Of a stretch of 64,000 bases of DNA, positions 1-64,000 are shown one piece after another. Under the pieces are notes generated by a model that did no database searches, was not told the DNA's origin, and was given only the letters and a program-made list of their open reading frames with translations. The stretch's first letter is position 1; each line of letters starts with the position of its first letter. The stretch spans positions 682,001 through 746,000 of the forward strand of contig NZ_QJOW01000001.1 of assembly GCF_009184545.1 (NCBI RefSeq). Direction: 5' to 3'. Both the position numbers and the translations under genes were made by a program. Origin of the DNA: Halosegnis rubeus (GTDB lineage: Archaea > Halobacteriota > Halobacteria > Halobacteriales > Haloarculaceae).

Positions 1-687
1 ATCGTTGATTATCTGGAGATTCTGGAGAATCTCTACTACAAAGTCAACATGCAGATGCCGAAGAGCCACACGGAACAGTACAACCTCGACAACAAGTTCT
101 GGTACTGGTACCCGCTGTACGCGTTAGGGAGCTTCAGTACCATCGCGTACGTTGTCGCAGCAGTCTCCGGTGCGCTGCTCGGCTTCTACTACAGCCCTGC
201 TGCCGCAGGGGCGTCCGGCTCACCGACCGTCGCGTACGAACAGATCACCTTCATCATGACCGACCTAAACCTCGGATTCTTCCTCCGGAGTCTCCACCGC
301 TGGTCGGCACAGGTGATGGTGGCGGCGGTGTTCCTCCACATGCTCCGTGTCTACTTCACGGGCGCGTACAAGGAGCCACGAGAGCTCAACTGGATCATCG
401 GCATCGTGCTCATCTCGCTGACGATGGTCTTCGGGTACACCGGGTACCTGCTCCCGTGGGACCAGCTCGCCTTCTGGGCGGGACAGATCGGCGTCGAGAT
501 GGCGCTGTCGGTCCCGGTCGCCGGCGAGTGGGCGGCACAGTTGGTGTTCGGGGGATTCACGCTCACGCAGTCCACGCTGCAGCGGATGTACATCCTGCAC
601 GTGTTCTTCCTCCCGTTCATCGCGACCACCGTGATTGCGATTCACATCGGCATCGTCTGGATGCAGGGAATCGCGGAGCCACACTAA
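1..687 (+). CDS. petB: Cytochrome b, N-terminal (b6-type) subunit, 5' partial
   Basis: Integral membrane cytochrome b of a haloarchaeal bc/b6f-like quinol oxidising complex. The reading frame is open from base 1, so the N-terminus lies outside the window; an internal ATG at 49 is probably not the start. Two helices carry the haem-ligand histidine pairs: HRW...FLH with 13 residues between the histidines, and YILH...IAIH with 14 between. The 14 spacing is the b6-type arrangement. Several hydrophobic segments and the GYLLPWDQ quinone-site motif are visible. The partner C-terminal subunit starts 1 base after this stop, so the two are certainly co-transcribed. Confidence 0.93.
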   Translation: MVDYLEILENLYYKVNMQMPKSHTEQYNLDNKFWYWYPLYALGSFSTIAYVVAAVSGALLGFYYSPAAAGASGSPTVAYEQITFIMTDLNLGFFLRSLHRWSAQVMVAAVFLHMLRVYFTGAYKEPRELNWIIGIVLISLTMVFGYTGYLLPWDQLAFWAGQIGVEMALSVPVAGEWAAQLVFGGFTLTQSTLQRMYILHVFFLPFIATTVIAIHIGIVWMQGIAEPH

Positions 688-688
688 C

Positions 689-1450
689 ATGAGCGACACA
701 AACGACGACAAAGACGTAGCCGCAGACGGCACTGGTATCGTCGCTCCCGACGACGAGACGCCGACGTGGCGCGAGCGGAAGGAGCGAACCGAGGGACTCT
801 CGCGGCTCACGTACGAGTACTTCGAGCGTGCACGCCGAGAGGACCAGGACCTGCGCATCGAGTCTGACTACGTCGAGCGCGACGTGCTCGCGTTCCCGAC
901 GTGGCCACACGAGATGGTGCGGAACCTCGCCCTGACGAGCTTCTTTGTCGGGATGATAATCTTCCTGGCGGCGGCGCTCCCGCCCCACATCGGCGCGCCG
1001 GCGAACTCGACGCAGACGCCGGCCGTGATTCTACCCGACTGGTATCTCTACTGGTCGTTCGGTCTGCTCAAGCTGGGACCGCTCAACCCCGAGCTGTCGC
1101 TTTTGGGTGGCTCGAAGCTGATGGCCGACCGCGCGTACGGCGTCGTCGCGAACATCGTCGTGGTTGGGTTCATCTCCATCGTGCCGTTCCTCAACAAGGG
1201 CGCGGCACGGCGACCGGTCGAACAGCCGTTCTGGGCGGCACTCGGCGTCGGTGGCGTCGTGTTCGCGTTCACCATCTCGGCGCTGGCCGTCAAGAACCTC
1301 ATCTCGATGAGCAGTACCCTGCTGTTCGATCTGGCGTTCCTGCTCCCCATCGCGGCGACGTGTATCTCGTACGCCGTGCTGAAGTCGATGCGGGAAGGGT
1401 ACATGTTCGAGCTGAACCGTCGCTACTACCGGCTTCGCCCCCCGAAGTAG
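689..1450 (+). CDS. petD: Cytochrome b C-terminal (subunit IV-like) protein
   Basis: 253-residue partner of the upstream cytochrome b, together forming the split b6/IV type quinol-oxidising membrane core. A hydrophilic, acidic N-terminal stretch of about 80 residues is followed by hydrophobic segments. The Qo-site PEWY motif appears as PDWY (in PDWYLYWSF), a conservative change. The ATG at 689 is chosen because it sits directly after the upstream stop and begins a typical acidic haloarchaeal N-terminus (MSDTNDD); an upstream in-frame start at 635 would overlap petB. Two small membrane-protein genes follow in the same direction. Confidence 0.92.
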   Translation: MSDTNDDKDVAADGTGIVAPDDETPTWRERKERTEGLSRLTYEYFERARREDQDLRIESDYVERDVLAFPTWPHEMVRNLALTSFFVGMIIFLAAALPPHIGAPANSTQTPAVILPDWYLYWSFGLLKLGPLNPELSLLGGSKLMADRAYGVVANIVVVGFISIVPFLNKGAARRPVEQPFWAALGVGGVVFAFTISALAVKNLISMSSTLLFDLAFLLPIAATCISYAVLKSMREGYMFELNRRYYRLRPPK

Positions 1451-1486
1451 ACAAGACTCAAACCGCTTCGCCCCCTTCTTGCGTAC

Positions 1487-1834
1487 ATGTCTGAGGACCC
1501 CGACAGCGACGCCGCCGGCGGCGGGCGCGATATCGCCGTGCCGATGGAGCTGTACAAGTCCATCACGGTGTTTTCGACGCTGTTTGCCGTCGTGTTCGTC
1601 CTGCTCGCGTTCGTGATGTTCGACGCGGCGACGCTCGACCGGAGTTTCGTCCGCGGGCTGGTGCAGGACGCCTTCGGCGCTGTCGGTCTCGGCGTCGGTG
1701 GCCAACCGTTGACTATCGCGTTCGCGCTTGTTGGGTTCGCGTTCCTCACCACCGGCTCTGGAATCTACATCGTCGGGTCGCGGTTCCGCGCCGAGGAGAT
1801 GGGAAATGCTAAAAACGAGGCGGACGAAACGTAG
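1487..1834 (+). CDS. Small two-helix membrane protein of the cytochrome b cluster (DUF7315-like)
   Basis: 115 residues with an acidic soluble N-terminus (about 20 residues) and two hydrophobic segments (about residues 28-46 and 70-92). No catalytic motif is visible. From memory of haloarchaeal gene order, small membrane proteins of this kind (DUF7315 type) routinely follow the split cytochrome b genes, so it is probably an accessory or assembly subunit of that complex; this role is inferred from position only. Its stop is 3 bases before the next start, indicating one transcript. Confidence 0.8.
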   Translation: MSEDPDSDAAGGGRDIAVPMELYKSITVFSTLFAVVFVLLAFVMFDAATLDRSFVRGLVQDAFGAVGLGVGGQPLTIAFALVGFAFLTTGSGIYIVGSRFRAEEMGNAKNEADET

Positions 1835-1837
1835 ATA

Positions 1838-2116
1838 ATGGCCGACGAATTTGCAAAGGGGTTCACGATATTCATCAGCGCCGGGCTTGCGTGGATGACA
1901 CTCGCCGGCTGGTACAACACGCCGAGCTTCGAGGGAACGCAGCTGCTCGCGCCCAACCCGACCTCCGGGCTGACGGTGTACACGCAGGTTGGGCTAGTCG
2001 TGAAGGAGGCGATGTTGTGGTTTGCCGTCCTCGGGTTCCTCACGTTCGTCGTCGTGATTCCGATTGCCCGGAAGGCGCGCGACGCCTACACGGGCACACC
2101 GGAAATCCCCGAGTAA
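1838..2116 (+). CDS. Small two-helix membrane protein of the cytochrome b cluster (DUF7314-like)
   Basis: 92 residues with two predicted membrane helices (about residues 7-24 and 55-76) and a short cytoplasmic-looking basic/acidic tail. No known active site. It ends the run of four same-strand, nearly contiguous genes that begins with cytochrome b, so a structural or assembly role in that complex is the simplest inference. The family match (DUF7314 type) is from memory of haloarchaeal neighbours and was not searched. Confidence 0.8.
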   Translation: MADEFAKGFTIFISAGLAWMTLAGWYNTPSFEGTQLLAPNPTSGLTVYTQVGLVVKEAMLWFAVLGFLTFVVVIPIARKARDAYTGTPEIPE

Positions 2117-2162
2117 TCCGGCAACCGGACGGCTTTTTCTCGTCGCCGTGAGACCAGGGCGT

Positions 2163-2891
2163 ATGCAGCGACCGACGGTCGGCATCCTCGGTGACCAGAC
2201 GGTAGCGACAGCGGTGACCGCCGCCGGCGGTGAGCCGCTCGCGGTCGACCCGACCGAGGATGCCGTAGCCGAGACGGATGTCGTCGTCGCCGTCGGCGAG
2301 GCGGGAATGTTGACCGCTGCCGACGCTGGCATCGAGTCGCCCCTCGTTCCCGTCGACGCCGGCTACGCGTACCGGTCGGTCGAACGCAGCGCACTGGAGC
2401 GTGCACTCGCTGCGGTGTTCGAACAGCGACACGAGACGGTCGAGTTACCGGTCGCGACCGCGCGAACCCCACTCGGGGAGACGCGGGCACTCGCGGAGCT
2501 CATGTTGGTAACTGGTGAACCGGCACGCATCTCCGAGTACACGGTCGTGAGTCGAGCAGAGCGGGTCGCAACGTTCCGGGCCGACGGTGTCGTGGTCGCG
2601 ACGCCGGCCGGCTCCACCGGGTACACGCGGCGGGCGGACGGTCCCGTAGTCGCCGGAGGCGTCGACGCGTTCGCCGTCGTTCCGGTCGCCCCGTTCTCGA
2701 CAGACGAGGACATGTGGGTCGTGCCGATGGATGGGCTGGAGCTCCGCGTGGAACGCGACGAGACGCCGGTCGAACTGCTCGCTGACGACCGCACGACCGG
2801 CTCGGTCGTGCCCGGCGAGTCGGTGCGCGTCGGCGTCGAGACCTCGCTTTCCGTCGCCGTCGTCCCCGAGTCGAGCGGTCGGTTCCGCTGA
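2163..2891 (+). CDS. NAD kinase-like (ATP-NAD kinase fold) protein lacking the GGDG motif
   Basis: 242 residues. The C-terminal half carries the NAD-kinase type substrate-binding motif ATPAGSTGYTRRADGP (family consensus TPTGSTAYxLSAGGP), followed by the PMDGLELRV-type beta-rich end. The N-terminal catalytic GGDGT loop of true NAD kinases is not present; the matching place reads VVVAVGEAGML. It may therefore be a divergent paralogue with altered or lost kinase activity, or bind another nucleotide. The ATG at 2163 is preferred because a T-rich TATA-like stretch (ggctttttctc) lies about 30 nt upstream, as in leaderless haloarchaeal genes. Confidence 0.75.
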   Translation: MQRPTVGILGDQTVATAVTAAGGEPLAVDPTEDAVAETDVVVAVGEAGMLTAADAGIESPLVPVDAGYAYRSVERSALERALAAVFEQRHETVELPVATARTPLGETRALAELMLVTGEPARISEYTVVSRAERVATFRADGVVVATPAGSTGYTRRADGPVVAGGVDAFAVVPVAPFSTDEDMWVVPMDGLELRVERDETPVELLADDRTTGSVVPGESVRVGVETSLSVAVVPESSGRFR

Positions 2892-2941
2892 CGGCTCCCC
2901 GATTGGAAAGGGCTTAATGTAGCCCGTACCGACCCTCGCGT

Positions 2942-3400
2942 ATGGAGAACTTCGTGGCGTGGTTCGGGCCGGTGGACCAAATTCTGGCACAGAACGTGCT
3001 TTCTGCACCGCTGATTGCCTATCTGCTGCTCGGGCTGGTCGTGCTCAACATGCTGGGTCGCGCACTGGAGTACAGACAACACCAGTCACAGGCAGCGTCG
3101 GGCGACTGGCAGGACGTGACGCGACATCCGCTGCGCGTCGGGACGAACTTCCTGCTCGTGGTCGGTGCGTTCTACTACATGACCATCGCACACCACGGCG
3201 GGCTCGTGTTCTCGATGCTCGTCGCGACGGTGTTCGTGACCGACCTCTTCGAGTTCGAGTCCCGCCAGGTGGAGGTCCGCAACGACCGCGACCTCACGCC
3301 GCCGAAGGGTGCCGTGACGGCGTCCATCCTCATGCTCGCGTACATCCTCTTCCAGACGTTCTTCTTCGCTGTTGCGCCGTTCTGGAGTCAGGTCGTCTAA
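2942..3400 (+). CDS. Four-helix membrane protein of unknown function (DUF7313-like)
   Basis: 152 residues with about four hydrophobic segments (near residues 20-40, 62-78, 82-96 and 122-146) separated by short charged loops, one containing EYRQHQSQAASGDW. No recognisable catalytic residues. It lies between the NAD-kinase-like gene and the convergent M28 peptidase, just downstream of the cytochrome b set. Proteins of this type are common in haloarchaea near respiratory genes (recollection, not searched), so a link to the membrane complex is possible but unproven. Confidence 0.75.
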   Translation: MENFVAWFGPVDQILAQNVLSAPLIAYLLLGLVVLNMLGRALEYRQHQSQAASGDWQDVTRHPLRVGTNFLLVVGAFYYMTIAHHGGLVFSMLVATVFVTDLFEFESRQVEVRNDRDLTPPKGAVTASILMLAYILFQTFFFAVAPFWSQVV

Positions 3401-3443
3401 CCCCCTGCAATTTTTTGCCGACCGTCGCACTCTCACGCTCTCT

Positions 3444-4754
3444 TCAGTCGTCGTCGAACGGCCAGTCGCCGGTGCGTTTCATCCCGGTCGCGAGGTCCTG
3501 GGCTTCGAGTTCCGCGGCGATGTCGGCCGTGTCACGCCGCTCTGTCGTCGTCGCGTTGCTCGCCAGTTCGACGGCCAACTCCGTGAGGACGATAGCCTGT
3601 TCGCGGAAATCGCGGAGAGCGAGCTTGTCGAGCGTGTCGGCCCGGGTGTGGCCCCACCCTCGCCCCTCGTCGCCCGTCTCCGCGTAGACGTGGAGTCCGG
3701 GGACGCCGCGCTCGACGAACGGCCAGTGGTCGCTGTGTGGACCGTGGTTCGGATTCGTGGTGAACGGCTGGTCGAGTCGGTCGCTCACTCGGTCGATGGC
3801 CGAACCGAGCGCGTCGAAGCCGTGGGTGTAGGCGGCGAGGTCCCGCCCCTGAATGACGCCGTCGAGATTGAGCACTGCCTTCACCGTCTCGGGGTCGCGC
3901 TCGGCGGCGAGATGACTGGAGCCGACCAGTCCGACCTCCTCCGCGCCGAAGCAGACGAACTCGACGCGCGTGTCGAGGTCGGTCTCGCGGTCGGCGAGCG
4001 TCCGTGCGAGTTCGACCACCATCGCCGTCCCCGCGCCGTTGTCCATCGCTCCCTCGGCGATGTCGTGGGCGTCGACGTGGCTGGTGACGAGCAGCGTCTG
4101 CTCCATGTCGGGACCGAGCGTCGCGTGGACGTTCTGACTCGTCGCGTCGCCCGTCTCGGCGCGCGTGGCGACGGTGACCTGTTCGCCCTCGTGTTCGCGG
4201 ACGAGACGGCTCCCGGCCTCCTTCGAGATACCGACGGCCGGTATCTCGCCCAGCGGCGCGTCGGCCGTTCCGACGCTTCCGGTCGGTGCGAGACACCCCT
4301 CAACGTGGTTCCGGAACAGGAACGCGGCCGCTCCGTGTTCGACGGCGTCGTAGTACTTCTCCCGGCGGTGGATGAGCCGGTCGTACCACGAGGGAACGTT
4401 GCTCGCACAAACGACGACCTTCCCATCGACGTCCGCCTGCTCGAAATCCTCCGGCAGTCCGTAGCCCATATCGACGAGTTCGCCCGTCGTCTCTCCGGTT
4501 GGCGACCGAGGGAGCGCGAGACAGTCGAACTCGGTATCGCCGGCCTGGACGCGGGAGTCGCCGCGTATCCACCCTTGGATGTCGAATTCATCTGTCCGCG
4601 CGTCGTCGGCGAACTCCGCAAGCGCGTCGCGCGTCTCGCGGGCGGCCGTCGCCTCGCCGTCGGACCCGGCCATCCGGTTGCCGACGCCGACGAGCGATTC
4701 GAGATGGCTCCAGCCGACCTCGGAGGTGAACGTCTCACCAATCCACTGTGTCAT
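3444..4754 (-). CDS. M28 family zinc aminopeptidase/carboxypeptidase
   Basis: 436-residue co-catalytic zinc exopeptidase of the M28 family. Expected ligands are visible in order: His226 in TSHVDAHD, bridging Asp238 in AMDNGAG, catalytic/ligand Glu272-Glu273 in GAEEVG, Asp298 in NLDGV and His369 in GWGHT. A protease-associated-like insert (about residues 80-200) lies between the N-terminal region and the metal core. No signal peptide is visible, so it is probably cytoplasmic and trims peptides. It converges with the membrane-protein gene at 2942-3400 and diverges from an M42 peptidase gene, making a small peptide-turnover pair. Confidence 0.88.
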   Translation of the reverse strand: MTQWIGETFTSEVGWSHLESLVGVGNRMAGSDGEATAARETRDALAEFADDARTDEFDIQGWIRGDSRVQAGDTEFDCLALPRSPTGETTGELVDMGYGLPEDFEQADVDGKVVVCASNVPSWYDRLIHRREKYYDAVEHGAAAFLFRNHVEGCLAPTGSVGTADAPLGEIPAVGISKEAGSRLVREHEGEQVTVATRAETGDATSQNVHATLGPDMEQTLLVTSHVDAHDIAEGAMDNGAGTAMVVELARTLADRETDLDTRVEFVCFGAEEVGLVGSSHLAAERDPETVKAVLNLDGVIQGRDLAAYTHGFDALGSAIDRVSDRLDQPFTTNPNHGPHSDHWPFVERGVPGLHVYAETGDEGRGWGHTRADTLDKLALRDFREQAIVLTELAVELASNATTTERRDTADIAAELEAQDLATGMKRTGDWPFDDD

Positions 4755-4839
4755 ACCACACCGCCGTCGCCCGAGGCGTTAGTAGTTCCCATCGCTCGTG
4801 AACCAGCATCGCTTAGGAGGCTCTCGCCCACCATGGAGT

Positions 4840-5901
4840 ATGGTACACGACGAGCTGCCCTTCGACTTCGGGCTACTGCGCGAACTGACGGAAACCAACG
4901 GCGTCCCCGGCTACGAAGGCCGAGTTCGTGACATCGTCCGCCGAGAGCTGACCGACGAGGTCGACACGATAGAGAGCGACGGGATGGGGAATCTCGTGGG
5001 CACCATCGAGGGGACCGGCGATCAACACGTCGTCGTTGCGGCCCACATGGACGAAATCGGGTTCATGGTTCGTCATATCACTGATGACGGCTACCTCAAG
5101 CTCGACGCGCTCGGCGGGTGGGACGCGCGTGTGCTGAAGGCCCAGCGCGTCACCGTCCACACGGACGATGAGGACCTCACGGGCGTCATCGGTAGTCCGC
5201 CGCCCCACACCCTCGACGAGAGCGACCTCGAAGGCGACGACGAGGTGGCGGACGTGTACGTCGACCTCGGGCGCGACGGCGACGAGGTGACAGAACTCGT
5301 GAACATCGGCGATTTCGTGACGACCCAGCAGTTGACGGCGCTGATGGGCGAGCACGTCACTGGCAAGGCGCTCGACAACCGCGTATCGGTGTTCGCGCTT
5401 ATCGAGGCTGCACGCCGTCTCGACTCGCCAACTGCGACGATACACCTTGCGGCGACGGTTCAGGAGGAGGTCGGCCTGCGCGGCGCACAAGCGATTGGTG
5501 TCGACATCGACGCCGACGTGGCCTACGGGCTGGACACGACAGTCGCGAACGACGGGCCGAACTTCTCCGCTGAGGACCGTGTGACGGCACTCGGTGACGG
5601 TGCGGGTATCAAGCTGAAGGATAGCTCCGCAATCACAAATCCGACGGTCCACCGCCGACTGACGGCCCTCGCCGAGGAGCGAGAGATTCCACACCAGCCC
5701 GAGATTCTCCCCACCGGCGGGACGGACACAGCGGGACTCCAGTTCGCCGGTGGTGCGACGCCCGCCGGTGCCATCTCGTTCCCGACGCGGTATCTCCACA
5801 CCGTGACCGAAAGCATCCACGTCGACGACATCGAAGCCGGAATCGACCTGCTGGTCGCCGCGGTGGAAACGGAAGACGGCTCCACCGACTACCGGCTGTA
5901 G
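4840..5901 (+). CDS. M42 family (TET-type) aminopeptidase, copy 1
   Basis: 353-residue M42 metallo-aminopeptidase, the family of the dodecameric TET particles that degrade peptides released by the proteasome. Metal ligands: His69 in AAHMDEIG, Asp179 in KALDNR, Glu209-Glu210 in VQEEVG, Asp232 in GLDTT and His320 in RYLHT. The ATG at 4840 is chosen over the GTG at 4798 because its product begins just before the conserved FDFGLLRELTETNGVPGYEG-type N-terminus, and a TATA-like CTTAGG is centred 26 nt upstream. A paralogue of exactly the same length lies at 52680-53741. Confidence 0.9.
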   Translation: MVHDELPFDFGLLRELTETNGVPGYEGRVRDIVRRELTDEVDTIESDGMGNLVGTIEGTGDQHVVVAAHMDEIGFMVRHITDDGYLKLDALGGWDARVLKAQRVTVHTDDEDLTGVIGSPPPHTLDESDLEGDDEVADVYVDLGRDGDEVTELVNIGDFVTTQQLTALMGEHVTGKALDNRVSVFALIEAARRLDSPTATIHLAATVQEEVGLRGAQAIGVDIDADVAYGLDTTVANDGPNFSAEDRVTALGDGAGIKLKDSSAITNPTVHRRLTALAEEREIPHQPEILPTGGTDTAGLQFAGGATPAGAISFPTRYLHTVTESIHVDDIEAGIDLLVAAVETEDGSTDYRL

Positions 5902-5953
5902 CCGCGGCGAATCGAAGCGGAACCTTCAGGAGTGAGTGATTCTAACGCGGTGT

Positions 5954-6550
5954 ATGAGCAGCGACGAGCGTTCCGTCAGTCGACGTGGCTTCCTGCGTGC
6001 CTCGACCGGCGCGGCGGCCGCGAGCGGGCTTGTCGGTACCGCGGCGGCACAGGAGGATGGCAACGAGACGGACAGTGGCTCCGGTAGCGGGGGCGACCTC
6101 CCGGGCGCCGGCACGACCGAAACCGTCGTCGTCGCGCCGGGCGGTGAGTTCGTCTACGAGCCGGCGGAGCTCCAGATTCTCCCGGGGACGACGGTGAACT
6201 TCGTGTGGGAAGGCGACGGCCACAACGTCGTTCCAGGCTCCACTCCCGAGGGTGCAACGTGGGAGGGGAAAGGCGAGGCCGGCGTCCTCTTCGATTCCGG
6301 CACCGAGTACAGTCACACCTTCGAGACGCTCGGCACCTACGAGTACGTCTGTACGCCACACGAGAGCGTCGGCATGGTCGGCTCCATCGAGGTCGTCGAG
6401 GAGATCTCGACGCCGGAACCGGCACAGGGGCCACCGGAGATTCCGGACCCGGCGAAGGTGCTCGGGCTCGCCGGCACTATCGGTATCGGCGCGACGCTCG
6501 GACTCGGGTACTTCCTGATGCGCTTTGGCGGCGGCTACGACGAGGAGTAG
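5954..6550 (+). CDS. Halocyanin-like blue copper protein, Tat-exported, C-terminally anchored
   Basis: 198 residues. The twin-arginine signal SRRGFLR is followed by an Ala-rich hydrophobic stretch ending near TAAAQ, so it is exported folded. A Gly/Ser/Asp-rich linker leads to one plastocyanin-type domain with type-1 copper ligands His (GHNVV) and Cys-His-Met (CTPHESVGM). A hydrophobic helix near the C-terminus (about residues 174-192) should hold it to the outer membrane face. Halocyanins carry electrons between bc-type complexes and oxidases, which fits the cytochrome b genes 4 kb upstream. The stop directly abuts the convergent SRPBCC gene. Confidence 0.9.
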   Translation: MSSDERSVSRRGFLRASTGAAAASGLVGTAAAQEDGNETDSGSGSGGDLPGAGTTETVVVAPGGEFVYEPAELQILPGTTVNFVWEGDGHNVVPGSTPEGATWEGKGEAGVLFDSGTEYSHTFETLGTYEYVCTPHESVGMVGSIEVVEEISTPEPAQGPPEIPDPAKVLGLAGTIGIGATLGLGYFLMRFGGGYDEE

Positions 6551-7093
6551 CTACACGGAGTCGGGTCTGGTGGTAATCTCCAACTCGACAGATCGGCTCG
6601 TTCCTTCCAGGTCCTTCACCGCGCGGCGAACGACGCGTTCCGCCTCTGACTGTATCTTCGGTTTCGCCTTCTCGATGACCCAGTCCCACGAGACGAGCGA
6701 CGGCAGTGGGATGACGCTCGTATCCGCCGACTCGGGCGCGAACGCCGCCCGGAAGGTGACACGCGTCGCGTGCTCGCGGTCCTCCGGCGGGGTCGCGTCT
6801 CCCAGTTCCCAGTAACCGTTGGCGTCGAGGTCCTTCGTCAGCTCCCACGCGATGCGATTTAGCGAGTCGATGTCAGTGACCCGCGAGCGGGCCGTGTACG
6901 AGAGCTTCCACCACGAGAACGTAAGCTCGTACTCCGTCCCCTCGCTGCCGTCGCCGAACCCTTCGACGCTGTCGAGATGTTTGGAGTAGCGGGCGTAGTG
7001 CGTGAAGTCGACGAGGAAGTCGAACACCTCTGTTCTGGGCGCGTACACGACGGTCTGGAGTTCGACGGCGTCCACGGGTGAGATAGCAGACAC
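6551..7093 (-). CDS. SRPBCC (START-like) family protein
   Basis: 180 residues with the START/polyketide-cyclase-like pattern: an N-terminal strand (ELQTVVYAPRTEVFDFLVD), a helix, and a long C-terminal amphipathic helix (WDWVIEKAKPKIQSEAERVV). This resembles the COQ10/RatA branch that binds hydrophobic ligands such as quinones. No enzymatic residues can be assigned. The gene ends at the base following the halocyanin stop, so the two convergent genes share a terminator region of essentially zero length. A lipid or quinone-related role would fit the respiratory neighbourhood but is inference. Confidence 0.8.
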   Translation of the reverse strand: MSAISPVDAVELQTVVYAPRTEVFDFLVDFTHYARYSKHLDSVEGFGDGSEGTEYELTFSWWKLSYTARSRVTDIDSLNRIAWELTKDLDANGYWELGDATPPEDREHATRVTFRAAFAPESADTSVIPLPSLVSWDWVIEKAKPKIQSEAERVVRRAVKDLEGTSRSVELEITTRPDSV

Positions 7094-7159
7094 AGCCCCC
7101 TAAACACTCCGGGGCGGCGCGACCGTGAGCTTCAGGCCCGTCGGCTCGTACCCTCGCGT

Positions 7160-7909
7160 ATGAGCACCGACGCGGTCATCGTCGGCGGCGGAGTCGCGGG
7201 GCTGACAGCGGCTACCTACACCGCCCGCGCCGGCGTCGACACGACGGTCGTCACGGACGGCGAGTCGACGCTCGCCCGCAACGCACACTTAGAGAACGTC
7301 CTCGGCTTCCCGCGTGGAGTGAACGCCCGCACATTTCTCGAACTCTGTGTCGAGGGGGCACAGGAGGCCGGCGCGGCGTTCACAGAAGGACGAGTTGCAC
7401 GGGTCGAACCGACCGCCGACGGCTTCGCCGTCGAAACCGCCGACGGAACGTCGTTCACGGCCGACGCTGTCGTCGCGGCCTCATGGTCGGATGCCTCGTA
7501 CCTCGCCGACATCGACGGGGTCGGCTTTCTCGACCGCGGATCGAAGACGTTCATCGACGCCGACGAGACCGGTCGAACTGGCATGGACGGACTGTACGCG
7601 GCTGGTCGACTCGCTGAACAGCCACACCAGACGATTATCTGTGCCGGCCACGGCGCGACGGCCGCGCTCGCGCTCATCCACGATGCCGATATCCCCTACT
7701 ACCACGACTGGGTCACGCCCGAGGGGTACTTCACCGAGCGCGGTCGCGATGTACCGCCAGGCTGCGTGGAGATTCCTGCCGACGAGCGGCGCGACCGCGA
7801 GGCGCGCGCGAACGAGCGGATGCGCGAGGCGTTCGAGGAGCCACAGCCTGACGGGCCGACGATGCACCCGTCTGTCGTCGCCGCCCGCGAGGACGACGGC
7901 GAACACTGA
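7160..7909 (+). CDS. Short FAD-dependent (thioredoxin-reductase-like) oxidoreductase without NADPH domain
   Basis: 249 residues. It begins with an FAD Rossmann motif VIVGGGVAGLTAA (residues 6-18) and has the second FAD motif near GLYAAGRLAEQPHQTIICAGHGA, typical of the TrxR/FAD pyridine-disulfide superfamily. The NADPH-binding domain and CxxC redox pair of real thioredoxin reductases are absent, and the length is about 70 residues short of them. The C-terminal 60 residues are highly charged. The electron donor is unknown. It is followed after 25 bases by coaBC on the same strand. Confidence 0.82.
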   Translation: MSTDAVIVGGGVAGLTAATYTARAGVDTTVVTDGESTLARNAHLENVLGFPRGVNARTFLELCVEGAQEAGAAFTEGRVARVEPTADGFAVETADGTSFTADAVVAASWSDASYLADIDGVGFLDRGSKTFIDADETGRTGMDGLYAAGRLAEQPHQTIICAGHGATAALALIHDADIPYYHDWVTPEGYFTERGRDVPPGCVEIPADERRDREARANERMREAFEEPQPDGPTMHPSVVAAREDDGEH

Positions 7910-7934
7910 TTAGCCCGCCCCACGGAGCCGAGAT

Positions 7935-9095
7935 ATGAGCGTACTCGCCGACACGAACGTCGTCCTCGGCGTCTCGGGGTCGATTGCCGCCGTCAAGACG
8001 GTGGAACTGGCCCACGAACTGCGACGCGAGGGCGCAAACGTCACGCCAGTCATGACCGACAGCGCCCGGGGCATCATCCACCCGTGGGCACTGGAGTTCG
8101 CGACGGAAAACGAGGTCGTCACCGAAATCACCGGCAAGGTCGAACACGTCGACCTGTTCGGCGCGGACGGCTGGGCGGACGTGTTTCTGCTCGCCCCGGC
8201 GACCGCGAACACCGTCGGAAAAATCGCCGCCGGCATCGACGATACGACCGTCACGACGTGTGCGACGACCGCGCTCGGACAGGGCGTTCCCCTTGTCGTC
8301 GCGCCCGCGATGCACGAGCCGATGTACGACCACCCGGGCGTGCTCGACTCGCTCGACACCCTGGAATCGTGGGGCGTCACCTTCGTCAACCCGCGGCTCG
8401 AAGAGGGGAAAGCGAAGATCGCGACCGAGGAGGCAATCGTGACCACGACGGCCCGAGTCGCCGGCGACTCCCCGCTCGCCGGCCAACACGTCGTCGTCAC
8501 GAGCGGGCCGACGAGCGAGACAATCGACCCCGTCCGCGTGTTGACGAACCGCGCTTCGGGAAAGACCGGTCGCGCACTGGCGCGGGCCTGTTACGTTCGC
8601 GGCGCGGACGTGACCCTGCTCCACGACGGGACCGACGTACCGTACGCGAGCGTCGAACGCGTCGAGTCGGCTGCCGAAATGACCGAGACGGCGGTCGAGG
8701 TGGTCGGTGGCGGCGCCGACGCGCTCGTGTCCGCGGCTGCGATTTCAGATTACACCATCGAGGCGAGCGACGAGAAGATTCGCTCGGGAGGCGAACTCAC
8801 CCTCGAACTGGAGCCGACGCCGAAGCTGCTCGATACGGTCCGCGCGAGCGCTCCCGACCTCACGATGGTCGGGTTCAAGCTCGAAACCGAAGGCGACGAC
8901 GAGCGTCTCGTCGCGACGGCGCGCGAGCAACTGGCGCGGGTCGGTCTCTCCTTCGTCGTCGCGAACCGTGCGGACGCGCTCGCCGGCGACGAGACGCGTG
9001 TCATCATCGTCCGCGAGGCCGAGACGACGAGTTACACGGGGCCGAAAACGGCCGTCGCGAACGACATCGCAGACGAGCTCGCGGTCGAACTCTGA
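7935..9095 (+). CDS. coaBC: Bifunctional phosphopantothenoylcysteine decarboxylase / phosphopantothenate-cysteine ligase
   Basis: 386 residues with both CoA-biosynthesis domains. The CoaC flavoprotein half (about 1-180) starts with LGVSGSIAAVKTVELAHELR and contains APATANTVGK and the PAMHEPMYDHP substrate motif. The CoaB half (about 180-386) starts with VVVTSGPTSETIDPVR and has the NRASGKTGRALA nucleotide-binding loop plus AAISDYT. It converts 4'-phosphopantothenate to 4'-phosphopantetheine in the cytoplasm. Length and domain order match the standard fused enzyme. It converges with the Mrp antiporter operon with no gap. Confidence 0.95.
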   Translation: MSVLADTNVVLGVSGSIAAVKTVELAHELRREGANVTPVMTDSARGIIHPWALEFATENEVVTEITGKVEHVDLFGADGWADVFLLAPATANTVGKIAAGIDDTTVTTCATTALGQGVPLVVAPAMHEPMYDHPGVLDSLDTLESWGVTFVNPRLEEGKAKIATEEAIVTTTARVAGDSPLAGQHVVVTSGPTSETIDPVRVLTNRASGKTGRALARACYVRGADVTLLHDGTDVPYASVERVESAAEMTETAVEVVGGGADALVSAAAISDYTIEASDEKIRSGGELTLELEPTPKLLDTVRASAPDLTMVGFKLETEGDDERLVATAREQLARVGLSFVVANRADALAGDETRVIIVREAETTSYTGPKTAVANDIADELAVEL

Positions 9096-10874
9096 TTAGA
9101 GGACCGCCGCGAGGACGACGACCGCCGCCACCAACACGACGAGCACGATTCCCGAGCTAATTCCCGCCGCCAGCGGGACGCGGTCGCGGCCGACGGCTCG
9201 GCCCACGGCGCGGTCGGGTGCGGCGACGGCACGCTGGACGCCGCCGGCGACTCGGACGACGGCGCGGTCGGTCGCGGCGTACAGTTCCGTCACGCCGACG
9301 ACGAGCGCACGCGTCCCGTAGAAGCTGAGCGGGTTGTACAGCTTGTCCACGTCAGGGACGCGGCCGAGCTTCGACAGCGGCTTCTTCACGAGGGCGAAGC
9401 CGACGAGGCCCGCCACGGCGAGCGCGACGCCCTCGATGATGTGATCGGTGGTGTAGGTCACGTAGACGTGGTCGACGACGGCCCCGTCTGTCACGTCGAA
9501 CGGGAGGATGCTGAACAGCGAGCCGTCGGAGAGACCGAAGAACACACAGAGCGCGGCCACGGTCACCAGCGCGACCGATTGGCCGCGGTTGGCGTCTTTC
9601 ACCTCGCCGTCGTACTCGCCGTGGAAGAAGGCGTAGTAGCCGAACTTGATGAACGACATGAAGGTGCCGACGCCACCGACGAGCAGCAGTAGCTCGAGGG
9701 TGTAGAAGTCACCAATCACGAGCGGTCCTTTCTGGAAGGTGTAGTGACTCCCGGAGATGACGATGCCCTTGCTCACGAATCCGTTGAAACCAGGGAAACC
9801 GGCGATAGACAGCGCGGCGACGCTAAACGCGCCGGCGGTGAGGGGCATCTGTCGGGCCAGTCCGCCGAGCTTCTTCAGACTCTCCTCGCCGGTGCGGTAG
9901 ATGACGACGCCCGCGGTCATGAATAGCAGCCCCTTGTAGAGGATGTGGTTGAACACGTGGGCGAACGCGCCGGCCTGTGCGAGCGCGGAGCCGATGCCGA
10001 CGCCCGCGACCATGTAGCCGACCTGCGACTGGATGTGATACGAGAGGAGCCGGCGCATGTCGTTTTGGAACAGCGCCATCGTCGCGCCGAAGACGGCCAT
10101 CAGTCCACCCATGTACGCGACGGCGACGTTCCCGTCGTCGGGGAAGACGCGGTACATCCCGTAGACGCCGGTCTTGGTCGTGTAGACACACAGGAAGACG
10201 CTGGCCGCGATGTGCGGGCGCGGGTAGGTGTCCGGCAGCCACGCGTGCAGCCCGATGAAGCCGACGTTGACACCGACACCGAGCGCGGCGAGCACGGGCG
10301 CGACGGGACCGGCGAGACCGGCCGTCTCCGGGCCACCGGGCACGCTCGCGAACAGGAAGGACCCCGTCTCGGCGAAGTGCCAGATGACCGCCCCGAGGAA
10401 CAGGGTGCCGCCGATTCCGTGGAGAATCGCGTACCGGAAGCCGGCACGGACGGCTTTCCCGCCGTAGTGCCAGACCAGCAGGGTGCTGGTGACGGCCATC
10501 AGCTCCCAGAAGAAGATGAGCGTGAGCCAGTCGCCGCCGAAGACGGCTCCGAGGCTGCTCGCCACGTAGCTGAGTGCGAAGGCAGTCTGGATGGCCTCTG
10601 CGTCGCTGTAGTACGAGTAGAGGACGCCGACAGCACCGATGAACGCGAAGATGAGCCCCATCAGCGTCGAGAACGGGTCCACGTTGAAGATGACCGTCTC
10701 GAAGCCGAACAAATCGAAGCTCGTGAAGTGTGCACCGGAGTCGACGAGCCAGACGTACGGCACGACGGCGAACGTCGCAACGCCGGCGACTGCGTGACCG
10801 AATTTCTGACCGAGCAGCGGCAACAGCAGCGCCGCGAGAATGACCGGGACGAACGGTGGGACAATCGGCTCCAT
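9096..10874 (-). CDS. Mrp/NuoL-like proton-conducting membrane subunit (third copy in operon)
   Basis: 592 residues with about 14 hydrophobic segments, homologous to the antiporter-like subunits NuoL/M/N and MrpA/D. The key in-membrane glutamate (FFWELMAVTS) and lysine (HILYKGLLF) of the proton path are present, as is the SYHIQSQVGYM segment. A poorly conserved Ala/Val-rich helix forms the C-terminus after a soluble stretch. Start at 10874: its ATG shares one base with the TGA of the upstream gene (TGATG), so translation is probably coupled. It is the last gene of the operon. Confidence 0.9.
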   Translation of the reverse strand: MEPIVPPFVPVILAALLLPLLGQKFGHAVAGVATFAVVPYVWLVDSGAHFTSFDLFGFETVIFNVDPFSTLMGLIFAFIGAVGVLYSYYSDAEAIQTAFALSYVASSLGAVFGGDWLTLIFFWELMAVTSTLLVWHYGGKAVRAGFRYAILHGIGGTLFLGAVIWHFAETGSFLFASVPGGPETAGLAGPVAPVLAALGVGVNVGFIGLHAWLPDTYPRPHIAASVFLCVYTTKTGVYGMYRVFPDDGNVAVAYMGGLMAVFGATMALFQNDMRRLLSYHIQSQVGYMVAGVGIGSALAQAGAFAHVFNHILYKGLLFMTAGVVIYRTGEESLKKLGGLARQMPLTAGAFSVAALSIAGFPGFNGFVSKGIVISGSHYTFQKGPLVIGDFYTLELLLLVGGVGTFMSFIKFGYYAFFHGEYDGEVKDANRGQSVALVTVAALCVFFGLSDGSLFSILPFDVTDGAVVDHVYVTYTTDHIIEGVALAVAGLVGFALVKKPLSKLGRVPDVDKLYNPLSFYGTRALVVGVTELYAATDRAVVRVAGGVQRAVAAPDRAVGRAVGRDRVPLAAGISSGIVLVVLVAAVVVLAAVL

Positions 10875-12502
10875 CAGAGCACCACCCCCGTCACACCTTC
10901 CACGACAGCACGGACGATCTGGAGGAACACTGCCGCGTCGGGGACGATTCCGAGCACGACGGAACCGGCCGCGGCAAAGAGAATGGGCGCGACCATGAGC
11001 CACGTGGACTCGCCGCCGCGCCAGCCGGCTGTGGTCCAGCCGTCGCCGTGACCGTGCTCACCGTGTTCGGCTTCGTGTCCACCGTCGGTCGCCACGTCGC
11101 GGTCGCCGCCGAACGGCGATTCGAGCAATGGCTTCGAGTTTCCGTCGTCGGGCGATTCGAAGAAGGCCGTGTAAACCACCGGCCAGAAGTACGCGATGTT
11201 GAGGACGCCAGAGATGAGCAGCGCGCCGGTAAACAGCAGTTGCCCGGACGAGACCGTCCCGACGAGGATGAAGTACTTGCTGACGAAGCCGGCGATGAGC
11301 GGGATGCCGGCCATCCCGAGGGAGGCAACCCCGAATGCCGTCATCGTGAGTGGCATCCGCCGGCCGATGCCGGCCATGTCGCTGATGTCGTCGGTGTGAG
11401 TCTCGACGTGGATGGCTCCCGCACAGAAGAACAGGGTAAGTTTCATGAACGCGTGTGCGGGGATGTGGAGCAGTCCGCCCGCGAGCGCGTACGCGGCGGC
11501 GCGGTCGGGGGCGACGCTCACCCCCACAGCCACTCCGAGCACGATGTACGAGAGCTGGCTCACCGTCGAGAAGGCGAGTCGACGCTTGAGGTTGTCCTGA
11601 CGAAGTGCGATAACGCTCGAAATCAGGAGCGTCGCCGCGGCGACGAACGCGAGCGCGATTCCGAGACCCAGGTCGGCGACGGCATCCGGTCCGAACACGT
11701 CGAGCGTGACGCGAGCGATACCGAACACGCCGGACTTGACGACCGCGACCGCGTGGAGCAGACCCGAGACGGGCGTCGGAGCGACCATCGCATCGGGCAG
11801 CCACGAGTGCAGCGGCATCAGCGCGGCCTTCACGCCGAATCCGAGGATGAGCAGGCCGAAGGCGGCGCTCGCGAGCGTCGGGTCGGTCGTCGCGAGGTCG
11901 GCGATGCCGCCGGGAGTGAACGTGGTCGTCCCGGCGAGCACGTACACGAGTACGGTCCCCGCGAGAACCGCCACGCCACCCCCGAAGGTGTAGGTGAGGT
12001 ACTTGCGGCCGGCAGCACGGGCCTCCGTCGTCTGGTCGTGCGTGACGAGCGGGTACGTCGCGACGGTCAACAGCTCGTAGAACACGAACAACACGAGCAG
12101 GTTCCCAGCGAAGGCGATGCCGATGGCCGCGGAGACGCTCCCCGCGAAGGAGGCGAAGTAGCGGGTCTGGTGGTCCTCGTCGAGTCCGCGCATGTAGCCC
12201 ATGCTGTAGAAGCTGGTTACGACCCACAGCAGGCTCGCGAGCAGCCCGAAGAGCAGGCCGAGCGCGTCGGCCTCGAGCGCGAAGTTCACGCCCGGGACGA
12301 ACGCTCCGAGGTCGGTGACGTACACGTCGCCGGCGAGGACGGCCGGCACCATGCTGGCGACGAGTCCGAACTTCGTCACGGCCGCGAGGATGGTCCACGC
12401 TTCCCGGAGGTTCGGCCGGCCGCGGGAGGCGAGAATCGGCGCGACGGCGACGGCCGAGACGAGCACTGCAAGCAGCGGTCTGAGCGATATGATTTCGGTC
12501 AT
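10874..12502 (-). CDS. Mrp/NuoL-like proton-conducting membrane subunit (second copy in operon)
   Basis: 542-residue polytopic membrane protein of the complex-I antiporter-subunit family. Conserved ion-path residues: Glu in FVFYELLTVATYPL and Lys in AHAFMKLTLFF. A hydrophilic, His-rich insertion (HEAEHGEHGHGDG region) lies between the last helices. Its ATG overlaps the stop of the upstream mnhD gene by four bases (ATGA), and its stop overlaps the next start. It probably acts together with its paralogues as one of three stacked ion channels in the antiporter complex. Confidence 0.9.
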   Translation of the reverse strand: MTEIISLRPLLAVLVSAVAVAPILASRGRPNLREAWTILAAVTKFGLVASMVPAVLAGDVYVTDLGAFVPGVNFALEADALGLLFGLLASLLWVVTSFYSMGYMRGLDEDHQTRYFASFAGSVSAAIGIAFAGNLLVLFVFYELLTVATYPLVTHDQTTEARAAGRKYLTYTFGGGVAVLAGTVLVYVLAGTTTFTPGGIADLATTDPTLASAAFGLLILGFGVKAALMPLHSWLPDAMVAPTPVSGLLHAVAVVKSGVFGIARVTLDVFGPDAVADLGLGIALAFVAAATLLISSVIALRQDNLKRRLAFSTVSQLSYIVLGVAVGVSVAPDRAAAYALAGGLLHIPAHAFMKLTLFFCAGAIHVETHTDDISDMAGIGRRMPLTMTAFGVASLGMAGIPLIAGFVSKYFILVGTVSSGQLLFTGALLISGVLNIAYFWPVVYTAFFESPDDGNSKPLLESPFGGDRDVATDGGHEAEHGEHGHGDGWTTAGWRGGESTWLMVAPILFAAAGSVVLGIVPDAAVFLQIVRAVVEGVTGVVL

Positions 12503-13995
12503 GAGAGAAGCCCCTCTATCGTTGGTTCGAGCAAGTCGCCGTAGCCGGCGGCGACGGCACCGAGTGCGACGGCGACGACGGCCGCCGCGACTACCGTCGC
12601 CCGCATCCCGACCGAGACGACCGGCTCGGGCGCGTCGTCTTCGCCGCCGTCGGTCGCCGTCGGGGCGAGGCCGCTCGTCTCCGTCGAGTCACGGAAGTAG
12701 ATGCGTTCGACCACTCGGGCGAAGTACGCGAGCGTCAGCAAGGTGCTCGCGAAGATGACGACGACGAGCGGCCACGCGCCGGCCTCGACCGCGCCAAGCG
12801 CGATGTACCACTTGCCGACGAAGCCGACGGCCGGCGGCACGCCGACCATCGCGACGGCGAGCACGCTGAACGCTGCTGCGCCGACCGGCGACCGCTTCGC
12901 GAGGCCGGCGTACTCGTCGACGGTGCGTGCGCCCGTCACGTCGTTCACGAGCCCGACGGCCAGGAACAGCCCGCCCTTCATGATGGCGTGGCCGACGAGA
13001 TGGATTGCCGCGCCGGTGAGCGCGACGACGTTGCCGACGGCGACGGCACCGACGATGAGACCGAACTGCGAGACGGACGAGTACGCGAGCATCCGTTTCA
13101 GCTCGCTCTGTGAGACGGCGAGCAGACTCCCGACGACGATACTGACGACCGCACCGGCCGCGAGCACCGTACTCGCGAGCGGCGTCGCCGCGAGGAACTC
13201 CGTCCCGAAGACGGTGAACACGATGCGAATCAGCGCGTAGGCGGCGACCGTCGAGACGAGCGCGGAGATGAACGCGCTCACCGAGTCGGGCGCACCGGCG
13301 TAGGCGGCCGGCTGCCACGTGTGCAGCGGGAAGACGGCGATCTTGACGAACAAGCCGACGACGAGCAGGCCGAACGCGGCGAGCACGAGCGGCGAACCGT
13401 AGCCCACCTCGGCAAGCTGCGTCGCGAGGTCGCCCATGTTGAGGGTCCCGGTCGCGATGTACGCGAAGCCGATGCCGAGCAGGAACAGCGACGCCCCGAC
13501 AGTCCCGACGAGCAGGTACTTCAAGCCGGCAATCGCAGAGCGCCCGCCGTCGCCGCTTGCGACGAGCGCGTAGGCGGTCAGTCCCGTGATTTCGAGGAAG
13601 ACATACATGTTGAAGATGTCGCCGGTGATGGACATCCCCGACAGCCCCGCGACGAGGAGGAGATAGATGACGTAGAACGCGTTCGAGCGCGGTCCGGCCC
13701 GTCGCGCGTACGCGAGCACGCCGAGCGAGACGACGGCCACGAGCAGCGCTATCGTCGCCGAGAGCCCGTCCACGACGAGTTCGATGCCGATGGGGACGGT
13801 GAAGCCACCGACGACGTAGCGAATTGCCTCGCTCCCGAGCACGTCTGCCATCAGCGTTCCCGCGACGGCGGTCTGGACGACGAGCGTGAGCACTGCGACG
13901 GCCCAGCCGACGCGGTCGCGGGCGAGCCCCGCGAGCAGCGCGACGACGGAGCCGAAGACCGGCAGCGCGACGAGCAGCGGCGCGAGGTCACTCAT
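12499..13995 (-). CDS. mnhD: Monovalent cation/proton antiporter subunit D
   Basis: 498 residues, about 14 hydrophobic segments, the MrpD/NuoN-type length. Conserved Glu lies in FLEITGLTAYALV and Lys in GHAIMKGGLFL, the residues used for ion translocation in this family. A soluble acidic stretch (TATDGGEDDAPEP) precedes the final helix. Its start overlaps the NuoK-like mnhC by 8 bases and its stop overlaps the next NuoL-like gene by 4, within an operon of nine contiguous genes. It acts in the cytoplasmic membrane, exchanging Na+ (or K+) for H+. Confidence 0.92.
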   Translation of the reverse strand: MSDLAPLLVALPVFGSVVALLAGLARDRVGWAVAVLTLVVQTAVAGTLMADVLGSEAIRYVVGGFTVPIGIELVVDGLSATIALLVAVVSLGVLAYARRAGPRSNAFYVIYLLLVAGLSGMSITGDIFNMYVFLEITGLTAYALVASGDGGRSAIAGLKYLLVGTVGASLFLLGIGFAYIATGTLNMGDLATQLAEVGYGSPLVLAAFGLLVVGLFVKIAVFPLHTWQPAAYAGAPDSVSAFISALVSTVAAYALIRIVFTVFGTEFLAATPLASTVLAAGAVVSIVVGSLLAVSQSELKRMLAYSSVSQFGLIVGAVAVGNVVALTGAAIHLVGHAIMKGGLFLAVGLVNDVTGARTVDEYAGLAKRSPVGAAAFSVLAVAMVGVPPAVGFVGKWYIALGAVEAGAWPLVVVIFASTLLTLAYFARVVERIYFRDSTETSGLAPTATDGGEDDAPEPVVSVGMRATVVAAAVVAVALGAVAAGYGDLLEPTIEGLLS

Positions 13996-14350
13996 CAGCC
14001 TGCACCTCCCGGAGGGTCTCCTCGTTGAGCGTCCCGTACTCGTCGTAGATGCGCACGATGAGTCCCAGCGCGACTGCGGTGAGACTCACCCCGACGACGA
14101 TTGCGGTCAGGATGAGGACGTGCGGAAGCGGCGAGACGTACGGCGCCGGGGCGGTCAATAGCGGCGGACTCGCGCCGGTGATGAACGCAGCCGCGATGAA
14201 AAACAGGAAGATACCCGTCTGGAAGACGTTCATCCCGATGACCTTCTTCACGAGGTTCTGGCTCCCGATGAGGGTGTAGGTGCCGATACCCAACAGCAGG
14301 AACGCCGCCAGGTAGTAGAGTCGGTCGGCGAGCGCCTCCAGTCCCGTCAT
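13988..14350 (-). CDS. mnhC: Monovalent cation/proton antiporter subunit C (NuoK-like)
   Basis: 120 residues with three hydrophobic helices, the standard NuoK/MrpC architecture: LLGIGTYTLIGSQNLVKKVI, then GMNVFQTGIFLFFIA, then a third helix before the YDEYGTLNEE tail. It sits between the B and D subunits exactly as in bacterial mrp/mnh operons. Overlaps at both ends (8 bases into mnhD, 4 bases with mnhB) show tight co-translation. Confidence 0.93.
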   Translation of the reverse strand: MTGLEALADRLYYLAAFLLLGIGTYTLIGSQNLVKKVIGMNVFQTGIFLFFIAAAFITGASPPLLTAPAPYVSPLPHVLILTAIVVGVSLTAVALGLIVRIYDEYGTLNEETLREVQADE

Positions 14351-14814
14351 TGATCCACCTCCTTGTCGTCCGTCGTTTCGGAGGCGATAACGAAGAACAG
14401 CCCCGTCACCACGCCAGCGACGATGAGTCCGATCGCCAGCTCGACGAACTCCATGCCGTACTTGGCGGCGTGGTAGATTGGGTACACGTCGTACTGGAGG
14501 AATGCCCCGCCGAGCAGAATCGAGCCAATGCCGGCGAGCAAGAAGGCTACCACGCCCAGCCCGACGAGTCCGACCGGGATGGTCGTCCCGATCCAGTCGC
14601 GCGTCGTCTCGATACCGAAGGCGATACCGAGCATGAGGACGACGGTGCCGACGATGACGCCGCCCTGGAACCCGCCGCCCGAGGAGTCGGCTCCGTGGAA
14701 CATCACGAACAGCCCGAGCGTGAACACGAACGGCGTGATGACCCGGACGGTCGTCATGATGATGGGACTCTCGACGTAGGGGGCCTGCGGCTCTTCGACT
14801 GGGTCGGCGCTCAT
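14347..14814 (-). CDS. mnhB: Monovalent cation/proton antiporter subunit B (MnhB domain)
   Basis: 155 residues. The diagnostic MnhB/MbhF signature HGADSSGGGFQGG is present between the first two helices, followed by two more helices and a short acidic tail. This subunit is structural in the antiporter membrane domain. The N-terminus (MSADPVEEPQAPYVES) is an acidic soluble extension typical of haloarchaea. The gene overlaps the DUF4040 gene upstream and mnhC downstream by four bases each. Confidence 0.92.
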   Translation of the reverse strand: MSADPVEEPQAPYVESPIIMTTVRVITPFVFTLGLFVMFHGADSSGGGFQGGVIVGTVVLMLGIAFGIETTRDWIGTTIPVGLVGLGVVAFLLAGIGSILLGGAFLQYDVYPIYHAAKYGMEFVELAIGLIVAGVVTGLFFVIASETTDDKEVDQ

Positions 14815-15347
14815 CCTAACACCTCCCGTCTGAGGACGATCATAAGCCCGATGCCGGCCGAGTAGACCACGACGGCCTCACCGAAGGTATCGAAGCCACG
14901 GTAGGAGGCGAGCACCGCCGTTACGGCGTTCTTGACGTGTGACTCCTCGTAGGCATTTTCCAGATAGTAGTTCGTCACCTCGTCGGTGGCGACGGCGGAG
15001 TCGCTGGCTCCGACGGCCGGCAGCGCAAACAGCGTCGCCGACAGCGAAACGACGAGCAGGACCGACACCGCGAGCGCGGGCACGTTCACCTGCTCGAAGG
15101 TGCGATCATCCGGCGGTCGGGTCGTCTTCGCGATAGTGAGCAACAGCAGGACGGTCATGACGCCTGCTCCGACGGACGCCTCGGTGAGGCCCACGTCGGG
15201 GGCACGCAGGAACACCCAGATGATGGCGATTCCGAGACTGTACGCGCCGAAGGCGATAATCGCGGCGAGCACGTCGCGCAACAGCGCGGTCGCGACCGCA
15301 CAACAGAGGATGAACACCAGGAGTGCGGCTTCGACGGGCGTAATCAC
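14811..15347 (-). CDS. MrpA C-terminal-like / MbhD-MbhE-like subunit (DUF4040)
   Basis: 178 residues corresponding to the C-terminal part of bacterial MrpA, which in haloarchaea is a separate protein. The DUF4040 (MbhD/NuoJ-like) signature FLRAPDVGLTEASVGAG is clear, and the second half resembles MbhE (YRGFDTFGEAVVVYSAGIG). About five hydrophobic segments. Splitting of MrpA into NuoL-like and MbhD/E-like pieces matches hydrogenase-type (Mbh) organisation. Four-base overlaps on both sides. Confidence 0.9.
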   Translation of the reverse strand: MITPVEAALLVFILCCAVATALLRDVLAAIIAFGAYSLGIAIIWVFLRAPDVGLTEASVGAGVMTVLLLLTIAKTTRPPDDRTFEQVNVPALAVSVLLVVSLSATLFALPAVGASDSAVATDEVTNYYLENAYEESHVKNAVTAVLASYRGFDTFGEAVVVYSAGIGLMIVLRREVLG

Positions 15348-15664
15348 GCCTCATCCCCCTCCTCGTCGGTCGTCCACGGCTCGATACCCTGTTCGGCTGC
15401 CGCACGCACGATTGCGTGTGCGGCAGTTGGATTGGTGATGAACATAAACAGCAGTAACAGCACGGTCTTGACCGTCGTCATGGTTCCGTCGAACGCGAGC
15501 GCGACCGCCCCCAGCGCCAGCAGTGCCCCGAGCGTCTCGCTCTTCGAGGTGCTGTGTGCGCGGGTGTAGAGATCGGGGAGCCGGATGAGACCGACGACGG
15601 CGACGACGGCGAAGAAGACACCGCCGAGTGTCATCACGAGGATGGCGATCTCGCGGGGGGTCAC
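15344..15664 (-). CDS. mnhG: Monovalent cation/proton antiporter subunit G
   Basis: 106 residues, three hydrophobic helices, with the family signature FFAVVAVVGLIRLPDLYTRAH followed by SKSETLGALLALGA. This is the usual MrpG/PhaG size and sequence pattern. A small structural membrane subunit of the antiporter. It overlaps subunit F upstream and the DUF4040 gene downstream by four bases each. Confidence 0.93.
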   Translation of the reverse strand: MTPREIAILVMTLGGVFFAVVAVVGLIRLPDLYTRAHSTSKSETLGALLALGAVALAFDGTMTTVKTVLLLLFMFITNPTAAHAIVRAAAEQGIEPWTTDEEGDEA

Positions 15665-15936
15665 AACACGCCACCTCGCTCGACGGTGAACTTCGAGATA
15701 GCGATGCTCAACAGGAAGTTGAGCAGCGCGTACACGAGCGCGATGTCGAGTGCCCCCGGCTCACCGATGGCCGCAGCGAGCAGGGCGATAACGATGACGA
15801 CGTTCGAGCCGAGGACGTTGACCGCGATGACCCGGTCGGGCATCGTCGGGCCGCGGACGATGCGGTAGAGACCACCCAACGAGGCGACGGTGAACGCCGC
15901 AGCTGCCACGAGCAGGATGTCCGTAGTGAGCGTCAT
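15661..15936 (-). CDS. mnhF: Monovalent cation/proton antiporter subunit F
   Basis: 91 residues, three hydrophobic helices, with the MrpF signature YRIVRGPTMPDRVIAVN-VLG. Immediately preceded by mnhE and followed by mnhG, each overlapping by four bases, the E-F-G order of bacterial mrp operons. It is expected in the membrane interface near subunit A; bacterial MrpF mutants lose antiport, so it is probably essential to function here. Confidence 0.93.
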   Translation of the reverse strand: MTLTTDILLVAAAAFTVASLGGLYRIVRGPTMPDRVIAVNVLGSNVVIVIALLAAAIGEPGALDIALVYALLNFLLSIAISKFTVERGGVL

Positions 15937-17021
15937 CGGTCGACCGCCTCCTCGGTCTCTTCGGTCTCCCCGTCGGACTGCGTTTCGGTGTCACGCCGCT
16001 CTATGGGACTCGGAATCCGGGCCGCGGAACGCCCGTAGAAGACGAACCGGACCGCGCGTTCGAGTGAGCCGCCCAACAGGCCGGCCTTCGAATCCTTCGT
16101 GAGCGCGTGGACGGTGAAGTGTCGCCGGGTCACGTCGACGGTGACGGTGCCTGGCGTCAGCGTGATGCTGTTGGCGAGTGTCGTCACCGGGAGCGCGGAC
16201 CAGACGGCGGCGTCGAACTCCACTACCTCGGGGTCGATTGGCAGGTCCGGGTGGAGCACGACGTAGGCGATTTTCAAATTCGCCACGACGACCTCCCAGA
16301 CGAGATACGGGATGTACAACAGCAGCCGACCGACGCGACCGGCCATCTGGGCCGGCTGTATCGGCGTCGTCAGCGAGATGCCCCAGAGTGCCGTGGCGAC
16401 GACCAGCCCCGAGATGGTCCCCGTCGCGAGTTCGAAGGGGGCGAGCGAGCCTGCCAACAGCAGATAAAACAGCGTCGAGATAGTCGCGAGCCCGAGGAAC
16501 TGCGCGACGGTGCCGCGCCGAACGAGCAGGGTCCCGCGGCGCGCTCGCGCGACGGCCGCTTTCTCCACCTCGAAGTCGCCCCGGCGGAGTTCGTTCTCGA
16601 TCGGCGGCAACAGCGCCGTCGTTCCGAGCGGGTCGAAGTCGGGGTCGAACACCACGACGTCGATGCCGTGCGTCCGGGCGTACTCCGCGAGCACGTCGGC
16701 GTAGTCGCTCGGACTGAACAGATACTCGCGGGTCCCGACGAGCGAGGTGTACACCTCGACTGCCGACTCGGTGTCGGCACCGAGGTCCTCGTCCGCCCAC
16801 GCCTCGACGCGGTCGAGCAGCGAGCGGGCGTGTTCCGCCTCACCAGTGCCCTCGTCGAACGAGAGGCGTTTCGAGAGCGGGTAGACGAACCGAAGCGTCA
16901 CAGACTCGCCGGTCTCGGCGGCGCGGTCGGTCGCCTGCTCGACGGCGTATCTGACCGTGTTCCGGACACTGCGGGACTCGGAGACTGGGATGAGATACCC
17001 CGTCCCAGTCACCGGTACCAC
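15933..17021 (-). CDS. mnhE: Antiporter subunit E with N-terminal universal-stress-like domain
   Basis: 362 residues, more than twice the length of bacterial MrpE (about 160). The C-terminal half (about 165-320) is MrpE: hydrophobic helices then PIDPEVVEFDA and the LANSITLTPGT signature. The N-terminal half (about 1-165) looks like an alpha/beta Usp-type domain (GYLIPVSESRSVRNTVRYAV, then VVVFDPDFDP). A charged tail ends the protein. The start is GTG at 17021, the only plausible start before the first strand. First gene of the nine-gene antiporter operon; the added domain may sense nucleotide or stress state (inference). Confidence 0.88.
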   Translation of the reverse strand: MVPVTGTGYLIPVSESRSVRNTVRYAVEQATDRAAETGESVTLRFVYPLSKRLSFDEGTGEAEHARSLLDRVEAWADEDLGADTESAVEVYTSLVGTREYLFSPSDYADVLAEYARTHGIDVVVFDPDFDPLGTTALLPPIENELRRGDFEVEKAAVARARRGTLLVRRGTVAQFLGLATISTLFYLLLAGSLAPFELATGTISGLVVATALWGISLTTPIQPAQMAGRVGRLLLYIPYLVWEVVVANLKIAYVVLHPDLPIDPEVVEFDAAVWSALPVTTLANSITLTPGTVTVDVTRRHFTVHALTKDSKAGLLGGSLERAVRFVFYGRSAARIPSPIERRDTETQSDGETEETEEAVDR

Positions 17022-17266
17022 CCGGACGACTGCAGGTCGGAACGGCCGGTAGTGAGTGCCATCGTTCTCGTGGAGCGATTGAGTCTCACGTGGTAAAGCG
17101 CTTGCTTTCGCCGCGCTACCGGCGTCGATTTTCCGCCGTAAACTGAACGAACGCCCACGGTTTCGGCTGTTCGCGCTATCAGTGTCCAGTCGGCACGCGG
17201 CGGCCGCCTCGCGGTCGAACTACACCGATTCACAGCCTTTTACCCCACCGCTCTCTCACGCGGACC
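17022..17266. promoter_or_regulatory. Divergent intergenic region between antiporter operon and hpt
   Basis: 245 bases without a convincing gene. For hpt, a TATA-like CTTTTAC (17237-17243) lies about 27 nt before the ATG at 17267, consistent with a leaderless transcript. On the minus strand a TTTACCAC stretch near 17090 could be the TATA box of the antiporter operon, which would give it a leader of about 45 nt before the GTG. An imperfect inverted repeat AAAGC-GCTT-GCTTT is centred near 17104. No other structure was seen. Confidence 0.5.
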
Positions 17267-17836
17267 ATGGACCAACTCGCCGAGTCGCTCCACGACGCGC
17301 CGATTATCGAGAAGGACGGCTACCACTACTTCGTCCACCCCATCTCCGACGGCGTCCCGATGTTGGAGCCGTCGCTCCTGCGCGAGATCGTCATCCGCAT
17401 CATCCGGAAGGCGAACCTCGAAGACGTCGACAAGATCGTCACGCCCGCGGCGATGGGTATCCACATCTCCACGGCCGTCTCCCTGATGACCGACATCCCG
17501 CTCGTCGTCATCCGGAAACGGGAGTACGGGCTGGAAGGTGAGAAACCACTGTTCCAACAGACCGGCTACTCCGAGTCACAGATGTACATCAACGACGTGG
17601 ACGCCGGCGACAACGTGCTCGTGCTGGACGACGTACTCTCGACGGGCGGGACGCTCGCGGCCATCTGCGGTGCGCTCGACGACATCGACGCCGAGATTCA
17701 GGACGTCGTGGCCGTCATCAAGAAGGTCGGCGGCGAGAACAAGGTCGACGAGTCGCCGTACCACGTCAAGACCCTCATCAACGTCGACGTGGTGGACGGC
17801 GAGGTCGTCATCGTCGACGAGGACGGCGACGACTGA
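17267..17836 (+). CDS. hpt: Hypoxanthine/guanine phosphoribosyltransferase, archaeal type
   Basis: 189 residues. The PRPP-binding signature [13 protein letters not shown] (about residues 118-130) is intact, and the flexible-loop region [11 protein letters not shown] and the VTPAAMGIH segment match archaeal purine phosphoribosyltransferases. It salvages hypoxanthine and guanine (or adenine in some paralogues) to nucleotides in the cytoplasm. The ATG at 17267 is supported by a TATA-like box about 27 nt upstream. It is monocistronic, convergent with the next gene. Confidence 0.93.
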
Positions 17837-17916
17837 CCGACTCGCGCCGCCTCGTGTGATTCGCGTCCGAGACTGGTGGTCGCTATAATTCCGGCAGTAG
17901 GGGGCGGCGAGACGCG

Positions 17917-19161
17917 TTACGCTTCGATGCCGTCGAACTTCTCTATCTCGATTGTCTCCTCCAAGAGCAGGTCCTTCTGGTCGGACACGTCGACCTGCTC
18001 TCGTGCGAGCTGTTTGAGCTTCGACTGCGGGGCGAGATCGCCGATGAGGACGCCGCCGACGACCTTGCCGTCCTTCAGGGCGACGCGCCGCCACTCCGTG
18101 TCGGAGTATTTCTTCTCGACCTCGTCGTCGCCGAGCGTCGGGTGACCGAAGGAGAGGAACGGGAAATCGAAGTGGGTAATCGAGTACGAGGAGACCCACT
18201 CGAACGTCTCGGACGGTTCGCCCCACTCGCCGAGCATGTTCTTGGCGGCGACGGAGCCCTGCTCCTTTGCCGACCCCCACGCGCCGTTCTGTGCGCGCTC
18301 GCCGAGCAGCACGTCGTGGAACTGCGTGATGTCGCCCGCGGCGTACACGTCCTCGACGTTCGTCTGCATGTGCTCGTCGGTGACGATGCCCCAGTCGAGT
18401 TCGATGTCGGTGTCGCGCAGGAACTCCGTGTTGAAATCCAGCCCGATGGCCGCGCCGACGAAGTCGGCCTTGAAGCGCTCGCCATTCGGGTCAACGGCGG
18501 CCGTGACGTGCCCGTCGTCGTCCGTCTCGAAGTGGTCGACGCCTGACTCGAAGACCGGCGTGACGTTCTTCTCCCGCAGGGCGTCGTGGATGATTTCGGC
18601 CCCCTCCGGCGAGAGCGCGTAGCGCCACCAGCACTCGCCGCGCATCAGGTAGTTCGCCTCCACGTCCTGTGCACCACAGATGGCCGCGAGGTCGATCCCA
18701 AGCAGTCCGGCACCGACGATGACGCCGTTTTCTGCCGCTTGTGCCCCCTCCTTGATGGCGCGGGCGTCCTCGAAGGTCCAGAAGTGCTCGATCCCCTCGA
18801 CGTCGGAGTTGTCGACGGGAAGTTGTGTCGGCGTCCCGCCCGTCGCGACGAGCAGCTTGTCGTACTCGTAGCTCCCGCCGGAGTGGGTCTCGACGCTGTG
18901 GCCGTCGGTGTCGACGGTCGTGACGTGGGTGTTCAACTGGAGGTCGATACCCCGCTCGCCGTACCAGTCAGGGCTGTGAATGGAGATGGGAGCCTCGGGC
19001 ATCCGGCCCTTTGCGAATTCCTTGATGAGAATCCGGTTGTACAGCGCCTCTCCCTCGTCGGTGATGACGGTGATGTCGGCGTCGGGTTCCGCATCGTGCA
19101 GTGTCTCCGCAGCGGAACTGCCGGCGATACCGTCGCCGATGATGACGTACGACGAACTCAT
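17917..19161 (-). CDS. NAD(P)/FAD-dependent oxidoreductase (nitrite-reductase-large/rubredoxin-reductase-like)
   Basis: 414 residues with two Rossmann motifs: FAD-binding IIGDGIAGSSAAE at the N-terminus and NAD(P)-binding VIVGAGLLGIDLAA in the middle. The second FAD motif reads VYAAGDITQF. This is the pyridine-nucleotide-disulfide fold without a visible CxxC, like rubredoxin/nitrite-reductase-type FAD proteins. Start: two ATGs are possible, 19161 (MSSSY) and 19170 (MYGM). A TATA-like TTTAGTGG about 26 nt upstream of 19161 favours the shorter form. The physiological acceptor is unknown. Confidence 0.87.
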   Translation of the reverse strand: MSSSYVIIGDGIAGSSAAETLHDAEPDADITVITDEGEALYNRILIKEFAKGRMPEAPISIHSPDWYGERGIDLQLNTHVTTVDTDGHSVETHSGGSYEYDKLLVATGGTPTQLPVDNSDVEGIEHFWTFEDARAIKEGAQAAENGVIVGAGLLGIDLAAICGAQDVEANYLMRGECWWRYALSPEGAEIIHDALREKNVTPVFESGVDHFETDDDGHVTAAVDPNGERFKADFVGAAIGLDFNTEFLRDTDIELDWGIVTDEHMQTNVEDVYAAGDITQFHDVLLGERAQNGAWGSAKEQGSVAAKNMLGEWGEPSETFEWVSSYSITHFDFPFLSFGHPTLGDDEVEKKYSDTEWRRVALKDGKVVGGVLIGDLAPQSKLKQLAREQVDVSDQKDLLLEETIEIEKFDGIEA

Positions 19162-19267
19162 ACCATACATTCGGTATCACCACTAAAGGGAATTGCTATC
19201 TTCGCGCGTCACGCGCGTCGTCGCGGCTCGCCGCTGGATTCAAACACACGCGAGACCAAACGGAGGC

Positions 19268-19867
19268 ATGAAACTCCGACAGAACGTCCGCCACTGGGCC
19301 GCGAAGAAGGCACTCACGACACCCGTCATCGGCGAGAAGGCACGCGCGAAGCTCGTCGATTTACACACCCGCATCTTCCTCGATAAGACGGACGAGTCCA
19401 ACCGCGACGAGCGGGAAGCCCACCTCGATGACTTCTTCGCCGCCACGATGGACACCTACGTCGCCGCCCTCGAAGCCGGCTTCACCGAGGCCGAGGCGCG
19501 TGAAGTCACCCACATTCAGGCGAACTTCGACTTCTTCAATCACGGCTGGGCGGAGATGATGGAGTTCCCCGGCGACGAACTGGAGGAGCACTACCGCCGC
19601 TACGAGTCGTTCTTCGCCGCACACACCATCACCATCGACGACCCGCTCGGTAATTTCCGACCCGTCGGCGGCATCGCCGATGCACCCGCCACACCCGAGG
19701 CGATGGAGGACGGTGCCTTCGAGAACGCGGTCGCCGGCTTCGCCGACGACGTGTATCTGGACGACGGCGAGCAGATTCAGAAGGGCGGCGACACCGAGGA
19801 GCCGGAAGACGTGTCACTGGAGCAGTCGCCGGGCGTCGCCGACGAGGACGCCCCTGCTGACGACTGA
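19268..19867 (+). CDS. Haloarchaeal protein of unknown function (DUF6149-like)
   Basis: 199 residues, mostly helical by composition, with a basic N-terminus (MKLRQNVRHWAAKKALTTPV) and a very acidic C-terminal tail of about 40 residues. A conserved-looking core contains HIQANFDFFNHGWAEMMEFP. No membrane helix or enzyme motif. I recall similar proteins as DUF6149 in haloarchaea; function unknown. The start at 19268 removes an unlikely basic extension encoded upstream. It is convergent with the FAD amine-oxidase-like gene. Confidence 0.8.
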   Translation: MKLRQNVRHWAAKKALTTPVIGEKARAKLVDLHTRIFLDKTDESNRDEREAHLDDFFAATMDTYVAALEAGFTEAEAREVTHIQANFDFFNHGWAEMMEFPGDELEEHYRRYESFFAAHTITIDDPLGNFRPVGGIADAPATPEAMEDGAFENAVAGFADDVYLDDGEQIQKGGDTEEPEDVSLEQSPGVADEDAPADD

Positions 19868-19884
19868 GCCGACGACGCTCCGTT

Positions 19885-21198
19885 CTATTCTTCTAACAGC
19901 GCGTCAGCCGCCGCGTAGCCAGCCTCGATTCCGCCGTTGAGCGACCGTTCCGGGTACTGTGCACGCGAGGCCATCCCCGCGTAGTAGATGCTGTCGGCGA
20001 TGTCGCCAGCCAAATCGTAGGGGACCACCATATCGAGATAGCCACGCTCGTAGATGGGTGCGGTGCGGGGATTGCGAGCAATCTCCATCCAGTTCACGGA
20101 GTCGCGGTCGAACTCCGGAAACATGTCCTCGATGCCGCCGAGCCAGCGGTCACGAATCTCGTCGTCCGAAAGCTGCCACAGCTCTTCGTCCTGACTCTGG
20201 ATGTAGCTCGCACAGTAGAGCAGACGTTCGCCGCCGTAGCGCTCTGGCGAGACGAAGTTCGTGTGCTCGATGAGCGCGCCGAAGGGTGCCTCGTCGGCGA
20301 TGTTGAGCCAGTAGGTGTCCGTCACCGGTTCGTCCATCCCGACGACGGCACACACCGATCCCTGGAACTCGATGTCACACTCGTAGCCGGTCCAGCGTTC
20401 GAGCAGGTGGGGCATCGTCGTGACGACCACGTCGTCGACGGCGTGTTCGGTCGCCGTCCCGCCCTGCTCGATGGTGAGTGACTGGACGGACTCGCCGAAG
20501 TCGATATCCTGGACCCGCGCGCCGGTCTCGACGTTCTCGCGGCCGACCGCCTCCACGAGCGCGTCCACGAGCACGGCGAAGCTCCCGTCGAAGTAGCCGA
20601 GCTTCTCGCCTTTCAGCAGGTCGCGCTCACCGCGGAACTGGATGCGGCCGAGCAGCCACGCCGCAGACACGTCCTCTTTGCGCGAGCCGAACTTCGCACG
20701 CAGGAGTGGTTCGAAGAAGAAATCGTAGACCCCCTGCGTCGTGTGTTCGAGCAGGAACTCCTTGATGGGAACGTGCTCGTAGGCTTCGAGGTCGTCGTAG
20801 CTGTCGAAACTGGGAATGCCGCCACGTACGTCAACCCCGAGCGTGAGCATGCCGAGCCGGAACTTGTCGTGGAAGCTCAGGTGCGGGTAGGCGGCGATCT
20901 CCCACGCCGTGTTCAGGGGATGGACGACGCCGTCGACGTAGTAGGAGTCGTGGCCCCACAGCCAGTCCAGTCGGTCGTCGACGCCGAGTTCTTCGGCCAA
21001 CTCGACGATCGTCTCCTCCGTGGCAGAGAGGTGGTGATAGTACGCCTCGATGGGGTCGCCCTCGGTCTCGTAGGTGGCCGCCAACCCGCCGACGGTGTCG
21101 GACGCCTCGAAGACGGTCGGGTCGTGGCCGGCCTGCTGGAGGCGGTACGCCGCGGCGAGCCCGGCGATACCACCGCCGACGACAGCAATCATACCCAT
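19885..21198 (-). CDS. FAD-dependent amine oxidase / protoporphyrinogen-oxidase-like protein
   Basis: 437 residues. The N-terminus reads [21 protein letters not shown], an FAD dinucleotide-binding motif, followed by the VGGLAATY-type GG motif of amine oxidases, desaturases and HemG/HemY-like enzymes. The C-terminal FAD contact is seen in [23 protein letters not shown]. Haloarchaeal genomes place such enzymes in carotenoid or glycan (UDP-galactopyranose-mutase-like) roles; the substrate cannot be told here. ATGs at 21198 and 21192 are nearly equivalent starts. Confidence 0.85.
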
Positions 21199-21252
21199 AC
21201 TTCGGAGTCTGTGGTATGGGTCTTTCCATCGTTCTGGCGACCGTAGCTTGAA

Positions 21253-21262
21253 ACGCTTATAC
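21253..21262 (+). promoter_or_regulatory. TATA box of the DUF2150-like gene
   Basis: The sequence ACGCTTATAC lies about 27 nt before the ATG at 21287, the spacing of a haloarchaeal TATA box for a leaderless mRNA. Similar CTTATAC boxes precede the genes at 21964 and 24356, making a consistent local promoter style. Confidence 0.6.
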
Positions 21263-21286
21263 CGCTGGCTGTGTGACTGCGGAGAC

Positions 21287-21892
21287 ATGAGCACCGACGA
21301 GAGCGCCGAGGGCGACAGAGAGTTACCAGAGGAGTTCTACAGCGAGGAGCGGTGGAACAACTGGCTCACCCGACTCGAAGACGAGGATATCGACCCCGAA
21401 AACGAGGACTCCGCCCGGCTCCTGTTGAACCTGCAGGACGACGCGGCCATCGCCGTCGCGAAGATCATCACGGCCTACCGCGATGACCTGCTCGACGAGG
21501 ACGAGGCGCTCGACGAGCTCGAAGCGTTCGCCGCCGTCGTCCTCGACGACGTGGCTATCGACGATGAGGACAAGGCGATGCTCGTCGACTCCGTCCAGAT
21601 GGCGCTCCACTGCGTCGCCGCCTCCGCCGAGGCGTTCGTCGTCAGCGGCACCCCAGAGGAGGGAACCGTCGCGGCCAACATCCAAGCAGCCGTCGACGCC
21701 GAGGCCGACGAGGAGTTCGACACCGCGTTCAACTACTGTGCCCAGGCCGGCACGCTCGTCATCGACGGCACCGACACCGACGTGAGCAGCATCGCCGCCG
21801 ACCTCGAGTACGGCTACGTCGCCGAGTGGGTCAACGGCCTCGACTCCCTGCAGGACGCGCTCTCGGACCCCGAGCTCGTCGAGGAAGCCTGA
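21287..21892 (+). CDS. DUF2150-like archaeal protein
   Basis: 201 residues, strongly acidic, almost all helical by composition and without membrane segments. The sequence begins with a disordered acidic stretch, then [23 protein letters not shown]. It resembles the archaeal DUF2150 family (recalled, not searched), found in haloarchaea and methanogens; biochemical role unknown. The start at 21287 is supported by a CTTATAC TATA box 27 nt upstream; a longer in-frame extension to 21074 would be antisense to the preceding gene and is rejected. Confidence 0.82.
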
Positions 21893-21928
21893 GCCGGTCG
21901 CCGTTCCCCGACGACTGACCCCACGACG

Positions 21929-21936
21929 CTTATACG
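21929..21936 (+). promoter_or_regulatory. TATA box of the pilin-like gene
   Basis: CTTATACG is centred about 32 nt before the ATG at 21964, giving a predicted leader of only a few nucleotides. Confidence 0.55.
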
Positions 21937-21963
21937 TCCGTATCGCGAACCAGTACCATCTGT

Positions 21964-23721
21964 ATGTTCCGGGATGATACACGGGGCCAGTCGGTCCAGG
22001 TCGGCGTTATCATCCTGTTCGCATTCGCGATTATCGCCTTCGCTTCCTATCAGGCAGTCATCGTCCCACAGCAGAACCAGCAGGTCGAGCTCGACCACAA
22101 TCAGGCAGTCCAGCGCGACATCGCCGACACGCGCAACACCATCGTCCGTGCCGCCAACGCGGGCGAGAACGGCGCATCCTCAATCCAACTCGGCGAGAAC
22201 TTCCCCGTCCGCATCTTCGCACTCAACGCTCCGTCGGCGAACGGTCGGTTCGCGACGACCGACCGCGGCGATATCACGGTGACCAACAGCGACGGCAACG
22301 TCTGTCCCGGTCCCGATCAGACGGTTCGCGCGAGCTACACGCCCAACTACAGCTACTACAACAACGCGCCGACGACGAAGTACGAGAACACGTTTGTGTT
22401 CAACGAGTTCGACGACGGGACCGAACGCGTTCAGACGCGTGCCCGACTGCTGTTCGGTGAGGACGGCCCTAGCACTACCAACAATAATGAGAACGGCGTC
22501 GTGAATCTCGTCGCGCTGTTCGGTGACACCCAACAGTCGGGCACCGAGTCGATTTCCGTTGACCTCTACAGCGGGACGACGAGTAGCCAGACCGTCACCG
22601 ACCCCGTAGTCACGCTCCCGACGAGTGCGGAGGCACCGACGTGGGCAGAAGCCCTCGGCTACGATTCGGTGTCTGACCTCGAAGGTGCGCCCGGCGTTGA
22701 CAGCCTCTCGGTCGCGAGCGGCGAGGTAACAATCGACCTCGCCGGCGACTACGACATCGTCTGTACGGAGGTCGGGATGGATTCGACGCCGCCGAGCGGG
22801 CTCGCCGCTATCGCACCGATTCCGGGTGGCGGCGGTGGTGGTGGAGGCGGCGGTGGTGGCGGTGGTGGTGACCCCGGAAGTGGCGGCTCTGGACCGATCA
22901 TTCCGACGTTCGAGCTTGATATCAGCCAAACGGACAGGTCGAAGCTTACTATCAGTGACTTGGAGGTCACTGACACCGATAGCGGATTGGAAAGCGTTGA
23001 CATCACCGTCGAGCCAATCGATGGGAGTGGGAAATCCGGGACATTCTCCGCCGGTGACCTCGGTGGACAAACGACATTCTCCAGATCGAACCTGGAGGTT
23101 CAGCCGGATAGCGGCAACTACGCAAATAAAGAGGACTACATCGTGACCGTCACCGGAACGGCGGTTGATGGCGATACGGTGACATTATCACGGGAGTTCA
23201 ACCCGAGTGACGGCACCATCAACACCTTCCTCGAAACCGACGACGGTGATGCGAACACCGCGCCGACTGCGATTGATCTTGAGATAGATGACAGTTACGA
23301 CGGTGAGTACGCAGCGGCGAAAATCGGCATAGTAAACACCCGGGGAAACACGCAGATTGACGAGATAGTTTCACTAAACACCGACGTCAGTGCCAGCGCT
23401 GCGAGCCGATTAGATGTCTCCGACTACGTCAACAAAGGTGACGATAGCTACGGGATTGTTGCGTACTTCGACGGTAATAACAATGCTGGGAAAATCGTCC
23501 AGAATCCTGTCGAGCTCGGTCAGTCCGTCGAGTTCGATCAGAAAGGAGATATCGATTCGGATAGCGGTGTCGTCCTCAAGCTGAACGAATTCCAAGACTC
23601 GGGTGGAGCGCCCGTCAATCTGGAAGGTAGAACAGTAACTCTCGTTATCGAGTTCGAGTCCAACGGGAATCGGTACAGAGAAGAGATCACGGCAGGGCTT
23701 GATCAAAGTGAGCAGGCATAG
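21964..23721 (+). CDS. Large type IV pilin-like secreted protein with poly-glycine hinge
   Basis: 585 residues. A short N-terminus with DDTRGQS precedes a hydrophobic segment (about residues 11-33, VQVGVIILFAFAIIAFASY), the layout of class III (pilin/archaellin) signal peptides in haloarchaea. The ectodomain is Asn/Thr/Ser-rich with many N-glycosylation-like sequons. Fifteen consecutive glycines (residues 288-302) split it into two halves; the second half looks beta-rich (repeated short strands, TVTLSREF, VTLVIEFES). Codon use after the glycine tract is noticeably more AT-rich than before it, suggesting a separately acquired C-terminal domain. Followed after 7 bases by a second pilin-like gene. 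Confidence 0.8.
   Translation: MFRDDTRGQSVQVGVIILFAFAIIAFASYQAVIVPQQNQQVELDHNQAVQRDIADTRNTIVRAANAGENGASSIQLGENFPVRIFALNAPSANGRFATTDRGDITVTNSDGNVCPGPDQTVRASYTPNYSYYNNAPTTKYENTFVFNEFDDGTERVQTRARLLFGEDGPSTTNNNENGVVNLVALFGDTQQSGTESISVDLYSGTTSSQTVTDPVVTLPTSAEAPTWAEALGYDSVSDLEGAPGVDSLSVASGEVTIDLAGDYDIVCTEVGMDSTPPSGLAAIAPIPGGGGGGGGGGGGGGGDPGSGGSGPIIPTFELDISQTDRSKLTISDLEVTDTDSGLESVDITVEPIDGSGKSGTFSAGDLGGQTTFSRSNLEVQPDSGNYANKEDYIVTVTGTAVDGDTVTLSREFNPSDGTINTFLETDDGDANTAPTAIDLEIDDSYDGEYAAAKIGIVNTRGNTQIDEIVSLNTDVSASAASRLDVSDYVNKGDDSYGIVAYFDGNNNAGKIVQNPVELGQSVEFDQKGDIDSDSGVVLKLNEFQDSGGAPVNLEGRTVTLVIEFESNGNRYREEITAGLDQSEQA
22825..22869 (+). repeat. Poly-glycine (GGN)15 codon tract
   Basis: Fifteen consecutive GGN codons, mainly GGT and GGC with one GGA, encode an uninterrupted glycine hinge in the pilin-like protein. 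Such a run can change length by slippage or recombination. Confidence 0.95.
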
Positions 23722-23728
23722 CGAGGGT

Positions 23729-24307
23729 ATGAACTCTCGTGCACAGTCCTCGACCATCGGTCCAATCCTCCTCATGGGGGTGTTCGTCACGGTCGGGGTA
23801 GTCGCCGGTGGCGCGGTCGTCACGAACGTCGTCGATCAAGGTCTCGACGCCGAGGCGAACGTCAACGCCGAAATCGAGGGAGGCGAGCTTACGCTCACCC
23901 ACATGGGTGGAGATAGCGTACAGGCTGACGAACTACAACTGTTAGTCCGGGCCAACACAACGACCGAGATTCAGCTCACCAGTGGAACGCTAAACGGGGT
24001 AGAACTGCCCGAACAGACGGACGAGACGTTCAGCGCGGGCAACGTGTGGCGCGGGGACCTCGCTACCTTGACTGAGTTCCCACCTGAACAGTTGGAATCG
24101 AGCATCTCGGTCCGATTCATCACCGACAGCGGTGACGTGCTCGCGTCGATATCGACGATTGAGGAGGTTGTCCCGACGCTCACGCCGGATACGTACGTCC
24201 CCGGCGAGACATCGACAGCGACTCCGACGCCGGAGTCTACGTCAACGGAAGAAGAGGAAGAAGAGGAAGAAGAGGAAGAAGAGGAAGAATACATTTTCGA
24301 CTACTGA
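23729..24307 (+). CDS. Type IV pilin-like protein with poly-glutamate C-terminal tail
   Basis: 192 residues. N-terminus MNSRAQSSTIGPILLMGVFVTVGVVAGGAVV is a class III signal/pilin N-domain (polar head, then hydrophobic helix); processing by the archaeal prepilin peptidase is expected. The ectodomain is beta-rich and short. The C-terminus is a Thr/Pro-rich stretch, fourteen consecutive glutamates and YIFDY. The ATG at 23729 is used since it directly begins the pilin head; the 23699 alternative adds unrelated residues and overlaps the upstream gene. Probably co-transcribed with the large pilin-like gene as minor surface components. Confidence 0.78.
   Translation: MNSRAQSSTIGPILLMGVFVTVGVVAGGAVVTNVVDQGLDAEANVNAEIEGGELTLTHMGGDSVQADELQLLVRANTTTEIQLTSGTLNGVELPEQTDETFSAGNVWRGDLATLTEFPPEQLESSISVRFITDSGDVLASISTIEEVVPTLTPDTYVPGETSTATPTPESTSTEEEEEEEEEEEEEEYIFDY
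24248..24289 (+). repeat. 9-bp tandem repeat GAAGAAGAG encoding poly-Glu
   Basis: Four perfect copies of GAAGAAGAG (24248-24283) followed by GAAGAA encode fourteen glutamates near the C-terminus of the pilin-like protein. The 9-bp unit preserves frame on gain or loss of copies. Confidence 0.95.
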
Positions 24308-24328
24308 CGAACTCGCCGTCGTCAGACC

Positions 24329-24336
24329 CTTATACC
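24329..24336 (+). promoter_or_regulatory. TATA box of the HMG-CoA synthase gene
   Basis: CTTATACC centred about 24 nt before the ATG at 24356 implies a leaderless transcript separate from the pilin-like genes. Confidence 0.6.
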
Positions 24337-24355
24337 TGCTCTCCGAGCGAGAGGT

Positions 24356-25693
24356 ATGATCGATGTCGGAATCGACGCGGCGGAAATCTGGACCGGCAAG
24401 CTCAAACTCGACTTAGCGGAGACGTTCGCGCCTGAGAAGGGCGACGACCCCGGCAAGTACACCAAGGGACTGGGGCTGTACGAGTCCTCGTTCCCGGACA
24501 CGTACGAGGATATCGTCACGATGGGCGCGAACGCCTCGAAGCGGCTGATGGAGCGTAACGACCTCGAACCCGACGATATCGGGCGTATCGACGTGGCGAC
24601 GGAGTCGTCGTTCGACAACTCCAAGCCGATTTCGACGTACATCGCAGGCTGTCTCGAACAGACCTTCGACGGCGACTTCCACCACGCCAACAAGGGCGAA
24701 CGGAAGTTCGCCTGTGTCGCAGGGACGCAGGCAATCGACGACGCGTACAACTGGATTCGGGCGGGTCGGAATCGCGGGCGGGCGGCCATCGTCGTCGCGA
24801 CGGACACGGCACTCTACGCGCGCGGTGACCCCGGCGAGGCGACACAGGGTGCCGGTGCGGTCGCCATGCTCATCTCCGAGGACCCGTCGCTGGTGACGCT
24901 GTCGGACGAGCAGGGGTACGGCAGTGCCGACGAGACGGACTTCCTGAAGCCGAACCAGCAGTTCCCGAGCGTCGACGGCAAGCGCTCCGTGCAGGTGTAT
25001 CTCGCGCGGATGCGCGAGGCCGTAGAGGATTACGAGTCCGTCGCGGGCGAGATACACCCCGACGACTTTGTGTACGCGCCGTTCCACACCCCGTTCCCGG
25101 GGATGGTCCGGAAGGCCGCCCTGCTCGCGTACCGGCACATCACCCGCGACACGGAGATCGAGGAGGCGTTGGCCGAACAGATCGGCATGCAGCCCCGCGA
25201 AGCCGAGTTCGACGACGAGGAGACGTTCCTCGATGCCGTCAGCGACTACACCGACGAACTGAAAGAGACGACTCGGTATCAGGAGTGGTACGAGGCGACT
25301 ATCGACCCGACGCTCGACATCGCTCGCCACGTCGGGAACTGGTACACCGGCTCGGTCCACGTCGCGCGGCTGGCGGCCCTCAAGCGCGCCCACGAGGCGG
25401 GGCGTGACATGACCGACGAGCGGTTGTTCGTCGCTTCCTACGGCTCCGGCGCGCAGGCGGAGGTTCACCACGAGACCGTCCAGGAGGGGTGGAAAGAGGA
25501 AATCACACAGCTCAACATCGACGAGCAGGTCGAGGCGCGCTACGACCTCGATTTCGCCGAGTACGAGACGGTCCACGACGCCCACGACCACTCCAAGGAC
25601 CGCGATTACGAGGAGTTCACGGCACCGGACGCGGAGTTCGTCTTCGACGGCTGGGGACGGATGGGCGAGCGCAAGTACCGCTACGTCGAGTGA
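24356..25693 (+). CDS. hmgB: Hydroxymethylglutaryl-CoA synthase
   Basis: 445 residues, thiolase-fold enzyme condensing acetyl-CoA with acetoacetyl-CoA to HMG-CoA, the committed branch toward mevalonate and archaeal isoprenoid lipids. The nucleophile Cys is in KFACVAGTQAI (about residue 122), the general-acid Glu region in VATESSFDNSKP, and the substrate His in PFHTPFPGM. The sequence GSGAQAEVHHE near the C-terminus matches the family's GSG loop. Length is that of the eukaryote-like haloarchaeal enzyme. A TATA box lies immediately upstream. Confidence 0.95.
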   Translation: MIDVGIDAAEIWTGKLKLDLAETFAPEKGDDPGKYTKGLGLYESSFPDTYEDIVTMGANASKRLMERNDLEPDDIGRIDVATESSFDNSKPISTYIAGCLEQTFDGDFHHANKGERKFACVAGTQAIDDAYNWIRAGRNRGRAAIVVATDTALYARGDPGEATQGAGAVAMLISEDPSLVTLSDEQGYGSADETDFLKPNQQFPSVDGKRSVQVYLARMREAVEDYESVAGEIHPDDFVYAPFHTPFPGMVRKAALLAYRHITRDTEIEEALAEQIGMQPREAEFDDEETFLDAVSDYTDELKETTRYQEWYEATIDPTLDIARHVGNWYTGSVHVARLAALKRAHEAGRDMTDERLFVASYGSGAQAEVHHETVQEGWKEEITQLNIDEQVEARYDLDFAEYETVHDAHDHSKDRDYEEFTAPDAEFVFDGWGRMGERKYRYVE

Positions 25694-25736
25694 GCACAAG
25701 GCGTAGAACTATACTCCCTCGGTTGTATCGCCGGAT

Positions 25737-25970
25737 ATGGACGACGCAGAGTACGAGGAGTTCATCTCGTCGGTCACGCCGATCGAATCGGCCGACGGCA
25801 TCGACAGCTACCGAAACACCGTCGCGATGGCCTGTCCGGCCTGCGACGAGCCGTTCGACGACGCAGTGGTCTGTACGGACGAGTACAACAGCCTCGAACT
25901 CTCACTCGAACTCGATCTGTGTGTCACCACCCACGAGGGCGACGCCGTCATCTTCACGCACAAACCCTAG
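25737..25970 (+). CDS. Small CxxC protein of unknown function (DUF7385-like)
   Basis: 77 acidic residues with a single CPAC pair and further cysteines (VVCTDEY, LDLCVTT), which could form a small zinc- or disulfide-stabilised fold. The sequence pattern resembles short haloarchaeal proteins annotated as DUF7385 or 'flagella cluster protein' (weak recollection). It starts 43 bases after hmgB on the same strand and its last four bases overlap the stop of the convergent regulator gene. Confidence 0.65.
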   Translation: MDDAEYEEFISSVTPIESADGIDSYRNTVAMACPACDEPFDDAVVCTDEYNSLELSLELDLCVTTHEGDAVIFTHKP

Positions 25971-26674
25971 GGAAGCCCGCGGAGGGTGTCCAACACGTCA
26001 TCGAGCGGTTCGTCGGTCACCGCGAGCGAGTAGCCGTCGGTCTTTGCCAGCGCCGGCGCGTGCTCCCACAGTTCCTCCTCCGACAGCCCGTGGAGCACGA
26101 CCGCCGTCGGCGTCGGCGTGACGACCCGCTGTGCGACCAGCGGTCCCTCGCCGCGCGTCACGTCCGAGAAGACGAGCGCTCGGTTCGTGGACTGGCCGTA
26201 GAGGCGATAGAACTCCTCGCTCGACAGCCGGGAGATGGCCGCGATGGAGTTGATGACGGTGTGGCCGGCGACGGTGTGGTCGCTTCCCCCCACGACCTCG
26301 GTCGCGCCGATGGCCGAGTAGAACCGCCGCAGCGGGACGGTCGTCGGATACTCCCGGAGGTCGTGGACGATATCGGAGTCGAACCCGGCAGAGAGCACGC
26401 GAGCGAACTGGCGGAGTCTGTCCCCGCCCCGCGCCGCGTCGATATCGAGCAGGCCGTCGACGAACCGGCGCACGATGCCGACGCCAGGGGAGTCGCGCCG
26501 CCCGGACTCGTAGTCGGAGACGACCGACGGCGACACGTCGAGTTCGTCGGCGAGCGTCGAGCCGGTCACGTCGAACTCCTCGCGCCACTTGCGTAGGGTC
26601 GCACCCGGCTCGTCGCTCATCGTCACCTCGCCGGCGATGTGGGTGGCGAGCCGTTGGCGCGTCGTGTCGTCCAT
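25967..26674 (-). CDS. HTH transcriptional regulator, COG1709-like
   Basis: 235 residues. A Cro/CI-type helix-turn-helix (about residues 28-58) contains TGSTLADELDVSPSVVSDYESGRR. The C-terminal part (about 95-235) is an alpha/beta domain with PLRRFYSAIGATEVV and RALVFSDVTRGEGP, the pattern of archaeal COG1709 regulators whose ligand is unknown. The ATG at 26674 is used; upstream in-frame residues are low-quality and overlap the divergent hydrolase gene. It is divergent from the membrane hydrolase pair, 51 bases apart, so it may regulate them (inference). Confidence 0.85.
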   Translation of the reverse strand: MDDTTRQRLATHIAGEVTMSDEPGATLRKWREEFDVTGSTLADELDVSPSVVSDYESGRRDSPGVGIVRRFVDGLLDIDAARGGDRLRQFARVLSAGFDSDIVHDLREYPTTVPLRRFYSAIGATEVVGGSDHTVAGHTVINSIAAISRLSSEEFYRLYGQSTNRALVFSDVTRGEGPLVAQRVVTPTPTAVVLHGLSEEELWEHAPALAKTDGYSLAVTDEPLDDVLDTLRGLP

Positions 26675-26725
26675 GCCTCCCTCTCCGTCCGGACGCTTAT
26701 TGCGGTTCCGCACCCAGCCGTGGCA

Positions 26726-27349
26726 ATGGTGACCACGCTCGTCACCGTCGCGACCGGACTGCTGGTGGCGGCGGCGGTGCTCGACCGTTTCTCGCTCCGT
26801 GTGGTCGCTCTCGTCGCCGTCGCCGCCGCGCTGCCGGATGTCGATGCCGTGCTCGCGGTACTCCACCCCGGACTCCACAACGCCGCCCTCCACAACGTCT
26901 GGCTTCCATTCATCGCCGGTGGGCTTCTCACCAGCCGCCGCGTCGGTCTTCGTGAACGGCTCGGTAACGACGAGACACGCCTCGCGTGGGCGATGGTGCT
27001 CGCGTACACGGTCGCCGTGGCGTTCGACCTGTTCAACGTCGAGAGCGCCGCCGTGCTGTGGCCGCTCCACGACCGCTTTTTCGCCGTCTACGGCCAGCTC
27101 GCGTACAGCACGACGGAGGGGCTACGCTTCACATTCTTCGAGCTGCAGTTTGGCGGCGGTGAACTCCTCCCGAAGGCCGGCCGAGGAACTGTCGCCGGCG
27201 GCTACGTCGTCCCCTCGCCGTTCGTCACCGGCGACGGCCGAACGATGCGTGCCGTCCTCGTTAACGCCGGGTGGGAGCTACTGGTCGCGCTCGTCGCCGT
27301 CGCCGTGGTCGGGCTTCGACTCGTGGACCAGACACGGGGTGAGAGCTGA
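26726..27349 (+). CDS. Membrane-bound metal-dependent hydrolase (YdjM/DUF457-like), copy 1
   Basis: 207 residues with about four hydrophobic helices. A metal-binding pattern LPDVDAVLAVLHPGLHNAALHN sits after the first helix pair, as in the YdjM/DUF457 inner-membrane metal-dependent hydrolases (phospholipase-C-like fold suspected for the family). ATG at 26726 follows an AT-poor divergent promoter region shared with the COG1709 regulator. Its TGA shares one base with the ATG of a second, related gene (TGATG), implying coupled translation and probably a joint function. Confidence 0.8.
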   Translation: MVTTLVTVATGLLVAAAVLDRFSLRVVALVAVAAALPDVDAVLAVLHPGLHNAALHNVWLPFIAGGLLTSRRVGLRERLGNDETRLAWAMVLAYTVAVAFDLFNVESAAVLWPLHDRFFAVYGQLAYSTTEGLRFTFFELQFGGGELLPKAGRGTVAGGYVVPSPFVTGDGRTMRAVLVNAGWELLVALVAVAVVGLRLVDQTRGES

Positions 27350-27999
27350 TGCCGTCGACCGTCGTCCACGTCGCGTTCGGTCTGCTGTGTGGCGCTGCAC
27401 TCCTCGGTGTACGGTTCGACCGGCGTGCTGTCGTTGTGATCGTCGCTGCCTGTATCCTCCCCGACCTCGATACGTTCACTTCTCTCGTCGTGGCGTCGAC
27501 CCACCGGGCGATGTTGCACAGCCTGCTCGCGCCGGGACTGCTCGCGCTCGTCTTCTGGCACGGGACGGCACGGTCAGACTGGCTCCGCGTTCGACTCGCC
27601 CCCGGTGACGTCCCGCGACTCTGGACCGGGCTGTTCGCGTACGTCGCGGCCGGAATCGGTCTCGACATGTTCACCGCGCTCGGCGTGAATCCGCTCTACC
27701 CGCTCGTCGACCAGTTCGTCGCCGTCGACGGGCGCGTCGGCTACGAGACCGGTCGGGGCCTGTTCCAGAGTTTCGTCGAGTTCCCCGAACCGGAAACGTG
27801 CGGCGGCGTGAACGTCGGTCAGCGCGGGTCGACCGAGACGGTCCACGTCGCCAGCGGCGTCGACCCTTCGCGGGGAGCAGAAGAGCCGGGAACCGAGCGC
27901 ATCTTCCCTGTCGTCTTCCGCGGCTGGCACGTCACGCTCGCGCTCGCCGGCTGTCTCGCGACGTGGCTCGGACTCCGGGACACTGAAGCGAGCGCGTAG
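27349..27999 (+). CDS. Membrane-bound metal-dependent hydrolase (YdjM/DUF457-like), copy 2
   Basis: 216 residues, paralogous in layout to the preceding gene. N-terminal MPSTVVHVAFG includes the His typical of the family start, followed by ILPDLDTFTSLVV and THRAMLHS, the Asp/His metal-site pattern. Helices recur at about residues 55-67, 92-108 and 195-210; a soluble loop (about 125-185) separates the last two. Translation is coupled to copy 1. Substrate unknown. Confidence 0.8.
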   Translation: MPSTVVHVAFGLLCGAALLGVRFDRRAVVVIVAACILPDLDTFTSLVVASTHRAMLHSLLAPGLLALVFWHGTARSDWLRVRLAPGDVPRLWTGLFAYVAAGIGLDMFTALGVNPLYPLVDQFVAVDGRVGYETGRGLFQSFVEFPEPETCGGVNVGQRGSTETVHVASGVDPSRGAEEPGTERIFPVVFRGWHVTLALAGCLATWLGLRDTEASA

Positions 28000-28011
28000 T
28001 CCCCATTCGGT

Positions 28012-28488
28012 GTGATTCGACCCTACGACTCGGACGACGCCGACGCGCTGTGGCGACTCAAGCGCGCCTTCGAGACAGCCATGGGCGACACCGACGACGA
28101 GACGAAGGCCGCAGCCTACGACGCGAAGCTCACCGGCGATTACCGCACGGACTGGCTCGCGTGGGTCCGCCGGTGTACCGACGACGAGGAGTGTCTGTTC
28201 GTCGCCGAGCGCGACGGCGACCTCGTCGGCTACCTGTTCTTGATCCCTGAACGGCTCGTATTCGTCTGGGACGCCGCCGTCCTCAACGAGGTGTACGTCG
28301 TCCCCGAATACCGCGGGACGGGCGTCGCCGACGACCTGATGGAGCGAGGACTCGCCTGCGCCCGCGAGCAGTCGCTCCCGCTGGACAGACTCGTGCTCGA
28401 CGTGGATGGAGAAAACGAGCGTGCGAAGGGGTTTTACGACCGGTACGGCTTCACGCGCTGGGGGGAGATGGTTGCACGCGATCTTTAG
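28012..28488 (+). CDS. GNAT family N-acetyltransferase
   Basis: 158 residues with the GNAT fold: N-terminal IRPYDSDDADALWRL, central strand VYVVPEYRGTGVADDLM with the acetyl-CoA pyrophosphate loop (R-G-T-G-V-A), and the C-terminal NERAKGFYDRYGF motif. The start is GTG at 28012, giving the usual (M)IRPYD N-terminus 12 bases after the previous stop. The acceptor substrate is unknown. It converges with tfs, overlapping by four bases. Confidence 0.87.
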   Translation: MIRPYDSDDADALWRLKRAFETAMGDTDDETKAAAYDAKLTGDYRTDWLAWVRRCTDDEECLFVAERDGDLVGYLFLIPERLVFVWDAAVLNEVYVVPEYRGTGVADDLMERGLACAREQSLPLDRLVLDVDGENERAKGFYDRYGFTRWGEMVARDL

Positions 28489-28859
28489 CTGTACTCGCGC
28501 CAGCGGTGGCCACACTCTTTGCATTTAAAAAAGCGCGTCGGCGGTTCGTCGGCGCTGCCGGTCTGTTTGATGGTGTACCACGCGACCCCGTGGCCACACT
28601 CGTCACACCGGACGGTGTCGTCAGTCGGCTTTCCCTCGAAGTTGGCGTCTTCGGTCGTCTCGATGACGTCGCTGTCGTCTTGTGCCTCCGTGGAGGTGTA
28701 GTCGTCGGCCAGCGACGCGTCCTTCGCGGTCGCGTGGTCGCACGACGAACAGACCATCCGGTCGCCGTCAGCGTCGTCGGAATCCAGTGGATTCCGACTG
28801 CCTGTCGAGCTTTGCTCGACAACGTGCATCATCGAGCCGCACTCGTCACAAAACTGCAT
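28485..28859 (-). CDS. tfs: Transcription factor S (TFIIS/RPB9-like), with enlarged N-terminal zinc ribbon
   Basis: 124 residues. The C-terminal zinc ribbon CDEC...CKEC (residues about 85-120) contains the acidic loop SADEPPT whose Asp-Glu pair enters the RNA polymerase active site to stimulate transcript cleavage. The N-terminal ribbon has CDEC at 4-7 and CSSC at 37-40, separated by 29 residues, which I judge to be about 15 more than usual. The extra residues are encoded by two perfect stem-loops (see the repeat at 28776-28821). Reading frame is intact. The start ATG at 28859 begins the classic MQFCDECGSMM sequence. Confidence 0.92.
   Translation of the reverse strand: MQFCDECGSMMHVVEQSSTGSRNPLDSDDADGDRMVCSSCDHATAKDASLADDYTSTEAQDDSDVIETTEDANFEGKPTDDTVRCDECGHGVAWYTIKQTGSADEPPTRFFKCKECGHRWREYS
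28776..28821. repeat. Tandem perfect stem-loops inserted in-frame in tfs
   Basis: Two back-to-back perfect inverted repeats: GTCGGAATCC-AGT-GGATTCCGAC (28776-28798, 10-nt arms) and TGTCGAGC-TTT-GCTCGACA (28803-28821, 8-nt arms). They encode the extra residues between the cysteine pairs of the TFS N-terminal zinc ribbon. The second shares the 11-nt core GAGCTTTGCTC with a stem-loop at the IS200/IS605 left end (63515-63535). Confidence 0.85.
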
Positions 28860-28901
28860 ACGCCGACGTGGGGTACGGACGCCGAAAAGTGCCCGGACAC
28901 G

Positions 28902-29444
28902 TCACTCGCTGTCGCGCGACCGCATCTGCGTCCGCTCGGTCACCACCGGACAGTTCGTCACACGCACGTGGTCGAGGTCGGTCAGCTCGTGGATCGTCGT
29001 GCCGGCGTTTTCACACGCCATCTCGGGAGGCGCGCTGAAGTGTTCACACTGCTCGCAGTACTGGCTCTTCGGAACGATTGCTCCGTCGTCGACCGCCTCT
29101 ACCTCCTGTAACTCGAGCAGGTCGCCGTCCGTGTCCGACTCGGGCTCTTCCTCGATGAGGTCGAACACGTCCGCGTCGTCGAACTCGGAGCCGGTGTCCA
29201 TCTCGTCGAACACGTCGTCGCCAAGCGGCTCATCGCCGGGCGTGTCGAACGCGGCGAGTGGATCCTCTTCGTCCGCCGGTGTCGTCTCCGGTGTGTGGTC
29301 GTTGCTCCGGAACGGCTCCGCCTCGACATCCACGTCGAGGTCTGCCTCGTCGTCGGGGTCGATGTCGAACTGCTCGTCGAACTCGTCGGCGTTCTCGAAC
29401 TCCACGTCGAATCCCTCGTCGTCAGCGTCGGCGTCGTCACTCAC
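28902..29444 (-). CDS. Very acidic protein with C-terminal zinc-ribbon-like cysteines
   Basis: 180 residues. Residues 1-120 are an extremely Asp/Glu-rich, probably disordered region (DEFDEQFDIDPDDEADLDVD). The C-terminal 55 residues hold YCEQCEHFS, MACEN and TNCPVV, four cysteines in a zinc-ribbon-like spacing. No family recognised. Its first four bases overlap the stop of the upstream RHH/coiled-coil gene (ATGA), so the two are translated together, and tfs follows 42 bases downstream. A nucleic-acid or RNA-polymerase-related role is possible but only contextual. Confidence 0.75.
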   Translation of the reverse strand: MSDDADADDEGFDVEFENADEFDEQFDIDPDDEADLDVDVEAEPFRSNDHTPETTPADEEDPLAAFDTPGDEPLGDDVFDEMDTGSEFDDADVFDLIEEEPESDTDGDLLELQEVEAVDDGAIVPKSQYCEQCEHFSAPPEMACENAGTTIHELTDLDHVRVTNCPVVTERTQMRSRDSE

Positions 29445-30127
29445 TGGTCGCTGCTCCCGGCGACCAGCTTGGGCGTCGAAAAGAAGCCGTTACTGCCCGT
29501 GATGTCGCCGAACTCGGTCGAACAGTGTGGACAGACCGCCTCCGAGAGCAGACTGATGTTGACGGAGTTCCCGCAGGCGCGGCAGGTCGCCGTCTCGAAG
29601 CCGCGCTGGGCGGCGATATCGCGTAGCTTCGTCAGCCGGTCGTCGTCGTCACGGCCTGCCTGCTGTTGGAGACGGACGACTGCGGCCGCGACGCGGCGGA
29701 GCCGTTGTTGTGTCGTCTCCAGCGCTTCGTCGTGGGTCTCGACGGCGTTCGCGAGCTCCTCGATGTCCGCTTCCAGCGTCGAGACCGTCTGTGTAATCTG
29801 TGTGAGCTGGTCTTCGAGCGTGTCGAACTGGTCGAACTCGTCGTGTTCGTGGTCGGCCGGCGCTTTCGCCTCCGTCTGCCGCTTGAGCTGGAGGACGCGC
29901 GAACGGATATCGTCGATTTTCTCGTCGAACTCGGACTCCAACTCGTCGACCCGGACGGAGAGTTCGCCGCCGTCGCCCTGCTTGAGGGCACGTTGGTTCG
30001 CCTCCAGCAGTCGCTCCAGCAGCCGGTCGCGGTCCATCCCGCGTTCGTCGGCCAACTCCTCCAGCCACGACTCGAGGTCGGGGGGGAGTCGGATGGAAAG
30101 TCGGCTACTTTCGGACTCTGTGGCCAT
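29441..30127 (-). CDS. Ribbon-helix-helix / coiled-coil / zinc-ribbon protein
   Basis: 228 residues in three parts: an N-terminal ribbon-helix-helix-like segment (residues 8-45: SSRLSIRLPPDLESWLEELA), a long heptad-rich coiled coil (about 55-160, with EFDEKIDDIRSRVLQLKR and LEADIEELANAV), and a C-terminal zinc ribbon (CRACGNSV...VCPHCSTEFG). The arrangement suggests a dimeric DNA-binding or bridging protein. A short AT-rich stretch (aaaaaggatt) upstream, near 30155, is a candidate promoter element. Coupled by ATGA overlap to the acidic zinc protein. Confidence 0.78.
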   Translation of the reverse strand: MATESESSRLSIRLPPDLESWLEELADERGMDRDRLLERLLEANQRALKQGDGGELSVRVDELESEFDEKIDDIRSRVLQLKRQTEAKAPADHEHDEFDQFDTLEDQLTQITQTVSTLEADIEELANAVETHDEALETTQQRLRRVAAAVVRLQQQAGRDDDDRLTKLRDIAAQRGFETATCRACGNSVNISLLSEAVCPHCSTEFGDITGSNGFFSTPKLVAGSSDQ

Positions 30128-30190
30128 CTCGACTATTTTTAGAACCCACCATCAAAAAGGATTTGGCTAACCGACACGCCGTGGCGACGG

Positions 30191-31027
30191 CTACCGAATC
30201 TTGCGCACGTCGCTGATATCGAAGCCCGCATCGCCGATTTCCGTTTCGAACTGGACGATGTCCTCGTCTTCGATGGCCGAGAGAATGCCGCGGAACTGCC
30301 GGACGACGAGCGTCCGTGCCCGGGTCGAGCCACCCGACTCCCACTCGAAGAGAAACGACCCGTCCGCGGCGTCGACCAGCTGACCGTGGCGTTCACTCGA
30401 CAGCGTCTCGTGGTTCAACAACACGAGCACCAACCCACCCCACTCGTAGGTGGCCCGTGTGATACCCTTCAGCAGTTTCGGGATGGCGGCCCACGACATA
30501 TCTTCGCCGGCGGCGCTGATGAGGTCGGTCAGCGAGTCGATGATGACCAAGTTATCGGTCGCGTGGTCTGACAACACGTCGCCGAGCGCCTCGGGTACGG
30601 TCGAGCGGTCCTCGTCCCCACCGAGGCTCGTGATGCTCGCTGTCCGGTTCGAGTACCAGTCGTGGGGGACCGGCGAGACGCGGAAGTACTCGGTCGAGAG
30701 GTCGTGGAAGGTGATGTTCTCGGTCGCGGCGTCGGTGATCTCCTCGTCGAGCACGAACGCCATCTCGCGGCGGAGCCGCGGCCCCTCGGCAGTGAAGGAG
30801 ATGTAGTGGACGTTCGGTGCCGGCTCTGCCCCCGGCGTCACGTCGCCGTAGTAGAGGTCGAACAGGTCCTCGTCGACCGACTGGAGCGCGTTCATCGCCG
30901 CTGCCGTGTAGGCGAACTCCCGTGCGCCCGCTCCTGCCTCGCCGGAGAGTAACACGAGACTGCCGGCCGGCGCACCCCCGCCGATGGTAGTGTCGAGCCG
31001 GCGGATGCCGAACGTGGTACGTCTCAT
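30191..31027 (-). CDS. RecA/KaiC-like (RAD55-type) protein with degenerate Walker A
   Basis: 278 residues with the KaiC/RadA-like core. The N-terminus TTFGIRRLDTTIGGGAPAGS matches the family's 'GI..LD..LGGG.P.G' entry. The P-loop reads GEAGAGAREF (about residues 29-38) where GxxGxGKT/S is expected, so the phosphate-binding lysine and the Mg-binding Ser/Thr are missing. The Walker B-like NLVIIDSLTDLI is present. It could be a non-hydrolysing regulatory paralogue. Start at 31027 (MRRTTFG) chosen by family N-terminus. Confidence 0.82.
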   Translation of the reverse strand: MRRTTFGIRRLDTTIGGGAPAGSLVLLSGEAGAGAREFAYTAAAMNALQSVDEDLFDLYYGDVTPGAEPAPNVHYISFTAEGPRLRREMAFVLDEEITDAATENITFHDLSTEYFRVSPVPHDWYSNRTASITSLGGDEDRSTVPEALGDVLSDHATDNLVIIDSLTDLISAAGEDMSWAAIPKLLKGITRATYEWGGLVLVLLNHETLSSERHGQLVDAADGSFLFEWESGGSTRARTLVVRQFRGILSAIEDEDIVQFETEIGDAGFDISDVRKIR

Positions 31028-31067
31028 GGGGTTGCGTACAGTTCGTCTACTGATAAACCTACGCGAC

Positions 31068-32030
31068 TCACCCGATTCGTACGCCGGTGTTGGCGAGACC
31101 GACCGTCTCGACGCTGCCCGCAACGCCGACGGCATCGAGTGCCGCCTCTCCGGCTTCCCGGGCCGCACGTTCGCGGCTCGCGTCGGTGATACCGTACACT
31201 GCGGGGCCCCACGACGACTGGCCGACGCCGCTGAGCGCCGCGCTGGCTTCGAGTTCGTCGACGAGAGCGCCCGCAGGTGGTCGATAGACGCCTCCCTGCG
31301 CGTCGGTGTACCACGTCCCGTTGCGCCGGTCGAAGGCGGTCACGGCCTCTCCGAACGGTTCACACGCCCCCCCAGCAACGGCGGGAAGGAGTCGCCGAGT
31401 GAGAATGCCGGCGAGTTCGTCGGCGAGGGCGGGGTCGGCCCGCTCCACCGCTGCGCGCATCGAGGCGTCTTCCGTCTCGCCCGACCGTCCGGCGTCGGCG
31501 TCCGGGTAGACCAGGAGGACGCGCCACGCCTCTGGCAGGTCGTGACGCACGACCACCACCGGTACCGTCCAGGAGCCGTCTTCTGGCGTGTCAGTCGTGA
31601 ACCGCGTGGTCGGGTGGCCGGCGTCGACGACGAAGCCCCCGCGCTCGAAGGCGGCGACCCCGACGCCCGACCGACCGCCGCGCCCGAGCGACGGTGCGCG
31701 CTCGCGAACGCGCGGTTCGCGGTCGTACGCCTCCGACACGGCCGTCAGCGTTGCGAGCGCAATCTGCGTTCCAGAGCCGAGACCGACGTGACGAGGAAGT
31801 CGCTCCTCGACGGTGAGGTCGACACCAGACACGTCGAGTAGGTCACACACCGCAGTCGCGTACTCGGCGACCAGGGTGTCCGCACACCGGACGCTGTCTG
31901 CCGGTGTCGCCTCGACGGTGATTCGCGGTCGGTCGAGCGCGAAGCCGACGCCGCCGTAGAGCCGGTCGTGGGACAGCGAGAGGTTCTGGAAGCCGACGTG
32001 GATGCGCGCGCCGGCCGAGACGCGGGTCAT
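31068..32030 (-). CDS. Beta-ribofuranosylaminobenzene 5'-phosphate synthase-like GHMP protein
   Basis: 320 residues with GHMP-superfamily features: N-terminal SAGARIHVGFQNLS, the motif LPRHVGLGSGTQIALA (glycine-rich ATP-loop equivalent, residues about 80-95), and C-terminal GVGQSSWGPAVYG. This is the pattern of beta-RFAP synthase, which makes the first committed methanopterin intermediate from p-aminobenzoate and PRPP. Haloarchaea are not methanogens; they use a folate-like pterin route, so the physiological product is uncertain. Last gene of a five-gene minus-strand run with tfs at its downstream end. Confidence 0.85.
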   Translation of the reverse strand: MTRVSAGARIHVGFQNLSLSHDRLYGGVGFALDRPRITVEATPADSVRCADTLVAEYATAVCDLLDVSGVDLTVEERLPRHVGLGSGTQIALATLTAVSEAYDREPRVRERAPSLGRGGRSGVGVAAFERGGFVVDAGHPTTRFTTDTPEDGSWTVPVVVVRHDLPEAWRVLLVYPDADAGRSGETEDASMRAAVERADPALADELAGILTRRLLPAVAGGACEPFGEAVTAFDRRNGTWYTDAQGGVYRPPAGALVDELEASAALSGVGQSSWGPAVYGITDASRERAAREAGEAALDAVGVAGSVETVGLANTGVRIG

Positions 32031-32128
32031 AGCTCACTCTCGTGTGCCCACGGTGTTCGGGGTTTCGACGCCGGTAAGGCTCACAGCCGAGACCGGAGAT
32101 TGAAGCCCTCGCCCGCCGACCGTCGGAT

Positions 32129-32608
32129 ATGAAACACCTCCCGAAGCACCTCCGCCAGCGGTGGCGGTATCTCGCCGTCGCGGTCGAGGGATGGCCTGAC
32201 GCGGAGCTGTCCCGCGGCGCGTTCCAGCGTGACCTCTGGTATGCGGCCCAGAACCTGCTCGGCGACACCGGGAGTGCAGACGCCGACCTCACGGTGTACG
32301 GCTTCGAGTTCGATGGCGGCCGTGGCCACGCGGTCGTCCGCGTGCGCCGCGGCGAAGTAGAGCGGGGCAGAGCAGCCCTCGCCTGCGTGACGGACGTCGA
32401 CGGCCACCCGGTCGGGGTTCGCGTGACCGGCGTCTCGGGGACGGTACGAGCCTGTGAGGAAAGGTATATACAACGTCCGCAGGTACACCAGACAACGAGA
32501 CAGGTCGCCCTCGACGGTGTGGACCGTCGGGCGGTCGTCCGTCCGCCGCGGGTCGATGCGCGGGTCGGCGACGGCCACGTGGGCGCGACCGACCTCGATT
32601 GCGAGTAA
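32129..32608 (+). CDS. rnp2: RNase P protein component 2 (Pop5/Rpp14 family)
   Basis: 159 residues. N-terminal MKHLPKHLRQRWRYLAVAVEGWPD is the classic archaeal Pop5 start, followed by a helix-strand ferredoxin-like fold (DLWYAAQNLLGDTGSADADLTV). It binds RNase P RNA and, with Rpp30, activates pre-tRNA 5' maturation. Two bases separate it from psmA, the conserved Pop5-proteasome linkage of archaea. Its usual partner gene rnp3 is not beside it but 4 kb away on the other strand. Confidence 0.92.
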   Translation: MKHLPKHLRQRWRYLAVAVEGWPDAELSRGAFQRDLWYAAQNLLGDTGSADADLTVYGFEFDGGRGHAVVRVRRGEVERGRAALACVTDVDGHPVGVRVTGVSGTVRACEERYIQRPQVHQTTRQVALDGVDRRAVVRPPRVDARVGDGHVGATDLDCE

Positions 32609-32610
32609 CT

Positions 32611-33363
32611 ATGCAGGGTCAATCTCAACAGCAGGCGTACGACCGGGGAATCACCATCTTCTCGCCGGACGGCCGCCTCTATCAAGTCGAGTACGCACGT
32701 GAGGCAGTCAAACGCGGCTCCGCCAGCATCGGCGTCCGCACCGCAGACGGGGTCGTCCTCGTCGTCGACAAGCGGTCGCGCTCGCCGCTGATGGAACCGT
32801 CCTCCGTCGAGAAGCTCCACAAAGCAGACGACCACGTCGGCGTCGCGAGCGCCGGCCACGTCGCCGACGCGCGCCAGCTCATCGACTTCGCGCGCCGACA
32901 GGCGCAGGTGAGCCGGCTCCGCTACGGCGAGCCGGTCGGCGTCGAGCAGCTCACGAAGAACATCACCGACCACATCCAGCAGTACACCCAGGTCGGCGGC
33001 GCGCGCCCGTTCGGCGTCGCGCTCATCGTCGGCGGCATCGAGAACGGGACCCCGCGTCTATTCGAGACGGACCCATCCGGGACCCCGTACGAGTGGCGGG
33101 CACTCGCCGTCGGTGAGGACCGCGGCGAGCTCAACGACTACCTCGAAGAGCACTACGCGGACGACCTCACGCTGGAGGACGGCGTCGAACTCGGTCTCGC
33201 CGCGCTCGCGTCGGTCAACGATGACAGTCTCGACCCCGAAGGAGTCGGCGTCGCGACTATCGACGCAGAGACCGAGCAGTACGTCGGCCTGACGGACGAC
33301 AAAATCGAGCGACACCTCACGGACCACGACCTGCTCGCGAGCGACGAGAACGACGACGAGTAA
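32611..33363 (+). CDS. psmA: Proteasome alpha subunit
   Basis: 250 residues. The N-terminal alpha-subunit signature AYDRGITIFSPDGRLYQVEYA is intact, followed by RGSASIGVRTADGVVLVVDKR. The alpha ring gates the 20S chamber and lacks the catalytic threonine, as here. The C-terminal tail is acidic and disordered (LLASDENDDE). Start at 32611 gives the standard MQGQSQQQAYD; the 32599 alternative overlaps rnp2. Co-transcribed with rnp2, and probably the source of peptides for the M42 peptidases elsewhere in the window. Confidence 0.95.
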   Translation: MQGQSQQQAYDRGITIFSPDGRLYQVEYAREAVKRGSASIGVRTADGVVLVVDKRSRSPLMEPSSVEKLHKADDHVGVASAGHVADARQLIDFARRQAQVSRLRYGEPVGVEQLTKNITDHIQQYTQVGGARPFGVALIVGGIENGTPRLFETDPSGTPYEWRALAVGEDRGELNDYLEEHYADDLTLEDGVELGLAALASVNDDSLDPEGVGVATIDAETEQYVGLTDDKIERHLTDHDLLASDENDDE

Positions 33364-33405
33364 TTTCACCGAGCGATTTTTGCCGGGACGCCTTCCACGA
33401 ACAGT

Positions 33406-33582
33406 ATGGACTACAAGGACCTCGTCACCATCTCGCTGGCCGTCTTCTGTGCCATCGGCGGCGGGACGGTCGCCGGTGGCGTCGGCGTCTTCCTCGGTGT
33501 CGTCGTCGGTGCCGGTATCGGTGCGACGTGGGCCTACCACACCGACCTCCGTGCGGCGGCGCTGGCCGAGCAGGCGGAGTAG
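33406..33582 (+). CDS. Small glycine-rich two-helix membrane protein (58 aa)
   Basis: 58 residues: MDYKDLVTISLAVFCAIGGG, then a Gly/Val-rich hydrophobic stretch to about residue 44, ending HTDLRAAALAEQAE. One long or two short membrane segments. Codons have strong GC at third positions and the gene sits in line between psmA and SBDS, with a T-rich stretch (gatttttg) about 30 nt before the ATG. Function unknown; it was found by reading the gap between the neighbours. Confidence 0.72.
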   Translation: MDYKDLVTISLAVFCAIGGGTVAGGVGVFLGVVVGAGIGATWAYHTDLRAAALAEQAE

Positions 33583-33600
33583 GCCACGCGGCGAACACAC

Positions 33601-33608
33601 CTTTTAGA
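33601..33608 (+). promoter_or_regulatory. TATA box of the SBDS gene
   Basis: The CTTTTAGA stretch centred about 28 nt before the ATG at 33632 fits a leaderless haloarchaeal promoter. Confidence 0.5.
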
Positions 33609-33631
33609 GGGTCACCCGCGTACAGACAGGT

Positions 33632-34372
33632 ATGATTTCACTCGACGACGCGGTGACCGCGCAACTGGAGTCACACGGCGAACGGTTCGAGGTGCTGGTC
33701 GACCCTGACGCCGCCCTCGCAATCAAGCGGGGCACCTTCGACGAGGAGTTCGAAGGACAGGACCTCGAAGACGTCATCGCGGCCGAAGACGTGTTCGAGG
33801 ACGCCGCCTCCGGTGACCGCCCGCCCGAGTCGGCCCTCGAAGAAGTGTTCGGGACGACCGACCCGATGGAGATCATCCCGCAGGTAATCGAGCGCGGTGA
33901 GATTCAGATTACCGCAGAGCAGCGCCGCGAGATGCAAGAACAGAAACGGAAACGACTCATCAACATCATCGCGCGAAACGGCATCAACCCACAGCAAAAC
34001 GACACCCCCCATCCGCCGGAGCGCATCGACCGCGCGCTGGAGGAGGCCGGCTACACCGTCGACCCGATGACGCCCGCCCAACAGCAGATAGACGACGCGC
34101 TCGACGCGCTCCGTCCCGTGATTCCGATTCGGTTCGAGGAGATCACCGTCGCCGCCCAACTGCCGGCCGACTACGCCGGTTCCGGGCAGGCGAAGGTGCG
34201 CGAGTTCGGCGACCTCGAACGCGAGGAGTGGCAAAGCGACGGTTCGTGGGTCGGCGTCGTCACGTTCCCGGCCGGGATGCAAAACGAGTTCTACGAGCTG
34301 GTGAACGAGGTCTCCTCCGGGGAAGCAGAGACGCGGGTCCTAAAGGACAAAGACGAGCTGGCGACACGGTAA
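33632..34372 (+). CDS. Ribosome assembly factor SBDS
   Basis: 246 residues with the three SBDS domains: N-terminal FYSH domain (residues 1-85, SLDDAVTAQLESHGERFEVLVDP...DVFEDA), middle helical domain (about 90-155, EQRREMQEQKRKRLINIIARN) and a C-terminal ferredoxin-like domain (RPVIPIRFEEITVAAQLP). It promotes release of aIF6/eIF6 from the large ribosomal subunit. The position downstream of rnp2-psmA is the archaeal exosome superoperon order, but no exosome genes follow here; the next gene is FUN14-like on the opposite strand. Confidence 0.95.
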   Translation: MISLDDAVTAQLESHGERFEVLVDPDAALAIKRGTFDEEFEGQDLEDVIAAEDVFEDAASGDRPPESALEEVFGTTDPMEIIPQVIERGEIQITAEQRREMQEQKRKRLINIIARNGINPQQNDTPHPPERIDRALEEAGYTVDPMTPAQQQIDDALDALRPVIPIRFEEITVAAQLPADYAGSGQAKVREFGDLEREEWQSDGSWVGVVTFPAGMQNEFYELVNEVSSGEAETRVLKDKDELATR

Positions 34373-34690
34373 TTATCCCTTCCGGAAGCCGACAAGGAAG
34401 CCGCCGGTGAAGCCGGCGGAGATGGACAGCGTCGAGAGGATGGTGTTCACCCACGACGGCGGCGCACCGGAGGCGGCGCTTTGACTCGCCTCAACGAACC
34501 CGCCGCTCAGTCGCTCCCAGTCGACGGTGAGGACTCCGCGCGATTCGAGGAACTTGAACAGCGCCAGCTCCAACCCGACGAGCACGGCGATGAGCTTGGC
34601 GACCTTCTTGGCCGCGAAGCCGATGATACCGCCGATGACGGCACCCGACCCGAGTTCCAACCCGAGCTGTTGTGGATTGATGTCGACCAT
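34373..34690 (-). CDS. FUN14-like membrane protein
   Basis: 105 residues. FUN14 features: GSGAVIGGIIGFAAKKVAKLIAV, a Gly-rich first helix, then ALFKFLESRGVLTVDWERL and a final Gly-rich helix ending FLVGFRKG. Eukaryotic FUNDC1 relatives are mitophagy receptors; the archaeal role is unknown. Start at 34690 (MVDINPQQLGLELG) is preferred to 34717. The gene converges with SBDS with no gap. Confidence 0.85.
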   Translation of the reverse strand: MVDINPQQLGLELGSGAVIGGIIGFAAKKVAKLIAVLVGLELALFKFLESRGVLTVDWERLSGGFVEASQSAASGAPPSWVNTILSTLSISAGFTGGFLVGFRKG

Positions 34691-34775
34691 ACGTCCCACG
34701 GCGACAGCCACGGGCATGACTCTTGTGGGGGGTCGGGGCCGGACTTTTGTACTCGTGTGCCCAATTCGGGTGTGA

Positions 34776-36083
34776 GTGAGCGGCAATCCACACAACGGCC
34801 CGGCCGTCGTCGCAAAGCGCGGCGACGTCCCCCGTCCAGACACCGACGAGATTCGCGAGTTGGCCGGAGCCGCCGGCTACCACGTCGTCGGCGAGGTGAC
34901 CCAACAGCGGAAAGAAGACCCCGCCTTCTGTCTCGGCGAGGGCAAAGTCGAGGAACTCGCGGCGCTCGTCCGTGAGACCGACGCTGAGACAGTCATCTTC
35001 GACAACCGCCTCGGTCCATACCAGACGTACAACATCGGGAACAAACTCCCGGAGTCGGTCGAGGTGCTCGACCGCTTCCGGCTGATTCTGGAAATCTTCG
35101 GCCAGCGCACCCAGAGCAAGAAGGCGCAGCTACAGGTCGAACTCGCCGAGCTGCGGTATGAACTCCCGCGCGCCGAGGCGAAAAGCTCTCTCGCCAAGCG
35201 CGATGAGCGCCCCGGATTCATGGGGTTGGGTGAGTACGACGAGTCCCGCGAACAGGACATCAAGGCGCGCATCTCGCGTATCAGCGACGAGCTCGAAACC
35301 ATCGAGGAGACGGAAGCACACCGGCGCGAACAGCGGCGCGAGTCCGGCTTCGACCTCGTGGCACTGGCCGGCTACACCAACGCCGGCAAGTCGACGCTCC
35401 TGCGCCGGCTCGCCGAGGACCTCGACGTGGACGAAAACGAGGATATGCACCCGGACCTCGATACGACGGCCGAAAGCGAGAACCGGCTGTTCACGACACT
35501 CGGAACGACCACCCGCCGCGCGGAGATGGGTGACCACGACGCGCTCGTCACGGACACGGTCGGCTTCATCTCCGATTTACCGCACTGGCTGGTGGAATCG
35601 TTCAAATCCACCCTCTCGGAGGTGTATCGTGCGGACCTCGTCTTGCTCGTCGTGGACATCTCCGACGACGTAGAAGAGATTCGCGAGAAGCTGGTGACGT
35701 GTCACGACACCCTTTACGAGCGCAACGAGGCACCCATCGTCACCGTCCTCAACAAGATCGACAAAGTCGATGAGGAAGAACTGGCGCGCAAGAAGGAGAC
35801 CCTCTCCCCGCTGGCCCCGAACCCGGTCGCCGTCTCCGGGAAAGAGGGCACGAATATCGACGCCTTACGCCAGCGCGTCGACGAGGAGCTTCCCGACTAC
35901 CAGCACGAACGACTCGTGCTCCCGATGACCGACGACGCGATGAGTCTCGTCTCGTGGGTCCACGACCACGCCAGCGTCGACGACGTGGACTACGGCGAGC
36001 AGGTCATCATCGAGTTCGACGCCCGGCCGAGCGTCGTGGAACGCTCTCGTGCGAAGGCCGCCGACCTCGCCGCCGAGAGCTAA
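34776..36083 (+). CDS. hflX: GTPase HflX
   Basis: 435 residues. N-terminal HflX domain (about 1-180, with FDNRLGPYQTYNIGNKLP and the glycine-rich RPGFMGLGEYDESREQDI linker), then a GTPase domain with G1 GYTNAGKST, G3 DTVGFISDLP and G4 NKID. HflX binds and splits stalled or hibernating 70S ribosomes in bacteria. The start is GTG at 34776; a TATA-like gacttttgtac lies about 30 nt upstream. Its stop overlaps the end of convergent moaC by four bases. Confidence 0.93.
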   Translation: MSGNPHNGPAVVAKRGDVPRPDTDEIRELAGAAGYHVVGEVTQQRKEDPAFCLGEGKVEELAALVRETDAETVIFDNRLGPYQTYNIGNKLPESVEVLDRFRLILEIFGQRTQSKKAQLQVELAELRYELPRAEAKSSLAKRDERPGFMGLGEYDESREQDIKARISRISDELETIEETEAHRREQRRESGFDLVALAGYTNAGKSTLLRRLAEDLDVDENEDMHPDLDTTAESENRLFTTLGTTTRRAEMGDHDALVTDTVGFISDLPHWLVESFKSTLSEVYRADLVLLVVDISDDVEEIREKLVTCHDTLYERNEAPIVTVLNKIDKVDEEELARKKETLSPLAPNPVAVSGKEGTNIDALRQRVDEELPDYQHERLVLPMTDDAMSLVSWVHDHASVDDVDYGEQVIIEFDARPSVVERSRAKAADLAAES

Positions 36084-36553
36084 CGCTTCTCCTTCGATTC
36101 GACCTCCACTCCAGAGATGCGCGTCTCGGGGTACTGCCCGTCGCCGTCCTTCTCGGCCGACTTCACCATGTCCCAGACGACGTTCAGTCCGGTCGTCACG
36201 CCCTCCAGTGCCTCCATCTCACAGCCGGTCTTGCCGGTCGTCTCGACCGCGACGGCGAGGTCGATTCGCTCCTCCGCGAGGGTAAACTCGGTCTCGACGT
36301 TCGTGACCGGTATCTGGTGGCACATTGGTATCGTCTCCCACGTGTGTTTGACAGCCTGAATCGCCCCGACGCGCGCGACGGCCAACACGTCGCCTTTCGC
36401 GAGGTCGTTTTCGCTGACTGCTGTGACGGTCGACGGTCGGAGGTGAATCGACCCCGAGGCGACGGTGCGCCGCTCGCTGTCCGGCTTCTCTCCGACATCG
36501 ACCATCTCCGTCGCGCCCGACTCGTCGGTGTGAGTGAGGTCGTCGTCGCTCAT
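36080..36553 (-). CDS. moaC: Cyclic pyranopterin monophosphate synthase MoaC
   Basis: 157 residues. Family motifs: MVDVGEKPDSERRTVASG at the N-terminus, PMCHQIPVTNV and GKTGCEMEALEGVTTG. With MoaA it forms cPMP, the first intermediate of molybdenum cofactor. The ATG at 36553 overlaps the stop of rnp3 by four bases, so moaC is translated with the RNase P gene upstream. Haloarchaeal molybdoenzymes such as DMSO/nitrate reductases would need this cofactor. Confidence 0.94.
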   Translation of the reverse strand: MSDDDLTHTDESGATEMVDVGEKPDSERRTVASGSIHLRPSTVTAVSENDLAKGDVLAVARVGAIQAVKHTWETIPMCHQIPVTNVETEFTLAEERIDLAVAVETTGKTGCEMEALEGVTTGLNVVWDMVKSAEKDGDGQYPETRISGVEVESKEKR

Positions 36554-37242
36554 TCGTCCTCCAGTCGCACCCCCGGCTCGATGAACGATTCGGAGCGGCG
36601 GTCGCGGTTGCGCTCGGCGAGTCGACCCCACGCGCGGAGGCCCTCGCGGGTCCACTCGGAGTCGAAACCCGCCTCGCCCGCGACGGCGACGACCTCACGC
36701 GGGGCGCGGAGCGCGAGATGCGAGTCGGGATTCAGACTCACGACGTACGGCGTGTCGTAGTAGCTCACGATGTCGCGGAGCTTCCGCAGATCACGGAGCG
36801 CCTGCACCCGGGTTCCGCCGTCGGTGGTGAACACCGGCGAGAAGTCGAACTCGACGTGGACGTGGTTCTGTTTCGCGGCCTTCGCGAGGACGTGATTCAC
36901 GTCGCCCTCGTCGGCCATCGGGTGGGCGAGCACGTCGACCATCGGCTCCTCGCAGGCGAACCGGTTGATGTCGTCGTCGCCGCCGTGGACAGCGAGAATC
37001 GTCCGGTCGTCGCGGTACTGCGAGACGAGCCCCGACAGCTGTGCGCGGTCGTCGCTCCGGAGTTCGATACCGTCGACCACGTCGACACCGGTCTCGGCCG
37101 CGACGGTCGCGGGGTCGTAGTCGGTTTGGCGGTCGCCGTGGTTCCGGACGACGATGCCGTCGTAGCCGTACTCGCCGGCGGTCAGGGCGTGGCGGGCGAC
37201 GGTCGCCTCGCCGTCGGGATGTGCGTGGACGCCCTCGTACAT
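36550..37242 (-). CDS. rnp3: RNase P protein component 3 (Rpp30 family)
   Basis: 230 residues with a PHP/TIM-barrel-like Rpp30 fold: MYEGVHAHPDG start, GYDGIVVRNHGD, NHVHVEFDFSPVF, and VVSLNPDSHLALRAP. It pairs with Pop5 (rnp2) on the RNase P RNA to activate the catalytic domain. The archaeal rule is rnp3 adjacent to rnp2; here it is upstream of moaC on the minus strand, 4 kb from rnp2, which suggests a local rearrangement. Confidence 0.93.
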   Translation of the reverse strand: MYEGVHAHPDGEATVARHALTAGEYGYDGIVVRNHGDRQTDYDPATVAAETGVDVVDGIELRSDDRAQLSGLVSQYRDDRTILAVHGGDDDINRFACEEPMVDVLAHPMADEGDVNHVLAKAAKQNHVHVEFDFSPVFTTDGGTRVQALRDLRKLRDIVSYYDTPYVVSLNPDSHLALRAPREVVAVAGEAGFDSEWTREGLRAWGRLAERNRDRRSESFIEPGVRLEDE

Positions 37243-37281
37243 ACCCGTGGGTCGCCCGCCGGGACCAAGAGCGTTCGGAGA

Positions 37282-38094
37282 TTACAGCCCGTCGAGAAAC
37301 TCCCGCAGCGCGGCGTTCGTCGCCTCGGGATTCTCCAGGTTCGAGGAGTGGCCGGCCTCCGGAATCCGAACGAGTTCGGCGTCGAGCGCGTCGGCCGTCG
37401 CCTCGGCCTTCTCCATCGCGATGCTCACGTCCTCTTCGCCGTGGGTGACAAGTGCCGGGACGTCGAGGGTTCGGGCCGTCTCCGTGAAGTCCTCGCGGTC
37501 GAGCCACGACGCCATCTCGTTGTGGACGGCCAGTCCCGGATACGTCTCCCACGTGCGCGCCCACTGGTCGACGAGGGTCGGATGCTGTTCGTGCGTCGTC
37601 TCCCCGAACAGCTGGTGGCGCGCGACCTCGATGCTCGCGTCGGTGGCGTGGCCCACGTCTTTGAGTCGGTCGATGAGCATCCGGTACTGTTGGCGGTCCT
37701 CCTCGGAGTGGGTGCCGGCGTCCGAGTCCACGAGGACGATGCCGTCCACGCGATCGGGATGGCGCTCGGCCGCACGGAGCGCCGTGAACCCGCCCATTGA
37801 CATTCCGACGAGGACCGCGGAGTCGATGTCGAGCCCGTCGAGTACGGCGGCGTAATCGTCAGCCAGGTCGTCGAGGTCGTACTCGTCGGCGTAGCGGTCT
37901 GTTCGGGCCCGGAGGTCGTACGCGACACACCGGTACTCGTCGCTGAGGGCCGCGAGCTGCGGCTCGAACATCGTCCGGTCCATCAGGGTGCCGTGTGCGA
38001 AGACGACCGTCGGTCCGTCGCCCCGGTCGGTCGCGACCGTCGCCGTCCGCTCGCGGTACATCGCTCGTCCCCGCTGAGTGTCACCTTCTGTCAT
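37282..38094 (-). CDS. Alpha/beta hydrolase
   Basis: 270 residues with a complete catalytic triad: nucleophile Ser in VGMSMGGFTA, acid Asp in THGEEDVS, and His in PEAGHSSNLENPE. Oxyanion region HGTLMDRTMFEP near the N-terminus. The sequence is of the 3-oxoadipate-enol-lactonase/peroxidase-like branch, but the substrate is unknown. Start could be 38094 (MTEGDTQ) or the internal Met twelve codons in (MYRERT). It is divergent from dacZ, 114 bases apart. Confidence 0.87.
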   Translation of the reverse strand: MTEGDTQRGRAMYRERTATVATDRGDGPTVVFAHGTLMDRTMFEPQLAALSDEYRCVAYDLRARTDRYADEYDLDDLADDYAAVLDGLDIDSAVLVGMSMGGFTALRAAERHPDRVDGIVLVDSDAGTHSEEDRQQYRMLIDRLKDVGHATDASIEVARHQLFGETTHEQHPTLVDQWARTWETYPGLAVHNEMASWLDREDFTETARTLDVPALVTHGEEDVSIAMEKAEATADALDAELVRIPEAGHSSNLENPEATNAALREFLDGL

Positions 38095-38208
38095 GTGGTG
38101 TGGTACCGCGACCGGTGCAAAAACCTACGCATCGGCGTCAGACGATTGACAGCCGGACGGCAGACGCCCGCCGCAATTCTTTTTTCGGCAGACCGAGACG
38201 TTCGGTCA

Positions 38209-39015
38209 ATGAGCGACCTCCGTGACCTGCTAGACGAGATTGTCGACGACGTGGACGCGGTGTGTCTGTTCTCGCCGACCGGGAGCTACTACGAGGTGGC
38301 GGACGAAAGCGACTTCCCGGTCATCGTCGTCGCCCCCGAAAACGACGTGGGCGCGGAGACGTACGTGGAGCTACCGATCGAGTTCGCCGACGTGAAAGAG
38401 CGCATCCGGTTTGGACTGGAGGGTGCCCTCAACAACGGCCACATCGAGGAAGAACACGTTGTCTGCTGTGTCACCTCGGTCTTCGACGGCGTCGACACCG
38501 TGACGCGTACCAAGGCCGACGCCTTCGAGCACTCCGGCGCGTACACGCTCTTTACTAGTTCGCGTGCCGACCCGAGCGTCATCCGCGACGTGTTCGAGGT
38601 CGCAATCGAGCTGGGAAAGAAGGGGCAGAAGGGCAAGCAGGTGGGGGCGCTGTTCGTCGTCGGCGACGCGGGCAAGGTGATGAACAAGTCTCGCCCGCTC
38701 TCGTACAACCCCTTCGAGAAGTCACACGTCCATGTGGGCGACCCGATCGTGAACGTCATGCTGAAGGAGTTCACCCGGCTCGACGGTGCGTTCGTCATCT
38801 CGGACTCGGGCAAACTGGTGAGCGCTTACCGCTATCTCGAACCCTCTGCCGAGGGGACGGATATCCCGAAGGGGCTGGGCGCGCGCCACATGGCCGCGGC
38901 CGGTATCACCCGGGAGACGAACGCGGTCAGCATCGCGCTCTCGGAGTCCGATGGGCTGATTCGCGCCTTCCAGGGCGGCGAACTCATCCTCGAACTCGAC
39001 CCGGAGGCCTACTGA
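38209..39015 (+). CDS. dacZ: Diadenylate cyclase DacZ (c-di-AMP synthase)
   Basis: 268 residues. The C-terminal DAC domain has both active-site motifs: DGA (residues 192-194, in LDGAFVISDSG) and RHMAA (226-230, in LGARHMAAAGIT). The N-terminal part (1-120) is the archaeal-type PK-like lobe. It makes c-di-AMP from 2 ATP; in Haloferax the enzyme is essential and its level affects osmotic behaviour (established). Start ATG at 38209 is supported by a T-rich box about 30 nt upstream. One base separates its stop from the MscS-like gene. Confidence 0.94.
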   Translation: MSDLRDLLDEIVDDVDAVCLFSPTGSYYEVADESDFPVIVVAPENDVGAETYVELPIEFADVKERIRFGLEGALNNGHIEEEHVVCCVTSVFDGVDTVTRTKADAFEHSGAYTLFTSSRADPSVIRDVFEVAIELGKKGQKGKQVGALFVVGDAGKVMNKSRPLSYNPFEKSHVHVGDPIVNVMLKEFTRLDGAFVISDSGKLVSAYRYLEPSAEGTDIPKGLGARHMAAAGITRETNAVSIALSESDGLIRAFQGGELILELDPEAY

Positions 39016-39016
39016 G

Positions 39017-39820
39017 ATGCCACACAACTCGGGCGAAAGCGGTTTAGTCGCGAGCGTCTACCACCTGCTCTCCGAGCGGTTCGACCTCTTTGTCGGTATC
39101 GTCGTCCTCCTGCTCGGCATCGTCGCAGGTGTCCTCACGCGCCGGTACGTCCGCAGACTGCTTCACCGGTTCGACGTCCCGCGTGCCGTCGAGGGAACGC
39201 CGTTCGAGCGCACCGCCAGAAACGTCGGCACCTCGACCGTCGGCGTCCTCGCGAACCTCTGTGGGCTGTTCGTGCTCGTGCTCGGAACCGTCATCGCGCT
39301 CCAGGTCGCCAACGCGTCGGCACAGAGCCTCCTCACCGACCAGCTCAGTCGCTTCTTCCGCCAGCTGTTCATCGCGGCGGTCGTCCTCATTGCGGGGGTC
39401 ATCGCCGGGGACAAACTGGACTTGTATCTCCGCGAACGACTCCGATCAGTCAAGCTCCCGGAGGTGAATCTCCTCCCCGCGGCCGTCAAGTACAGCGTCT
39501 TCTACGTGGCCGGACTCATCGCGCTCGCACAGCTGGGCGTCGCCACGCTCCCGCTGTTAATTCTGCTCGCCGCCTACGCCTTCGGCGTCGTGTTCATCGG
39601 CGGGCTGGCGACGCGACCGCTGCTCGCGGCCGGTGCTGCGGGCGTCTATCTCCTGCTCACCGAACCGTACGCCATCGGCGACGAGGTCGAACTCGCCGGA
39701 CGACGGGGTATCGTCCAGGAAATCGACGTGTTCGTCACGCGCATCGACGCGGGCGAGGAGGAGTTCACCGTCCCGAACAACCGCGTGTTCGCCGACAGCA
39801 TCGTCGTCGTCCGCGACTAG
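39017..39820 (+). CDS. MscS-like mechanosensitive ion channel, dacZ-linked
   Basis: 267 residues with about five hydrophobic segments (near 25-42, 76-93, 110-126, 157-175, 180-210) followed by a small soluble MscS-type beta domain (GDEVELAGRRGIVQEIDVF, VPNNRVFADS). The VPNNRVF stretch matches the conserved MscS 'P-N' segment. It should release solutes under osmotic downshock. The one-base gap to dacZ shows the c-di-AMP synthase and channel are one transcript, a direct genetic link between the second messenger and osmotic control. Confidence 0.87.
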   Translation: MPHNSGESGLVASVYHLLSERFDLFVGIVVLLLGIVAGVLTRRYVRRLLHRFDVPRAVEGTPFERTARNVGTSTVGVLANLCGLFVLVLGTVIALQVANASAQSLLTDQLSRFFRQLFIAAVVLIAGVIAGDKLDLYLRERLRSVKLPEVNLLPAAVKYSVFYVAGLIALAQLGVATLPLLILLAAYAFGVVFIGGLATRPLLAAGAAGVYLLLTEPYAIGDEVELAGRRGIVQEIDVFVTRIDAGEEEFTVPNNRVFADSIVVVRD

Positions 39821-40257
39821 CCGAGCCGGCCGGTCACCACGAGCACGAACAGGAGACTCCCAGCGACGACGAGCGCGGTCGACACCGGTTCCGGCGCGAG
39901 GTTCAGCATGTCGGACAGCAGTCCGCCACCGAGGAGGAGTGCCACGAGCGCCGTCTGGGCCGGCCGTGCGCGGAGCTGTCGTGCGTTCGCCCGCAGCGAC
40001 CAGTAGCCAATCGCCCGGCCCGCCCGAATCGACTCGCGCAGCGACTGTCGGCGCGTCGGCGGTTCGACGGATTCGAAACCGTCGAACTCCGACAGTGCGA
40101 CCGACACCACGTCTCCGGTGTGAATGCGTTTCCCCTCCTCGTCACCGACGAGGAGTAACGTCACCTGCCGGTCGCCCACGCCGACGACGCGGTAGACGCC
40201 GCTCCGGTGGTCTGGGTGCTCGGTCGCGACGTGGTCGCCGAGTGCTGGGTCGTTCAC
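39817..40257 (-). CDS. Small-beta plus two-helix membrane protein, unknown
   Basis: 146 residues. The first 60 form a soluble, beta-strand-rich segment (SGVYRVVGVGDRQVTLLLVG), then a basic stretch and two hydrophobic helices at about 101-115 and 124-143. No family recognised. Its stop overlaps the MscS-like gene by four bases; the acyltransferase gene lies 9 bases upstream on the same strand, so the two minus-strand genes are probably co-transcribed. Confidence 0.72.
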   Translation of the reverse strand: MNDPALGDHVATEHPDHRSGVYRVVGVGDRQVTLLLVGDEEGKRIHTGDVVSVALSEFDGFESVEPPTRRQSLRESIRAGRAIGYWSLRANARQLRARPAQTALVALLLGGGLLSDMLNLAPEPVSTALVVAGSLLFVLVVTGRLG

Positions 40258-40266
40258 CGTCGGTAC

Positions 40267-40785
40267 TCACTCACCGTGTTCGACTGGCTCGGCGGGGACC
40301 CCCGCGACTGTCGCGCCGGAAGGCACGTCTTCGGTGACTAGTGAGTTCGCCGCCACCTGCGCGTCGGCACCGATTTCGACGCCTGGGAGGACGGTCGCCT
40401 TCGCGCCGATCATCACGCGGTCGCCGACGACAATATCGCCGACCCGGTACTCCTCCTGCAAATACTCGTGGCACAACAGGACGGCGTCGTAGCCGACGAT
40501 GCAGTCATCGCCGAGCGTGATGCGCTCCGGGAAGAACACGTCGGCGGTCGCCTCCAGCCCCCACCCGACGCCGTCGCCGACCGTCGCGCCGAGTCGCCGG
40601 AGTGCCCACGAACGCAGTCGCAGCGACGGAATCAGTCGGGCGACGACTACGAGGAGGTAGTTGTACACCAGCTGGAACAGCGACTTCTCCTCCCGCCAGC
40701 TCGCCCACATCGAGTTCCGCGGCCCGTCGGTCGGTCGCCGCTCCAGTCTGTTGTGGCGTCTCCCTCGCTCTCGGTCGTCGCTCAT
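40267..40785 (-). CDS. Hexapeptide-repeat (LbH) acyltransferase
   Basis: 172 residues. After a basic N-terminus and one hydrophobic helix (about 38-52), left-handed beta-helix hexapeptide repeats follow: ITLGDDCIVGYDAVLL, IVVGDRVMIGAKATVLPGV, EIGADAQVAANSLV and the closing VPSGATVAGVPAEPV, the pattern of O-acetyl/acyltransferases such as WbbJ. Likely membrane-associated modification of a sugar or polysaccharide. Acceptor unknown. Confidence 0.87.
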   Translation of the reverse strand: MSDDRERGRRHNRLERRPTDGPRNSMWASWREEKSLFQLVYNYLLVVVARLIPSLRLRSWALRRLGATVGDGVGWGLEATADVFFPERITLGDDCIVGYDAVLLCHEYLQEEYRVGDIVVGDRVMIGAKATVLPGVEIGADAQVAANSLVTEDVPSGATVAGVPAEPVEHGE

Positions 40786-40815
40786 ACCCGCTCCTCGGGG
40801 TCGCCCGACTTGACT

Positions 40816-43800
40816 CTACTCGCTTTCGTCTGCCGTCTCTGCGCCTCGCTCCTGCACGCGGATTCCCTTCCCCTGCAGGTGGCGCGTCCGCGACCGTGCG
40901 AACTCCTCTTCCTTGCTCGCGCGAGTCGCGAGGACGTACATCCGGGCCTTCCCGACGGGGCGCATCGTTCGCCCCGCCCGCTGTGCGCCCTGCCGTCTGC
41001 TCCCGCCCAGACCGGAGGCTGCAATCGCAATCTCCGCGCCCGGCAGGTCGATACCCTCGTCTGCGACCCGAGAGACGACGAGCACGTCGCGCGCGCCGTG
41101 GCGGAACTCGTCGAACAGCTTCCGGCGGCGGGCGTGGCGCATCTCGCCGGAGACGAACGGTACCGACAGCGCCTCCGCGATCTGTTCGCCCTGCTCGATG
41201 TACTCTACGAAGACGAGCGCCTTCTCGCCGCGGTGCTCGCGCAGAATCGCCTCGATTTCGGGGAGCTTCGCCGGATTCTCGGCGGCGGCCTTCCGCTTGT
41301 CGTGGCCCACGGCCGCGTCGTACTCTCGGCGCGCGTCGTCGTCGGCCCACGGAACGAGCCGAATCTCGACCTCCGGCTCGGCGACGTAGCCGGCATCGAA
41401 CAGCGCCGCCCAGTTCGTCCCAATCGGTGGGCCGATGAGCGTGTAGATCTCTTGTTGTTTGTCATCTTCTCGAATTGGCGTCGCGGAGTTGTGACAGAAC
41501 AAGTGGTCGCCGAGGAAATTCTCGGTACCGGTCGAGAGGTCGTACACGTACTCGTCCTCAGAATCAACTTCGACGACACTCTCAACGTCGAGCATCGCCA
41601 CGTCTGTCTCAGTGAGCCACTCGGCATCTACGTCGCCTCGCTGTGTGACGGCCGATAGTTCGTCGTCGTTGAGTCGCATCCTCTCTGCTAGTCCGCTCTC
41701 GAACGTCCCACCGTCCGCGCGTCGAGGCCCGTATCGCTCGGCCTCGTCGTATGCACGCTGTAGCGGCTCCGTGAACGGAGTGAGCGAGAGCCGCCCGGTT
41801 TGGCCGTCGTTGTTCGGATTGAATCGGACCAGATAGTTCTCGACGGTGTCGTGGTCTCCTTCTCGAACACCGACCTCCGGATTGCGGTGGTACTCTCCAC
41901 CCACGTAGCCGCGGGCGGCCAACAAGAGATTTAGCCCGGCGGCCAACTGCTTGCTCGATGTCGAGATGGTGACCATCTCCTTTCCTCGCTCGCGCTTCGC
42001 TCTGTGTCCGTCTCCGAGAACGATTCCCTCGATGAACGGCTCGTAGGCTGTTGGATTCGAGAGAACGACCGAAGGGACCGACTTGTCTCTGGCTCCATTC
42101 GATAGCCCCAGTGAACGGAGCACACGGACGAGTGGTCCAGTGACACGGAGTGTTGTGCAGTTCTCGCCGTTTGCGACGTAGCTGATGTCTACCTCGGGAC
42201 ACACGCCACGAATCACCTGCTCGAACGCCACAACCTCGGATTTTTCCTCGGAATCTGTCGCGTAGAACTCCACACGCCCGTCGTCGAGGGCTCCGTCTGC
42301 GACGAACAAGCCGAGGAGCCGCGCGAACGCTTCGGTTGAAACCTCGGGTGGAATGTAACTGTGTCGACCGTGCACGTAGACACCCTTGATACACTCGCGA
42401 TTGAGGTCGATTTCGCGGGCGATAGATAGTGGAATGCTTCGGCGCGATTTCCAGTTGTATCTGCTCTTGTTATCACCGATACCACGCTCGTACAGTGGGT
42501 CGAATACGGACTCTGGTGCATCGTCGTCGATGAGTACGTATCCCTCCTCAAGCAGTTCCATCACATCGACCGTCTGGTCCGTCGCTCCCGGCGCTGGAAC
42601 TGCCTCCGGCTGCAGGAGATAATCTGTCTCGGACAAGTCCTCGGCGACCTTGCTCGTTACCTCCATCGTCTCCCCGTCGAAGACGATGAGTGAGTGGTCG
42701 CCGGTGACGGTGACCTCCCGACCGTTGCGCCCTCTGACGCGGTACATCTGCCCGTCGTGGCGATGTCTCATCACTGCCTGTATTGGGGTCCACTCAACGG
42801 CTCCGTCCTCGGTCACGCCGAGTGTTTCCATTCCCGAGAGACGCTCCATACCGGGGCCTACAGCGAGGTGTTCTTCAGCAAACTCCGCAATCGGTCGCAT
42901 CGAAAGCTCCCCGCCGTTCCGAATCGGAACCATCGTCTCTCCATCGACCGACAAGCCGAGGCGGTGCTTCGCCTGTAGCGTGGCCGAGCGTCGATGGATG
43001 GGCGACGGAATGTGGTGACAATTGTGCGTCAGGATTCCATTCGCGATGAAAGTATGACTCGCCGTTTCGAAGTCATACACCGTCTCAACTCCATCGTCCT
43101 GTACGTCGGCCACTTCCAAGAGACACAGCTCTGAAAGCGACGAGAGCCGTTTGGAGTGTCTCAACATGGCTGACTGGCGGCGGTCGAGCAGTTCTTCGAC
43201 GGCCTGAACTGCATCTCGCTCACCTCGCTTGAGACGCTGCTCTGCGGTGCTGGTCGCGACTCCGAGCGCTTCTCCAAGGACTCGATACGATATGCCGGCG
43301 AATTCCTTGGCAGCTATCGCGTCTTCAAACGACTTCGTGCCAGCAGCGTTGAGTCCCTCAGCGAGTGTATCGAGCCGTGGCTGTCCGAGTTGATACGCTC
43401 CACGAATCGTATCTCCGACTGTTCCCTTCGCGATACCTGCCATCTCACCGAGCTGTTCGTTCGTTAGCCCCGTGTCTATTTTGACCGTCTCAAGATACTG
43501 ACCCGCAGGGATGCCCGTTGCGGGTGAGTGACCAGCCTCGACGCGCGAGGATTTGTGCTCAAGTCGGAAGCCAACGTATGTCGTAAATTGGTCGTTGTAG
43601 TGGGTTGGTATGGTGATGCGGTGGACGGTGTTGTGTTGGTCTGCCTCCCGCTCGATACTAAACGAGCGAGAGAGGATTCCGAGCCGTCGGAGCAGTAGAC
43701 CCACGTCGTTCGCTAGCGCTTCGGAGGTGGTGTTGAACTGTATCCTCCCCTTAGAATCGACCGAACCCTCAGCGTCGAACAACCCCCGCAGTAGTGCCCC

Positions 43801-45591
43801 AATGTCTGAATCTGACCAGCCGAATCCTTCGTCGGGGACCGAGACGGTCGTCGTCTTATTTCCGTGTTGGCCACTCCAGCCAAGCGGCTCACGCAACTTT
43901 GGAGCCCACAGCGTTCGGTCCCCCCGCTCGTTCTCGAAGGTTGAGTAATCCGTTTCGAGTCGCTCACAGAGTATTTCCAAAATCCGAATCTGTTCATCTG
44001 CACGCCGAGCGAACGAGAATTTCACGTCGTCGTACTCGTTCATATGACCGTCGCCGATGAACCACCCCAGTAGCTCTGCACTCGCAGCCCCATCGCTCTC
44101 CCGTGCTGTCTCGTCTGGCTCTGGGAGAGGCATCACAAGAAACTCTCCCTCCGAGACACCCCGCTGTTCTTGTATCTCACAGCTCTCAGGGTCGAAGACG
44201 AGGTGTGTATGGGACGGCGTTGCCCGAAGTACGTGTCCGGTGTTCGTCTCGATTCGCTGAACCGGAGCCTCGTTCTTGTACACTCCCGTTACCTCGGTCC
44301 ACTCGGAACCTCCACCCGGATCGTGCGTTCGCACCTGTTCGTCAATGCCATCATTCCAGCCCTGTTCAAACTCATACCGCTCATCTAGTTGGGAGAATGT
44401 CGTCTTCCGAGCTGGCGTCTCCACAGTCGTTTCACCAGTCAAACACTCGTCGTAGACGATGAGGCCCCACTTTCTATCGTCGAACAGGTGGCGGTGGCGG
44501 TCCATGCCGGCGGTCTGGTAGGTGGCGATGGTGACGGGGCGAATCTCTTTTTTCCCGCCGTGGTACTCGCCTATAACGTCGGGCGAGAGCGAGGTGTGTT
44601 CGACGATGGTCTCCTTCCACTGGGCGGCGAGTTCACGACCCGGAACGAGCACGAGCGTCTCGCCTTCGATTGCGGACATGACCCCCATCGCGGCGACGGT
44701 CTTACCGGAGCCGGGCGGGCCGACGAGGATGCCCGACCGCTTTTTCGTGAATCGGTTCACCCACTCGTTCTGGTAGTCGCGTAAATCCACCTCAAGCTCG
44801 ATTGGCAGGTCATCACCCGTGTCGAGATGACGGGTGTCGAGGACGGGGTAGCCCGCCTCGTAGAGGGTGCGTTTCACGCCGGCGACGGCGTCGTCTGCAA
44901 TCCACGCCTCGGTGTCAGAAATGAGCGCGCGCAGGTCGCCCTCTTCCAGTTCCTGTTCGGCGATATTACCCATCAGGTCTGCACTCTTCGCTTCGAGGAC
45001 GGTGTAGCCGTCTTCGTGGCTGTAGAGCCGGAACTTCCGGGCGCGCTCCCACTGTGAGCGGACCCACTCCTCGAGTGCGTCGGAACGCTCACCGAGCGCC
45101 TGTCGCATCGTGCGCTGGAGTCCGGAAAACTCGTCGTACGGGGCGCTCCACACGTCCTCCTCGCGGACCTCGTAGATGTAGCCGGATTCGCGGTTGGCGT
45201 CTTCGAGGTGGGCGAACTGCGAGAGCTGTGCGCGGGTGAACTGCGACGGACCGTCCACGACGACCTGCCGACGACCGGGGAAGACGACGACGCGCTCGCG
45301 GTCTGTCGTCTCTTTGTAGTCGCTCGGGAACCAGACACGGGGGTCCGTCTCCACGTCGGCGGAGTCGATACGCCCCGTCCGGGCGAGCGATTCGAGCGCG
45401 TCGAGCGCGACCGACTGGCTCACGTCGAGTTCGCGGGCGAGTTCGCTCGCGGTGGCGAGCGGGCGGCCGACTGACTGGAGAGCGTCGTAGAACGTATCGA
45501 GCGTCAGGTCAGCGTCGACCCGGCGGATTGCCGGCTCGACTGACTCGTCGGCGTCGTCTGTCACTGCTCCGAGTAGGGGAAGCGTGGACAA
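40816..45591 (-). CDS. XPB/Rad25-like DEAD/DEAH helicase with two inteins
   Basis: 1591-residue precursor; without its two inteins the mature enzyme is 628 residues. N-terminal 260 residues are a damage-recognition/HTH-type region. Superfamily 2 motifs: RDYQNEWV (Q-like), motif I GPPGSGKT (291-298), motif II VYDE|CHH, motif III GL|SATP (880, then 1369-1372), motif VI QRAGRTMRPVGK. The sequence belongs to the archaeal XPB (COG1061) group, 3'-5' helicases linked to DNA repair and transcription. Intein 1 sits between Glu382 and Cys858; intein 2 between Leu880 and Ser1369. Splicing of both is needed to rebuild motifs II and III. All reading frames are intact. Confidence 0.93.
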   Translation of the reverse strand: MSTLPLLGAVTDDADESVEPAIRRVDADLTLDTFYDALQSVGRPLATASELARELDVSQSVALDALESLARTGRIDSADVETDPRVWFPSDYKETTDRERVVVFPGRRQVVVDGPSQFTRAQLSQFAHLEDANRESGYIYEVREEDVWSAPYDEFSGLQRTMRQALGERSDALEEWVRSQWERARKFRLYSHEDGYTVLEAKSADLMGNIAEQELEEGDLRALISDTEAWIADDAVAGVKRTLYEAGYPVLDTRHLDTGDDLPIELEVDLRDYQNEWVNRFTKKRSGILVGPPGSGKTVAAMGVMSAIEGETLVLVPGRELAAQWKETIVEHTSLSPDVIGEYHGGKKEIRPVTIATYQTAGMDRHRHLFDDRKWGLIVYDECLTGETTVETPARKTTFSQLDERYEFEQGWNDGIDEQVRTHDPGGGSEWTEVTGVYKNEAPVQRIETNTGHVLRATPSHTHLVFDPESCEIQEQRGVSEGEFLVMPLPEPDETARESDGAASAELLGWFIGDGHMNEYDDVKFSFARRADEQIRILEILCERLETDYSTFENERGDRTLWAPKLREPLGWSGQHGNKTTTVSVPDEGFGWSDSDIGALLRGLFDAEGSVDSKGRIQFNTTSEALANDVGLLLRRLGILSRSFSIEREADQHNTVHRITIPTHYNDQFTTYVGFRLEHKSSRVEAGHSPATGIPAGQYLETVKIDTGLTNEQLGEMAGIAKGTVGDTIRGAYQLGQPRLDTLAEGLNAAGTKSFEDAIAAKEFAGISYRVLGEALGVATSTAEQRLKRGERDAVQAVEELLDRRQSAMLRHSKRLSSLSELCLLEVADVQDDGVETVYDFETASHTFIANGILTHNCHHIPSPIHRRSATLQAKHRLGLSVDGETMVPIRNGGELSMRPIAEFAEEHLAVGPGMERLSGMETLGVTEDGAVEWTPIQAVMRHRHDGQMYRVRGRNGREVTVTGDHSLIVFDGETMEVTSKVAEDLSETDYLLQPEAVPAPGATDQTVDVMELLEEGYVLIDDDAPESVFDPLYERGIGDNKSRYNWKSRRSIPLSIAREIDLNRECIKGVYVHGRHSYIPPEVSTEAFARLLGLFVADGALDDGRVEFYATDSEEKSEVVAFEQVIRGVCPEVDISYVANGENCTTLRVTGPLVRVLRSLGLSNGARDKSVPSVVLSNPTAYEPFIEGIVLGDGHRAKRERGKEMVTISTSSKQLAAGLNLLLAARGYVGGEYHRNPEVGVREGDHDTVENYLVRFNPNNDGQTGRLSLTPFTEPLQRAYDEAERYGPRRADGGTFESGLAERMRLNDDELSAVTQRGDVDAEWLTETDVAMLDVESVVEVDSEDEYVYDLSTGTENFLGDHLFCHNSATPIREDDKQQEIYTLIGPPIGTNWAALFDAGYVAEPEVEIRLVPWADDDARREYDAAVGHDKRKAAAENPAKLPEIEAILREHRGEKALVFVEYIEQGEQIAEALSVPFVSGEMRHARRRKLFDEFRHGARDVLVVSRVADEGIDLPGAEIAIAASGLGGSRRQGAQRAGRTMRPVGKARMYVLATRASKEEEFARSRTRHLQGKGIRVQERGAETADESE
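41488..42951 (-). other. Intein 2 of the XPB-like helicase (488 aa, DOD endonuclease)
   Basis: Precursor residues 881-1368. It starts with Ser881 (SVDGETMV), ends FLGDHLFCHN, and is followed by +1 Ser1369 of the extein SATP. Block B VTVTGDHSLI; endonuclease blocks LLGLFVADGAL (1092-1102) and FIEGIVLGDGH (1186-1196). It interrupts helicase motif III (GL|SATP). The nearest extein stretch between the two inteins is only 23 residues (858-880). Codon checks: TCG at 42949-42951, AAC at 41488-41490, TCC at 41485-41487. Confidence 0.92.
43021..44445 (-). other. Intein 1 of the XPB-like helicase (475 aa, DOD endonuclease)
   Basis: Precursor residues 383-857. It starts with Cys383 (CLTGETTV) and ends HTFIANGILTHN with +1 Cys858, the canonical splice residues. 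Block B is RATPSHTHLV; LAGLIDADG-type blocks are LLGWFIGDGHM (507-517) and LLRGLFDAEGSV (600-611). Between the endonuclease and the C-terminal splice block an extra region (about 700-800) carries two helix-turn-helix-like segments (TNEQLGEMAGIAKGTVGD; VLGEALGVATSTAEQRL). It interrupts motif II of the helicase, between DE and CHH. Boundaries checked at the codon level: TGT at 44443-44445, AAT at 43021-43023, extein TGT at 43018-43020 (plus-strand coordinates). Confidence 0.92.
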
Positions 45592-45606
45592 AAGCAGCGC
45601 GTGTCG

Positions 45607-46902
45607 CTACTCGCGAAGTTCGGCCATGTGGTCGATGCGCCGCTGGACGAGGTCGGCGGTGCCGATGTCGTGGCGGGCGCGGAGTCCGTCGTCGCCGGCT
45701 CGCTGGAGGGCGCGCTCGGCGACGGCTTCGGCGTCGGCAATCGTCTCGCCCGTCCCGACGACCGCGAACGAGCGAGAGGTGGTAGTGTAGATGCCGTCCT
45801 CGCGGGCGTCGACGCTCGCGTAAAAGAGGAGCGCGTCGCCCGCGCTGTCGGCGTCAATCGTCACGAGCGCGCCGGCCTCGGGGTCGGTCGGGTAACCCGC
45901 CGGCACGGCGTACTTACAGACGGTCGCGCGCTCCCCAAACTGCAGTTCGGGGAGGGTATCGCCGTCGCGGGCCGCGGTCAACACGTCGAGGAACGATGTT
46001 TCCAGCACTGGGAGCGTGTTCATCGCCTCGGGGTCGCCAAAGCGAGCGTTGAACTCCACGATTTTCGGTCCCTCGTCGGTCAGCATGAACTGGCCGTACA
46101 ACACGCCCTTGTACTCCGGGAGCGCGTCGACGACCGATTCGATGATGTCGCCGGCCGCCTCGTAGTCGCTTCCGTTCATGAACGGGAGCGTCCGGGTCGG
46201 GGCGGTGTAGCTACCCATGCCGCCGGTGTTCGGTCCTTCGTCGCCCTCGTAGGCGCGCTTGTGGTCCTGCACGGCCGGAGTGAGCCGCACGTCGCCGTTC
46301 GCGACGAACGCCTGGACGGTGAACTCCTCGCCAACGAGTCGCTCCTCGAGGACGATGCGGTCATAGTCGCTGTCGCGGAGATACTGCTTGGCCTCGGGCT
46401 TCGTCACTTGATCGCCGGTGACGCGCACGCCCTTCCCGCCGGTGAGTCCGGCCGGCTTGACCGCGAGGTCACCGTCGTAGCCGTCGATGTAGTCGCAGGC
46501 CTCCTCGGTCGATTCGAAGACGGCGTAGTCGGGGTTGCCGGCGATATCGTGCTCGTCAAGGAAGGTCCGCTGGAAGCTCTTGTCCGTCTCGATGCGGGCC
46601 TCGGCCTGCCGTGGCGCGAACGCGTAGACGCCGGCGTCGTCGAGCGCGTTGGCGACCCCAGCGGCGAGGGGCGTCTCCGGACCGACGACGGCGAGCGTAG
46701 CGTCCACCGACTCGGCGTACGCGACGACCGCCTCGGGGTCCGTCTCGTCCAGCGTCTCCAGTTCGGCGGCGAGCGATTCGATGCCAGGATTCCGGTTCGA
46801 GGCGCAGGCGAACAGCGTCGCGTCGCTCGCCGCGACGGCGCGCGCAATCGCGTGTTCACGGCCACCACCACCGACCAACAGCACCCGTTCGGTGTTCTCC
46901 AT
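45607..46902 (-). CDS. purD: Phosphoribosylamine-glycine ligase
   Basis: 431 residues, the second enzyme of purine synthesis (ATP-grasp family). N-terminal ERVLLVGGGGREHAIA, the ATP-grasp glycine loop AGLTGGKGVRVT, EGDEGPNTGGMGSYT, and EFNARFGDPEAMNTLP with the metal-binding Glu/Asn are all present. Start ATG at 46902 gives the standard MENTERVLLVGG. Its stop lies 15 bases before the helicase start on the same strand. Confidence 0.95.
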   Translation of the reverse strand: MENTERVLLVGGGGREHAIARAVAASDATLFACASNRNPGIESLAAELETLDETDPEAVVAYAESVDATLAVVGPETPLAAGVANALDDAGVYAFAPRQAEARIETDKSFQRTFLDEHDIAGNPDYAVFESTEEACDYIDGYDGDLAVKPAGLTGGKGVRVTGDQVTKPEAKQYLRDSDYDRIVLEERLVGEEFTVQAFVANGDVRLTPAVQDHKRAYEGDEGPNTGGMGSYTAPTRTLPFMNGSDYEAAGDIIESVVDALPEYKGVLYGQFMLTDEGPKIVEFNARFGDPEAMNTLPVLETSFLDVLTAARDGDTLPELQFGERATVCKYAVPAGYPTDPEAGALVTIDADSAGDALLFYASVDAREDGIYTTTSRSFAVVGTGETIADAEAVAERALQRAGDDGLRARHDIGTADLVQRRIDHMAELRE

Positions 46903-47023
46903 ACCGGGTGAGGGTATGCAGACGAGTGTAAACGTTGTCCTCTCTGTTCGCCGGAGTATGCACCACCGTGTGGGTCCGTCGGCGTGGCGACCATTCTTGC
47001 CCGTGGCCTCCCAACGCAGGAGC

Positions 47024-49144
47024 ATGTCAGACGTCCCCGACGCGCTCCGACGGAACCGACTCGACGAGGAGGCGTCTCCGTATCTCCAACAGCACGCTGA
47101 CAACCCCGTGCACTGGCAGCCGTGGGACGAGACCGCACTCGAGACCGCCCGCGAACTCGACCGCCCCATCTTCCTCTCGATCGGCTACTCGTCGTGTCAC
47201 TGGTGTCACGTCATGGCAGAAGAGAGCTTCTCCGACCCGAACGTCGCCGAGACGGTCAACGAGGCGTTCGTTCCCATCAAGGTCGACCGCGAGGAGCGGC
47301 CCGACCTCGACTCGCTGTACATCACCGTCTGCCAGTTAGTGCGTGGCCACGCCGGCTGGCCACTCACCGTCTTCTGTACGCCCGACGGCAAGCCGTTCTT
47401 CGTCGGCACCTACTTCCCGAAGGACGCGAGCCAGCGACAGCCGGGGTTCCGGCAGTTGGTTCAGGACGTGGCCGACGCGTGGGCCGACCCCGAACAGCGC
47501 GCCGAGAGCGAGGAACGCGCCGAGCAGTGGACCGCCGCCGCCCGCGGGGAACTCGAAGACGTGCCCGACGCACCTGGAGAGCTGTCTGACGGCCTTCTCA
47601 CCGACGCTGCCGACCACGCCGTCGGACAGGCGGACCGCGAGTACGGCGGCTTCGGTCGGGGACAGAAGTTCCCGAACCCCGCTCGCGTCGAACTACTCCT
47701 GCGCGCCTCGACCCGCGGCCGTGACGAGGCCGGGACCGTCGCCCGCGAGACGCTTGACGCGATGGCGAGCGGTGGCCTGTACGACCACGTCGGTGGCGGC
47801 TTCCACCGCTACTGTACCGACCGCGAGTGGGTAGTCCCGCACTTCGAGAAGATGCTCTACGACCAAGCCGGGCTGGTGTTGACCTTCCTCGCCGGGAGTC
47901 AGCGGTTCGACAGCGACCGCTACGCCAGCGTCGCGCGCGAAACGCTCGAGTTCCTCGACCGCGACCTCCGGCACGACGCCGGGGGCTTCTTTTCCACCCT
48001 CGATGCGCGCTCCGAGCACGACGGCGAGCAGGTTGAGGGGGCCTACTACGTCTGGACGCCCGAACGCGTCGACGCGGCGATCGACGACGAGACCGACGCC
48101 GACCTCTTTGCCGCCCGCTACGGCATCGGCAAGGGGGGAAACTTCCCGGAGGGTGCCGAACCGGACTGGACGGTGCTGACCGAGACCACCTCGATTGGTG
48201 ACCTCGCCGCATCCTTCGACCTCTCCGAAGTGGAAATCGAGGACCGGCTGGCTCGCGCCCGCAAACAGGCCCGCCACGCCCGCGGTGACCGCCCGGCTCC
48301 GGCCCGCGACGAGAAGGTGCTCGCCGGCTGGAACGGACTCGCTATCCACGCTTTCGCCGAGGCCGGTCTCGTGCTCGATGACTCGTACGCCGACACTGCC
48401 GTCGAGGCGCTCGATTTCGTGCGCGAACGACTGTGGGACGGCGACCGACTCACCCGCCGCTGGAAGGACGGCGACGCTGCCGGCGACGGCTACCTCGAAG
48501 ACTACGCCTTCCTCGCGCGCGGCGCGCTCGCGACCTACGAGGCGACCGCCGACGTGCGCTATCTGGATTTCGCCTGCTCGCTGGCCGACGCGCTCGTCGC
48601 CGAGTTCTACGACGAGGACGCGGAGACGCTCTACTTCACGCCCGAAGGCGGCGAGTCCCTCATCGCTCGCCCGCAGGCGTTGGACGATAGCTCGACACCC
48701 TCCAGTACGGGCGTCGCGGTCGACGTGCTCGACGCGCTCGCGCAGTTCCGTCCCGACAGCCAGTTCGGGACCGTCGCGCGCCGGGTCGCAGAGACCCACG
48801 CCGAAACCGTCGATGCGACGCCGCTCAACCACGCCGCCCTCGCGCTCGCGACCGACGCGCTCGCGACCGGTCGGTACGAACTCACGGTCGCCGCCGATTC
48901 GCTTCCGACAAGGTGGCGCGGGACCCTCGCGGATCGGTATCTCCCCCTGCGACTGCTCTCGGTTCGCCCGCCGACCGAGGACGGGCTACAGGCGTGGCTG
49001 GACACGATCGGTCTCGATAGCGCCCCGCCGATATGGGCCGGCCGCGAGGCGCGCGACGGTGAGCCGACGGTCTACGCCTGCCGGAACCGCGCCTGCTCGC
49101 CGCCGACGCATGACCTCGCCGAAGCCCTCGACTGGTCGCCGTAA
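47024..49144 (+). CDS. YyaL/DUF255-like thioredoxin-fold plus six-hairpin protein
   Basis: 706 residues. N-terminal DUF255 thioredoxin-like domain (about 1-170): NRLDEEASPYLQQHADNPV, the CHWCH redox motif in SSCHWCHVMAEESF, and FPKDASQRQPGF. The remainder (about 250-690) has the alpha/alpha six-hairpin glycosidase layout (GGFHRYCTDREWVVPHFEKM, then DEKVLAGWNGL). Homologous to spermatogenesis-associated SPATA20. Function unresolved in all domains of life. Start at 47024 follows an upstream-divergent purD; a longer in-frame extension to 46649 is antisense to purD and rejected. Confidence 0.9.
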   Translation: MSDVPDALRRNRLDEEASPYLQQHADNPVHWQPWDETALETARELDRPIFLSIGYSSCHWCHVMAEESFSDPNVAETVNEAFVPIKVDREERPDLDSLYITVCQLVRGHAGWPLTVFCTPDGKPFFVGTYFPKDASQRQPGFRQLVQDVADAWADPEQRAESEERAEQWTAAARGELEDVPDAPGELSDGLLTDAADHAVGQADREYGGFGRGQKFPNPARVELLLRASTRGRDEAGTVARETLDAMASGGLYDHVGGGFHRYCTDREWVVPHFEKMLYDQAGLVLTFLAGSQRFDSDRYASVARETLEFLDRDLRHDAGGFFSTLDARSEHDGEQVEGAYYVWTPERVDAAIDDETDADLFAARYGIGKGGNFPEGAEPDWTVLTETTSIGDLAASFDLSEVEIEDRLARARKQARHARGDRPAPARDEKVLAGWNGLAIHAFAEAGLVLDDSYADTAVEALDFVRERLWDGDRLTRRWKDGDAAGDGYLEDYAFLARGALATYEATADVRYLDFACSLADALVAEFYDEDAETLYFTPEGGESLIARPQALDDSSTPSSTGVAVDVLDALAQFRPDSQFGTVARRVAETHAETVDATPLNHAALALATDALATGRYELTVAADSLPTRWRGTLADRYLPLRLLSVRPPTEDGLQAWLDTIGLDSAPPIWAGREARDGEPTVYACRNRACSPPTHDLAEALDWSP

Positions 49145-49155
49145 GAAGGCGACCG

Positions 49156-50109
49156 CTACTTCGGGACGCGCGCGAGCCACGCGTTCGGGTCGTCGAGTTC
49201 CTCGTCGCTCGGGAGGTACTCCGGTGACTCCCAGACCCGGCTCGCGCCGTGGACTCCGCGGTCGTCGGCGACGGCGTCGAAGAAGGCCTTACCGCGCTCG
49301 TACTGCTCCCGTTTCATCCCCAGTCCGAGGAGCTTGCGGACGAGCTTGCCGACCGGGGTGGAGCCGCCGCGTCGCTCGTCTAACTTCCGGCGGAGGTCGT
49401 CGTACTCATCGTCGAAGGCGCGGTCCATCACGAGTTCGGCGTACCCCTCGACGGCGGTCATGGCGACGTTCACCTCGGCCAGCGCCTCGCGTTCGAGCCG
49501 GCCGTCCGACAGCGATCCGATGCCGTCGAGCATCGCGTCTTCGAGATACCCCGAGAGCCACGGCGCGGCTCCGAACTCGGCGGCGTGGGTCACCTCGTGG
49601 AAGGCGATCCAGCGGCGGAACCGGTCGCGGTCCACGGCAAGCAGGTCGGCCACCTTCTCGATGTTCGGGTGGACGAAGTAGAGCGCGTGCGGCTCGTCGG
49701 CGAGCAAGAGCGGGTCGTACTGCCCGAGGACGTTGTTCCCGAGGAAGGCCAACATCCCGCCGGTCGTCGCGGTGTTGAGCGAGCGGGCGAATCCGGGCGC
49801 GGGACCGCCGGCGAACTCTTCGACGACCGGCTCCATCACCCGTCGGAACGTTGGGGTGTTCGCGTCGATCCAGTGGTGGCGGTTTTGCACCTCAATGGTG
49901 TCGGGCACGTCGAACTCCACTTCGGCGACCTCGCGGATGCGCGAGCGGGCCGCGCGCACGTCCTCGGCGTAGCCGGCTTGCTCCGACTCCGTGAGCGACA
50001 GCTCGCCGGGGTCGATGGCGGCTTTCGCAACCTCGCCGGCGGCGTCCCAGTCGATGGGAGCGTCGCCCTCGCTTTCCGTCACCGCGCGGACGGCTCGAAA
50101 CAGTGTCAT
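49156..50109 (-). CDS. Zincin-like metalloprotease (F420-biosynthesis-associated DUF2342 type)
   Basis: 317 residues. The zinc motif HEVTH lies in WIAFHEVTHAAEFGAAPWL, followed by a probable third ligand Glu in AVEGYAEL. The motif VHPNIEKVADLLAVDRDRFRRW precedes it, typical of the DUF2342/'coenzyme F420 biosynthesis-associated' family of Actinobacteria and haloarchaea. The name reflects co-occurrence, not shown activity. Start at 50109 (MTLFRAVRAV) is used over upstream starts that would extend into a basic, low-quality stretch. Confidence 0.85.
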   Translation of the reverse strand: MTLFRAVRAVTESEGDAPIDWDAAGEVAKAAIDPGELSLTESEQAGYAEDVRAARSRIREVAEVEFDVPDTIEVQNRHHWIDANTPTFRRVMEPVVEEFAGGPAPGFARSLNTATTGGMLAFLGNNVLGQYDPLLLADEPHALYFVHPNIEKVADLLAVDRDRFRRWIAFHEVTHAAEFGAAPWLSGYLEDAMLDGIGSLSDGRLEREALAEVNVAMTAVEGYAELVMDRAFDDEYDDLRRKLDERRGGSTPVGKLVRKLLGLGMKREQYERGKAFFDAVADDRGVHGASRVWESPEYLPSDEELDDPNAWLARVPK

Positions 50110-50152
50110 ACAAATCGTACCGGCGGCGCGCGCATAGGCCTTCCCCCGGCCG

Positions 50153-50350
50153 CTACCGTACCTTCGCGAGCACGACAGAAACCCCGATAGCGAGGAGCAC
50201 ACCGGCTCCGGCGGCGAGTCCGGCGATAACCGCCGTGGCGTCCGTGCTCGCCGCGAGTGCTGCCCCCATCGCTCCGCCGATCGCAGCGCCGGCGGGACCA
50301 CGACGCCCGACGATGGCTTCGAGTGACTCCTCGTCGCTCGCCTCGGTCAT
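50153..50350 (-). CDS. Small glycine/alanine-rich membrane protein (65 aa)
   Basis: 65 residues: an acidic head MTEASDEESLEAIVGRRGP, then a Gly/Ala-rich hydrophobic stretch (about 18-62) with GAAIGGAMGAALAAS and a second helix ending SVVLAKVR. Glycine-zipper-like. Codon third-position GC is high, supporting coding. Unknown function. It shares the minus strand with the HxlR regulator upstream but is separated by 71 bases. Confidence 0.62.
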   Translation of the reverse strand: MTEASDEESLEAIVGRRGPAGAAIGGAMGAALAASTDATAVIAGLAAGAGVLLAIGVSVVLAKVR

Positions 50351-50421
50351 GCGACAGCGGACGGTGGTCAAGAACAAAGAGGTTGTTACGGAATCGCAGA
50401 CGCGAGGAGACGAGTATTGGG

Positions 50422-50772
50422 CTACTCGGCGAGTAGCGACTGTTCCTGTTCGGGGTCGAGCCAGTCCCCGGCCCACTCCTCGATGGCCTCGAACACGGGA
50501 CCGAGCGACTCACCTTTGTCCGTCAGCGAGTAGTAGGTCGCGACGGGGGCGTCCTCTTCGAGCCGCCGGTTCACGAAGCCCATCTCGCCGAGGTCGTCGA
50601 GCACGCGCGAGAGCGTGCGCGAGGACGCGCTCGTCGACCGCTTGAGTTCGTTGAATCGCTTTTCGCCCTCCTGTAGGTCGTGGAGGACGATGAGCCGCCA
50701 CTGTGACCCGATCTGCTCGAGCGAGTCGATGACGACACACGCCTCCTCGCTGTAGCGCTCTTGTGATGACAT
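50422..50772 (-). CDS. HxlR/DUF24-family winged-helix regulator
   Basis: 116 residues with one winged-helix domain of the HxlR group: IGSQWRLIVLHDLQEGEKRFNELKR, then SSRTLSRVLDDLGEMGFV and the wing YSLTDKGES. A cysteine near the N-terminus (EEACVVIDSLEQI, Cys12) is placed like the redox-sensing Cys6 of the Bacillus quinone sensors YodB and CatR (inference from position). Divergent from the ring-cleaving dioxygenase gene, with which it shares a 65-base promoter region containing a dyad. Confidence 0.88.
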   Translation of the reverse strand: MSSQERYSEEACVVIDSLEQIGSQWRLIVLHDLQEGEKRFNELKRSTSASSRTLSRVLDDLGEMGFVNRRLEEDAPVATYYSLTDKGESLGPVFEAIEEWAGDWLDPEQEQSLLAE

Positions 50773-50837
50773 CGTTGTTACCTACTATCCACTGTGTCCG
50801 CGAGCGTATAAGTAGTTACGGCCCACTATCAGGTAAC
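50773..50837. promoter_or_regulatory. Shared divergent promoter and probable HxlR operator
   Basis: 65 bases between hxlR and the dioxygenase gene. GTTACC (50777-50782) and GGTAAC (50832-50837) form inverted arms at the two ends, and ACTATC occurs as a direct repeat beside each (50784-50789 and 50825-50830, 41 bases apart). The element GTATAAG (50806-50812) is a TATA box about 28 nt before the dioxygenase ATG at 50838 and, read on the other strand as CTTATAC, about 35 nt before the hxlR start. A regulator bound at the dyad would cover both promoters. Confidence 0.6.
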
Positions 50838-51782
50838 ATGGCGAAAGCACCGATTCAGGGACTCCACCACGTGACGAGCATGGCGAGTGACCCGGACGAG
50901 ACGGTCCGGTTCCTCCGGGACGTACTCAGCCTTCGACTCGTCAAGCAGACGGTGAACTTCGACGACGTGACGACGTATCACCTCTACTTCGGCAACGAGA
51001 CGGGCGAGCCGGGAACGGCGCTCACGATATTCCCGTTCGGCGAGGGCCAGTCCGGCACGGTCGGCGCTGGACAGGTCGAGACGACCGCGTTCCACGTTCC
51101 GACCGGCAGTCTCGACTACTGGGCCGACCGGCTCGACAGCCACGACGTCGACCGGGACGAGGTCACCGACCGGTTCGGCGGGCAGGTGCTCGGCTTCCGT
51201 GACGGCGACGGGCTCCGCTACGAGCTCGTCGCGAGCGACGCGTCGAGTGTCGAGCCGTGGGCTGGGAGCGACGTGCCCACAGAGCACGCAATTTGCGGCT
51301 TCCACTCGGTCACACTCGCGCTCGTGGACACGGCCGAGACGGCAGGGTTACTCCAGTTCATGGGGTACGAGCAGACGGCCGAGGAGGGTGCGTACACCCG
51401 GTTCGAGACCGAGGGCGACCGGGCGACGATTGTCGACCTCCACGAGACGAGCGACCGCGGCCAGCCCGGACTCGGTACGGTCCACCACGTCGCCTTCCGC
51501 GTCCCCGACGACGACGGGCAGTTCGCGTGGCGGGAGGCGCTCTCCGAGGAGGGGTACGGCGTCACCGAGCAGAAGGACCGCCAGTACTTCCGGTCGATCT
51601 ACTTCCGCGAGCGTGGCGGAATCCTGTTCGAGTTCGCGACCGACGGGCCGGGATTCACCGCCGACGAGTCCGTCGACGAGTTGGGCGAGACACTGAAGCT
51701 CCCCGAATGGCTGGAGGGCGACCGCGAGCGAATCGAGTCGTCGCTGCCCGAACTAACCGCGACGCCCGCGGAGGTGCGATAA
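50838..51782 (+). CDS. VOC-family ring-cleaving dioxygenase (MhqO-like)
   Basis: 314 residues with two vicinal-oxygen-chelate modules: N-terminal IQGLHHVTSMASDPDETVRFLRDVL (metal His near residue 10) and C-terminal GTVHHVAFRVPDDDGQF with Glu in GGILFEFATDG. Overall length and sequence type match MhqO, the Bacillus thiol-independent hydroquinone ring-cleaving dioxygenase. The TAA stop shares a base with the ATG of the carboxylesterase gene (TAATG). Start at 50838 (MAKAPIQGLHHV) is preferred. Confidence 0.88.
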   Translation: MAKAPIQGLHHVTSMASDPDETVRFLRDVLSLRLVKQTVNFDDVTTYHLYFGNETGEPGTALTIFPFGEGQSGTVGAGQVETTAFHVPTGSLDYWADRLDSHDVDRDEVTDRFGGQVLGFRDGDGLRYELVASDASSVEPWAGSDVPTEHAICGFHSVTLALVDTAETAGLLQFMGYEQTAEEGAYTRFETEGDRATIVDLHETSDRGQPGLGTVHHVAFRVPDDDGQFAWREALSEEGYGVTEQKDRQYFRSIYFRERGGILFEFATDGPGFTADESVDELGETLKLPEWLEGDRERIESSLPELTATPAEVR

Positions 51783-52399
51783 TGGTCCACGAGAACGAGC
51801 CGGCCCGCGCCGGCGCGGACCCCGGGGACGCCGAGGTCGGCGTCATCCTGACGCACGGCCGCGGCGCGACGGCGCGCTCCATCCTCGCGATGGCACAGGA
51901 GTTCCCGCGTGAAGACGCAGCCTACGCCGCGCCACAGGCGACGAACAACACGTGGTATCCCCACTCGTTCCTCGAACCGGTCGAGAAGAACGAGCCGGGC
52001 CGCACCGACGGGCTGGCCGCCATCGACCGTCTCGTCTCCGAGTTCGTCGAGGCCGGTATCCCGCGCGAGCGCATCCTCCTCGTTGGCTTCTCACAGGGAG
52101 GCTGTCTCACCACCGAGTACGCCGCACGGAACCCGGCGGAGTACGGCGGTGTCGCCGCGCTCTCGGGCGGTCTCATCGGTGACGACCTCGGCGGCTACGA
52201 GGGAGACATGGAGAACACAGAGGTGTTCCTCGGCTGTTCCGACGTAGACCCACACATCCCAGTCGAGCGCGTCAACGACACGGAAGAAATCTTCGAGTCG
52301 CTGAACGCCACGGTGGAAAAGCGGCTCTACGAGGGGATGGGCCACGGCGTCAACGAAGACGAGCTCGACTACCTGCGCGAGACGGTCACGGACCTCTAA
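51782..52399 (+). CDS. Phospholipase/carboxylesterase alpha/beta hydrolase (MhqD-like)
   Basis: 205 residues: HGRGATARSILAMAQEF oxyanion region, nucleophile Ser in LVGFSQGGCLT, acid Asp in GCSDVDPHIP and His in GMGHGVN. This matches the MhqD/YodD class of carboxylesterases that accompany MhqO in bacterial quinone and electrophile resistance operons. Translation is coupled to the dioxygenase through TAATG. Confidence 0.88.
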   Translation: MVHENEPARAGADPGDAEVGVILTHGRGATARSILAMAQEFPREDAAYAAPQATNNTWYPHSFLEPVEKNEPGRTDGLAAIDRLVSEFVEAGIPRERILLVGFSQGGCLTTEYAARNPAEYGGVAALSGGLIGDDLGGYEGDMENTEVFLGCSDVDPHIPVERVNDTEEIFESLNATVEKRLYEGMGHGVNEDELDYLRETVTDL

Positions 52400-52593
52400 T
52401 CCCGCCGGCGGTTCGCGAGGACGGCCAGCACCGCGAGAAAGAGCAGGCCGACGAGCGCGGCGAGCCACGCGCCACTGCTCGACTCCTCGCTGTCGTCGCG
52501 GTCGGCGTCACTCGTCGTGACTTCTGGTGCTCCGCCGCCGGTCGATACGGTCACGTCGCCGAAATCGAGTCTGAGGAAGGTGAAATCTGCCAT
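52396..52593 (-). CDS. Small single-pass membrane protein (65 aa)
   Basis: 65 residues: an acidic, Gly/Ser-rich N-terminal part (MADFTFLRLDFGDVTVSTGG), one hydrophobic helix (about 42-60, AWLAALVGLLFLAVLAVLA), and a basic end ANRRRD, placing the N-terminus outside. Its stop overlaps the MhqD-like gene by four bases. Unknown function. Confidence 0.65.
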   Translation of the reverse strand: MADFTFLRLDFGDVTVSTGGGAPEVTTSDADRDDSEESSSGAWLAALVGLLFLAVLAVLANRRRD

Positions 52594-52679
52594 ACCGATG
52601 CGTCGACGCGGGGGTACGTAACGATTCTGGCCGGGCGGAGTCAGTACACACTTCAGGACGGCCCCCACAGCCACACGGT

Positions 52680-53741
52680 ATGGAACAAGCACACAGAGAG
52701 TTCCTCGACTCGCTGCTCGAAACCGCGACACCGACCGGCTTCGAGACGGCCGGTCAGCGGGTCTTCCTCGATTACGTCGAGCCGTACGCCGACGAAGTCC
52801 GCACGGACACCTACGGCAACGCCGTCGCCGTCCACGAGGGCGACCCCGACGTGGACACCTCGGTCGCGCTCGCCGGCCACGGCGATGAAATCGGGCTGAT
52901 GGTCCGTGACGTGACCGACGACGGCTTCCTCAAGCTGACCCGCATCGGCGGTTCGGACAGGACTGTCACGCAGGGGCAGTACGTCCTCGTCCACGGGCGT
53001 GACGGTCCCGTCTCCGGGGTCGTCGGCCAGACCGCCATCCACCTGCGCGAGGGCGACGACGAGACGCCCGAAATCTCGGAGATGCACGTCGACATCGGTG
53101 CCGACGACGAGGCAGAAGCGACCGACCTCGTCGAGACCGGCGACCCGATTACCTTCGATACGCGGATTCGCGACCTCCAAGGGTCGCTCGTCGCCGCGCG
53201 AGGGATGGACAATCGCACCGGCGTTTGGGCCGCGGCCGAAGGGTTCCGGCGCGCCGTCGAGACCGACGCCGACGCGACGGTGTATGCTGTCTCGACCGTT
53301 CAAGAAGAAATCGGCCGCAAGGGAGCGGAGATGATCGCCTACGACCTCGACCCCGACGTGGTGCTCGCGGCCGACGTGGGCCACGCGACCGACTCGCCGA
53401 ACGCCCCGAACAAGGGCGCGAGTCTCGAACTCGGCTCCGGGCCGGGTATCGGTCGCGGCGCGGCGAACCACCCGGTCGTCGCCGATGCCGTCCGTGCCGT
53501 GGCCGACGACGAGGACATCGACGTGCAGCTAACAGCGTCCGGTCTCGACACTGGCACCGACGCCGAGAGCTTCTCTACCGCACGCGGCGGTCAGGCCGCG
53601 CTCAACGTCTCGATTCCGAACCGATACATGCACACGCCGGTGGAGGTCATCGACACCGACGACCTCGACGAGATGGGCGAACTGATGGGTCGGTTCGCTG
53701 CGAGCGCCGAGGAGTTCGCGCCCTTCGCGGTCGACATCTAG
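52680..53741 (+). CDS. M42 family (TET-type) aminopeptidase, copy 2
   Basis: 353 residues, identical length to copy 1 at 4840-5901. Ligands: His67 in AGHGDEIG, Asp177 in RGMDNRTG, Glu209-Glu210 in VQEEIG, Asp232 in AADVGHA and His318 in NRYMHTP. Residues differ around the substrate pocket, so the two could have different side-chain preference, as in multi-TET archaea (inference). It lies beside an IS relic and the lsm-L37e genes. Confidence 0.9.
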   Translation: MEQAHREFLDSLLETATPTGFETAGQRVFLDYVEPYADEVRTDTYGNAVAVHEGDPDVDTSVALAGHGDEIGLMVRDVTDDGFLKLTRIGGSDRTVTQGQYVLVHGRDGPVSGVVGQTAIHLREGDDETPEISEMHVDIGADDEAEATDLVETGDPITFDTRIRDLQGSLVAARGMDNRTGVWAAAEGFRRAVETDADATVYAVSTVQEEIGRKGAEMIAYDLDPDVVLAADVGHATDSPNAPNKGASLELGSGPGIGRGAANHPVVADAVRAVADDEDIDVQLTASGLDTGTDAESFSTARGGQAALNVSIPNRYMHTPVEVIDTDDLDEMGELMGRFAASAEEFAPFAVDI

Positions 53742-53980
53742 CCAGCCGGCGAGGACCGCCCCCTCACTGACCGCCGGGACAGCAAGTCCGTCCGGTCGCA
53801 GTACACCATCGCAAAGAACAGGAGGGCGACGGAGTCGAGACAGGTGCTGAACACGTACGCCGTCAGATCGAACAACTGCTTGAGCGCGGGAGCGGCGGCG
53901 ACCATCTCGCCCAACACCGCACCCGTCCCGATCGTGTGGGCGGTCGCGTAGAGGAGATAACTCCGCGTCTGTGGTTTACT
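53738..53980 (-). pseudogene. 5'-truncated two-helix membrane protein gene
   Basis: About 80 residues with good haloarchaeal codon use: SYLLYATAHTIGTGAVLGEMV, then LFDLTAYVFSTCLDSVALLFFAMVYC and a basic tail DLLSRRSVRGRSSPAG; two membrane helices. No ATG precedes the first helix; the frame only continues upstream, through TTG and GTG codons, into the tnpB relic that begins about 53982. The native start and promoter were therefore probably removed by that insertion. Its stop overlaps the M42 gene by four bases. It could still be expressed from a fused start. Confidence 0.45.
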
Positions 53981-53981
53981 A

Positions 53982-54062
53982 TCTGCAAAGCGCGTCGTTG
54001 AAGCAGGAAGCCCCACCCTCAAGCGCGAGCCGTCAGGCGAGCGGTAGGGTGGGGTAGTTCAC
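53982..54062 (+). mobile_element. IS1341/IS605-type tnpB 3' relic with right-end hairpin
   Basis: In frame from 53982 the sequence reads SAKRVVEAGSPTLKREPSGER then TAG (54045-54047), the characteristic C-terminus of haloarchaeal TnpB. Overlapping it is the right-end stem: CCCCACCCT (54011-54019) pairs with AGGGTGGGG (54046-54054), and the element ends TTCAC (54058-54062). No upstream tnpB sequence or tnpA remains. This RE region is where TnpB-associated reRNA/sotRNA is made in intact elements, so a short transcript might persist. Confidence 0.8.
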
Positions 54063-54147
54063 AGGCGGTCCCAACGGGACCGGTCCCCTGCTCGCTAGTG
54101 CAGGCGCGTCTCGGTGTGTTTAAGCGTGGGCGTCTACCCGTTAGGGT
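54063..54147. other. Spacer with hairpin and lsm promoter
   Basis: 85 bases directly after the RE of the tnpB relic. GGTCCC-AAC-GGGACC (54067-54081) is a perfect short hairpin, followed by another GGTCCC (54082-54087) that could pair alternatively with the second arm. The lsm TATA-like TTTAAGC (54119-54125) lies about 26 nt before its ATG at 54148. No gene is seen. Confidence 0.6.
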
Positions 54148-54330
54148 ATGGCCGACCGACCGCTTGACGTACTGGAGGCGACGCTCGGTGAGGAAGTGAC
54201 GGTGACGCTGAAAGGCGGAGAGACGTTCGACGGTGAACTCACCGGGTACGACCAGCACATGAACCTCGTTCTCGACGGCGAGAACACAACGATTATCCGC
54301 GGCGACAACGTTGTCTCGATTCAACCATGA
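54148..54330 (+). CDS. lsm: Sm-like archaeal protein (Lsm/SmAP1)
   Basis: 60 residues, only the Sm fold: Sm1 [26 protein letters not shown] and Sm2 [14 protein letters not shown]. The short loop 4 is typical of haloarchaeal Lsm, which forms heptamers binding U-rich RNA and small RNAs. The stop overlaps the L37e start by four bases (ATGA), the universal lsm-rpl37e pair of archaea. Confidence 0.95.
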
Positions 54331-54503
54331 CCGGCGCAGGTACCCCATCTCAAGGAAAGAAGAACAAGACGACACACGTGAAGTGCCGCCGCTGTGGCGA
54401 GAAGTCCTACCACTCCCGCAAGAAGATCTGTTCGTCCTGTGGCTTCGGCAACTCCGCCAGCCGCCGCTCGTACGAGTGGCAGGGCAAGACGGGCGACAAC
54501 TGA
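54327..54503 (+). CDS. rpl37e: 50S ribosomal protein L37e
   Basis: 58 residues: [17 protein letters not shown], then a zinc finger with CRRC and CSSC, followed by [15 protein letters not shown]. Binds 23S rRNA in the large subunit. Translated with lsm via ATGA overlap. Too short for many gene finders, but the sequence is unmistakable. Confidence 0.95.
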
Positions 54504-54540
54504 ATCGCTCCTCCTCTCGCCGCGCTTGACTCGCATACCA

Positions 54541-54714
54541 ATGGGACTCCTCGACACTGGACCGTCTCGCGCCGGCGTCTTCTTTTTAGCCGGCGTGCTC
54601 GTCTCGACTGCCTTCGGAATCTCCATCGGCGAGCCGCAACTCGGTGTCACGACCGGACTGGCCGCCGGTCTCGCGCTCGCGGTCTTCGGCTGGCTGTTCG
54701 TCCGGCCCGCCTGA
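54541..54714 (+). CDS. Small two-helix membrane protein (57 aa)
   Basis: 57 residues: MGLLDTGPSRAGVFFLAGVLV, a first helix, ISIGEPQLGV turn, and a second helix LAAGLALAVFGWLFVRPA. ATG at 54541 lies 37 bases after rpl37e and the gene ends 35 bases before birA, so it fills the gap in line with good codon use. Unknown; likely a conserved haloarchaeal membrane peptide. Confidence 0.7.
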   Translation: MGLLDTGPSRAGVFFLAGVLVSTAFGISIGEPQLGVTTGLAAGLALAVFGWLFVRPA

Positions 54715-54749
54715 CAACGCTGAAGTCGCCACGGCGTCGATAACCGGTC

Positions 54750-55670
54750 ATGCAGGAGACGCGCGCGCTGATTCTCGACCGACTCGCCGCCGGTCCGGTG
54801 TCTGGGCCGACGCTCGCCGCCGACCTCGATATCTCGCGGGCCGCCGTCTGGAACCACGTCGAGACGCTCCGCGACGACGGGTTCGAGATTCGCGACACCG
54901 ACGACGGGTACACCCTCGCTGGGGTTCCCGAGTTCGGCGGCGCGGCGACGGCGTTCGAACTCGACTCCGAGTTCGCCGTCGAGTTCCACGACGAACTCGC
55001 CTCGACGAACGCGACGGCCCGAGAACGAGCGAACGAGGGGGCCGAGGACGTGGTCGTCGTCGCCGAAACGCAGACCGGCGGTCGCGGCCGGCTCGACCGC
55101 GAGTGGTCCTCGCCCGACGGGGGCATCTACGCGTCGCTCGTCGTCCGGCCCGACGTGCCGCCGGCACACGCGCCGGTGTACACTCTCGCTGCGGCCGTCG
55201 CCGTGGCCGACGCCGCCCGAGAGACAGGGGTCGAGGCAGACATCAAGTGGCCCAACGACGTGCAGGTCGACGGGAAGAAACTCGCGGGCATCCTCACGGA
55301 GATGGAAGGCGAAGCCGACCGCGTCTCGTGGCTCGTCGTCGGTGTCGGCGCGAACGCCAACGTCGACGCCGCCGACCTCCCGCGCGGGACGAGCATCGAG
55401 ACCGAGACCGGTCCCATCACACGGCGAGCGTTCCTCGCGAGCATCGTCGACCGCTTTGCCGACTTAACCGACGACGTGGGGTCCATCGTCCCGGCGTGGC
55501 GCGAGCACGCGAGCACGCTCGGCCAGCAGGTACGCGTCGAGACGCCGCGCGAGACCATCGAGGGCGAAGCCATCGACATCGAGTTTCCCGGCACGCTCCT
55601 CGTGGAGACCGACGACGGCGTGCGGCGGGTGACCGCCGGCGACTGCGAACACCTCAGGCCGCGGGAGTAA
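54750..55670 (+). CDS. birA: Bifunctional biotin-protein ligase / biotin repressor BirA
   Basis: 306 residues. N-terminal winged-helix (about 1-60: TLAADLDISRAAVWNHVETLR), then the ligase domain with biotin-binding ASTNATARER and GGRGRLDREWSSPDGG, KWPNDVQVDGKKLAGIL, and a C-terminal SH3-like domain. It biotinylates acyl-CoA carboxylase and may repress genes when holo, because the DNA-binding domain is retained. Confidence 0.93.
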   Translation: MQETRALILDRLAAGPVSGPTLAADLDISRAAVWNHVETLRDDGFEIRDTDDGYTLAGVPEFGGAATAFELDSEFAVEFHDELASTNATARERANEGAEDVVVVAETQTGGRGRLDREWSSPDGGIYASLVVRPDVPPAHAPVYTLAAAVAVADAARETGVEADIKWPNDVQVDGKKLAGILTEMEGEADRVSWLVVGVGANANVDAADLPRGTSIETETGPITRRAFLASIVDRFADLTDDVGSIVPAWREHASTLGQQVRVETPRETIEGEAIDIEFPGTLLVETDDGVRRVTAGDCEHLRPRE

Positions 55671-56690
55671 CTACAGAATCACGTCACGCACCTCGTGCAC
55701 GCCGGCCCGTCGCACGACCGCACGGACGGGGTCGCGCGCGCCGGCGAGGTTGTGACTGTCACCGTCGAGCAGTTGGAGCTTCGCGGGGCGACCCGCTTCG
55801 ATGAGACCGTACTCCTTGCCGGCGATTTCTGCGCCGTTGTGCGTCGCCATCCGGAGAATCTGCGGGGCTGGAAGCTCGGCGTGTTTCGCCGTGAACTCCA
55901 TCTCGCGGAACATGCTCGGGGAGTTGAGCATGACGTTGTCCGTACCGAGCGCGAGCGTCGTCGTCTCGGCCAACGTCTCGAAGTCCGGCAGTCCGACCTC
56001 AGTGACGAGATTCGACCGCGGACAACAGATGATCGGAATCTCCGCCTCGGCCACTCGTTCCCGCTGGTCGGGAGTCGTGTACACCATGTGAACGAGGTAG
56101 TCGGGGTCGTAATCGAGGGCGGCGTCCACGTCGTGGCTGTCGCGCTCGCCCGCGTGGATGCCAAACAGCTTGCCTGCCTCGCGGGTCGCCCGGCGCTCGG
56201 GCCCGAACTCGTTGTCCCGTGCGCCGCTGGCTCCGAAGCCGTCGCCCGCCTCCATCGCGGCGATTTCCTCGCGACCGAAGACGACTGGCTCGACGGGGCT
56301 GTCACGGGCCGCGTCGTGGAGTCGGTCCACGCCCTCCGCGCCGCCTTCGCGAAACTCGAGGAACGATGCCGTCCCCGATTCGCGCATGAACGCGATGGTG
56401 CGACCCATCGCCTCGACCATCTCCTCGCGGGGCGTCTCACGCAGGAGTCGGTGCTTAAGCCCGTCCGGCGGCGCGACCAGCTCATCGAGCGAGAGACCTC
56501 GGCCCGCCTCCTTCGCGATGGAGTCGCCGATGTGTGTGTGTGCGTTCACGAACGCCGGGAGAATCCAGTCGTCGCTCTCGACTTCGTCCTCTTCGACGCT
56601 CGCGATAGTCCCGTCCTCGACGACGACGCGCCCCTGGACCGGCTCGAACTCTGGCCCGCGGAAGACGAGCCCTTCGTGGATTCCCGTCAT
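55671..56690 (-). CDS. Amidohydrolase (cytosine deaminase/chlorohydrolase type)
   Basis: 339 residues. Amidohydrolase metal motif NAHTHIGD, then a second His in LFGIHAGE, HMVYTT, and the ligand Asp in LALGTDNVMLN. The composite fits the chlorohydrolase/guanine-deaminase-like group acting on ring or N-heterocyclic substrates. Start at 56690 (MTGIHEGLVFRG) overlaps the HD phosphohydrolase stop by four bases, so it is translated with that enzyme. Confidence 0.87.
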   Translation of the reverse strand: MTGIHEGLVFRGPEFEPVQGRVVVEDGTIASVEEDEVESDDWILPAFVNAHTHIGDSIAKEAGRGLSLDELVAPPDGLKHRLLRETPREEMVEAMGRTIAFMRESGTASFLEFREGGAEGVDRLHDAARDSPVEPVVFGREEIAAMEAGDGFGASGARDNEFGPERRATREAGKLFGIHAGERDSHDVDAALDYDPDYLVHMVYTTPDQRERVAEAEIPIICCPRSNLVTEVGLPDFETLAETTTLALGTDNVMLNSPSMFREMEFTAKHAELPAPQILRMATHNGAEIAGKEYGLIEAGRPAKLQLLDGDSHNLAGARDPVRAVVRRAGVHEVRDVIL

Positions 56691-57904
56691 GCGCCGTACT
56701 CGTCGAGCGTCTGGTGGATTCCCTGTCGCACGTCGACCACGAGCGCGTCGAGGTCGAGCCCGAGCACGTCCTCCGTAGCGACGCCGACCGCGTCGGTCTC
56801 GTCTGCTGGGGCGTACACGCCGAGTCGCCACTGCTCGCGCTGGACGGTCTGGAGTGCGCCGACGAGCGTCGACTGCGTGCCAAGCTCCCGCACCTCGCCG
56901 TTGACGACGACCTGCGTGCTCGACTCCTTCATGCTCGGCTCGCCGGGCACGTCGAGAATCACGTCGTCGGGCGAGACGCCGGCCCGGGCGGCGATGTCAC
57001 GCTCCCACGCCTGCCGCTGGTCGAAGTCGGCGGTGATGTACTCGTCGGGAACGTCGGCGTACTCCGCCCAGACGGCGCGCTTGAACAGGTCGCGCTCGTC
57101 GAGCCGTCGGGCGTACTCGCTTGTGGCCGGCTCCTCGCGCAGTGCGACCATCAGCTCGTAGTCGTCCCAGCGGCGGAACGTCTCGACCGGTACCTCGGAG
57201 ACGAGTTCGTCGGCCGCCCGACGGAGCATCGCCTTCGAGATGCGGGCGACGTGGTGGGAGTAGACGGTCGGGTTCATCAGGGCGCGTGCCAACAGCAGCG
57301 ACTCGGCCGACTGGACGTTCCCCTCCGCGAGGACGAGTTCGCCGCCCACGAGTCGGAGCTCGCGCACGAGCCGACCGTGGTCGATGGTCCCGTACGGAAC
57401 GCCGGTGTGGTGGGCGTCGCGGACGAGATAATCCATCCGGTCCACGTCGAGCTCCCCGGAGACGAGCTGGCCGAGTTCGCCGTCGCCGGCGATGAGGTCG
57501 GCCACGCGGTCGGGGTCGATGTCGTGGTCGACGAGGACGCGCTCGACCGGACTGCCGCGGATGAGGTCGTGTACGTCGTCGTGTGACTTGCCGGCCTCGC
57601 GTTCGAGCACGTCCTCGGTGTTGTGCGAGAAGGGGGTGTGGCCGATGTCGTGGAGCAGGGCGGCCGCGCGGACGCGCTCGGCCTGTGGTCCCTCGATGCC
57701 GAGGTGGCCGAGCGCCTCGTTCGCGAGGTGGTAGACGCCGAGGGAGTGCTCGAAGCGAGTGTGGTTTGCGCTGGGGTAGACGAACGAAGCGGTTCCCAGC
57801 TGCGTGATACGGCGGAGCCGCTGGAGGGCGGGCGTATCGAGGAGGGCTTCGGCGACTCCCTCGACGGCGATGTGGTCGTGGACAGAGTCCTTGATCGTGC
57901 TCAT
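56687..57904 (-). CDS. HD-superfamily phosphohydrolase (COG1078, SAMHD1-like)
   Basis: 405 residues. The HD core shows RFEHSLGVYHLA and LLHDIGHTPFSH, then the aspartate in DRMDYLVRDAHHTGV, the pattern of archaeal/bacterial COG1078 relatives of SAMHD1 that hydrolyse dNTPs or related nucleotides. C-terminal regulatory region of about 150 residues. Operon with the amidohydrolase suggests nucleotide or nucleobase turnover (inference). Confidence 0.88.
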   Translation of the reverse strand: MSTIKDSVHDHIAVEGVAEALLDTPALQRLRRITQLGTASFVYPSANHTRFEHSLGVYHLANEALGHLGIEGPQAERVRAAALLHDIGHTPFSHNTEDVLEREAGKSHDDVHDLIRGSPVERVLVDHDIDPDRVADLIAGDGELGQLVSGELDVDRMDYLVRDAHHTGVPYGTIDHGRLVRELRLVGGELVLAEGNVQSAESLLLARALMNPTVYSHHVARISKAMLRRAADELVSEVPVETFRRWDDYELMVALREEPATSEYARRLDERDLFKRAVWAEYADVPDEYITADFDQRQAWERDIAARAGVSPDDVILDVPGEPSMKESSTQVVVNGEVRELGTQSTLVGALQTVQREQWRLGVYAPADETDAVGVATEDVLGLDLDALVVDVRQGIHQTLDEYGA

Positions 57905-57973
57905 CGGACTCCCTCCGTGTCGGTCGCGCTCATTGGTCGCGGCTTCGGTCGGCTTCGGGTAAAAATCGTCGTC

Positions 57974-58579
57974 TCAGACCGGGAACTCGGCGTCGGGGTC
58001 GACGACCCGGTCCGGCTCAGTCGGCTGTCGCCACTCGGTCGAGAGCTCGAGAAACTGGACGAGCATCCAGCCGGTCGCGCCCCAGACGGTGTAGCCATCG
58101 ACGCGGAAGAAGTGGAGCCGGACGTTCCCGCGTTGCGGGTGATCGCGCTCTTCGCTCTCGTAGTTGTCGAGGTCGACGAGCTCGTCGATGGGGAGCGGGA
58201 CGACCTCGGCCACCTCGCGGTCGTCCGGCACCCACGTCTGGTCGGGCGCGCGGACGACGAACGGCCGGACCGCGTACCCGGAAACCGTCGCGATATCGTC
58301 CAGCTGGCCGACGTACGCTACCGCGTCGGTGTGCATGTCGACCTCCTCGCGTGCCTCGCGGAGGGCGGTGGCATAGAGGTCCTCGTCGGACGGCTCGCGT
58401 CCGCCGCCGGGAAACGACATCTGGCCGGCGTGGCTACCGAGGTGGTCGGCCTTCTTGATGAAGAGCAGATACTCGCGGCCGTCGCGCTCGACGATGGGCA
58501 CGACGACGGCCGCCTCCCGCTCTTCTGTCATCGCCGTCACGGGGGTGTGGGCGGCGACCGCGTCGAGCGCGAGGTCCAT
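57974..58579 (-). CDS. NUDIX hydrolase, CoA pyrophosphatase-like
   Basis: 201 residues. NUDIX box GGGREPSDEDLYATALREA followed by REEVDM; just upstream the LLFIKKADHLGSHAGQMSFP motif of NudL-type CoA diphosphatases. It would cleave CoA or acyl-CoA to phosphopantetheine and 3',5'-ADP, the reverse side of the CoaBC pathway found elsewhere in the window. Start at 58579 (MDLALDAV). Confidence 0.87.
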   Translation of the reverse strand: MDLALDAVAAHTPVTAMTEEREAAVVVPIVERDGREYLLFIKKADHLGSHAGQMSFPGGGREPSDEDLYATALREAREEVDMHTDAVAYVGQLDDIATVSGYAVRPFVVRAPDQTWVPDDREVAEVVPLPIDELVDLDNYESEERDHPQRGNVRLHFFRVDGYTVWGATGWMLVQFLELSTEWRQPTEPDRVVDPDAEFPV

Positions 58580-58687
58580 ATTCCCTGGTCGTGTGGCCGG
58601 GACATAAGTCACCCGGCGGGGGGACGAGCGCTTCACTTTCGCCGCGGTCGCGACACCCCTATATCGCGGGAGCCAGAACTCGAAGCC

Positions 58688-59920
58688 ATGACACGGGTGA
58701 TACACACGGGCGACACCCACCTCGGCTACCGGCAGTACCACCTGCCGGAGCGACGGCAGGACTTCCTCGACGCCTTCCGGCGCGTCGCCGACGACGCCGT
58801 CGCGGACGAGGTGGACGCGGTCGTCCACGCCGGCGACCTGTTCCACGACCGGAAGCCGGACCTCGCCGACCTGCTCGGCACCATCGACGTGCTCCGAACC
58901 CTGGACGACGCCGCCATCCCCTTCCTCGCGGTCGTCGGCAACCACGAGACGACCCGCGACGGCCAGTGGCTCGACCTGTTCGAGTCGATGGGACTCGTCA
59001 CCCGACTCGACGATTCCCCGACTGTGGTCGGTGACACTGCCTTCTACGGGCTGGACTTCGTTCCGCGAGCGAAACGCGACGACCTCGACTACCAGTTCGA
59101 GTCCCACGACGCTGACCACGCCGCCCTGGTCTCACACGGCCTGTTCGAGCCGCTCGTCCCCGACTACGGCAACGTCGACTGGGACGCCGCCGAGGTGCTC
59201 GACGCCGCGAACGTCGACTTCGACGCCTTCCTGCTCGGCGACGAACACACGCCCGAACGCGTAGAAATCGACGGCTGTTGGGTCACCTACTGCGGGTCGA
59301 CCGAACGCGCCTCCGCGAGCGAGGAAGACGAACGCGGCTACAACATCGTCGAGTTCGCCGACGGCGAAGCCCACATCTCCCGACGCGGCATCCCGACCCG
59401 CGAATTCGTCTTCGTCACCGTCGACCTCGGGCCGGGCGAGGGACTCGACCGGGTGCGCGAGCAGGTCGCCCAACACGACCTCGAGGACGCGGTCCTCATC
59501 GTCTCCATCGACGGAGAGGGCGACCAGATTGCCCCCGCCCGTGTGGAGTCGTTCATCGCCGAGCGAGGGGCGCTTACGGCCCGCGTCCACGACCGCCGCG
59601 AGTACGCCGCCGAATCGGACGACCTCGAGGTCTCGTTTGCCGACCCCGACGATGCGGTCGAGGATCGACTCCGCGAGATGGAACTCTCCGAGGCGGCCCG
59701 CGATATCGACGAGACCGTGCGCGCCTCGAAGCTCGCGGACTCGAACGTCGCCGACACGGTGGAGTCGCGCGTGAGCGACCTCGTCGACGACGGCGACCTC
59801 GATGCACTGCCGGGCGAAGCTACGGACGGAGTGTCCGAACAACCGGCCGACGCAGCGACCGAGGAGGAAACACCAGAACAAGCGTCCGACGGGCAGGCTT
59901 CGATGGGTGAGTTCCAGTGA
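58688..59920 (+). CDS. mre11: DNA double-strand break repair protein Mre11
   Basis: 410 residues. Phosphoesterase motifs in order: HTGDTHLGYRQY, HAGDLFHDRKP, VVGNHETTRD, ALVSHGLFE and LGDEHTPE with the metal-binding His/Asp set. The C-terminal 120 residues are an acidic, helical Rad50-binding/tail region. With Rad50 it processes broken DNA ends. Start at 58688 is used; the long in-frame extension to 57623 is antisense to the HD and NUDIX genes. Confidence 0.94.
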   Translation: MTRVIHTGDTHLGYRQYHLPERRQDFLDAFRRVADDAVADEVDAVVHAGDLFHDRKPDLADLLGTIDVLRTLDDAAIPFLAVVGNHETTRDGQWLDLFESMGLVTRLDDSPTVVGDTAFYGLDFVPRAKRDDLDYQFESHDADHAALVSHGLFEPLVPDYGNVDWDAAEVLDAANVDFDAFLLGDEHTPERVEIDGCWVTYCGSTERASASEEDERGYNIVEFADGEAHISRRGIPTREFVFVTVDLGPGEGLDRVREQVAQHDLEDAVLIVSIDGEGDQIAPARVESFIAERGALTARVHDRREYAAESDDLEVSFADPDDAVEDRLREMELSEAARDIDETVRASKLADSNVADTVESRVSDLVDDGDLDALPGEATDGVSEQPADAATEEETPEQASDGQASMGEFQ

Positions 59921-62607
59921 GGTTCGAACGGCTCCGGCTCTCGAACTTCAAGTGCTACGCCGACACCGACCTCGAACTCTCTTCGGGGGTGACGGTCATC
60001 CACGGGCTGAACGGCTCCGGGAAGTCGTCGCTGCTGGAGGCGTGTTTCTTCGCGCTCTACGGCGCGCGTGCCCTCGACCAGACCCTCGACGAGCTGGTCA
60101 CCATCGGCACACAGGAGGCGTCCGTCGACCTGTGGTTCGCGCACGACGGCGGCCACTACCACATCCAGCGCGAACTCAAACAGCGGGGCGACAGCGTCCA
60201 GACGACGACCTGCGTGTTGGAGGGCGACGAGGAGACCGTCGAGGGGGCTCGCGACGTGCGCAGCGCCGTCACCGACCTGCTCCGGATGGACGCCTCCGCG
60301 TTCGTCAACTGCGCGTACGTCCGGCAGGGCGAAGTGAACAAGCTCATCAACGCCTCGCCCGGCCAGCGACAGGACATGATCGACGACCTCCTCCAGCTCG
60401 GAAAGCTGGAAGAGTACCGTGAACGCGCATCCGACGCCCGCGTCGGAGTCGGCCGTGTCCGTGACAACAAGCGCGGCGCACTCGATGACCTCGATAGCCA
60501 AATCGAGGAGAAGGAAAGCGAGGCGTACCACGACCAGCTGAACGCGCTGAGAAGCGACCTCGCCGACGTTCGTGAAAAAATTGAGCGCTACGAGGAGAAC
60601 CGCGAGCGCGCACGGGCGGAACGCGACGCCGCACAGGAGATACTCGACGAGTATGAACAGCGCCGCGGGGAGTTGGCCGAAATCGAGGGAGACATCGAGT
60701 CGCTGACCGAGGCGATTCGCGAAACGGAACGCAAGCGCGGGGAGATCGGCGACCGAATCACCGAGCTCCGCGAGGAACGCGAGACCGAACGCGAGACGGC
60801 GGGCGACCTCCTCGGGGCGACTGATATCGACGCGCCCCTGAATGAGATCGACGACGAGACGCTGTCGAACCGACTCGACAGCCTGCACGAGGAGCGCGAA
60901 GGGTTACAGGAGCGACTCAACGACCAGCGACTCGAGATCCAGCAGTACGACACGGAAGCCGAGACCGCACGCGAGCGCGCCGCGGAACTCGACGCCGAGG
61001 CCGAGCAGAAGCGAGCGGAAGCCGCAGATCTCGAAGCCGACCTCGAATCCACCCGTGAACGGGTCGCACAGACCCGCGAGAAAATCGAGACGCTGGAGGC
61101 GCAAATCGAAGAGACGAACGCCACCTTCGAGGATGCCCCGGTCGGTCCCGACGAGACGGATGCACACCGCGAATCGGTGGCAGACGAGCTAACGGCGTGT
61201 CGCGAGGAGTTAACCACCACGAAGACCGAACTGGAGAACGCCCGCGAGACGCTCGCCGAGACCGAGGAACTGCTCGACGCCGGCAAGTGTCCCGAGTGCG
61301 GGCAGTCGGTCGACGGTGCACCACACGTCGAGACGCTGGACGAGGAGCGCGAGACGGTCGAGCAACTGGAGGCCGCAGTGGACGAACTCCGAGCGCGCCG
61401 CGACGAGCTCGAAGCCGAGCTGGAGCAGGCGGGGTCGCTTGCCGACGCCGCCGACGAGCTCGCGCGACTGCGCGACGAGCGCGACCAACTGGAGACGTTA
61501 GTCGAAGAGCGCGAAAGCGGCGTCACCGAGACCGAAGAGCGAATGGAGTCGCTGCGCGGGGAAGCGACTGAGCTTGAATCCGAGGCCGCAGAGAGACGCG
61601 AGACGGCGAGTGAGGTCGACGACCAGGCCGCGACGGCCCGCGAGCAGATGGGTGAGCTCAACGCCGAGGCAGCGGAGCTGAAACGACGAATCGAGCGCGT
61701 CGAGTCGCTGTCTGATTCCCTCGCGAGTATCGAATCACTGTCGGACGAACTCGATACGCTGCGCGAGCGCAGACAGAACCTCGCCGAGCAGAACGAACTC
61801 CGAAACGAACGGCTCGCCGAGAAGCGCGAGCGCCGCGACGACCTCGAATCGCAGGTCGACGACGACGCCATCGCCGACGCGAAAGCTCGCAAGGAGAACG
61901 CCGAGGAGTATCTCGAAGACGTGAAGCCGGAACTCGATCGGCTCGAAGGCGAACGCGACGAGCTTCAGGCCAAAATCGGGGCAGTCGAAAACAGCATCGC
62001 TGAGCTGGAGTCGCTGCGTGAGCGCCGCGAGCAGTTGGCCGAGACGGTCGCTCGACTGGACGAGCTGTACGACGAGACAGAGCGGCTCCAGACCACCTAC
62101 GCGGACCTGCGGGCGGAGCTTCGCCAGCAGAACGTCCAGAAGCTCGAACGCATGCTCAACGAGACGTTCGAACTCCTCTACGAGAACGACGCCTACTCGC
62201 ACATCGAACTCGACGGCGAGTACGCGCTGACGGTGTATCAAAAGGACGGCGACCCGCTCGACCCCGAACAGCTGTCGGGCGGCGAGCGCGCCATATTCAA
62301 CCTCTCGCTCCGGTGTGCTATCTACCGGCTGCTGGCGGAGGGTATCGACGGAGCCGCGCCACTTCCGCCCCTCATCCTCGATGAGCCGACGGTGTTCCTC
62401 GATTCGGGCCACGTCTCAAAGCTCGTGGACCTCATCGAATCGATGACCAACCTCGGGGTGGCCCAGATCCTCGTCGTCAGCCACGACGAGGAACTCGTGA
62501 CGGCGGCAGACGAGCTCGTCACCGTCGAGAAGGACTCGACGACGAACCGTTCCTCGGTGGAACGCCGGGACGCGGCCGACGCCACCGCCCTCGCCGCGTT
62601 CAACTGA
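59917..62607 (+). CDS. rad50: DNA double-strand break repair ATPase Rad50
   Basis: 896 residues, SMC-like ABC ATPase. Walker A GLNGSGKSS at the N-terminus (about 30-38), long coiled coils broken at the apex by the zinc hook CPECGQ (Cys458 and Cys461), and the C-terminal signature LSGGERAIFNLSLR and Walker B PPLILDEPTVFLD. It tethers DNA ends and controls Mre11. The start is GTG at 59917 overlapping the mre11 stop (GTGA), as expected for coupled translation. Confidence 0.95.
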   Translation: MRFERLRLSNFKCYADTDLELSSGVTVIHGLNGSGKSSLLEACFFALYGARALDQTLDELVTIGTQEASVDLWFAHDGGHYHIQRELKQRGDSVQTTTCVLEGDEETVEGARDVRSAVTDLLRMDASAFVNCAYVRQGEVNKLINASPGQRQDMIDDLLQLGKLEEYRERASDARVGVGRVRDNKRGALDDLDSQIEEKESEAYHDQLNALRSDLADVREKIERYEENRERARAERDAAQEILDEYEQRRGELAEIEGDIESLTEAIRETERKRGEIGDRITELREERETERETAGDLLGATDIDAPLNEIDDETLSNRLDSLHEEREGLQERLNDQRLEIQQYDTEAETARERAAELDAEAEQKRAEAADLEADLESTRERVAQTREKIETLEAQIEETNATFEDAPVGPDETDAHRESVADELTACREELTTTKTELENARETLAETEELLDAGKCPECGQSVDGAPHVETLDEERETVEQLEAAVDELRARRDELEAELEQAGSLADAADELARLRDERDQLETLVEERESGVTETEERMESLRGEATELESEAAERRETASEVDDQAATAREQMGELNAEAAELKRRIERVESLSDSLASIESLSDELDTLRERRQNLAEQNELRNERLAEKRERRDDLESQVDDDAIADAKARKENAEEYLEDVKPELDRLEGERDELQAKIGAVENSIAELESLRERREQLAETVARLDELYDETERLQTTYADLRAELRQQNVQKLERMLNETFELLYENDAYSHIELDGEYALTVYQKDGDPLDPEQLSGGERAIFNLSLRCAIYRLLAEGIDGAAPLPPLILDEPTVFLDSGHVSKLVDLIESMTNLGVAQILVVSHDEELVTAADELVTVEKDSTTNRSSVERRDAADATALAAFN

Positions 62608-62608
62608 G

Positions 62609-63022
62609 CTACCCGAGCAGCGTCTCGACGGCCTGCTCGCCCGTCTCGGTGAGTTGATACCCTCGCTCGCCGGCGACGGTCGTCTCCTCGACCAGCCCCG
62701 CCGCCCGGAGTTCCGTGACGAGTCCGAGCGCGTCCGACTCACACAGCGAGTAGGCGTCCATCAGCTCGCAAGCCGGACGGGGTTCCGCCCGGAGTTCGAG
62801 CACGAGGCCGAGCATCTGGTCGTCGTGGGCAGCCCGGACGAGTCGACGCACCGGCCCGGGAACTGCACTCGCGGCCGTCTCCAGCGGGTCGGCGTCGAGC
62901 ATCGTCAGCTCCTCGGTCGGGACGTACCGCTGGTCGCCGGTTTCCGGGTCGCGGACGCGCGAGGAGTCGCCGGACTTCGTGAGGAGCAGATACCGCTTCC
63001 CCTCGTGTTCGACTGCTCTCAT
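62609..63022 (-). CDS. Winged-helix haloarchaeal protein (DUF7346-like)
   Basis: 137 residues. A short N-terminal beta domain (EGKRYLLLTKSGDSSRVRDPETGDQRYVP) precedes a winged helix-turn-helix (LGLVLELRAEPRPACELMDAY...LVTELRAAGLVEE). Convergent with rad50, ending 1 base after its stop. I recall this pair (DUF7346 with a two-helix membrane protein) as regular rad50 neighbours in haloarchaea; not searched. It overlaps the upstream gene by four bases. Confidence 0.78.
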   Translation of the reverse strand: MRAVEHEGKRYLLLTKSGDSSRVRDPETGDQRYVPTEELTMLDADPLETAASAVPGPVRRLVRAAHDDQMLGLVLELRAEPRPACELMDAYSLCESDALGLVTELRAAGLVEETTVAGERGYQLTETGEQAVETLLG

Positions 63023-63387
63023 CCGCTCCCCCCGTGCTTCCGGACGAGCCAGTAGGTGCGAACGAGCGCGACGGTGCCGACGAGCATCGCGCCGCCGCCG
63101 AGGGTGTACTGACCACGGAAGTACGCGAGCAGTGCACCCAGCGCGAGCGCGAACAGGCCGAGATTCGCGAGGAGCACGGCCGAGAAGAAGCCGCGGGCCA
63201 ACTCCTCGTCAACGTCGGCGGCCATTTCGTCGGCGTCGGCGCTCGCTCCAGCGGACTCACCGGTCTCGATGGACGGGATGTCGGGGCCGAGACTGGCGGG
63301 GTCGAACTCCTCTGGTTCGTGTTCCGTCCCGTCGGAGTCGGCGAAATCCTCCATCCGCTGTTCGATAGCGTCGCGCTCGTCGCTCAC
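63019..63387 (-). CDS. Acidic two-helix membrane protein (DUF7322-like)
   Basis: 122 residues: an acidic, disordered N-terminal half (about 65 residues), then two membrane helices (AVLLANLGLFALALGALLAY and GGGAMLVGTVALVRTYWLV). Unknown. A T-rich promoter-like stretch (AGCTTTTTCGG on the minus strand, about 63414-63424) lies about 30 nt upstream, and the IS200/IS605 left end begins just beyond it, so the insertion sits close to this gene's promoter. Confidence 0.75.
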   Translation of the reverse strand: MSDERDAIEQRMEDFADSDGTEHEPEEFDPASLGPDIPSIETGESAGASADADEMAADVDEELARGFFSAVLLANLGLFALALGALLAYFRGQYTLGGGAMLVGTVALVRTYWLVRKHGGSG

Positions 63388-63439
63388 TACCTGATGGAGG
63401 TCTCCGAGGCCGAAAAAGCTGGCCGTCGGGCTTAGCTGA

Positions 63440-63664
63440 AAGTAGGCGCTAAGCCCCCTTCCTCAGCGAGCGCCGACCGAACGGGAGGCGCGAGCAGGAA
63501 GGGGATACAGCGTTCACGAGAGCTTTGCTCTCGTGCGCGGACGAGACGCAAAGCGTCTCGTTAACGCCGCACAGTTCTCATACACGATTCGGTGGCAGGC
63601 CCACAGGCCCACGCAATCACAACGTTTTTTTTTCAGTAGGGTAGCGTAGTATTGACTGAACCCA
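63440..63664 (+). mobile_element. Left end of an IS200/IS605-family element (structured leader)
   Basis: Non-coding leader before tnpA. Three inverted repeats: CCCCTTCCT (63455-63463) with AGGAAGGGG (63496-63504); CACGAGAGC-TTT-GCTCTCGTG (63515-63535); CGAGACGC-AAA-GCGTCTCG (63542-63560). IS200/IS605 transposases recognise subterminal hairpins on single-stranded DNA, so these are likely TnpA recognition or translation-blocking structures. A run of nine T (near 63625) precedes the tnpA start. The exact left boundary cannot be set. Confidence 0.65.
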
Positions 63665-64000
63665 ATGGAGTACGACCTCAATTCGGGAGCGCACTCGACG
63701 TATTCCCTGCACTACCACCTGATACTCACCACGAAGTATCGGCGCGGAGTGCTAACCGAGGAGCGAACCCAATTCATTCACGAGGTCATCAGCGGGTTCA
63801 CGGACAACTACGGCGTCGAACTGACGAACCTCGACGGAGAGGACGACCACGTACACATCCTGTTCCGAGCGAAACCCACCACAGACCTCGTGAAGTTCAT
63901 CAACACGGCCAAGGGCGCGACCGCCCGCCGTATCCGAAACGAGTACGCGGACGAACTCAAGACCGAACTGTGGGGCGACTCGTTCTGGAACGACTCGTAC
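63665..64000 (+). CDS. tnpA: IS200/IS605 transposase TnpA (HUH Y1), 3' partial
   Basis: 112 residues up to the window edge, no stop. Sequence MEYDLNSGAHSTYSLHYHLI is the standard TnpA start, and the HUH motif reads DDHVHILFRAKP. The catalytic tyrosine helix lies beyond the edge. TnpA cuts and rejoins single-stranded DNA at the hairpin ends. A tnpB gene may follow outside the window. Confidence 0.9.
   Translation, partial: MEYDLNSGAHSTYSLHYHLILTTKYRRGVLTEERTQFIHEVISGFTDNYGVELTNLDGEDDHVHILFRAKPTTDLVKFINTAKGATARRIRNEYADELKTELWGDSFWNDSY

Follow-up and report, generated by a model that had tools for sequence, protein, structure and literature searches.

Two unrelated inteins in an XPB/Rad25-family helicase of Halosegnis rubeus and the probable order of their arrival

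We analyzed a helicase gene of Halosegnis rubeus that is interrupted by two inteins, here called intein a and intein b. The comparisons described below suggest, with a probability of roughly 85%, that this gene has been parasitised by two unrelated mobile class 1 inteins, of which b would have arrived first and a later, bringing a co-converted flank with it. All coordinates are those of the window, that is, the whole 64,000-nt stretch of DNA that was analyzed, and all features lie on its minus strand unless otherwise noted.

Two inteins at helicase motifs II and III

The gene is an uninterrupted open frame of 1591 codons (40816-45591) that comprises an XPB/Rad25-family helicase and the two inteins. 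The frame, Pfam matches and relatives place the N-extein, which ends with VYDE in motif II, at 44446-45591. Intein a follows at DE/C (site XPB-a; 43021-44445); its 475 aa (aa 383-857), delimited by splice residues, Pfam and a structure model, run from Cys1 to a terminal HisAsn and are followed by Cys+1. Next comes a 23-residue stretch of extein (CHHIPSPIHRRSATLQAKHRLGL; 42952-43020), read from the frame and from alignment to free sites, so that only 69 bp separate the inteins. Intein b is inserted at GL/SATP (site XPB-b; 41488-42951), and splice residues and Pfam assign it 488 aa (aa 881-1368), from Ser1 to HisAsn and followed by Ser+1. According to the frame and Pfam, the C-extein (40816-41487) contains SATP of motif III, helicase domain 2 (ERCC3_RAD25_C) and the stop codon. 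At 57% (intein a) and 59% (intein b), the GC content of the inteins is below the 66% of the extein. An empty site a reads GACGAG, then TGTCACCAC.

When the protein was aligned with intein-free homologues, gaps appeared exactly at aa 383-857 and 881-1368, and a 638-aa intein-free relative matched the spliced product at 90% over 629 columns. In more than 100 further genomes, the helicase is continuous across both sites. An earlier sequence-only reading had placed two inteins at motifs II and III with 23 extein residues between them; the relatives lack exactly these two segments and the frame coordinates give the same spacing, and the double-intein helicase is confirmed. The 628-residue spliced product given in that reading holds when counted from the listed TTG start (45591). 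However, the GTG at 45564 is the likelier start, because the TTG, nine codons upstream, lies just past the purD stop and because VTDDAD is kept in relatives. With the GTG start, the precursor would probably have about 1582 aa and the spliced product 619 aa.

Splicing and endonuclease features

Pfam detected two Intein_splicing stretches (3e-27), LAGLIDADG_3 and Hom_end, and the intein N- and C-terminal signatures of NCBIfam were also matched. Intein a has Cys1, invariant in 11 family members, a block B TxxH motif (TPSH, with T76 and H79 invariant), and H464, the penultimate H474, N475 and Cys+1 in blocks F and G. In the family alignment, its LAGLIDADG motifs are ELLGWFIGDGH (44044-44076), with G131, D132 and G133 invariant in 11, and LLRGLFDAEG (43765-43794), with D224 and E226 invariant in 11. 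Pfam HTH matches and AlphaFold2 helices indicate two helix-turn-helix-like segments (43228-43485), which follow the endonuclease and precede the C-terminal splicing block. The AlphaFold2 model of intein a (pLDDT 82) shows a Hint and LAGLIDADG fold, for which the best Foldseek matches were the TliVMA intein (7qss) and PI-PfuI (1dq3), with I-DmoI over the endonuclease.

Intein b has S1, T83 and H86 (TGDH), H487 and N488, all invariant in its family, followed by Ser+1. Its LAGLIDADG motifs, likewise from the family alignment, are ARLLGLFVADG (42292-42324; D219 invariant) and PFIEGIVLGDG (42007-42039; D314 invariant). The block F His is absent, with Glu at residue 477, a position that is not invariant in the family; this His is usual in inteins and not obligatory, and some inteins lack it. 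An invariant Cys (residue 486) immediately precedes the penultimate His throughout the intein b family. The structure model of intein b was poor (pLDDT 57) and was left unused.

The acidic residues are kept in both motif pairs, namely GDG and AEG in a and ADG and GDG in b. On these features, we read a and b as intact class 1 inteins with predicted two-motif LAGLIDADG homing endonucleases. The canonical splice residues noted earlier were borne out for the class 1 nucleophiles and Asn of both inteins, and the endonuclease blocks were borne out by the motifs and Pfam. A comparison of the two inteins gave only 26% identity over 213 aa, and each belongs to a separate single-site family elsewhere. 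Both observations agree with the earlier proposal of independent invasions and indicate that a and b are unrelated.

Identity of the host helicase

Pfam matches to ERCC3_RAD25_C (PF16203, 4.5e-22), ResIII and Helicase_C assign the host to the XPB/Rad25 family of SF2 helicases. Against the NCBIfam equivalog model for the DNA repair helicase XPB (NF045503), the spliced protein scored 383 bits, below the cut-off of 610. Bax1 (DUF790) is encoded in the same genome (G000:C6:619876-621030), not beside the intein-bearing helicase, and the helicase directly before Bax1 is an intein-free paralogue, 30% identical to the intein-bearing one. These comparisons indicate that the host gene belongs to a second Rad25/XPB clade and is not the Bax1-linked XPB. 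The earlier description as XPB-like is right at the level of the family, but the member of the XPB-Bax1 pair is the intein-free paralogue. In the public records examined, these helicases are labelled only DEAD/DEAH box helicase. Elsewhere in the window, a diadenylate cyclase (DACZ) gene on the plus strand (37993-39015) is followed by a mechanosensitive channel-like gene.

Orthologues of the host gene were found in 373 of the 391 haloarchaeal genomes of the class. In H. volcanii, there are four Rad25 paralogues, whose quadruple deletion caused no growth defect, while survival in a gene conversion assay fell to 14% without all four (PMC11276520).

Distribution of the two inteins

Of the 391 surveyed haloarchaeal genomes, 11 contain a close relative of intein a and nine contain one of intein b, counts that include the H. 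rubeus genome, which is the only one with both. Either intein is missing from more than 97% of orthologues. Alleles at the identical two sites were found in helicases of other surveyed genomes, a in 10 and b in eight, with one more (G052) from a search for relatives. Every carrier with readable flanks has its intein in this helicase, exactly at site a or site b. Carriers of intein a include Halorubrum trapanicum, H. salsamenti, H. halophilum, Halolamina salifodinae, Halorussus pelagicus and Halorussus caseinilyticus; one carrier (G159) has a divergent copy of the host gene, with a core identity of 52%. From the carrier frequencies, 11 x 9 / 373 = 0.27 doubly invaded genomes would be expected and one was seen, which is unremarkable, and an excess of double invasion was rejected. 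An apparent natural split intein b in another genome (G337; L099 and L100, 228 kb apart) was also rejected as a scaffolding artefact, since both pieces adjoin runs of 50 N.

We also considered vehicles of spread. In Halorussus, the helicase with intein a or b is located on plasmids of 300-430 kb (NZ_CP099994, NZ_CP119810, NZ_CP035120), and such large plasmids are a possible route. A viral vehicle was rejected: among the viral contigs scanned, intein a had no relative and intein b a single weak match, which was partial, and the phage records scanned gave two weak matches only. Further inteins of the H. rubeus genome were seen at C10:88597, C8:100426, C8:349906, C6:564358 and C8:63077-65017 (contigs of G000); from the flanking sequence, these appear to interrupt Top6B, DNA polymerase II large subunit, MCM, RtcB and replication factor C small subunit.

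Intein a was also found at the identical site in a helicase of Ca. Nanohalarchaeota QJJ-9 (L197, 1649-4774), the only one of 28 Nanohalarchaeota genomes to carry it. This contig comes from a metagenome bin, but its GC content (46%), the divergence of its extein and its neighbours speak against contamination from haloarchaea. In comparison with H. rubeus, QJJ-9 is 46% identical in the intein and 45% in the helicase core, whereas for the haloarchaeal carriers of a, except G159, the intein values are 48-55% and the core values 62-68%. Given that the intein is conserved like the host protein across phyla, yet evolves faster than it within the class, these values suggest a transfer of intein a between Halobacteria and Nanohalarchaeota.

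The distribution also bears on the idea that the inteins are retained because conditional protein splicing controls the helicase; control by splicing had been suggested as an inference in the sequence-only reading. Both inteins break catalytic motifs, inteins of other helicases, such as mycobacterial DnaB, are reported to splice conditionally (PMC7360933), and the Cys beside the penultimate His of intein b might, speculatively, be a redox handle. However, the presence of both is patchy (11 and nine of 373 orthologues), free congeners and the great majority of orthologues manage without inteins, a is missing even in the nearest relative, and the Rad25 genes of H. volcanii are dispensable (PMC11276520). 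In addition, the endonuclease motifs are intact and the endonuclease region of b is under purifying selection (dN/dS 0.07 against the nearest relative), as for a mobile element. A regulatory role is thus unsupported, and we consider it improbable.

Probable order of arrival and proposed co-conversion at site a

The reading of two mobile inteins that arrived one after the other is based on comparison with close relatives. The nearest relative (G004; 98% core identity) carries intein b at 97% and has an empty site a, and the congeners G001, G002, G003 and G005 have neither intein. Between H. rubeus and G004, intein b has a dS of 0.22 and the extein one of 0.29, values close enough that b was most likely inherited from their common ancestor. 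In the tree of intein b, these two genomes join G247 and G399 with support of 100/98, while the extein tree separates the two pairs; b therefore moved between lineages before the ancestor of H. rubeus and G004. These comparisons indicate that b is the older intein in this lineage and that a lies on the H. rubeus branch only.

We also examined the residues at which the inteins must splice; intein a requires a nucleophile at +1. The +1 residue at site a is Cys, followed by HisHis, in all 11 surveyed carriers, in H. caseinilyticus and in the nanohaloarchaeon. Among 119 helicases scored as free at site a, it is Val in 75, Cys in 29 and Ala in 15; among the congeners examined, free sites have Val in the genus of H. 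rubeus and Ala in two other carrier genera. Free sites at b always have Ser or Thr. The +1 codon is TGT in H. rubeus versus GTC in G004, which differ at all three positions. In the 45 nt directly after site a, the two genomes show 14 differences (31%), as against 7% across the rest of the extein, and the divergence peaks exactly at site a (scan-wide permutation P=0.0009). In this tract, H. rubeus differs less from G003 (22% of sites) than from G004, its sister (31%), and outside it the relation is reversed (19% versus 7%); sites separating the sisters are in excess in the tract (Fisher P=7e-5). About 30 nt upstream of site a, three further bases are unique to H. rubeus among ten genomes compared.

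These differences delimit a putative co-conversion tract, with a 3' part (42981-43020) that includes the +1 Cys codon and was placed by divergence from the sister, and a 5' part (44446-44476) placed by the unique bases. With G003 as the reference, seven of the changed sites in the tract point to G004 and five to H. rubeus; its length of about 70 nt is approximate, because some differences did not arise on the H. rubeus branch. The patch looks foreign, and among the surveyed sequences none matches it as a donor, the best being the intein-free G003 (78% over 45 nt). Most likely, a homed recently into an allele that already carried b and co-converted its own flank. The missing donor, the sites that point to G004 and, for intein b, the Glu in block F and the poor model count against this reading.

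Joint arrival of the inteins, by co-homing or by transfer of the whole doubly invaded gene, would fit the 69-bp spacing, which a single conversion tract could cover. We regard it as more doubtful still than regulation, given that G004 has b alone in the same extein (97%), that the foreign patch stops before b in a gene otherwise 7% from the sister, and that the double inteins of Haloferax mcm co-home very poorly (PMC10643990). We can virtually dismiss an inactivated gene, in which one or both inteins are splicing-dead and the helicase is a pseudogene: the lack of the block F His in b would fit it, but this His is also missing from b relatives with intact exteins, the 1591-codon frame is single and intact, and dN/dS against the sister is low, at 0.025 for the extein (tract excluded) and 0.08 for intein b.

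Discussion

Most likely, both inteins are selfish homing elements. We propose that a recent ancestor of H. rubeus was first invaded by intein b, and that intein a came next, from another haloarchaeon, into the b-carrying allele. Along with intein a, break repair would have carried over some of its flanks, about 30 nt on the upstream side and 40 nt on the downstream side, thereby replacing Val (GTC) with the Cys (TGT) that a needs as its first C-extein residue. If the donor had no b, the b-carrying recipient would have offered it a short homology arm of 69 bp, and the patch does end in this gap. The conversion tract would have stopped in this 69-bp gap, and b would have been kept for that reason. 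After translation, each intein would excise itself and restore DECHH and GLSATP. This order agrees with the haloarchaeal mcm gene, in which doubles arise when an intein enters an allele that already holds one, and in which the two home together only poorly (PMC10643990).

A more general form of this model can be considered at about even odds. In this form, XPB-a is a mobile intein for which co-conversion of the codon is the only way into alleles without a +1 Cys. It would have taken this way in several haloarchaeal genera and have passed between Halobacteria and their nanohaloarchaeal partners; in H. rubeus, it invaded an allele with b 69 bp away, the tract ending in the gap.

The closest known system is MCM-a/MCM-d of haloarchaeal mcm (cdc21), where two LAGLIDADG inteins likewise occupy nearby conserved sites in one helicase gene and each family also occurs alone; as at MCM-d, where Pro must be co-converted to Ser, the +1 residue at XPB-a must be changed, from Val or Ala to Cys (PMC10643990). 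The two systems differ in host gene, sites and intein families, and at XPB-a co-conversion is visible as a nucleotide patch, homing being predicted. The TliVMA (7qss), PI-PfuI (1dq3) and PI-PkoII (2cw7) inteins share the Hint splicing domain and LAGLIDADG endonuclease, but they have other host genes and less than 20% identity by structure alignment, and intein a has its HTH-like extras.

We take KOG1123 to be the XPB/SSL2-type helicase. Large DNA viruses of eukaryotes are known to have inteins in KOG1123 helicases (PMC5784728, Table 1); their hosts are SF2 helicases of the XPB/SSL2 type like ours, but viral, and the likeness drawn here is at the level of the host gene. Soucy et al. (2014) listed 24 halobacterial intein alleles, with 13 host genes in Table 1 and no XPB/Rad25 among them; the only other helicase entry, "helicase-b", an ATP-dependent helicase, is set apart from the XPB sites by name only (PMC4071816). 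Those alleles are the same type of element in the same archaeal class, with a similarly patchy distribution and horizontal transfer (PMC4071816). In the literature searched, to which InBase and subscription papers did not belong, we found no report of the two haloarchaeal XPB sites. XPB-a and XPB-b are apparently intein sites missing from the 2014 halobacterial list, the element type itself being well known.

Two defined insertion sites are added, and related genomes show them empty, singly occupied and doubly occupied. The sequence beside intein a may be read as a record of how a splice-incompatible site was made invadable, in that a short patch supplied the splicing residue. That a nanohaloarchaeon carries the same a allele suggests that genes have passed between the phylum of the symbiont and that of its host. 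Because Rad25 of H. volcanii is needed for efficient gene conversion (PMC11276520), which is the route of intein homing, the function of the host gene and the mobility of its inteins would be jointly testable.
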